This document shows positions 1 to 24,114 of a DNA stretch of 24,114 nucleotides, piece by piece. Origin of the DNA: a virus. Below the pieces are notes generated by a model that made no database searches, was not told the origin of the DNA, and saw only the letters and a program-made list of their open reading frames with translations. Positions within the stretch are counted from its first letter, which is position 1, and every line of letters starts with the position of its first letter. The stretch lies in the IMG/VR virus record IMGVR_UViG_3300034198_006610, positions 1 to 24,114 of that record. One strand, 5' to 3'. The position numbers and the translations under genes are program-made.

Positions 1-19
1 CTACTTCTTCGTTTGGCAT
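1..19 (-). CDS. Start of a leftward gene cut by the window edge
   Basis: Only the first six codons (MPNEEV) are inside the window. An ATG on the minus strand is preceded by a strong ribosome binding site, AAGGAGG, at 23-29. The gene continues the leftward operon beyond the edge. The product cannot be judged. Confidence 0.6.
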
Positions 20-28
20 CATTCCTCC

Positions 29-286
29 TTATTTGATTGAGCCGTCTGCTTTCCTTGGATAACTTCTATTGGCGCTAGCACTCTTTACTTTAAGATTGCT
101 TCGCACCGTCTTACCACCTTTACTCAATGGCTTAGTATGGTCAACATCTTTGCCATCACCTTTGCTAACTACACCTTCGCGTTCAAGCATACGTCTTGCT
201 TTGTTGCGTTGGGCGCGTTTCTTCTTAACTGCTTCTGTGCCATCGTAGTTAGCGTACTCGGCTTTGTAGTCTCTTTTGTAAACCAT
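29..286 (-). CDS. HNH endonuclease-like protein
   Basis: An 85-residue basic protein with a compact HNH-type nuclease signature: VDH at residues 48-50, then SKGG, RSNL at 62-65 and SANRSY at 71-76. The aspartate-histidine pair (D49, H50) and the later asparagines (N64, N73) fit the beta-beta-alpha metal fold of small phage HNH enzymes, in which the histidine activates water for DNA cleavage. There are no CxxC zinc knuckles. The N-terminal 40 residues are lysine- and arginine-rich and probably touch DNA. The gene lies 9 bp after the exonuclease gene in the replication/nuclease block, so roles in genome processing, recombination or host DNA degradation are all possible. Family assignment is fairly sure; the biological role is inferred. 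Confidence 0.75.
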   Translation of the reverse strand: MVYKRDYKAEYANYDGTEAVKKKRAQRNKARRMLEREGVVSKGDGKDVDHTKPLSKGGKTVRSNLKVKSASANRSYPRKADGSIK

Positions 287-295
287 ATCTATTCC

Positions 296-961
296 TTAGT
301 GCTTAGGGTGAAATTCGCAGCTTTTAACTTGGCACCAGCCGCATAGTGGTGTGCTTGTTGGGTTCCATACATTGTTAACGTAGCTAGCAGCTAGCTTTGC
401 CACGCGTTCTCTGTAATTCCGCCAATGAAAATCTCTATCTTCTAACAACATTTTATGCTTAACTGCGCTACCTTTCACCACAAATAATAGGGCTGAATTA
501 ACTTGCCGTATGTGGGGGAAGTGAGCAAACACCATCAAAGACATTAGGATTAACTGGTCTCGGTCTGGATACCTATCGTTGCCCGTCTTATAGTCAATGA
601 CCCAAGCCTTCAAGCCATCGTCATCAATAATAATTAAGTCGGCAATACCCCGAGCCCAAACATCCTCCGCATTAAAAGCGCAAGGTGACAAGTCTTCCTT
701 TACACCCATTTCATATTCGGGAAACTTGCGCCCTTCTTTCTTAAGTAGGCTATCCAGTATAGGTTGCATAAAGTCATACTCAGGCGGTAATGGCGTGCCA
801 TCTTTTATGTATAACTCAGCCGCCTCATGCACTTGTTTTCCGTAGATAGTGTGGACGGTATCGGTGAATGGGTAGTTTTTAAGTACCTTGACTTCGTGAA
901 ACCGCCTTGCACAACCTTCGTAATCCTTAAGCCCTGAATGGCTCCACTTAATTTTATCCAT
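296..961 (-). CDS. PD-(D/E)XK exonuclease, Cas4/RecB-like, with four conserved-looking cysteines
   Basis: A 221-residue nuclease of the PD-(D/E)XK superfamily (RecB/Cas4 type). The motifs run in order: GKQVHE with H45, an acidic patch around E82-E84, GIADLI with D108, VIDYKTG with D123 and K125, and a downstream Q136. These are the metal and catalytic residues of this fold. One cysteine near the N terminus (C17, in YEGCARRF) and three at the C terminus (C207, C210, C215) match the arrangement that holds a 4Fe-4S cluster in Cas4 and AddB nucleases. The likely role is a 5' or 3' exonuclease in phage replication, recombination or host DNA breakdown. The start ATG overlaps the stop of the upstream metallopeptidase gene by one base, so the two are translationally linked. 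Confidence 0.85.
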   Translation of the reverse strand: MDKIKWSHSGLKDYEGCARRFHEVKVLKNYPFTDTVHTIYGKQVHEAAELYIKDGTPLPPEYDFMQPILDSLLKKEGRKFPEYEMGVKEDLSPCAFNAEDVWARGIADLIIIDDDGLKAWVIDYKTGNDRYPDRDQLILMSLMVFAHFPHIRQVNSALLFVVKGSAVKHKMLLEDRDFHWRNYRERVAKLAASYVNNVWNPTSTPLCGWCQVKSCEFHPKH

Positions 962-1257
962 TAGAATTTTGCTGTCCGTATTGCTTGCTCGAGGCGGTCT
1001 GCAAACCCACTAACAAACTTCTCGTTGTGGTTAAGCTTGCTCTCACCCATGTCGTGCAAGATAGCATGGGTAATCTCATGCCATAAAGTATTATGCTGAC
1101 GAACCGCCGCTTGTTTAGCTATGGATATATGACCACCATCCCAGTTATACGCGCCTCGGCATTCTTGTTTACCAACAAACACAGTATCGTACAACTCTAC
1201 CTTGATCTTGCGTTTGCCAATTGTTACTACCTTTGGTACTGCATATTTCTTTTTCAC
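961..1257 (-). CDS. Small zinc metallopeptidase-like protein (HExxH)
   Basis: A 98-residue protein with a zincin motif, LWHEITHAILHDMGE: H60, E61 and H64, with E79 (in HNEKFV) a likely third zinc ligand. The layout, a short beta-rich N-terminal half followed by the HExxH helix and a closing helix, resembles small SprT-like or ImmA/IrrE-like phage peptidases. Whether it is a true protease and what it cuts are unknown. It overlaps the polymerase gene upstream by 4 bases (ATGA) and the exonuclease downstream by one, so it is expressed with the replication genes. Phage relatives next to replication genes are common, but their function is not established. Confidence 0.75.
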   Translation of the reverse strand: MKKKYAVPKVVTIGKRKIKVELYDTVFVGKQECRGAYNWDGGHISIAKQAAVRQHNTLWHEITHAILHDMGESKLNHNEKFVSGFADRLEQAIRTAKF

Positions 1258-3242
1258 TTCGCTTCTCCATATCGTTTGGCACAGCCGGTCTCAGCGTCAA
1301 GAGGGATTCCTGACATGTATTTTGGATCTGCAGCCATCTGCGCGTGTACCCAAACCTCAGCTTCTTTGGCTTCTGATTCGGGAACTAGTACTACAACTTC
1401 GTCATGCACTGTTAGAACGCAGGGGTACTTTTTCTGTATCCGTAGCATTCCGTCAGTCATAACACATCGTGCTACTGCTTGCACAATATTCTCTACAATT
1501 TTACCACCATACAACCGCTTGGGTTTGTTTTTGTCATCGCCACCATACTGCCATTGGATTCTACCCTTAGCATCAGGTATGCCCTCAAGGTGGGGGTAGC
1601 GTAGTGCCAAACCACTAGGTAGTTCTATCCTTTCTTTGGCAAACTTAATGCACTTATATTGATGCTCTTTTCCTTTTGATAGGCAAGAAAGAATTGCGTC
1701 GTTGCATAGTTGCCAAAAAGCAACAACTGGTTGAGAAGTACTTCTATAAATATCAATAATCCTCTTTGCTGCAACGCAATGAATAAGCAACTCATCACCT
1801 GTACAAGTGTGGGGTATCTCCAGCATCTTAGATAAGTTACTTTCCCAACCCATAAAGTCTTGCACATCCTGACCAGTAACGCCAAGCTGTTTAGCAAAAG
1901 CCTTATCGTACATTGTGGGAGGTGCGCCAAGAAAGCCAGTTAATAACTGAGCCGCAAAGCTAGCCCAACCCATGCCGTAACCACAACCTAATAACGCAGA
2001 CTTCGCACTCTGCCTGAGATCGGGATGTGTTTCTTTGGTGAGGTTCGGAATACCAAACATTTGCGCGCCAAACGCCGCGTAAGCATCTTTGCCTGAAGCG
2101 AAAATTTCGAGTAGAGCATCGTAGTCAGCAAGGTATGCGAGTACCCGAGGCTCGATCTGCGATAGGTCGCAGACGACGAGCGTATACCCCTTCGGCGCTT
2201 GGATAGCTTTACGTAAGAAAGATCCCCGCTTGAGGTTTTGTAGATTAAGCCCCGAGCCTTTGGACGCCGACCAACGACCGGTGTGGGCGCCGTAGTAATT
2301 GAGCGGGACAGGTAGTGTACCTCTTTCTGAAATATCCACGAACCTCTGCGCTCTTGTTCGCTCAAGTGTCGACTTAACTTTAAGGCGCGCTTCGCATATA
2401 AGCGATACGTCCTCGTTGTTTGAATTAAGCAACGCTTGGAAGAGGGCATCCGTCTTAGCGAAAGCGTAAGCTTCCTTACCAGTAGTTTTGCTAATTTTTC
2501 TTGGCGGGGATACCCCCAATGCTGTAAGCACTTCAGCAAACTGATCGTTACTAGCCAGCGCCGTTTCATCAACGTTAACTTTTTCAAGGATCGCTTCGCG
2601 CTTGGTACGCTCGTCAAGTATAGCTTCATCTAACATCTCCTTATCTAATTCAAGGACAGGGTTCACAAACATTTTTAGTGTGAGGTCGATGAGCCGCAAC
2701 TCGCCCTTAGGAAACCCGCCCTCTAGTTCGTCATTTAAATGGTCGAATATAGCTTCGCATAAGTACACATCGTGCAAGCAATACTGCGCTAGTTCTTCCT
2801 CTATGTTCATTGGTAACTCTTCCAAGCCGTCGGTAGAGTAGACTGCTTGTCCTTTTGGTGGGAGCTCGTAGTATTCTGCGAGTTTTGCAAGGCTGTTACC
2901 GACCTCGACCCCTCTAAGAGCACGAGCCATAGACAAAGAATCAAAAATAAAACAAGGGCTTGCGCCATACACCCACGAAAGAATAGCCACATCAAACTGG
3001 GCATTATGGGCAAGTACCGCCGTCCTACTCCAATCAATATCATCCACCCATGAAGGCAAATTGTCGTGAGTGACCCAATGCATCTGATCAACGCCATATT
3101 CTTTCCAACCAATACCAAACGCTTTAAATCTATCATCGCGTATGTACTCCTCCGTAGTCATCTTGGATAAGGTGTAATCTGCTCTGTCCCATCTTGTTTC
3201 AAAATCAATAACTAAAATCCTATCAAATGGTTTATTAGCCAT
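1254..3242 (-). CDS. Family-A DNA polymerase with 3'-5' exonuclease
   Basis: A 662-residue replicative polymerase of the Pol I / T7 gp5 type. The N-terminal DEDDy-like proofreading domain shows IDFET (D13, E15), HNAQFD (D84) and YCLHD (D158). The polymerase domain shows a TGRWS template-contact motif at 321-325, motif A VVCDLSQIEPR (D359), motif B RQSAKSALLGCGYG (R410, K414, Y422) and motif C VHDEVVV (H613, D614, E615). All catalytic residues are present, so the enzyme should both polymerise and proofread. It has no 5' nuclease domain, as is usual for phage versions. Residues about 435-500 form an extra segment between motifs B and C. It is transcribed leftward with the nucleases, marking this as the replication module. 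Confidence 0.97.
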   Translation of the reverse strand: MANKPFDRILVIDFETRWDRADYTLSKMTTEEYIRDDRFKAFGIGWKEYGVDQMHWVTHDNLPSWVDDIDWSRTAVLAHNAQFDVAILSWVYGASPCFIFDSLSMARALRGVEVGNSLAKLAEYYELPPKGQAVYSTDGLEELPMNIEEELAQYCLHDVYLCEAIFDHLNDELEGGFPKGELRLIDLTLKMFVNPVLELDKEMLDEAILDERTKREAILEKVNVDETALASNDQFAEVLTALGVSPPRKISKTTGKEAYAFAKTDALFQALLNSNNEDVSLICEARLKVKSTLERTRAQRFVDISERGTLPVPLNYYGAHTGRWSASKGSGLNLQNLKRGSFLRKAIQAPKGYTLVVCDLSQIEPRVLAYLADYDALLEIFASGKDAYAAFGAQMFGIPNLTKETHPDLRQSAKSALLGCGYGMGWASFAAQLLTGFLGAPPTMYDKAFAKQLGVTGQDVQDFMGWESNLSKMLEIPHTCTGDELLIHCVAAKRIIDIYRSTSQPVVAFWQLCNDAILSCLSKGKEHQYKCIKFAKERIELPSGLALRYPHLEGIPDAKGRIQWQYGGDDKNKPKRLYGGKIVENIVQAVARCVMTDGMLRIQKKYPCVLTVHDEVVVLVPESEAKEAEVWVHAQMAADPKYMSGIPLDAETGCAKRYGEAK

Positions 3243-3250
3243 TGGGTTCC

Positions 3251-3454
3251 CTATGTAAGTAATATAGCGCCAAAAATAACTGCTACTAATGAAGCGGCAT
3301 ATACAGCTACAGCCGCTCGTTGTTTCTTGATGCTTGATATATCCCCTATGAGTGCGGTCTGCAAATACTCCATGTCACAATCAATTGCAGGTCGCAAGTC
3401 AGGGTGGTAGTTACTGCCGATTTTTACTTTGCCAGTATCGTATGGAGTTCTCAT
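3251..3454 (-). CDS. Small protein with one C-terminal membrane helix
   Basis: A 67-residue protein of unknown function. Residues 1-45 are hydrophilic. A basic stretch, KKQRA, then precedes a hydrophobic segment (about 46-66, AAVAVYAASLVAVIFGAILL) that should span the inner membrane once, with the N-terminal part in the cytoplasm. Its ATG overlaps the stop of the upstream small gene (ATGA). It ends 8 bases before the polymerase start. I do not recognise the family. Confidence 0.65.
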   Translation of the reverse strand: MRTPYDTGKVKIGSNYHPDLRPAIDCDMEYLQTALIGDISSIKKQRAAVAVYAASLVAVIFGAILLT

Positions 3455-3624
3455 ATACGCCCCCCAGTTACCAAGCTTGCGGTGCTTCTATATATTTCTA
3501 AATCACGTTCGCGTGGGTGGACTGGTGGTTTGTACTCTATAAGAGGGGGTGGTTTTTTTGGCTGTGCCCATTTGATTGGGTCTGATTTATCTTCTTCGAT
3601 TATTTGTTTTGGTTTACTGCTCAT
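3451..3624 (-). CDS. Small proline- and lysine-rich protein
   Basis: A 57-residue reading frame beginning MSSKPKQIIEEDK and ending SLVTGGRI. It is preceded by TAAGGAGAATAC-ATG, a strong ribosome binding site with normal spacing, and its TGA overlaps the ATG of the following gene (ATGA). A run of prolines (QPKKPPPL, KPPVHP) in the middle suggests an extended, unstructured protein. Function unknown. The coupling and the binding site make it a likely real gene despite its size. Confidence 0.65.
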   Translation of the reverse strand: MSSKPKQIIEEDKSDPIKWAQPKKPPPLIEYKPPVHPRERDLEIYRSTASLVTGGRI

Positions 3625-3633
3625 GTATTCTCC

Positions 3634-3861
3634 TTAGTTTAAAGTTCGGTTAGCCATGCGCTCTTGCACATAATGCCCCGTTGTTTTTGCCGCATCTTCT
3701 AACAGCTCAGGAACTTCCCACTCCTCAATGTTAAGTCCATAGATGCGTACTACTTGTGTTTCATAATCATACCCAACGACAATAGCACAACAGTTGGCTT
3801 CTTCTTCTATGCAATCGTTGAGTATTTCGTGTACTGCACTGAGGGTTTCATTCTGTTCCAT
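3634..3861 (-). CDS. Small acidic protein of unknown function
   Basis: A 75-residue acidic protein (MEQNETLSAVHEILND...). Two neighbouring cysteines (ANCCAIVVGYD) lie in what looks like the start of a beta strand. A plausible ribosome binding site (AAAGGACTGGT-ATG) lies inside the end of the upstream VRR-NUC gene, and the genes overlap by 14 bases. I do not recognise the family. The tight packing says it is transcribed with the replication genes. Confidence 0.65.
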   Translation of the reverse strand: MEQNETLSAVHEILNDCIEEEANCCAIVVGYDYETQVVRIYGLNIEEWEVPELLEDAAKTTGHYVQERMANRTLN

Positions 3862-4153
3862 ACCAGTCCTTTATAAAGTCAAGAGCGTTTGCTACATCCT
3901 CGATGTTGTCCTCGTTTACTACAAAGGCTATCCCTTCGACGGCTTTTATTTTCTCCATCTCTGCTTCTTGTAACGCAGTCGGTTTATTACTGCCCGCTTT
4001 ACACTCGATAGCAATAAACTGACCAAAGTAACAAGCCACAACATCAGGTATACCACTACGCCCAAAACCTCCAGTAACAGGGTAGAAGTAATACGCCCCA
4101 TAATTTTTAAGAACATTGACTACTTTCTTTTTTACCTTGGCTTCGGGTGTCAT
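3848..4153 (-). CDS. VRR-NUC domain nuclease
   Basis: A 101-residue single-domain nuclease of the VRR-NUC family, a PD-(D/E)XK fold. Visible residues: E4 in the first helix, GRSGIPDVV with D37, IECKAG with E50 and K52, and a following Q62. Spacing and length match stand-alone phage VRR-NUC proteins, whose relatives include the FAN1 nuclease that acts on branched DNA. It probably resolves junctions or trims flaps during phage replication and packaging; that role is inferred from the family. It overlaps the neighbours on both sides (ATGA upstream, 14 bases downstream), so it is part of one polycistronic message. Confidence 0.92.
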   Translation of the reverse strand: MTPEAKVKKKVVNVLKNYGAYYFYPVTGGFGRSGIPDVVACYFGQFIAIECKAGSNKPTALQEAEMEKIKAVEGIAFVVNEDNIEDVANALDFIKDWYGTE

Positions 4154-4347
4154 TGTAGTTCCGCATTGCGTTTCCTTACTTCATCAATCCGTTGTAAACA
4201 AGAAATAATTTTAAATCGCTGGTCATCGAGCATTCTAAAATCACCCATTGCTTCGGCTTTAAGAGCAAGAATAACCTCAGCTTCGAGGTTACCTAGAGCC
4301 GCGTTCTCACGCATTATTTTTAACGCTTCTAAGTCACTTAACTGCAT
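4150..4347 (-). CDS. Small helical protein of unknown function
   Basis: A 65-residue protein, almost entirely predicted helix by eye (MQLSDLEALKIMREN..., then LQRIDEVRKRNAELQ at the C terminus). It overlaps the winged-helix gene upstream by 14 bases and the VRR-NUC gene downstream by 4 (ATGA). A GGAG lies 10 bases before the ATG. It may be a small partner of one of these DNA-binding neighbours. Not recognised. Confidence 0.6.
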   Translation of the reverse strand: MQLSDLEALKIMRENAALGNLEAEVILALKAEAMGDFRMLDDQRFKIISCLQRIDEVRKRNAELQ

Positions 4348-4627
4348 GTTTTAATTTCTCCACAAGTTTTTCTCCCTTTACAGTAAGGGTGTAGTGTACT
4401 AGGCGTAAGTCTTTTTTGTCGTCGGTTTTTTGAACTAACCCTTTTGCAACCAGCATCTTGAGATACTTATTAGTAGATGCCGAAGTAAGGGCTTTCTGTT
4501 TATTTACCAACGAAGCAACGCGACTGTAAGTAGTAGGGGCGGTGCTTTCAAGCAGACCCAGCACATAATCCTCACCCCAACTTAGCCCAGCTTCATCACG
4601 GATATACTGCGCATCAAATATACTCAT
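4334..4627 (-). CDS. Winged-helix DNA-binding protein
   Basis: A 97-residue protein with a MarR-like winged-helix layout. A first helix carries LSWGEDYVLGLLES. It is followed by TTYSRVASLVNKQK, a recognition-type segment SASTNKYLKMLVAKGL, and a wing strand pair, VQKTDDKKDLRLVHYTLTVKG. Such proteins bind DNA as dimers and usually regulate transcription. The ATG overlaps the stop of the upstream gene (TAATG), and that gene looks like a second winged-helix protein, so the pair may act together. Target sites are unknown. Confidence 0.75.
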   Translation of the reverse strand: MSIFDAQYIRDEAGLSWGEDYVLGLLESTAPTTYSRVASLVNKQKALTSASTNKYLKMLVAKGLVQKTDDKKDLRLVHYTLTVKGEKLVEKLKHAVK

Positions 4628-5187
4628 TACTTGCCTTGTTTACCAAACACAATATCGAGCAACTGATATACATGGCGGGCATCGTAGATGTTCAAGCTAC
4701 TAACAAACTCTTCTGCATTGAACTTAGCCTTACCAGTATGAGGACGCGGCGCGTCTTGTGGGGCTGGGGTGTTCGTTTCTGCTACACCTTTTGTTTGCTT
4801 CTTTGTCACGATGCTGACTGTCTTTTTCTTCTTACTGTAAAGACCCTTGATCTGCGTCTCGTAAGTAGTAGCCACCGCCCAGTACACAAATATAACTCGT
4901 CGACCATACCCCTTGAACTCAGGGTTATCAATTGCTACACGCCCAATTAACTTGCGGTCGTACAGGGTCTTAAGTGTTGACGCAATAGATGCGTCGTCTT
5001 TGTTGGTAATATTAAATGCTCTGCGGATGTGTGGCATAGAGCACTTAGGGTTGGTCTTAATAAAGTCATAGATTTGTTCGCTAAACGATTTGTCTGACTC
5101 TCGTGGTGTTTTGGCTACCTTCGGGGCTTCCTCAGGTAAAGTCCAAGTACTAATGATTTTCTTAACTTCAGTTTGCATATCTGGCAT
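4627..5187 (-). CDS. Winged-helix protein with basic tail
   Basis: A 186-residue protein. Residues about 33-105 read as a winged helix: SEQIYDFIKTNPKCSM, then IRRAFNI, DASIASTLKTLYDRKLIG, and wing strands ending RVIFVYWAV. The centre (about 115-155) is lysine- and proline-rich and probably disordered. The C terminus (KFNAEEFVSSLNIYDARHVYQLLDIVFGK) looks helical and could be an oligomerisation segment. Function is probably DNA binding, either transcriptional control or replication. An AAGGAG ribosome binding site precedes the ATG, and the spacer in front contains a tandem 13-bp repeat (5224-5249) that could be its own operator. Confidence 0.7.
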   Translation of the reverse strand: MPDMQTEVKKIISTWTLPEEAPKVAKTPRESDKSFSEQIYDFIKTNPKCSMPHIRRAFNITNKDDASIASTLKTLYDRKLIGRVAIDNPEFKGYGRRVIFVYWAVATTYETQIKGLYSKKKKTVSIVTKKQTKGVAETNTPAPQDAPRPHTGKAKFNAEEFVSSLNIYDARHVYQLLDIVFGKQGK

Positions 5188-5223
5188 ATAAACTCCTTGT
5201 TTGTTGTTTGCCTATTAAATTTT

Positions 5224-5249
5224 ACTACAGTTTTTTACAACAGTTTTTT
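5224..5249. repeat. Tandem 13-bp repeat in front of the winged-helix gene
   Basis: ACTACAGTTTTTT (5224-5236) is followed directly by ACAACAGTTTTTT (5237-5249), a match at 12 of 13 positions. A third, poorer unit (ATGTTGTTTTT) follows. The repeats fill the spacer between the genes ending at 5264 and starting at 5187. They sit where an operator or promoter for the winged-helix genes would be. I cannot identify a clear -10/-35 pair here. Confidence 0.55.
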
Positions 5250-5263
5250 ATGTTGTTTTTATA

Positions 5264-5482
5264 CTACTTCTTCTCGAGTAGATTGAAAAGCTTTTCCATG
5301 GTGTCATCCATGTCAAGAGCCAAGTCGATTAACGCTAACAGCTTTTTGTTAAATTTAAACGATAGGTTATCTGCTTCCCTGCTTTTAATTCCTGATACCG
5401 CTTCGTCTATTGTTGCGTCCATAACTTCATGGTGCAAGGTTCTTATATCAGACCCTAACTCATTTATGCGTTGTTTGTTCAT
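5264..5482 (-). CDS. Small helical protein of unknown function
   Basis: A 72-residue, mostly helical, charged protein (MNKQRINELGSDIRTLHHEV... ending EKLFNLLEKK). The heptad-like leucine pattern in the last 30 residues suggests a short coiled coil. The start ATG overlaps the stop of the upstream gene by 4 bases (ATGA). No family recognised. Confidence 0.65.
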   Translation of the reverse strand: MNKQRINELGSDIRTLHHEVMDATIDEAVSGIKSREADNLSFKFNKKLLALIDLALDMDDTMEKLFNLLEKK

Positions 5483-5706
5483 TTCTCTTGTGCCTTTCTT
5501 AAAATTGCTCTAGCAAATTCTCGTCTACCAGCATAGGTATCAATAAGATTTGAAACTTCATCACCTATTGAATCTATTTCCTCATCTGTTAGTGTCTTTG
5601 CTGGATGGGTGTAAAGTGGCTGACCATCAATACTCATAGGGTCTGCCTTCCAATTGATGTAGTCATTACACATACTGTTTACATACGCTACTGGTTCATT
5701 GTTCAT
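5479..5706 (-). CDS. Small phage protein with PLYTHPAKTLTDEEI motif
   Basis: A 75-residue protein. It opens with NNEPVAYVNS and contains QPLYTHPAKTLTDEEIDSI, a stretch I recognise from many small accessory proteins of proteobacterial phages, in which PVA(Y/W) is followed by a PLY(T/A)HP turn. Function of that family is unknown. The C terminus (EFARAILRKAQEK) is helical. It is coupled to both neighbours by 4-base ATGA overlaps. The motif is the best hint in the window about host range. Confidence 0.7.
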   Translation of the reverse strand: MNNEPVAYVNSMCNDYINWKADPMSIDGQPLYTHPAKTLTDEEIDSIGDEVSNLIDTYAGRREFARAILRKAQEK

Positions 5707-5930
5707 TTTGCTTGTGCCTTTAACTGTTTATTAAATTCCTCAACTTCTTTCCACCATTCAGCTGAATACTTTGACGGCTTTGACGACATTGCAGCAGCGT
5801 CATATACCTTTGTTGTTATATCCAGTATGTGTTTTACATCTTTCAAACTAAGTTGACCCATCAATTGCAAAACTTTCATCACCGCAACATCGTTGTCTAA
5901 CGACTGGGGTTTTACGATAGCTTCAATCAT
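5703..5930 (-). CDS. Small protein of unknown function
   Basis: A 75-residue protein starting MIEAIVKPQSLDND. A longer version beginning at 5981 is possible, but the ATG at 5930 is preferred. It makes a 4-base ATGA overlap with the stop of the upstream gene, the pattern used throughout this operon, and GGAG lies in front of it. The C-terminal part (SAEWWKEVEEFNKQLKAQAK) is a charged amphipathic helix. No family recognised. Confidence 0.65.
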   Translation of the reverse strand: MIEAIVKPQSLDNDVAVMKVLQLMGQLSLKDVKHILDITTKVYDAAAMSSKPSKYSAEWWKEVEEFNKQLKAQAK

Positions 5931-6139
5931 CCTACATACTCCTCTGCCATGTTTTCTGCGTAAGTTAACCAAGGTTTCCATGCTCTGCGTATCTCACCAA
6001 AAGCATAGTGGTGCGGGTTGCCTTGTAGTACTAGGACACGCTTGGCTTCTATGCTTTCTTGTTGTGGGATTGTTGTGAACAAAGAATTGCGGTTAGCTTC
6101 TTCAAGTAGTTTGTTTCTTGTGCGGTGCTTATTTTCCAC
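5927..6139 (-). CDS. Small basic protein of unknown function
   Basis: A 70-residue protein (MENKHRTRNKLLEEANRNS...). It is basic at the N terminus, with aromatic residues toward the end (RRAWKPWLTYAENMAEEYVG). It overlaps the upstream gene by 11 bases and the downstream one by 4. Not recognised. Confidence 0.6.
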   Translation of the reverse strand: MENKHRTRNKLLEEANRNSLFTTIPQQESIEAKRVLVLQGNPHHYAFGEIRRAWKPWLTYAENMAEEYVG

Positions 6140-6332
6140 AGTCGTCCTCTAGTTGTTTGGTTTTTGTCTGAAGAGCGATGATGACCGTTGATAAGGTCTG
6201 TAGTTCCCGACAGATTGTGTTGATACTTTGCCTGACTTGTTGAGCATGGGGGCTAGTGTCCATAAAACTATACTGCGCACCTGTCGCCCCTTGAATTACA
6301 GCTTCCCTATCTTCTGTTGTGAATGTTGTCAT
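6129..6332 (-). CDS. Small protein of unknown function
   Basis: A 67-residue protein (MTTFTTEDREAVIQGATGAQ...). The second half, SINTICRELQTLSTVIIALQTKTKQLEDD, has a regular hydrophobic spacing consistent with a coiled coil. The start is coupled to the upstream stop by ATGA. No family recognised. Confidence 0.6.
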   Translation of the reverse strand: MTTFTTEDREAVIQGATGAQYSFMDTSPHAQQVRQSINTICRELQTLSTVIIALQTKTKQLEDDCGK

Positions 6333-6655
6333 ACTTCCTCCTTGTATTGTTTAATTAAACCTTGCACTTTCTCTAACTCGTGCATCTTGCCTGCAATAAA
6401 CCCAGCTTCCCATAGTGGATCTACCATACCGCTAGCTATGTACGCTTCATACTGTTTGGGTATGGGTATCCAGTTAGCGTAAGCGTCGTCGTATAAAGGT
6501 TGGTCATCATTACGCAAAGCCTCATAATCCATAGCGTAACTTTGTAACTCCAAACCCAAATCCGAATCGGCAGTTAATAGATTCTCATCAAACTCCTCTA
6601 TCTTGCCGTCATTCCATATAAATCTTAATTGCACCTTCGTTATTGTTTTGCTCAT
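6329..6655 (-). CDS. Acidic protein of unknown function
   Basis: A 108-residue acidic protein. The N terminus (KVQLRFIWNDGKIEEFDEN) looks like beta strands. The middle has several aromatic and acidic residues (QPLYDDAYANWIPIPKQYEAY), and the C terminus is a helix (GKMHELEKVQGLIKQYKEEV). The last codons, AAG GAG GAA GTA TGA, double as the ribosome binding site for the next gene. Function unknown. Confidence 0.65.
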   Translation of the reverse strand: MSKTITKVQLRFIWNDGKIEEFDENLLTADSDLGLELQSYAMDYEALRNDDQPLYDDAYANWIPIPKQYEAYIASGMVDPLWEAGFIAGKMHELEKVQGLIKQYKEEV

Positions 6656-6819
6656 ACAACCTCCTTTTCGTCAAAAGAACCAACGAACTCCATCATGCAA
6701 TCGCCTTCCATAAATCTAGTCCAAAACTCAGCGTCTATCTGTGGTTTGGGTTCGTCAACTTCCGTTCCCATAATTACATAATCGTTTTCATCTATTAAGC
6801 TAAACCTATACACTTTCAT
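6652..6819 (-). CDS. Tiny acidic protein, 55 residues
   Basis: The reading frame begins MKVYRFSLIDENDYVIMG and ends SFDEKEVV. A ribosome binding site (AAGGAGGTTGT-ATG) precedes the start, and both ends overlap the neighbours by ATGA. Two acidic patches and a beta-rich opening are visible. Function unknown. It matches the next gene in size and in its last residues (KEVV). That ending comes from the embedded ribosome binding site rather than from shared ancestry. Confidence 0.6.
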   Translation of the reverse strand: MKVYRFSLIDENDYVIMGTEVDEPKPQIDAEFWTRFMEGDCMMEFVGSFDEKEVV

Positions 6820-6977
6820 ACAACCTCCTTAATTCGATCAGCTTCCTCACATATAAAATCAAACTGCATATCCAAAACATTAAAGTGTTTACCCGCTTCA
6901 GCTTCGGCATCATCGCAGTTATCTGCCTCCACTTCTACATATGCACACCCAGTTACTAATACATTCCATCTGCTCAT
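6816..6977 (-). CDS. Tiny acidic protein, 53 residues
   Basis: The reading frame begins MSRWNVLVTGCAYVEVEADN and ends EEADRIKEVV. It has a beta-rich N-terminal half, then an acidic helix with DDAEAEAGKHF. The alternation suggests a beta-beta-alpha mini-fold. The start follows AAGGAGGTTGT, and both ends overlap their neighbours by ATGA. Function unknown. Confidence 0.6.
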   Translation of the reverse strand: MSRWNVLVTGCAYVEVEADNCDDAEAEAGKHFNVLDMQFDFICEEADRIKEVV

Positions 6978-7747
6978 ACAACCTCCTTTATTGCTTGAAC
7001 ATATTTGTTAACAGTCGAACCTTCTAGACCGCACGCTGTATTTACTTCTAACACATAGCACTTATCTTGTGCCTCATTCCATATAACATCTACTGCACCG
7101 AAGTCTAGCCCTAACGCATTAACGGCAGACACAGCCACGCCCCTAAGATCATGAGGTTCTTCGATGTCACCTCTACAAAAGACATACCCATTTGCATGGT
7201 TTCTAATATAAGGGTGATGGTCATCAACAGCAGAACTCCTACGCTTTTCTTGTATGTCAAGAATTTTACTATTAAATACATGAACTCTGAACTCCTTTTG
7301 TTTGCGTATGTATTTTGTATACAACGGGGCATCTACCAACTGATCGTGTTGCTTGGCTACAACAATACCCTGACCCGAGTGAGCGGTAAGTAGGGTGCGA
7401 CACATAACCTTATGCCCTTGGTCTATCCACATCTGTGCGTCTTCTTTGAATGTTGAATAGGGTGGGTGTGGAACTTCGCACGCAACAAAGGCTTGGATAC
7501 TACTAAGCTTGTTAGCGGCTAAGTGAACTGCAACAGGGTGATTGAGAATACGACAGCCCCCCTCAAAGTCCACGCTACTACTACCCCAGTTAATAACAAT
7601 ACGACTGGGTTTACACAACCCGACCCGCTCAGGGTTAATGAACAACACATTACGACCCAGCTCTTGCGTCAACGCATCACGCAATAGCCTTGCACTTCTA
7701 CTGCCTCGCTTGTAGGGTGCGATTGCCACCCTTGATGTGTTTGTCAT
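6974..7747 (-). CDS. ATP-grasp ligase (RimK-like)
   Basis: A 257-residue ATP-grasp enzyme. Members join a carboxylate to an amine through an acyl-phosphate using ATP. Visible landmarks: a pre-ATP-grasp N-terminal domain (1-80) ending at AANK (K80); a glycine-rich loop, LLTAHSGQGIVV (117-130), over the phosphates; KYIRKQKEFRVHVF (145-158), the RimK-like central strand; and the metal-binding D220 (FGAVDVIW) and E234/N236 (YVLEVNTACG). All core residues are present, so it should be active. The substrate is not visible in the sequence. Two further amide-chemistry enzymes, a class-II glutamine amidotransferase and an amidoligase, lie just upstream on the same strand, which suggests one pathway. 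Confidence 0.87.
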   Translation of the reverse strand: MTNTSRVAIAPYKRGSRSARLLRDALTQELGRNVLFINPERVGLCKPSRIVINWGSSSVDFEGGCRILNHPVAVHLAANKLSSIQAFVACEVPHPPYSTFKEDAQMWIDQGHKVMCRTLLTAHSGQGIVVAKQHDQLVDAPLYTKYIRKQKEFRVHVFNSKILDIQEKRRSSAVDDHHPYIRNHANGYVFCRGDIEEPHDLRGVAVSAVNALGLDFGAVDVIWNEAQDKCYVLEVNTACGLEGSTVNKYVQAIKEVV

Positions 7748-7748
7748 A

Positions 7749-7970
7749 CTAAGTATGCTCCCTCAATGTAATTTCATGATCACCCATATCGACAGTCAAG
7801 CGACCATCAGGGTGGGTTTTTAATTCGGCTTTGCCAGTAGCAATAGCCTCAAGCATTACGCATAGTATTACCCCTCCTCTCATAGCCTTGCGTAAGTTAG
7901 TATGAAAATAGCCCGCCGCAACTGTCGCTATGCAAGCCCATGCCAACAAAAATACTTCGCTATATTCCAT
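7749..7970 (-). CDS. Small membrane protein
   Basis: A 73-residue protein starting MEYSEVFLLAWACIATVAAG. Residues about 6-22 form a membrane helix, and a second weak hydrophobic patch lies at 35-45. The remaining C-terminal half is soluble and beta-like (GRLTVDMGDHEITLREHT). A TTG at 7976 could start it two codons earlier. The ATG at 7970 is preferred because AAGGG lies 7 bases ahead of it, while the TTG would be too close. It lies between the ATP-grasp gene and an unknown gene. Function unknown. Confidence 0.6.
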   Translation of the reverse strand: MEYSEVFLLAWACIATVAAGYFHTNLRKAMRGGVILCVMLEAIATGKAELKTHPDGRLTVDMGDHEITLREHT

Positions 7971-8277
7971 GGTCAACCCTTTCTAGTTCTTTGATTTGCT
8001 TGAGCAAATCCCGTATCTGCTCGTCGTTTTGATAGGTGTATACATCTGTGCCTAGTGTTGTTGAGTAATCCAAATAGTAGTGGTCATCTTCATCTACAAA
8101 CCTAATGACCGCCAACTCATACGGCTTGCTTAAATCACCAAACACAGATACAGTATCGCCACCCCATACAACACTAGCCCCGTAGTTATTTGGGAATCTA
8201 TATATGCGTTGTGTAGCGTTGTCTATGAACTGGTGAGGTCGCTCTACTGCTATGTGCTCCTTACTATGATCTTTCAT
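7960..8277 (-). CDS. Protein of unknown function
   Basis: A 105-residue protein with many aromatic and acidic residues in what read as beta strands (SVVWGGDTVSVFGDL, DDHYYLDYSTTLGTDVYTYQ). It ends in a short helix, LLKQIKELERV. The start follows GAGGAGGAATAAAT, the tail of the previous tiny gene. No family recognised. Its place inside the ATP-grasp/amidotransferase block makes a link to that pathway possible but unproven. Confidence 0.65.
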   Translation of the reverse strand: MKDHSKEHIAVERPHQFIDNATQRIYRFPNNYGASVVWGGDTVSVFGDLSKPYELAVIRFVDEDDHYYLDYSTTLGTDVYTYQNDEQIRDLLKQIKELERVDHGI

Positions 8278-8279
8278 AT

Positions 8280-8441
8280 TTATTCCTCCTCTATTTCTTT
8301 AGCCCATGCATCGAGTTCTGGTTCAGACATACTTTCTAGCACCGACTCAGCCAGCACATATGCTGGTGCATCTAACAATCTGTCCCACATACTGTCGTAT
8401 GTGTCAGGCTTATACTTCTTTTTTATATCTTTTATATCCAT
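8280..8441 (-). CDS. Tiny acidic protein, 53 residues
   Basis: The reading frame begins MDIKDIKKKYKPDTYDSMWD and ends DAWAKEIEEE. It is basic at the start and strongly acidic and helical in the second half. It lies directly downstream of the glutamine amidotransferase gene. Its final codons, GAG GAG GAA TAA, provide the ribosome binding site of the next gene, so the acidic terminus may not be selected for protein function. Unknown role. Confidence 0.6.
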   Translation of the reverse strand: MDIKDIKKKYKPDTYDSMWDRLLDAPAYVLAESVLESMSEPELDAWAKEIEEE

Positions 8442-8450
8442 ACTGCCTCC

Positions 8451-9611
8451 TTAGTTAATTGCTGTTCTAACAGGCTTGGTACTCTCAAGCCAAGGGAAAG
8501 ACTGACGAGCGGTAACAAAGTCAGTAACAACACGCTCGAACCAACTGCTGTCAATCATCTCATCGAGTGCCATGTAACTGATCTCCATGAAGTTGTCGAT
8601 ACCGAACTCCTCAACGAACTCGTAAGCGGCGGTGCGACTGATGTGCTTGATCTCGAACTGTGCCTCAATCTCCATAAGCAAGTCCTCCATCACATCGTCC
8701 ATCTCTTTCTCCGACACACCATAGACCTCGGTGCGTGGCACACCATCTTCACCCATAACTGTGTACTCGCCATCAATGAAGTCACCATCTTCATCTTCAA
8801 AGCCACCAACAGGCGGGACATACACAGGGCGATCATATTGTGGTCGTGTTGCAGTTGCGGTTGAAGCTTTGCTATACCCACGCCAGTAGTCTTCATCATC
8901 ATAGCTATCGTAGCCAGTCATATAAGTTGATGACCAACTCTTGTAGTTTGATTTAGGATAGACTGGTTTGTATGGGGTGGACTCGATCTCGTCTAGTGCA
9001 GTATCGTAGTCATCAATGAAGTCCTTAGATACCTTGGTTGGGCTAGACCATGCGTATGTATTTGATAACCAACGACCGCCCCAATACACACCTGAGCTTT
9101 GGTTGACAGTCTGTATACGACCCGTGCTATCCATGAGCACGAACTTGTTTGACCCACCGATATGATCACCCACAATCTCAGCGAACGCATCGGTAAACGC
9201 AAAGTCAATGTTGTTAGCAAGCATAGGGCGTAGATAGTCACGGATATAGTGCCATGTATCTGACTTGGTTAGGTCACCCGCATTACCTGTGGATAGCACG
9301 CCGTTGTGCATGAGCCATACATCTAGACCATGCTCGGACTTGTTAAACACTTCGTATGGGTGGCAGTTCTCCATGTCGATATTGCCGTGGGTTTTCATAC
9401 GCAGATGGAACGCACAATCGTAACCATCAATGTGGTTGTTGTAGAACTCGACAAATTCCTGTGCATTGGCAGGAAGAATCTTCTCGATAAGAAGTTCGCC
9501 ATCTACACTACGCATGATACCAACGCCATCGGAGTTGGTTGCATAAAAATCCTCAAGCCATTCTTGCGTGAGGGTCGGGGCTGTTGCTGACTGAACAATT
9601 AATAAACACAT
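8451..9611 (-). CDS. Class-II glutamine amidotransferase
   Basis: A 386-residue protein beginning Met-Cys. After Met removal, Cys2 becomes the N-terminal nucleophile of the Ntn-hydrolase glutaminase fold. Supporting motifs: DGVGIM (28-33), FHLRMKTHG (68-76, substrate carboxylate-binding arginine), ENCHPYEV (81-88) and LMHNGVL (100-106). Class-II domains release ammonia from glutamine for a partner ligase. Residues about 1-190 make the catalytic domain. Residues 190-290 are tyrosine-, serine- and aspartate-rich linker, and about 300-386 is a separate acidic helical region that may contact partners. No synthase domain is fused, so a separate acceptor enzyme is expected; the amidoligase upstream and ATP-grasp protein downstream are candidates. 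A YafJ-like peptidase or amidase role is also possible. Confidence 0.87.
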   Translation of the reverse strand: MCLLIVQSATAPTLTQEWLEDFYATNSDGVGIMRSVDGELLIEKILPANAQEFVEFYNNHIDGYDCAFHLRMKTHGNIDMENCHPYEVFNKSEHGLDVWLMHNGVLSTGNAGDLTKSDTWHYIRDYLRPMLANNIDFAFTDAFAEIVGDHIGGSNKFVLMDSTGRIQTVNQSSGVYWGGRWLSNTYAWSSPTKVSKDFIDDYDTALDEIESTPYKPVYPKSNYKSWSSTYMTGYDSYDDEDYWRGYSKASTATATRPQYDRPVYVPPVGGFEDEDGDFIDGEYTVMGEDGVPRTEVYGVSEKEMDDVMEDLLMEIEAQFEIKHISRTAAYEFVEEFGIDNFMEISYMALDEMIDSSWFERVVTDFVTARQSFPWLESTKPVRTAIN

Positions 9612-9642
9612 AATTTACTTCCTTTCATTTGATTGGTTTGTT

Positions 9643-9658
9643 GGATAGGTTTCTATCC
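9643..9658. repeat. Palindrome copy 1, GGATAG-GTTT-CTATCC
   Basis: A 16-bp inverted repeat with 6-bp arms and central GTTT. It lies 31 bp in front of the glutamine amidotransferase start. A TATAAG hexamer, a possible -10, abuts it on the minus strand at 9660-9665, overlapping the end of the amidoligase gene. There is no T-run, so it is not a terminator. Confidence 0.9.
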
Positions 9659-9660
9659 GC

Positions 9661-11145
9661 TTATACTTCAACTGATACTGCCTGTTTGTCCATGCGTGGG
9701 TTGGGCTTGACGACTGCCTGTTTATCTAGGCTGAATCCCTTAGACCGCAAGAATGATCGTAGATAGATAGTGTCCTTGCGATTGTCAGGCTGGCTAATAA
9801 ACTTGAGGAAGTTATCAGAGGTTAAGTCTTGTTGCCCTGTGTCACGAGTAAAGAACCATGACGCATATGTAAACTCCAAGCAAGCCATGATGGTCTCATA
9901 GCGTAGCGTACCCTTGAACAGTCTGAACTCTACTGTGCGTTCGGGTTGGAAGTTGACTGACTCGTAGCGATCCTCGTTGAGCCTACGCATACCATCGGAC
10001 TTAGCGTGCTTGAGCCATGAGTAGTCAGCGGTCTTGTTCTTGACTTGGCTGTATCTGCTTGAGTCACGGCGGGCAATAGCCCTGAACAGGCGTTGGTTTC
10101 TACTATCGTGCATAAACAAGATTAGCTTAGCGGCATGGAACATACTCATACCCTTCTTGCAGATATGCACATGAAGACCACAAGTCTTGGTATCGTGCGA
10201 CTTCATACCCTCGAATGGTTTCTTAAAGAACGCTAGTTGCTTAGCGTGTACATCAAGACCCGTATAGCCTGTGACCATCTCGAAGCCGTGGTTGAGCGAG
10301 CCGTCTTCCTCAAGTAAAGCATAGGTATGAACCTTGCCTGTTGACTCGTCAGTATAGTTACCGATCTCTTCCACTAACTGCTCGGCTTTCTCAGAGCGTG
10401 GGGTATCACCGACAGACTCCATCTCCAACTCTAGCCCCATGAAGACAGGGGTTTTGCGTTGTGAATACTTAGTCGGTATGAGTCCGAGCTTGGACTTGCT
10501 ACTGTGATAACCGCCGATCGGACCACGATCGTCATCATGGTCGTCATCATCATCATCGTCATGGTCAGGCTCTTCGTCATCTTCATGCACCACGCAATCA
10601 TGGTAGTCAGACCAACGATAGTTATTGTCCCGACAATCTGAACAAATCCAGCGATCGCCGTTATACACCCACGAGCCATCATGCTCAGGCTCAATATAGT
10701 CGCAGTCAGAACAGTAGTCATACTCAGGTGCATCGGGGAATTTGTCTGAGTCGTTAAGGAAATCGCACCACTCACTAGCCCCTCGTCTATCCCTGATCTC
10801 GCTATTGTCGTTGAGTAATTGGACTAGAGTGTTATGATCTTGGGTCTTGAAACACTCGGCTATACCCTTGCCGATCTCGTAGTAGTTGCGTCTGTAATTC
10901 ATGAGTAAAATATAGTGATCGGTAGTAGAACCGCTCAAGTGCCTCCGATACGACTGGGTAGCCGTAAGGTTGCGTTTGAGTTGGCTACGACCTACCCCCA
11001 TATACTCCGCAACAGTCCACAACTCGGGGCGACGCATATGCTCCAATTTGTAGCGGAAGAACTCACGGGTTAAGACTGCTGTTGCGTCGCGATACTTAAT
11101 TTCCATCGCCGCAATTTCTGATACTGTGTATGTTTGTGATGGCAT
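9661..11145 (-). CDS. Amidoligase-family (COOH-NH2 ligase) protein with zinc ribbon
   Basis: A 494-residue protein. Residues about 1-135 are helical, with a possible helix-turn-helix (TVAEYMGVGRSQLKRNL). Two cysteine knuckles, C145-x2-C148 and C168-x2-C171, suggest a zinc ribbon. An aspartate/histidine low-complexity run (about 188-206) follows. The C-terminal 260 residues carry amidoligase signatures: MGLELEMES with E239, E241 and E243; EEDGSL and GFEMVT; CGLHVHI (322-328); and TVEFRLFKGTL (404-414). These recall the glutamate-cysteine-ligase-like fold, whose members form amide bonds between a carboxylate and an amine using ATP. The acidic triplets would hold the metals. Phage amidoligases are known next to glutamine amidotransferases and ATP-grasp enzymes, as here. 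The exact substrate is unknown; the family call rests on motifs alone. Confidence 0.75.
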   Translation of the reverse strand: MPSQTYTVSEIAAMEIKYRDATAVLTREFFRYKLEHMRRPELWTVAEYMGVGRSQLKRNLTATQSYRRHLSGSTTDHYILLMNYRRNYYEIGKGIAECFKTQDHNTLVQLLNDNSEIRDRRGASEWCDFLNDSDKFPDAPEYDYCSDCDYIEPEHDGSWVYNGDRWICSDCRDNNYRWSDYHDCVVHEDDEEPDHDDDDDDDHDDDRGPIGGYHSSKSKLGLIPTKYSQRKTPVFMGLELEMESVGDTPRSEKAEQLVEEIGNYTDESTGKVHTYALLEEDGSLNHGFEMVTGYTGLDVHAKQLAFFKKPFEGMKSHDTKTCGLHVHICKKGMSMFHAAKLILFMHDSRNQRLFRAIARRDSSRYSQVKNKTADYSWLKHAKSDGMRRLNEDRYESVNFQPERTVEFRLFKGTLRYETIMACLEFTYASWFFTRDTGQQDLTSDNFLKFISQPDNRKDTIYLRSFLRSKGFSLDKQAVVKPNPRMDKQAVSVEV

Positions 11146-11181
11146 ACTATAAACTCCTTCTGTTTATGTTGATGGTTTGAT

Positions 11182-11199
11182 GGGATAGAAACCTATCCC
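11182..11199. repeat. Palindrome copy 2, GGGATAG-AAAC-CTATCCC
   Basis: An 18-bp perfect inverted repeat with 7-bp arms. It lies 36 bp in front of the amidoligase-like gene and directly after the stop of a small membrane-peptide gene. Its orientation is opposite to copy 1, judged by the central AAAC against GTTT. Confidence 0.9.
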
Positions 11200-11201
11200 G
11201 T

Positions 11202-11309
11202 TTATTTAAACAACAGCCCTACTAAATACCTAGTTACTTGACCTACGATAAAAATACTGCAAAACAATAAAGCTAACCTACTAAATAAATCAAAGTTAAA
11301 GTAACGCAT
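11202..11309 (-). CDS. Hydrophobic 35-residue peptide
   Basis: A short frame, MRYFNFDLFSRLALLFCSIF followed by IVGQVTRYLVGLLFK. It carries a central stretch of about 18 hydrophobic residues and could be a single membrane helix. The ATG follows AGGAGGTTGT, the same strong ribosome-binding cassette used at four other gene starts, which is the main argument that it is translated. Function unknown. Confidence 0.5.
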   Translation of the reverse strand: MRYFNFDLFSRLALLFCSIFIVGQVTRYLVGLLFK

Positions 11310-11317
11310 ACAACCTC

Positions 11318-11500
11318 CTATTTAAGTTTTGTTTCCCAAACTCGGTTCTTTAATTCCTCACGCATTAGCCTACGCACTAACTGACTAGCGTTAATGTCTA
11401 GGCTTTCGCAATAAGAATCCCATGCTTGTTTAAGTTCTAAGTCCATACAAAAAGAAACATGGGGTGTGGCTGGTTTAGTGGGTTTAGTTTTTGCTTTCAT
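11318..11500 (-). CDS. Ribbon-helix-helix DNA-binding protein
   Basis: A 60-residue protein. A basic, proline- and threonine-rich arm (MKAKTKPTKPATP) leads into a strand, HVSFCMDLE, and two helices, LKQAWDSYCESLDI and NASQLVRRLMREELKN. This is the layout of Arc/CopG/MetJ-type dimers, in which paired strands read the major groove. Such proteins bind short palindromes and often repress phage operons. It is one candidate for binding the GGATAG palindromes nearby; that link is inference. Start chosen after AAAGGAGGTTGT. Confidence 0.8.
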   Translation of the reverse strand: MKAKTKPTKPATPHVSFCMDLELKQAWDSYCESLDINASQLVRRLMREELKNRVWETKLK

Positions 11501-11514
11501 ACAACCTCCTTTAG

Positions 11515-12054
11515 TTAATCGTCTTCGTCATCTAGCACGAGCCGATACTTCATGATGTCCCCACCGCTTTCACCTGACACCATCCAGTCCCAAGACCTAG
11601 CCCTGCGTGTATCTTCTTGCGGGATAGGGTAGTCTCGTAGCCATATCTTTACTATGGGGTTTGTTTCCGCTAGTGCTAACGGCACACCGCCGAGGCTAGT
11701 TTCTAACTCCTCGCCCCTATCAAACTTAATCCCCCACTCAACCCATGGGTTTTCTAGCTTGATAATGCGATACCCCACAATCGCATCCTCACAATGCGGG
11801 TTATCACCCCACCATAGACGCCCACCTTTAGCCTTACCTTGCAGACCGCTACGCAGTATGAATCTAATAGTGGTGTCTAACTCTACCCCCGCAGGTCGCA
11901 AGTCTTCTTTAGTTACTGCTTGATCTCGATCAAGGGGGTGTAGCTTTTTATAGGCGTTGGGGATTTTGATTTCAGGTGGGGGTGGTGCTGGTCTAGATGC
12001 AATTTCTCCCCGCAACTGCTCAATCATTTGTTCCACAGTTAAATCGTTAGGCAT
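11515..12054 (-). CDS. Phage protein of unknown function
   Basis: A 179-residue protein. A proline-rich N-terminal linker (RPAPPPPEIKIP) follows a short helix. The body contains LWWGDNPHCEDAIVGYRII and later WDWMVSGESGGDIMKYRLV. These two related units, W...(D/G)xI.xYR, resemble the tryptophan-then-DIIAYR element found in assorted small phage proteins of unknown role. The C terminus is acidic (LVLDDEDD). It overlaps the preceding gene's stop by 8 bases and is led by AAAGGAGG. Confidence 0.65.
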   Translation of the reverse strand: MPNDLTVEQMIEQLRGEIASRPAPPPPEIKIPNAYKKLHPLDRDQAVTKEDLRPAGVELDTTIRFILRSGLQGKAKGGRLWWGDNPHCEDAIVGYRIIKLENPWVEWGIKFDRGEELETSLGGVPLALAETNPIVKIWLRDYPIPQEDTRRARSWDWMVSGESGGDIMKYRLVLDDEDD

Positions 12055-12388
12055 TTGCTACCTCCTTTCTCATCTTCTCTCGTTCAACAAACCTCTCAAA
12101 CGGGAACTCTTTCATACCCGCTATCAAAGCATCTATATACCCGAAGTCATAACTAACCACGCTTTCACACAGGCTTTCTAACTCCCACAAGTATTTCAAC
12201 TCAGGGGCAAACTCTGTGTATTCAGTATCTGGAAATGTGATTTCTTCAAACTTAGTCAAGCGAACCCATTGCCTATCGCTTTCATACATAACCTTACTGT
12301 ATTCAAACTTAACTTCCTTATTGCCTATTTGAATCGTGGCTTTTGGTGCGTTGGCTAACCAATCTATTACTGCCTGTTCGTATGTCAT
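12047..12388 (-). CDS. Protein of unknown function, 113 residues
   Basis: The start at 12388 (MTYEQAVIDWLANAP) is preferred over the upstream ATG at 12415 because AAAGGA lies at proper distance and the longer form would overlap the previous gene. Content: a helix, a beta-rich middle (ATIQIGNKEVKFEY, RQWVRLTKFEEITF) and a charged helix at the end (FVEREKMRKEVANA). Not recognised. Confidence 0.65.
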   Translation of the reverse strand: MTYEQAVIDWLANAPKATIQIGNKEVKFEYSKVMYESDRQWVRLTKFEEITFPDTEYTEFAPELKYLWELESLCESVVSYDFGYIDALIAGMKEFPFERFVEREKMRKEVANA

Positions 12389-12401
12389 ACGCTTTCCTTT
12401 G

Positions 12402-12623
12402 TTAGTTGGTTGCATTTAGAACTTCGTTGAACTCGACTGTTAGGTCGTGCTTTTCTTCGGAAGTCAGACCTTTCAAGGCTGGGCTTAAATCAAACTCCCA
12501 CCCACCAGCCCACTTACTATCTGAGTGGTAGGTATGCGTTGCCTTAATAGGTGTGCCTTCTACATCTACTACATACTCTTGACATACTTTTTTGTATACC
12601 AATGTAGGGTTCTTTATACGCAT
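12402..12623 (-). CDS. Small protein of unknown function
   Basis: A 73-residue protein. Beta-rich opening (KNPTLVYKKVCQEYVVDVEG), a WAGGWEFDL turn, then a helix (TSEEKHDLTVEFNEVL). An AAAGGA ribosome binding site leads the ATG. No family recognised. Confidence 0.6.
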   Translation of the reverse strand: MRIKNPTLVYKKVCQEYVVDVEGTPIKATHTYHSDSKWAGGWEFDLSPALKGLTSEEKHDLTVEFNEVLNATN

Positions 12624-12659
12624 GGTTTTTCCTTTCGTTTGTTAGTGGTTACTATGGGT

Positions 12660-13262
12660 TTACTTGGATAGGTTTCTATCCCTGTCGTATTTGTTTAGTT
12701 CATTGGTTCTCCTTTGTTGTGAATTTTTATACTGCGTTTCCAAAACCGCCAAGTGGTCTAGGCGTTGTTGTATTAGTTCCTGTCTTTCTTGTTCATTACT
12801 CCACTTGGTTTGTCTTGTGGGTGTGATTAGCGGATAGGTTTCTATCCTGTGCTTGAGGGTTCGGTATGCGTTGCCTGCCCGTCTTACTTCTTTATCTAGG
12901 CTTGCCTTGAGTGCATCTCGTTCCTTGTTTTTTTCTTTTTGCCAGCGTTCCCGCATGATGCGTTTACGGGATAGGTTTATATCCCTTCTTTTTTGTTCGA
13001 TTAGCAGTTCCCCTAAGTAGGGGTTTATGCGTTTGTTTGTGATCTTGTTGCGTAGTTCCTTGAGGGTGAGCTTTGATCGTGGTTTGCGTTTTGGTTGACA
13101 CGATTTGCATAAAGAGCTGATGACCGTAGTTCCTGTTTCTACTCGCCTGTTTAGGGCTTTACTGTATTGTTCGGCAGTTAGCCTACGCTTGAACTCGGTT
13201 CTCTCCTTCACTTCGTTACACTTCTTGCATTTTATAAAGTCGGGCTTGGTTAGTTTTTTCAT
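12660..13262 (-). CDS. Basic coiled-coil protein with paired-cysteine zinc motif
   Basis: A 200-residue, strongly basic protein. CKKC (C12, C15) and CKSC (C52, C55) form a likely zinc-binding module around residues 10-57. The remaining 140 residues are lysine-, arginine- and glutamate-rich helix (KRIMRERWQKEKNKERDALK...) that should form a coiled coil and bind nucleic acid. Three copies of the GGATAG palindrome lie inside the reading frame (12666, 12832, 12968), and a fourth lies 17 bp before the start. This density makes it a suspect for a self-regulating binder of that element, although nothing shows this directly. Function unknown; zinc-finger nuclease accessory or regulator are both possible. 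Confidence 0.65.
   Translation of the reverse strand: MKKLTKPDFIKCKKCNEVKERTEFKRRLTAEQYSKALNRRVETGTTVISSLCKSCQPKRKPRSKLTLKELRNKITNKRINPYLGELLIEQKRRDINLSRKRIMRERWQKEKNKERDALKASLDKEVRRAGNAYRTLKHRIETYPLITPTRQTKWSNEQERQELIQQRLDHLAVLETQYKNSQQRRTNELNKYDRDRNLSK
12666..12681. repeat. Palindrome copy 3, GGATAG-GTTT-CTATCC (coding)
   Basis: Lies in the last codons of the zinc-motif gene, where it encodes DRNLS just before the stop. It is also 42 bp in front of the next gene start at 12623. Confidence 0.9.
12832..12847. repeat. Palindrome copy 4, GGATAG-GTTT-CTATCC (coding)
   Basis: Lies inside the zinc-motif gene in a different reading frame from the other coding copies, encoding RIETYP. Confidence 0.9.
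12968..12985. repeat. Palindrome copy 5, GGGATAG-GTTT-ATATCCC (coding, one mismatch)
   Basis: Lies inside the zinc-motif gene and encodes RDINLS. One arm base differs (A for C), so it is the most degenerate copy. Confidence 0.8.
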
Positions 13263-13279
13263 ACAAGTTCCTTCGGTTC

Positions 13280-13295
13280 GGATAGGTTTCTATCC
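13280..13295. repeat. Palindrome copy 6, GGATAG-GTTT-CTATCC
   Basis: Lies 17 bp in front of the zinc-motif gene start at 13262, close to its ribosome binding site. Confidence 0.9.
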
Positions 13296-13478
13296 CGTTT
13301 AGCCAAAAAAGTAGACAAATGTCCACCTTGTAACACATAGTTGTCCACAGTAGTTGTCCTATGTTTGAGCCTTATACTACTACGCTTTTTACCCATGCTA
13401 ACACAGCTGTCTACGCAATTCCAGCAATTTAAAGACTAAGAAAGTAAGACAGAAAGAAACAGTCCCACTTATTTACCC

Positions 13479-13517
13479 TTATATATATATATTTAGAATT
13501 TAGTATTTATATATATA
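13479..13517. other. AT-rich tract, possible DNA-unwinding element
   Basis: 39 bases with only two G and no C. Alternating TATATATATAT runs lie at both ends, with TTTAGAATTTAG between them. It is the lowest-melting segment of the window and lies in the middle of the non-coding stretch with the repeated TGTCCAC sites. Confidence 0.5.
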
Positions 13518-13571
13518 GGTGTGCTGGGAATGTGGTAGACGCACATAGGATAAAGGGTTGCGGGCGTCAAG

Positions 13572-13585
13572 GTAGTGTCCACTAC
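13572..13585. repeat. Inverted repeat GTAGTG-TC-CACTAC
   Basis: 6-bp arms around a 2-base centre. It includes a TGTCCAC unit shared with 13320-13326 and with the DnaA-like site at 13341-13349. Likely a protein binding site. Confidence 0.55.
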
Positions 13586-13609
13586 GGATTTAAACTAGAC
13601 AATTACCAA

Positions 13610-13628
13610 GTGCTTATTTTTTAAGCAC
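13610..13628. repeat. Inverted repeat GTGCTTA-TTTTT-TAAGCAC
   Basis: Perfect 7-bp arms around five T. Neither strand has a T-run after the stem, so a transcription terminator is unlikely. It lies 12 bp from palindrome copy 7. Confidence 0.6.
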
Positions 13629-13640
13629 ACTAGCAGAAAC

Positions 13641-13658
13641 GGGATAGAAACCTATCCC
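13641..13658. repeat. Palindrome copy 7, GGGATAG-AAAC-CTATCCC
   Basis: A perfect 18-bp copy in the non-coding stretch, 13 bp beyond the stop of the gene ending at 13672. It is the only intergenic copy not placed just ahead of a gene start. Confidence 0.9.
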
Positions 13659-13671
13659 AAACCCCTTCCAA

Positions 13672-13938
13672 TTACAGCCAAACGAATCCACAACGGGCTA
13701 ACTGATCTGAGGTAATGCTGACCCAGCCTGAGTCTTTCCCATCTCTCCTGAGTAGGCTACGGCGTTTCCTATCGGTTCGTGCAAGTGAGGTGTATGGGTG
13801 CTTGATTACTTCGCCTATCTCATTACCTTTCTTGCGGACTATGAGCCATACATTACTACGCCCTATGATGGGGTGTTCTGCGTTTTCAAGCATGAGTTGC
13901 TTTAATACAGCATTGGGTTTGAGGGTGATTGATTTCAT
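13672..13938 (-). CDS. Basic protein of unknown function, 88 residues
   Basis: Starts MKSITLKPNAVLKQLMLEN and is rich in arginine and lysine around residues 50-66 (RTDRKRRSLLRRDGK), so nucleic-acid binding is plausible. The middle (NVWLIVRKKGNEIGEVI) looks like a beta hairpin. The start is coupled by ATGA to the helix-turn-helix gene upstream, with AAAGG in front. Not recognised. Confidence 0.6.
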   Translation of the reverse strand: MKSITLKPNAVLKQLMLENAEHPIIGRSNVWLIVRKKGNEIGEVIKHPYTSLARTDRKRRSLLRRDGKDSGWVSITSDQLARCGFVWL

Positions 13939-14090
13939 GATGTTGCCTTTCTTTTGTTGGTTGATACTAGGTTTAGATACTGCTCTACTTCGGGGGTGCT
14001 TAACTGCAACTGCCTTGCTATCGCCATGATGGTGTAGCCCTGTGCATATAAAGCCTCACAGTCAAAGGCTAGGTCTTTCATCGCACTCAT
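13935..14090 (-). CDS. Small helix-turn-helix protein
   Basis: A 51-residue frame starting MSAMKDLAFDCEALYAQGY. The stretch GYTIMAIARQLQLSTPEVEQ (about 18-37) is a good helix-turn-helix: a hydrophobic first helix with alanine at the core, a turn after QLQL, and a recognition helix. It resembles the short resolvase/sigma-like HTH modules in phages. Coupled by ATGA at both ends. It could be a regulator of this operon; the target is unknown. Confidence 0.65.
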   Translation of the reverse strand: MSAMKDLAFDCEALYAQGYTIMAIARQLQLSTPEVEQYLNLVSTNKRKATS

Positions 14091-14257
14091 AGCATACCGC
14101 CTGCTAGATAACAGCCTAGCTTAGCCATGAGTGGGGTTATGACTTCGGGGTTTGCGTCTTCGTCATTACGCAATGCCAGCACTATGTAGGCTATTTCTTG
14201 GTCGGTTAGATCTACCTGTGCGAACACAGGGGTTGTGGGTTTAATCGGCTTTTTCAT
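14087..14257 (-). CDS. Small protein of unknown function, 56 residues
   Basis: Starts MKKPIKPTTPVFAQVDLTDQ and ends LGCYLAGGML. A basic, proline-rich opening leads into an acidic helical part (DQEIAYIVLALRNDEDANPE). The stop is coupled by ATGA to the helix-turn-helix gene, and the start overlaps the upstream gene by 4 bases. Not recognised. Confidence 0.6.
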   Translation of the reverse strand: MKKPIKPTTPVFAQVDLTDQEIAYIVLALRNDEDANPEVITPLMAKLGCYLAGGML

Positions 14258-14424
14258 TCGAATTTCCCTTTCTTGTAGTCGTTGAGGTTAAACGACATAA
14301 AGACTTCGCCCATTGTTATGGGCTTGTGGCGGTCAGGCTTAGCCTTGGTGTCGGATAGAATCCTATCCCGTTGTTCTCTAGCCATTTGACGCATGGCTAG
14401 TTGTTGGGCTTTGCTTAGATGCAT
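14254..14424 (-). CDS. Small protein of unknown function, 56 residues
   Basis: Start chosen at 14424 (MHLSKAQQLAMRQMAREQRD), led by AAGGAG at the right distance. A longer frame from 14484 would overlap the upstream gene and lacks a binding site. It has a charged N-terminal helix, then GEVFMSFNLNDYKKGKFE. Palindrome copy 8 lies within it and encodes DRILS. Function unknown. Confidence 0.6.
   Translation of the reverse strand: MHLSKAQQLAMRQMAREQRDRILSDTKAKPDRHKPITMGEVFMSFNLNDYKKGKFE
14353..14368. repeat. Palindrome copy 8, GGATAG-AATC-CTATCC (coding)
   Basis: Inside the 56-residue gene at 14254-14424, in the frame that reads DRILS. The centre AATC differs from the common AAAC. Confidence 0.9.
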
Positions 14425-14435
14425 GGTAGTTCTCC

Positions 14436-14579
14436 TTATGGTCGTGATGAAATCATTTTGAACTGCGTGTTGAGTTTGTCCCATACTTCGCCAGCTTCTT
14501 CTAGACCATGCACATCAGTCTTGAAAATGAAAGCGGTTGATGGGTTTGAATCAGGCATTACAAAGTAAATGGTAAACAT
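14436..14579 (-). CDS. Tiny protein of unknown function, 47 residues
   Basis: Frame beginning MFTIYFVMPDSNPSTAFIFK and ending FKMISSRP. The start follows TAAGGAGTTGTT. It has a beta-strand-like opening and a helix (HGLEEAGEVWDKLNTQ). Palindrome copy 9 lies 19 bp in front of the start. Confidence 0.55.
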   Translation of the reverse strand: MFTIYFVMPDSNPSTAFIFKTDVHGLEEAGEVWDKLNTQFKMISSRP

Positions 14580-14598
14580 AACAACTCCTTAGTTTGTG

Positions 14599-14614
14599 GA
14601 TAGAAACCTATCCG
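14599..14614. repeat. Palindrome copy 9, GGATAG-AAAC-CTATCC
   Basis: Intergenic, 19 bp ahead of the start at 14579 and 35 bp after the stop of the gene ending at 14650. Confidence 0.9.
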
Positions 14615-14649
14615 ATTTGACATAAAACTAAACAGCGAGAAAGCCTCGT

Positions 14650-15078
14650 TCACTTAACGATACGGAAGAACTTAGCTTGCTCTGCTTTACTCAACTGCTC
14701 AAACAACTCAACAACCTTATCGACTGTGACCTTGACTTGCTTGGATACCCCTGACTTCTCGGCTCTCACAATGTGATACCCAAACTGAGAGTTGGCTCTC
14801 ATGTATGCCTTCTGATGCTCAGGCTTTCTCTCGGTTCTCGGTTGGGATAGGATTCTATCCGCTTCCTTGCTAGTGATACTCAAGAACCCCATGAGGTAGT
14901 TCACTCTCCACTCTTGAGCCCATTCCTTCTGGGCTTCCTTATCTTCCTTGATGTATTGCTTGTGCCATACCTCTGACTCCTCAAGTGTGATACGGGCTTG
15001 CTGTCCTAGACCTAAAGCGAATTGGTCATAGGTGATGTCAGAACCAACTGAGGTTGTTAAGTAAATTGCTTTCTTCAT
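14650..15078 (-). CDS. First gene of the leftward operon, unknown function
   Basis: A 142-residue protein starting MKKAIYLTTSVGSDITYDQF. An upstream in-frame TTG at 15120 is rejected: it lies inside a hairpin, whereas the ATG at 15078 has AGGAG eight bases ahead. The protein is charged and mostly helical (KEDKEAQKEWAQEWRVNYL, KVVELFEQLSKAEQAKFF). It is the first gene behind the leftward promoter and the leader hairpin, the position where many phages place early host-takeover or antitermination proteins. Copy 10 of the palindrome lies inside it, encoding DRILS. No family recognised. Confidence 0.7.
   Translation of the reverse strand: MKKAIYLTTSVGSDITYDQFALGLGQQARITLEESEVWHKQYIKEDKEAQKEWAQEWRVNYLMGFLSITSKEADRILSQPRTERKPEHQKAYMRANSQFGYHIVRAEKSGVSKQVKVTVDKVVELFEQLSKAEQAKFFRIVK
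14845..14860. repeat. Palindrome copy 10, GGATAG-GATT-CTATCC (coding)
   Basis: Inside the first leftward gene, in the frame that reads ADRILSQ. Its centre is the complement of that in copy 8. Confidence 0.9.
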
Positions 15079-15090
15079 TTGATAACTCCT

Positions 15091-15118
15091 AATAAAAAGC
15101 CCAGCTAATCGGCTGGGC
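15091..15118 (-). terminator. Hairpin with T-run in the leader of the leftward operon
   Basis: On the minus strand, GCCCAGC (15118-15112), a 6-base loop, GCTGGGC (15105-15099), then TTTTTATT. The stem is 7 bp with five G:C pairs and is followed at once by the T-run, the form of an intrinsic terminator. It lies just before the ribosome binding site of the first leftward gene, so it would act as an attenuator that must be overcome. Confidence 0.75.
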
Positions 15119-15125
15119 AACGAAT

Positions 15126-15141
15126 GGATAGCAATCTATCC
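15126..15141. repeat. Palindrome copy 11, GGATAG-CAAT-CTATCC
   Basis: Intergenic, 47 bp ahead of the start at 15078 and 8 bp from a TATACT hexamer on the minus strand (15150-15155). If that hexamer is a -10, the palindrome sits on the first transcribed bases, a typical operator position. Confidence 0.85.
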
Positions 15142-15149
15142 ATGTAAAC

Positions 15150-15155
15150 AGTATA
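15150..15155 (-). promoter_or_regulatory. Possible leftward -10 (TATACT)
   Basis: TATACT on the minus strand matches five of six bases of the bacterial -10. No good -35 is found at the usual distance, so it would need an activator. It lies just upstream of palindrome copy 11. Confidence 0.3.
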
Positions 15156-15291
15156 GCTTTAGGGTCTATTCCCCCCTTCGTCATGGCTATATGGCGACCC
15201 CACTAGGGGGGTATGAGGCTGTTTTGGGTGGCATGGCACGAGCACACTAGATCATTGTTCCTTAACCGCACAGCTAAAAAATGTCAAATTA

Positions 15292-15329
15292 TGTAAAGTT
15301 TTGCCTGATTATTGTAAAGTTGTAAAATT
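15292..15329. repeat. Three TGTAAAnTT direct repeats by the leftward promoter
   Basis: TGTAAAGTT at 15292-15300 and 15313-15321, spaced exactly 21 bp (two helical turns), and TGTAAAATT at 15321-15329 sharing one base with the second. They begin immediately downstream of the -10 of the leftward promoter, where a repressor would block transcription. Confidence 0.55.
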
Positions 15330-15330
15330 T

Positions 15331-15359
15331 TCTATAAAAATCAAGGGGTTACGTGTCAA
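15331..15359 (-). promoter_or_regulatory. Leftward promoter, TTGACA-17-TATAGA
   Basis: On the minus strand, TTGACA (15359-15354, perfect -35), a 17-base spacer and TATAGA (15336-15331, four of six). This is a host sigma-70 style promoter. It would start a leader of about 245 bases that runs through the triple repeat, palindrome copy 11 and the hairpin before reaching the first leftward gene. Confidence 0.65.
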
Positions 15360-15375
15360 ATCTTTTACTTTTTAC

Positions 15376-15389
15376 GCTAGCCGGCTAGC
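15376..15389. repeat. Perfect 14-bp palindrome GCTAGCCGGCTAGC
   Basis: Exactly self-complementary over 14 bases, in a strongly AT-rich surround. It lies 16 bp upstream of the leftward -35 and 32 bp upstream of the rightward -35, so one dimeric regulator bound here could affect both promoters. No T-run follows on either strand. Confidence 0.7.
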
Positions 15390-15421
15390 AAAAACTTTAT
15401 AAAAAATCGACATATTAAATG

Positions 15422-15450
15422 TTGCACTGCACCATAATGTTTCGTATACT
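15422..15450 (+). promoter_or_regulatory. Rightward promoter, TTGCAC-17-TATACT
   Basis: TTGCAC (15422-15427), 17-base spacer, TATACT (15445-15450, five of six). It is followed 52 bases later by the ATG of the first rightward gene, with AAAGGA in between. The -35 is only a partial match. Confidence 0.5.
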
Positions 15451-15502
15451 ACACAAAATCCCAGAAACGTACAGTATGGGAAACAACCTAAAGGAAAACA
15501 CC

Positions 15503-15619
15503 ATGTTTGATTTTGTTAAAGTAACCAAGCAGTACGAAGAGTTGGCAGAGCGCATTAAAGAAGTAAACGAGTTCTGGATTAATTCCGTTATCTCCAGCCT
15601 CAAGCAGTTCGTTAAGTAA
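15503..15619 (+). CDS. 38-residue opening peptide of the rightward arm
   Basis: Frame MFDFVKVTKQYEELAERIKE then VNEFWINSVISSLKQFVK. It is one amphipathic helix by appearance, with charged heptads and a hydrophobic face. Start chosen at the ATG with AAAGGA ahead; an in-frame ATG at 15419 lies upstream of the promoter -10 and is unlikely. It is the only gene between the rightward promoter and the G+C hairpin, so it could be transcribed separately from the structural genes. No family recognised. Confidence 0.5.
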   Translation: MFDFVKVTKQYEELAERIKEVNEFWINSVISSLKQFVK

Positions 15620-15650
15620 AAAAAACCCCCGGGCGTTTTAAGTCCGGGGG
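15611..15650 (-). terminator. Strong hairpin with T-run on the minus strand
   Basis: CCCCCGG (15626-15632), 11-base loop, CCGGGGG (15644-15650). Eight A precede the stem on the plus strand, so on the minus strand the stem is followed by eight T. It therefore looks like an intrinsic terminator for leftward transcription, not for the rightward genes it sits among. Rightward RNA would still fold the stem but lacks the U-run. Confidence 0.6.
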
Positions 15651-15745
15651 CTAAACCATCAACAACAAAGGAGATTTGCGCAAGGCCCAAACGAAGGAGG
15701 AAAAGCCGTACGCAAAAGAATCATACCACAAAAATAAAACTGTTG

Positions 15746-15751
15746 TATACT
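15746..15751 (+). promoter_or_regulatory. Possible rightward -10 ahead of the terminase genes
   Basis: TATACT, the same hexamer as in the upstream rightward promoter, lies 44 bases before the terminase start. I see no good -35 at 16-18 bases. Late phage promoters often lack one and need an activator. Confidence 0.25.
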
Positions 15752-15794
15752 TCCAACATTCGCTCACCCCAGCGCAACCAAGGAGGTAGTTAAT

Positions 15795-16427
15795 TTGCTT
15801 TTAGAGCATTTGGTCTCAGCGCAAGCTGCTGATTTTGTACCAGACATCGAGTCTGGCGTGGGTAACTTTGCCCCCCTAGATGACTTAACTGCACCTCAAA
15901 CCCTTGGCGCCCAAAAGCAAACAGTCGATTGGCTCAGCCAATTCTCCTCAGAAGAGGACGAGGCACAAATCTTATCAAACGCCCAAGAACAGCAAGTAGC
16001 CAACGCTTTTGCTGCGCTAACCACAAACTCCCCCGACGCAAAGAATCAACTTCTCAACCTTCAAGTCCCAGAAGAAATTGTAAGTGCCGTGGCTATGGTA
16101 TCTGGGTACCAGTGGGAGTTTGTAAAGCAGGCTAATGAGCTGCGCTCAATGAGTGTAGCCAAAATTGTTAAAGAAACTGAGCACCCCGATGCCAGGATAA
16201 GGCTAAAAGCGCTGGAGTTATTGGGTAAGGTGACTGAGGTTGCTCTGTTTACCGAGCGTGTCGAGGTCAATAAGAAAGAAATGAGCGACGAAGAGCTAGA
16301 AAAACGGATTCGCGAGAAGCTATCTAAGTACATGGGCAAGGTCGATGTGGTTGAAGTTGACGATATTGAGATTGTGGAGAAGGTTATAGCGCCTGAGTAC
16401 ACCAGAAAAGACGACGACACTGAATGA
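15795..16427 (+). CDS. Terminase small subunit
   Basis: A 210-residue protein in the usual place just before the large terminase gene. The start is a TTG with AGGAGGT seven bases ahead; no ATG is available nearby. The first 110 residues are acidic and of low similarity to anything I know. The second half (SVAKIVKETEHPDARIRLKA, then LELLGKVTEVALFTERVEVN and a charged coiled-coil helix) is the familiar layout of phage small terminases, which recognise the packaging site and form a ring beside the motor. The ATG of the large subunit overlaps its stop (ATGA). The role follows mainly from position and the HPDARIRLKALELLGK stretch. Confidence 0.82.
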   Translation: MLLEHLVSAQAADFVPDIESGVGNFAPLDDLTAPQTLGAQKQTVDWLSQFSSEEDEAQILSNAQEQQVANAFAALTTNSPDAKNQLLNLQVPEEIVSAVAMVSGYQWEFVKQANELRSMSVAKIVKETEHPDARIRLKALELLGKVTEVALFTERVEVNKKEMSDEELEKRIREKLSKYMGKVDVVEVDDIEIVEKVIAPEYTRKDDDTE

Positions 16428-17956
16428 ATTTAGATTCTTTGACCCCAGAAGAAGCTCTTGCTGCGCAGTTGGCGCTAAAAGACATGAGTACGGAAGAGAA
16501 GTTATTATTTTTAGCGGATCTTGAAGAGCAAGAACACCGCGTGCACCTAAATAAAGCGCAAAATCAACCACTTGAGTTTGCAAAAGCAGTATATCCAGGC
16601 TTTAAGATAGGGCCCCAGCACCGCAAACTAGCTAAAATCTTCCAAGATGTGGTTGAGGGTCGCAAAAAGCGCGTAATTATTAATATTGCACCACGTATGG
16701 GCAAATCGGAGTTTTCCAGCTATCTGTTTCCGGCATACTTTCTAGGTCAGTACCCCGAGAAGAAAATCATTATGGCCACGCACACCGCAGGGCTCTCGGA
16801 AGACTTTGGACGGAGAGTGAGGAATTTAATTGATTCGGATGAATACAAGAGTGTGTTCCCAGGAACAGTCGTTGCAGACGACCAAAAAGCAGCGGGTAAG
16901 TGGTCTACATCTACTGGCGGCCAGTATTATGCTGCTGGTGTTGGGGGAGCCTTGGCAGGACGAGGCGCTGATTTGTTTGTTATTGATGACCCCCATTCTG
17001 AACAAGATATGAAGGCGAACTCAAGGCTGGCGTTTGATAACGCGTGGTCTTGGTTCCAAACGGGTCCGCTGCAGCGGTTAATGCCGGGGGGTGCGATCAT
17101 AGTAATTATGACTAGATGGTCTTTGCTTGACCTTACTGGGCGCATTATCGACTACAACATAAAAAACCCCCATACAACCCCGTGGGAGATTGTTGAACTA
17201 CCGGCGATCCTTAATGAAGATACAGAAAAAGAAAAGTCGTTGTGGCCAGAGCAGTGGCCGCTTGAAACCTTAAAAGCTACAAAGGCAGTACTAGATCCGC
17301 GTTATTGGAACGCCCAGTACATGCAGAACCCCACGTCCGATATGAGCGCTGTCATTGGGCGAAAAGACTGGATGATGTGGGAACAGGAAGACCCGCCTAC
17401 CGTGGAGTACATAATTCAGAGTTGGGATACGGCGTTTGAAACAAAAACAACATCTGACTATTCCGCATGCACAACCTGGGGTGTTTGGTATAACGAGGAG
17501 GATGGCAATAGCCCAAACATAATCTTGCTCGACGCATTTAAAGACCGCATGGCATTCCCGGAACTAAAGGCTACGGCGCTAAAGCACTACAAAGAGTGGA
17601 ACCCCGATGCGTTCATCGTGGAGAAAAAAGCATCGGGAGCCCCGTTAATTCAAGAACTTAGGATGATGGGTATACCAGTCCAAGAGACCAACCCATCGCG
17701 CGGTAATGACAAGATGGTGCGGCTAAATGCGGTATCTGATTTATTTTCTAGCGGTAAAGTCTGGGCTCCAGATAGGCGGTGGGCTAGGGACGTGATAGAA
17801 GAACTGGCGTCGTTCCCGGTTGGCGAGCATGATGACTATGTGGATACGACAACCCAAGCGCTTATGCGCTATCGCCAGGGCGGGTTTATTAGTTTGGACT
17901 CGGATGAAAAAGATGACTTGCAGTACAAATATAGGCGGAAGGCTGCGTACTACTGA
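16424..17956 (+). CDS. Terminase large subunit
   Basis: A 510-residue packaging motor with ATPase and nuclease domains. ATPase: the Walker-A-like loop APRMGKSEF (89-97) carries K94; Walker B LFVIDDPH (184-191) with D188/D189; the coupling region IIVIMTRWS (225-233) follows. Nuclease (RNase H-like): SWDTAF with D335, FIVEKKASG with E400, and HDDYVDTT with D470/D471/D474 complete the acidic site. All key residues are present. The enzyme pumps DNA into the prohead through the portal and cuts it at the end of packaging. It is coupled to the small subunit before it and overlaps the oxygenase gene after it by one base (TGATG). Confidence 0.97.
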   Translation: MNLDSLTPEEALAAQLALKDMSTEEKLLFLADLEEQEHRVHLNKAQNQPLEFAKAVYPGFKIGPQHRKLAKIFQDVVEGRKKRVIINIAPRMGKSEFSSYLFPAYFLGQYPEKKIIMATHTAGLSEDFGRRVRNLIDSDEYKSVFPGTVVADDQKAAGKWSTSTGGQYYAAGVGGALAGRGADLFVIDDPHSEQDMKANSRLAFDNAWSWFQTGPLQRLMPGGAIIVIMTRWSLLDLTGRIIDYNIKNPHTTPWEIVELPAILNEDTEKEKSLWPEQWPLETLKATKAVLDPRYWNAQYMQNPTSDMSAVIGRKDWMMWEQEDPPTVEYIIQSWDTAFETKTTSDYSACTTWGVWYNEEDGNSPNIILLDAFKDRMAFPELKATALKHYKEWNPDAFIVEKKASGAPLIQELRMMGIPVQETNPSRGNDKMVRLNAVSDLFSSGKVWAPDRRWARDVIEELASFPVGEHDDYVDTTTQALMRYRQGGFISLDSDEKDDLQYKYRRKAAYY

Positions 17957-18519
17957 TGTTTAAAAACTCATACTGGCGCTTTGAAAAAGCTCTAAGCCCT
18001 GAATTTTGTAACTTGGTCATTAAAGAAACCGACTGGGAAAGTGGTATTACAGCGGGTGTTGGCGCAGGCATGGACCCCACAAAACCATCATCTGTCCAAG
18101 ATAGCATGCGTAAAACTGATATAGTATGGGTACCACTGGAGACTCCAATTGCTTGCGTAGCCCAAACCTACATAAATTATGCTAATGGCTTAGCCGCATG
18201 GAACTTTTCAGTGGCTTTTATTGAGCAGATGCAGCTTGGTAGGTATACGCAAGGCGGCCACTATGACTGGCACTACGATATTTTCCATCCAGATCAAAAC
18301 AACCTGCAGCGCAAGCTAAGCGTTAGTATTTTATTAAACGACCCTTTGGAATATGAGGGTGGTGAATTACAATTGGAAGGTGTGGATGAATGCAACTTGC
18401 TGAAAAACCAAGGGGATATAGTAGTGTTCCCTTCTTTTGCTAAGCATCGCGTTGCACCAATTATTAACGGAATTAGATATTCAGCAGTTACTTGGGCACT
18501 AGGCCCAGCTTTTAAATAG
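17956..18519 (+). CDS. 2-oxoglutarate/Fe(II)-dependent oxygenase
   Basis: A 187-residue single-domain oxygenase of the prolyl-4-hydroxylase-like family. The iron triad is HYD at 106-108 (H106, D108, in HYDWHYDIF) and H164 (FAKHRVAP). R174 (GIRYSAVTW) binds the 2-oxoglutarate carboxylate. The core strands LSVSILLNDP and EGGELQL are typical. Such enzymes hydroxylate a protein or nucleobase using oxygen and 2-oxoglutarate. Relatives are common in aquatic phages, where targets are mostly unknown. It overlaps the terminase stop by one base and precedes the portal gene, so it is made together with the head proteins; a virion protein as substrate is a reasonable guess only. Confidence 0.9.
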   Translation: MFKNSYWRFEKALSPEFCNLVIKETDWESGITAGVGAGMDPTKPSSVQDSMRKTDIVWVPLETPIACVAQTYINYANGLAAWNFSVAFIEQMQLGRYTQGGHYDWHYDIFHPDQNNLQRKLSVSILLNDPLEYEGGELQLEGVDECNLLKNQGDIVVFPSFAKHRVAPIINGIRYSAVTWALGPAFK

Positions 18520-18528
18520 GAAATAATT

Positions 18529-21024
18529 ATGCCAGTAGATAAGGGTTTATACCAAGCGCCAAAAGGCTTAGAACAACTAACTTCGCAAGAGCCGGATATT
18601 GAAATTGAAATTGAAGATCCAGAAGCGGTGCACATTAGCGGTGACGGCTTTGAGCTTGACATTGAAAAGATGGACGAAGAAGACGGTAGCGAAGAGTTTA
18701 ATAAAAACTTAGTTGAAGAGCTAGATGGGGGCGCGCTTGAAACTTTAGCTGGCGAGTTGTCTTCTGATATTGATAACGACTTAAGCTCCCGCAAAGACTG
18801 GGAGACAATGTACAAAGACGGTATTACCCTGCTCGGTCTTAAGTTTGAAGAACGCGTAGAACCTTGGGATGGCGCGTGCGGTGTATTCCACCCAATGATT
18901 ACAGAAGCTGTTGTGCGCTTCCAGTCAGAAACAATTATGGAGACTTTCCCAGCTAAGGGTCCAGTTCGCACGCAGATTATCGGCAAAGAAACACGCGAGA
19001 AGCTACAAGCTGCGCAGCGCGTTGAAGCTGACATGAATTACCAGTTAACAGAAAAAATGCCTGAGTTTAGAAATGAACATGAGCGCATGTTATGGAATCT
19101 GCCATCTGCTGGTTCTGCATTCAAGAAGGTGTATTACGACCCAAGCATTGGCCGTCAAATCTCAATATTTATTCCAGCAGAAGACATCATTCTGCCTTAC
19201 GGAGCTAGTGAAATTGCATCTTGCCATCGCGTCACACACCGCATGCGCAAGACTAAACAAGACTTAATCAAACTACAACGCGCTGGTTTTTATGCAGATG
19301 TTGAGCTTGGTGAGCCACAAAAATTCCGTACCGAGATTCAAGAAAAGAAAGATAAAGAGACTGGCTTTACTGCTAGCTATGACGACCGCTTTGAGTTGTA
19401 CGAAGTACATGCTGATTTAGATTTACCTGGATTTGAAGACAAAGACGACAATGGTGAAGAGACAGGGGTTGCTCTGCCATATGTTGTAACAATGATTCGA
19501 GGCACAAATGAAATTCTTGCAATTCGTAGAAACTGGAAAGAAGAAGATCCTCTCCGCCTTAAACGCCAGCATTTCGTTCATTACCAGTACATACCCGGCT
19601 ACGGTGCTTATGGTTTTGGTTTATTCCATCTTGTTGGCGGTTTTGCTAAGTCAGCTACTTCCATATTGCGACAGCTTGTCGATGCCGGCACCTTATCGAA
19701 CTTGCCGGGTGGGTTAAAGAGCCGCGGTTTAAGAATTAAAGGCGATGATACGCCGATTGCTCCAGGTGAATTCCGTGACGTAGATGTTGGTTCAGGAACA
19801 ATTCGCGACAACATCTTGCCGCTGCCATATAAAGAGCCATCTGCCGTATTAGCTGGACTCATGGATAAAATCATTGAGGAAGGCCGCCGCTTTGCAGCTA
19901 CTTCTGATATGCAGGTGTCAGATATGTCTGCTAACGCTCCTGTTGGTACGACGCTGGCTATTCTAGAAAGAACGCTGAAAGTTATGTCAGCTGTTCAGGC
20001 ACGTGTGCATTACGCACTTCGCCAAGAGTTAAAGCTATTAGCAGGAATTATTCGTGACTACACAGATGATGAGTACAACTATGAGCCAGAGCACGGCGAT
20101 ATGCAGGTTAAGCAGGATGACTACAAGCACGTAGATATTCTTCCTGTTTCTGACCCAAATGCGGCCACTCTTTCTCAACGCGTTGTTCAATACCAAGCGG
20201 TTATTCAGTTAGCCCAGTCAGCCCCACAAATTTACAACTTACCAGAACTACACCGCCAGATGCTTGACGTGTTAGGCATTAAGAACGCTGACAAGTTAGT
20301 TCCGCTTGACGATGACCAGAAGCCAAAAGATCCAGTAAGCGAAAACATGAATGCCCTCAAAGGCAAACCAATGAAAGCGTTTATGTTCCAGGATCACGAA
20401 GCGCATATCAAGGTGCATCAAATGGCTATGCAAGATCCAATCGTCCAACAACTTATTGGCCAAAACCCACAAGCCCAAGCAATTATGGGCGCAATGCAAT
20501 CACATATTGCAGAGCACGTTGGCTATGCGTATCGTAAGAAAATTGAAGATGCCATGGGCGCTTCGCTCCCATCTCCAAAAGAAGATATGCCACCAGAGTT
20601 GGAAGTTGAACTTTCTCGTTTGATTGCTCAAGCAGCACCCCAAGTATTGGCACAGTCTCAAGCTATGGCTGCTCAGCAGCAAGCCCAGCAAAATGCAAAA
20701 GACCCGTTAATGCAAGCTGAGTTAATTGACCAGCAAGTTAAACAGGGTGAGCTGCAACGCAAAGTAGCTAAAGATCAGATGGATGGGCAACTAAAAGCAA
20801 AAGAGCTAGCCTTAAAAGAAGAGCAACAAAAAGCAACTCGATTAGAGGCGGCTTCTAAACTTTTGCTACAACAGCAGCAGGCCCACGATAGCCAAAAGGA
20901 AAAAGGTGCTCAGATAGCTATGTCAGCAGCAGAACTTGCTATGCGGAATAAACACCATAGACTAGATACAGCAGTAGATTTAAACCAACAGCAGCAAAAA
21001 CCTAAGGAGAGTGAAGTTAAATGA
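18529..21024 (+). CDS. Portal protein (P22-like)
   Basis: An 831-residue protein directly after the packaging genes. The N terminus (1-75) is acidic and probably flexible. The core begins around DLSSRKDWETMYKDGITLLG and continues with WDGACGVFHPMITEAVVRFQ, RVEADMNYQLTEKMPEFRNE and NLPSAGSAFKKVYYDPSIGR, which resembles large podovirus-type portals. The C-terminal 150 residues are glutamine- and lysine-rich helix, matching the long helical barrel of P22-type portals. The protein forms the twelve-fold ring at one vertex through which DNA enters and leaves. Its length and the barrel favour the P22 type, but I cannot test this by search. Confidence 0.88.
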   Translation: MPVDKGLYQAPKGLEQLTSQEPDIEIEIEDPEAVHISGDGFELDIEKMDEEDGSEEFNKNLVEELDGGALETLAGELSSDIDNDLSSRKDWETMYKDGITLLGLKFEERVEPWDGACGVFHPMITEAVVRFQSETIMETFPAKGPVRTQIIGKETREKLQAAQRVEADMNYQLTEKMPEFRNEHERMLWNLPSAGSAFKKVYYDPSIGRQISIFIPAEDIILPYGASEIASCHRVTHRMRKTKQDLIKLQRAGFYADVELGEPQKFRTEIQEKKDKETGFTASYDDRFELYEVHADLDLPGFEDKDDNGEETGVALPYVVTMIRGTNEILAIRRNWKEEDPLRLKRQHFVHYQYIPGYGAYGFGLFHLVGGFAKSATSILRQLVDAGTLSNLPGGLKSRGLRIKGDDTPIAPGEFRDVDVGSGTIRDNILPLPYKEPSAVLAGLMDKIIEEGRRFAATSDMQVSDMSANAPVGTTLAILERTLKVMSAVQARVHYALRQELKLLAGIIRDYTDDEYNYEPEHGDMQVKQDDYKHVDILPVSDPNAATLSQRVVQYQAVIQLAQSAPQIYNLPELHRQMLDVLGIKNADKLVPLDDDQKPKDPVSENMNALKGKPMKAFMFQDHEAHIKVHQMAMQDPIVQQLIGQNPQAQAIMGAMQSHIAEHVGYAYRKKIEDAMGASLPSPKEDMPPELEVELSRLIAQAAPQVLAQSQAMAAQQQAQQNAKDPLMQAELIDQQVKQGELQRKVAKDQMDGQLKAKELALKEEQQKATRLEAASKLLLQQQQAHDSQKEKGAQIAMSAAELAMRNKHHRLDTAVDLNQQQQKPKESEVK

Positions 21025-21230
21025 TGGACCTACTAACGGCGGATTTCATAGCCGCAATGCGTGACAAGTTGCGCACAGATATGAATAACTACACTGATGA
21101 TTTGGCAAATGGTCAGTGCACAAGTTTTGAGCAATACAAAGAGCTCTGCGGCGTGATTCGAGGCCTAGCGTTTGCAGAGCGCCACTTACTTGACCTCGCT
21201 GACCACATGAAAGAAGACAACGATGAGTGA
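21021..21230 (+). CDS. Small helical protein between portal and co-chaperonin
   Basis: A 69-residue protein (MMDLLTADFIAAMRDKLRTD...) that is acidic at its end (DHMKEDNDE). The central part, TSFEQYKELCGVIRGLAFAE, looks helical. It is coupled to the portal stop by ATGA and overlaps the next start by 8 bases. Small genes here often code for head-assembly helpers; not recognised. Confidence 0.65.
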   Translation: MMDLLTADFIAAMRDKLRTDMNNYTDDLANGQCTSFEQYKELCGVIRGLAFAERHLLDLADHMKEDNDE

Positions 21231-21678
21231 CACCATCGCATTACCCCCGCAAGGGCTAGTTTTACCGGATGGCACTATGCATTCGCTTGAAGAAGTAGTA
21301 GATGAAGTAAAAGAGCCAACACCTGAAGAAGTTCAGGCGCAAATGGCAAAGCAGTTACCAGATCCCCGCGGTTGGAGAATGCTGTGCTCGCTAGTAACGG
21401 CAACAGACCAATACGACAGCGGTTTGCTCAAAGCTGATGAAACCAAGAAGATTGAAGAATTAACGTCTCCAGTCCTATTTGTTTTAAAGCTAGGTGATTT
21501 GGCGTACAAGGACGAAGCTAAGTTTCCAACGGGACCATGGTGTAAGGAAGGTGATTTTGTTATCACACGCCCATACACAGGAACCAGAATTATGATTTAC
21601 GGAAAAGAGTTTCGTGTTATTTATGACGACCAGGTAGAAGCGGTTGTTGAAGACCCCCGCGGAATTACCCGCGCTTAA
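21223..21678 (+). CDS. GroES-like co-chaperonin
   Basis: A 151-residue protein. Residues 1-45 are an acidic extension. Residues about 46-146 fit the GroES fold: an opening strand with PRGWRMLCSLV; a glycine-containing loop (QYDSGLLKADE) at the position of the mobile loop that docks on GroEL; VLFVLKLGD; KEGDFVITRPYTGTRI (compare VGDIVIF in GroES); and a closing GKEFRVIYDDQVEAVVED, similar to the GroES end (ESDILAIVE). Phage co-chaperonins such as T4 gp31 replace host GroES so that GroEL can fold the capsid protein. Its place between portal and scaffold/capsid genes fits that role. The family call rests on pattern similarity. Confidence 0.72.
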   Translation: MSDTIALPPQGLVLPDGTMHSLEEVVDEVKEPTPEEVQAQMAKQLPDPRGWRMLCSLVTATDQYDSGLLKADETKKIEELTSPVLFVLKLGDLAYKDEAKFPTGPWCKEGDFVITRPYTGTRIMIYGKEFRVIYDDQVEAVVEDPRGITRA

Positions 21679-21687
21679 GGAGCAAGT

Positions 21688-22659
21688 ATGACTTATAAAT
21701 TCCCTGATGAGAACGAAGAGTTCGATAAACAGCCAGACTTAGAATTAGATGTAACTGCAGAAGGCGATGTAGTTGAAGCAGATATTGTTGTAGAAGACGA
21801 TACTCCTGAGTCAGACCGCAGAGCCCAGCCATTGAACCGTGATGTAGAAGACCCAACTGATGAAGAGATCGATGGCTATACAAAAGGCGTTCAATCCCGT
21901 ATTAAAGAGCTAACCCATGCCCGCCATGACGAACGTAGAGCAAAAGAAGCAGCTCAACGTGAAAAAGACGAGGCTATTCGTTTAGCTCAAATTGCGATAG
22001 AAGAAAACAAAAAGCTCAAGCAGTATGTTCAGAGTGGCGAAACTTCTTATCAAGAAATGATGCGTGAAAAGGCTGAAGCTGAATTAAACATGGCTCGTGA
22101 TAAGTACAAGAAAGCTAGTGAGGAATATGACTCCGAAGCCCTACTTGCTGCTCAAGAAGCGTTAACTGAAGCAAAGATGAAAATTGAAGCTGCTAAAAAT
22201 TTTCGTCCAACCTCTTTACAAACGCAAGAAAAAGATGTACAAATGCAATATGCGGCTCCAGATGTACCCAAGCCCGACGAAAAAACCTTGCGCTGGCAAG
22301 CCAAAAACCAGTGGTTCGGTTCTCCTGGGTACGAAGAGATGACAGCCTTTGCTTTAGGCTTGCATCAAAAACTAGTTGCCACGGGCTATGACCCGCGTAG
22401 TACTGAATACTTCGAGAAAATTGATTCTCGCTTAAAGTCTGTGTTCCCTGATTTACTTCAGGATGACGAGCCAGCTAGCCGTAGATCCGGTGAACCTAGT
22501 AAAAAGCCTGCAACAGTCGTGGCTTCTGCTACCCGTTCAACGGGAGCGAAAAAAACTATCAAACTTACAGCGACCCAAGCAGCTCTAGCTGATAAGTTAG
22601 GTATCTCACGCGAATTGTATGCTAAGGAATTTTTAAAACAGGAGGCCCGTAATGGCTAA
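21688..22659 (+). CDS. Capsid scaffolding protein
   Basis: A 323-residue acidic, helical protein with the composition of phage scaffolds. The N-terminal third is strongly acidic (DELELDV-like, VVEDDTPESD). Residues about 65-175 form a long charged coiled coil (RIKELTHARHDERRAKEAAQ and onward). The C terminus carries basic and hydroxylated stretches (KKTIKLTATQAALADKLGIS) ending in a helix that could grip the capsid protein. Scaffolds guide prohead assembly and then leave. Position before the capsid gene supports the call. A strong ribosome binding site (AAGGAG) precedes it. Confidence 0.8.
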   Translation: MTYKFPDENEEFDKQPDLELDVTAEGDVVEADIVVEDDTPESDRRAQPLNRDVEDPTDEEIDGYTKGVQSRIKELTHARHDERRAKEAAQREKDEAIRLAQIAIEENKKLKQYVQSGETSYQEMMREKAEAELNMARDKYKKASEEYDSEALLAAQEALTEAKMKIEAAKNFRPTSLQTQEKDVQMQYAAPDVPKPDEKTLRWQAKNQWFGSPGYEEMTAFALGLHQKLVATGYDPRSTEYFEKIDSRLKSVFPDLLQDDEPASRRSGEPSKKPATVVASATRSTGAKKTIKLTATQAALADKLGISRELYAKEFLKQEARNG

Positions 22660-23104
22660 TACTCGTAAAACACGCGATCTCGAGAATCGCGAAACAGTTT
22701 CAACCCGTCCAATCTACCGCCCAGCGGCTACTCTCCCTGATCCTACGCCAGAACCTGGCTACAGTTTTAGATGGGTTGCTAAAGAGGTACTAGGGCAAGC
22801 GGTTCCAACCAATATTTCACAGAAGTTCCGTGATGGCTGGGTACCGGTTAAAGCTGTGGATCACCCAGAACTTATGATTGTGGGCGACCCAAATGGAAAT
22901 GTTGAAATCGGTGGTTTGATCTTATGCAAAATCTTAACTGAACAACTCGCAGCTCAAAAAGAGTACTACGAGTCACAAGCACAAAATCAAATGGACTCGG
23001 TTGATAACCATTTCATGCGTAATAACGATGCACGTATGCCTTTATATAGTGAGCGTAAAAGCACAGTAAGTAAAGGTGGCGGTTTCGGAAGTGGTACACG
23101 TTAA
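22652..23104 (+). CDS. Conserved head-region protein of unknown function
   Basis: A 150-residue protein with PEPGYSFRWVAKEVLG, then NISQKFRDGWVPVKAVDHPE. I recall comparable RWV...GWxPV proteins placed just before the major capsid gene of various podovirus-type phages. The C terminus is glycine- and serine-rich (KGGGFGSGTR). It overlaps the scaffold stop by 8 bases. A minor head protein or capsid-assembly helper is plausible; function not established. Confidence 0.68.
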   Translation: MANTRKTRDLENRETVSTRPIYRPAATLPDPTPEPGYSFRWVAKEVLGQAVPTNISQKFRDGWVPVKAVDHPELMIVGDPNGNVEIGGLILCKILTEQLAAQKEYYESQAQNQMDSVDNHFMRNNDARMPLYSERKSTVSKGGGFGSGTR

Positions 23105-23125
23105 TTAATTTTTTAGGAGACCTTT

Positions 23126-23782
23126 ATGTCTACAGTATCAAGTCCTTATGGACTAAAACCTGTTAGCTTAATTGGTGGTCAATCCTTCACTGGCGGCACA
23201 ATCCGCGAGTATTTGATGACTACAAACAACTCAGCAGCCATTTATACCGGCGACTTAGTTCAATTAGGCGCATCTACAGCTGGGCAACCAACTGTTGTAG
23301 CTGCAACCCCAACTACCAGTACTGCTGGTATCGCTGGTGTTTGCGTAGGCGTTCGCTACCAGTTAGCTGGTCAGCAACTAGGCTATCCATTGTATGCAGA
23401 ATATTTACCTGCAAACGCTGTGACAGCTGGCTACACAAACATTTTCATCCGCGTTGTTGAAGATCCAGATCAACTGTATCAAGTACAGTCTTTGGGTTCT
23501 GTTGGCTATGCCTCAATCGGCAAGACTGTTGCTTTGGCAAACTTCTCTGCTGGTACCGGTAGTTCAACTGGTAATACAACTTCAGGTAACTCTGTTGTTG
23601 CGTTGTCAGCTACTATTGCTAACACAAGCGCGTTGGCCTGCAAGATTGTTGATTTGGTTAACTCCAGCTCTACTTTCGGCGGCAACTTCCCTTCTAACCC
23701 TGGTGACGCATATACCGATGTTATTGTCAAATTGAACTTTGGCGTACATCAGTACTATCAGTCCGCTGGTACAACTGCTTAA
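23126..23782 (+). CDS. Putative virion (decoration-like) protein
   Basis: A 218-residue protein, poor in charge and rich in serine, threonine, glycine and alanine, as in exposed virion proteins. It opens with SSPYGLKPVSLIGG, a start shared by many putative capsid-decoration or structural proteins in aquatic phages, and continues as beta strands (AGIAGVCVGVRYQ, NIFIRVVEDPD, AYTDVIVKLNFG). AGGAG leads the ATG. It is likely an abundant protein of the head surface. Not a proven family member. Confidence 0.65.
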   Translation: MSTVSSPYGLKPVSLIGGQSFTGGTIREYLMTTNNSAAIYTGDLVQLGASTAGQPTVVAATPTTSTAGIAGVCVGVRYQLAGQQLGYPLYAEYLPANAVTAGYTNIFIRVVEDPDQLYQVQSLGSVGYASIGKTVALANFSAGTGSSTGNTTSGNSVVALSATIANTSALACKIVDLVNSSSTFGGNFPSNPGDAYTDVIVKLNFGVHQYYQSAGTTA

Positions 23783-23797
23783 TAAAGGAGCTATAAC

Positions 23798-24114
23798 ATG
23801 GCTATTTCACGTTCACAGCTCTTAAAAGAGTTACTCCCAGGACTAAACGCGTTGTTCGGTTTAGAGTACAAACGCTATGGCGAAGAGCATAAAGAGATTT
23901 ATGATATCGAAGCTTCTGAGCGTTCATTTGAAGAAGAGACAAAACTGTCTGGTTTCTCGGCTGCTCCAGTCAAGAATGAAGGCGGCGCAATTTCTTATGA
24001 CAATGCACAAGAAGCTTTTACAGCTCGCTACTCACACGAAACTATCGCTTTGGGCTTCTCAATCACTGAAGAAGCGATTGAAGATAACTTGTATGACTCT
24101 TTGTCTGCTCGTTA
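23798..24114 (+). CDS. Major capsid protein, N-terminal part (cut by window edge)
   Basis: 105 complete codons before the edge. It begins MAISRSQLLKELLPGLNALF, a pattern (KELxPGLN) found at the start of HK97-fold capsid proteins of Mu-gpT and related type, and continues with EYKRYGEEHKEIYDIEASER. The stretch YSHETIALGFSITEEAIEDN matches the long-helix/backbone region used to identify such capsids. AAGGAG lies nine bases ahead of the ATG. Position after scaffold fits. The rest of the protein is outside. Confidence 0.83.
   Translation, partial: MAISRSQLLKELLPGLNALFGLEYKRYGEEHKEIYDIEASERSFEEETKLSGFSAAPVKNEGGAISYDNAQEAFTARYSHETIALGFSITEEAIEDNLYDSLSAR

What the first reader, a model, noticed from the sequence alone, without database searches (positions are those of the whole stretch)
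6974..11145. Amidoligase, glutamine amidotransferase and ATP-grasp ligase in one phage operon
Three enzymes of amide-bond chemistry lie on one strand within about 4.2 kb: an ATP-grasp ligase, a class-II glutaminase with Cys2, and an amidoligase-like protein with zinc ribbon. Published comparative genomics of ATP-grasp and glutamine-synthetase-like amidoligases predicted that such sets build or modify peptides. Here the small genes between (7749-8441) could supply substrate or adaptor. The target might be a host protein, the cell wall, a phage peptide or, less likely, DNA. No characterised phage pathway I know contains exactly this order.
Basis: partly seen in the sequence, partly recalled or inferred. 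Interest (0 to 1): 0.72.

Follow-up and report, generated by a model that had tools for sequence, protein, structure and literature searches.

The report
Phage amide-bond enzyme pair plus ligase
A lake-water phage carries a two-gene amide-forming enzyme pair (a glutamine-using subunit next to a glutamine-synthetase-like ligase) plus an added amino-acid ligase. It is a stripped-down variant of a gene set already known from other phages, and the pair also travels as swappable cargo on bacterial mobile elements; nobody has shown what any of these sets makes.

Summary
The three enzymes are real and correctly placed. 9661-11145 is a PF12224 amidoligase with a glutamine-synthetase-like fold and an N-terminal zinc ribbon. 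8451-9611 is a class-II glutaminase with its catalytic motifs intact. 6974-7747 is a RimK-like ATP-grasp ligase. The order is not new: LUZ24, phiEco32 and UFV-P2 carry amidoligase, glutaminase, small gene(s), ATP-grasp in that order, plus a COOH-NH2 ligase and a gamma-glutamyl cyclotransferase that are absent here and from near-full-length relatives. The conserved unit is two genes. The glutaminase follows the amidoligase in 55 of 55 distinct loci where the next gene is readable, whereas ATP-grasp is present in only 12 and joined at least twice. Compact sets carry the zinc ribbon on the amidoligase (55/55, none on the glutaminase); classical sets carry it on the glutaminase (43/51, none on the amidoligase). 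The small genes look like passengers. In Polynucleobacter the pair lies beside an integrase on mobilizable elements (next to SIR2-HerA defence genes in one), as an 88%-identical cassette amid 69-72% surroundings. Most likely the pair is a glutamine-dependent amidoligase acting on a host-cell target, with ATP-grasp adding an amino acid; the target is unknown. New variant of a known, uncharacterised kind.

The parts
9661..11145 (-). Amidoligase (PF12224, glutamine-synthetase-like fold), 494 aa, first enzyme gene of the module in the direction of transcription
   Evidence: PF12224 E 1.5e-5 above cut-off; phrog_16683 E 5e-29 and phrog_2443 E 3e-12; fold match YbdK Z 11.6, plant GCL 10.8, GS about 10
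10633..10713 (-). Zinc ribbon CSDC-x19-CSDC (residues 145-171) of the amidoligase
   Evidence: C145, C148, C168, C171 invariant in 47 homologues; motif in 55/55 compact-type amidoligases and 0/51 classical ones, shuffle expectation under 0.5%
9730..10470 (-). GS-like catalytic domain of the amidoligase (residues 226-472), motifs GLELEME, DGS, CGLHVH, EFRLF
   Evidence: E239, E241, E243, D281, S283, H325, H327, R393, E406, R408 invariant; aligned range
8451..9611 (-). Class-II glutaminase (Ntn, Cys2), 386 aa
   Evidence: profile match to GlmS glutaminase E 1e-17; fold match GlmS Z 10.8, EgtC Z 10.6; follows the amidoligase in 55/55 compact loci
9009..9611 (-). Glutaminase domain (residues 1-201): Cys2, HxRxxTHG (R71,T74,H75,G76), NCHP (H84), HNG (N103,G104), SDT (D118)
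   Evidence: all invariant in 47 homologues and, except D118, aligned to the same motifs of E. coli GlmS
8451..9008 (-). C-terminal extension of the glutaminase, partly disordered (218-281 pLDDT under 50) then helical; no zinc ribbon here, unlike classical modules
6974..7747 (-). RimK-like ATP-grasp ligase, 257 aa; ExN metal motif E234/N236 and D220 kept, linker K80 kept, Arg117 in place of the RAGNYA lysine
   Evidence: phrog_2599 E 6.5e-76; RimK E 2e-7 with alignment; invariants; tree places it among classical-module phages
8280..8441 (-). 53-aa ORF between the enzymes; not detected in relatives, probably a passenger
   Evidence: no family; no relative in 14 loci
7960..8277 (-). 105-aa ORF, phrog_4074; a general small phage protein, not specific to the module
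   Evidence: phrog_4074 E 7e-17; found in Listeria, Streptococcus, Bacillus and Pseudomonas phages
7749..7976 (-). 75-aa ORF with hydrophobic N-terminus; variably present in the clade
   Evidence: sequence
11183..11198 (.). Palindrome GGATAG-N4-CTATCC just upstream of the amidoligase start (one of 10 copies)
9643..9658 (.). Palindrome GGATAG-N4-CTATCC between amidoligase and glutaminase

Best explanation
The core is a two-subunit, glutamine-dependent amidoligase. The glutaminase (Cys2) splits glutamine and passes ammonia to the adjacent GS-like amidoligase, which uses ATP to activate a carboxylate and converts it to an amide. The zinc ribbon, carried by one partner or the other, docks the subunits or recognises the substrate. 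In this phage a RimK-like ATP-grasp ligase, acquired from a classical phage module, is added and would ligate an amino acid (probably glutamate-like) to a carboxylate of the same or a related target. The target is probably a host-cell component (envelope peptide or host protein), and the benefit is to the resident mobile element. Shown: gene identities, intact catalytic motifs, obligatory pairing, separability of ATP-grasp, purifying selection. Inferred: ammonia transfer, zinc-ribbon role, target class, benefit.
For: Pairing 55/55 in distinct viral loci plus 7/7 prokaryotic loci where the next gene is readable. All glutamine-binding and oxyanion motifs invariant. GS/GCS-type fold and invariant Glu/His/Arg set in the amidoligase. 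Zinc ribbon alternates between the two partners, which suggests they work as one complex. ATP-grasp absent from 16/16 pair-only contigs searched whole and nested among classical modules in its tree. No third gene is linked in more than 17 of 55 loci. Pair on integrative mobilizable elements in Polynucleobacter, so no virion is needed. Precedents from general knowledge: MurT/GatD and AsnB/LtsA amidate cell-wall carboxylates with glutamine; RimK adds glutamate.
Against: No assay exists for any member. The closest folds of the amidoligase (YbdK, glutamate-cysteine ligase) use amines, not ammonia. The glutaminase is structurally as close to EgtC, a gamma-glutamyl hydrolase, as to GlmS. A distant amidoligase in C. 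difficile phage AR1086-1 has no adjacent glutaminase. Bacillota amidoligases are instead next to a cyclotransferase-like ORF. No interface or channel was modelled.
Confidence: 0.42

Rival explanations
1. Gamma-glutamyl cycle: the amidoligase (YbdK/GCS-like) joins glutamate or another carboxylate to an amine, and the Ntn protein works as an EgtC-like gamma-glutamyl hydrolase that removes or trims the group; in classical modules the cyclotransferase does a similar job.
For: Fold ties with EgtC (Z 10.6 vs GlmS 10.8) and best amidoligase fold match YbdK/GCL. Classical modules carry a gamma-glutamyl cyclotransferase, and six of eight Bacillota amidoligase loci pair with a GGCT-like ORF (one of the six weak, E 3e-4) instead of a glutaminase.
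Against: Compact modules lack the cyclotransferase in all 8 IMG/VR contigs searched (the window included) and in ctgrD200 and MEP401. By sequence the motifs fit glutaminases such as GlmS best, but these motifs are shared by both functions.
Confidence: 0.3
2. Protein tagging: one of the small genes between the enzymes is a peptide substrate that is extended, amidated or conjugated (Pup- or RimK-like tagging).
For: RimK-like ATP-grasp; distant PafA/Dop fold similarity; the acidic 53-aa ORF ends in EIEEE.
Against: The 53-aa ORF was not found in relatives and the 75-aa ORF is variable; the 105-aa gene is a general phage protein; no third gene is consistently linked to the pair.
Confidence: 0.08
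3. Phage DNA hypermodification: the set decorates a modified base through amide bonds.
For: Phages are known to use amide chemistry on bases (general knowledge).
Against: The pair occurs on integrative mobilizable elements in Polynucleobacter, with no phage genome to protect. No linked base-modification gene stood out among conserved neighbours.
Confidence: 0.06

Closest known systems
Pseudomonas phage LUZ24 gp16-gp22 and Pseudomonas phage UFV-P2 ORF21-29
   Same: Amidoligase, class-II glutaminase, small gene(s), RimK-like ATP-grasp, one strand, same order
   Different: They also carry a COOH-NH2 ligase, a ~190-aa protein and a gamma-glutamyl cyclotransferase, and the zinc ribbon is on the glutaminase in LUZ24; here those genes are missing and the ribbon is on the amidoligase
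Escherichia phage phiEco32 gp77-gp86 (predicted cell-wall or peptide modification, Iyer et al. 2009 as cited in PMC10580990 and PMC11318856)
   Same: Same enzyme classes and order
   Different: Larger set, ATP-grasp only 37% identical, zinc ribbon on glutaminase; never assayed as far as I could find
Methylophilales phages MEP401/MEP402, Podoviridae ctgrD200 and Mycobacterium phage Marvin gp105-gp106
   Same: Compact amidoligase-glutaminase pair with zinc ribbon on the amidoligase
   Different: No phrog_2599 ATP-grasp in MEP401 or ctgrD200, none among the annotated neighbours in MEP402 or Marvin; Marvin has a ribbon on both proteins
Escherichia coli RimK (S6--L-glutamate ligase)
   Same: ATP-grasp fold, ExN metal motif, linker lysine
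   Different: Arg117 replaces the RAGNYA lysine, no S6 link, low NCBIfam scores far below cut-offs
MurT/GatD and AsnB/LtsA cell-wall amidation systems (general knowledge; MurT/GatD paper PMC3267633)
   Same: Glutamine-dependent synthetase plus glutaminase subunit
   Different: Different folds for the synthetase (Mur ligase, Asn synthetase) and, for GatD, class I glutaminase; only an analogy

Membership tests
PF12224 Amidoligase_2 | Profile match above curated cut-off | tested here: met
   25.4 bits vs 22
PF12224 Amidoligase_2 | GS/GCS-like fold with conserved Glu/His/Arg motifs | tested here: met
   fold matches YbdK, GCL, GS; invariant residues
PF12224 Amidoligase_2 | ATP-dependent amide formation | not testable with these tools
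   no assay
Class-II glutamine amidotransferase (Ntn, GATase_4/6/7) | Catalytic Cys right after Met1 | tested here: met
   Met1-Cys2 invariant in 47 rows
Class-II glutamine amidotransferase (Ntn, GATase_4/6/7) | HxRxxTHG, NxHP, HNG motifs | tested here: met
Class-II glutamine amidotransferase (Ntn, GATase_4/6/7) | Pfam cut-off passed by the single sequence | tested here: not met
   PF13230 15.5 vs 23 bits; divergent member recognised by family profile and fold
RimK-like ATP-grasp (PF08443) | Profile match above curated cut-off and ExN motif | tested here: met
   22.2 vs 21 bits; E234, N236 invariant
R2K ATP-grasp clade | Loss of linker lysine, two lysines in RAGNYA domain (PMC4431377) | tested here: not met
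   Linker K80 invariant and Arg117 at the RAGNYA lysine position; R2K_3 match below cut-off
phiEco32/LUZ24 amidoligase module | Amidoligase, class-II glutaminase and ATP-grasp together, same order | tested here: met
phiEco32/LUZ24 amidoligase module | COOH-NH2 ligase (PF14395) and cyclotransferase (PF06094) present | tested here: not met
   absent from the window and from 7 related IMG/VR contigs, three of them about 67 kb, and from ctgrD200 and MEP401; detected in the three classical controls
Known anti-phage defence systems (PADLOC) | Match to a PADLOC model | tested here: inconclusive
   no PADLOC match for the Polynucleobacter pair, while its neighbours match SIR2 and HerA; window proteins themselves were not scanned against PADLOC

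The most novel reading that the evidence does not exclude
The amidoligase-glutaminase pair is a stand-alone mobile conflict system (phage exclusion or defence by modifying a host-cell target) that phages and integrative elements exchange as a two-gene cassette. ATP-grasp, COOH-NH2 ligase and cyclotransferase are optional extensions.
Probability: 0.3. Interest if true: 0.75.

Novelty: new variant of a known kind. Interest (0 to 1): 0.5.

Why it matters
Phage amidoligase sets have been known since 2009 with no demonstrated product that I could find. Reducing them to a two-gene core found in lytic phages, a tractable mycobacteriophage (Marvin gp105-106) and integrative elements makes the question testable with two proteins, and separates the core chemistry from optional ligases. 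If the pair excludes other mobile elements, it would be a new kind of amide-based host modification in conflict between mobile elements.

Tried and rejected
The key paper (Iyer et al. 2009, PMC3268129) and the Marvin paper (PMC3347389) are not held; their claims come second-hand. Profile search of the amidoligase against PDB sequences found nothing; only fold comparison worked. Small genes as substrates: rejected. R2K membership: rejected. A third obligatory partner: none found. RNA families: none in the window. Sigma-70 promoters in the region are no more frequent than chance; terminator-like sites were 6 against 3.1 expected. The zinc-ribbon exclusion is not universal: Marvin has ribbons on both proteins, and the exclusion rests on few evolutionary events because classical glutaminases form one clade. 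Class- and phylum-wide genome searches added few close relatives. The ATP-grasp of L010 is split in two frames, whereas near-identical L011 is intact; not interpreted. VIA/Foldseek did not test the amidoligase N-terminal helices or the glutaminase C-terminal extension on their own.
Full report
Observation. The three ORFs are present as stated on the minus strand: amidoligase 9661-11145, glutaminase 8451-9611, ATP-grasp 6974-7747. The window is a 24.1-kb virus record. Pfam and PHROGs place the first in PF12224 and the third in RimK-like ATP-grasp; the second is a divergent class-II glutaminase. Family profiles and predicted folds settle the weak cases. The amidoligase model aligns with YbdK, plant glutamate-cysteine ligase, glutamine synthetases and, at the end of the list, Dop. 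The glutaminase model aligns with GlmS and EgtC, and a broader family profile finds GlmS at E 1e-17 with Cys1, HxRxATHG, NxHP and HNG in register. The ATP-grasp finds RimK. All three genes are under purifying selection, dN/dS 0.10-0.25 against close relatives.

The order is known. LUZ24 gp18-gp19-gp20-gp21, phiEco32 gp84-gp83-gp82/81-gp80 and UFV-P2 ORF23/25/28 (PMC3890496) run amidoligase, glutaminase, small gene(s), ATP-grasp. Zobellviridae such as TC6, CVT22 and oyster-associated phages have the same enzymes in another order. All these classical modules also carry a PF14395 COOH-NH2 ligase and a ~190-aa protein, and many a gamma-glutamyl cyclotransferase. PF14395 and PF06094 are absent from the window and from seven related IMG/VR contigs (up to 67 kb) and from ctgrD200 and MEP401, while the same searches find them in the three classical controls.

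What is conserved. I collected relatives in IMG/VR and scored their ORFs with seven profiles. After clustering at 95% identity there were 114 amidoligase loci. Of 58 compact-type loci, 55 have a readable next gene and in all 55 it is the glutaminase; 12 also have the ATP-grasp. ATP-grasp was absent from all 16 pair-only contigs searched whole. In the ATP-grasp tree the window clade nests within classical lake-phage modules (99/91), and a second compact group is separate, so two joinings are forced. In the glutaminase tree the classical modules form one clade against all compact ones. The window set is therefore an amidoligase-glutaminase pair that took up an ATP-grasp from a classical module.

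Zinc ribbon. A CxxC-x(12-45)-CxxC motif lies in the amidoligase of 55/55 compact loci and in no compact glutaminase. In classical modules it lies in the glutaminase C-terminus in 43/51 and in no amidoligase; residue shuffling predicts under 0.5%. Marvin gp105 and gp106 both carry one. Because the classical glutaminases are one clade, this reflects few events, but it suggests one complex whose ribbon can sit on either partner.

Small genes. The 105-aa protein is phrog_4074, found in unrelated phages. The 53-aa ORF was not detected in relatives and the 75-aa ORF is variable. No other neighbour is linked in more than 17 of 55 compact loci. They are unlikely to be required substrates.

Beyond phages. 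One scan of 84,980 prokaryote species gave eight relatives; where the next gene is readable it is the glutaminase (7/7). Three are Polynucleobacter (3 of 186 genomes searched). In L188 and L190 the pair sits beside a tyrosine integrase on an element with a MobA-type relaxase, and in L190 also a T4SS coupling protein; in L188 the next genes are SIR2 and HerA, matching PADLOC models. L189 aligns with L188 across this region at 93% identity. Between L188 and L190 the pair block is 88% identical over 2.85 kb, whereas integrase and chromosomal flanks are 69-72% and the rest hardly aligns: a two-gene cassette appears to have been exchanged on its own. In Bacillota, other amidoligases sit beside a cyclotransferase-like ORF in six of eight loci, one of these matches weak, which keeps a gamma-glutamyl chemistry alive as rival.

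Mechanism. Shown: identities, motifs, pairing, separability, selection. Inferred: the glutaminase releases ammonia from glutamine for the amidoligase, which forms an amide at an ATP-activated carboxylate; the ATP-grasp adds an amino acid. A host-cell target is favoured because a mobilizable element has no virion or phage genome to modify. The main rival is gamma-glutamyl transfer and hydrolysis, since the glutaminase fold is as close to EgtC as to GlmS and the amidoligase is closest to YbdK and GCL. Published suggestions for phiEco32 (cell-wall change against superinfection) are predictions cited second-hand (PMC10580990, PMC11318856).

Verdict. Real, conserved and uncharacterised; a compact variant of a known phage module rather than a new order. 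The useful new points are the two-gene core, the ribbon alternating between partners, the two acquisitions of ATP-grasp, and the cassette on integrative elements.

Noticed in passing
window 9643-15141; relatives L002, L005, L004, L015, L009, L012, L010, L014, L016: A perfect palindrome GGATAG-N4-CTATCC occurs 10 times, only in this region (0 expected). L002 and L005 share it; L004/L015/L009/L012/L010 have GGACAG-N4-CTGTCC instead and L014/L016 GGGGAG-N4-CTCCCC, several at matching positions such as before the amidoligase and between amidoligase and glutaminase. Loops occur in both orientations. All copies in a genome change together, as expected of operators (or hairpins) co-evolving with a regulator.
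   Followed up: partly
L188 7489-10294 and 10750-13706; L190 7263-10095 and 10741-12696: The Polynucleobacter mobilizable element has a cargo slot beside the integrase holding the pair and SIR2-HerA in L188, or the pair and an unknown 416-aa protein with small ORFs in L190 (no Pfam, PADLOC or NCBIfam match for the 416-aa protein); a candidate place to look for new defence genes.
   Followed up: partly
L202-L209 (Bacillota genomes): Distant amidoligases of the classical type are next to a gamma-glutamyl-cyclotransferase-like ORF in six of eight loci (one weak match), not a glutaminase.
   Followed up: partly
L185 4674-5786 (Clostridioides phage AR1086-1): Amidoligase without adjacent glutaminase; the next gene showed no match to the glutaminase profiles and its sequence looks like a nucleotidyltransferase to me.
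   Followed up: no
L193 217-1864: A distant amidoligase-glutaminase pair on a 4-kb contig binned as Lokiarchaeota; may be viral or misbinned.
   Followed up: no
window 17956-18519: 2OG-Fe(II) oxygenase gene (phrog_61, E 7e-34) between terminase and portal genes on the + strand.
   Followed up: no
window 11318-11500: Ribbon-helix-helix protein gene (PF19839 above cut-off) upstream of the amidoligase; a possible binder of the palindromes.
   Followed up: no
L010 9452-10211: ATP-grasp gene split into two frames, while the near-identical L011 copy is intact; sequencing error or recent pseudogene.
   Followed up: no
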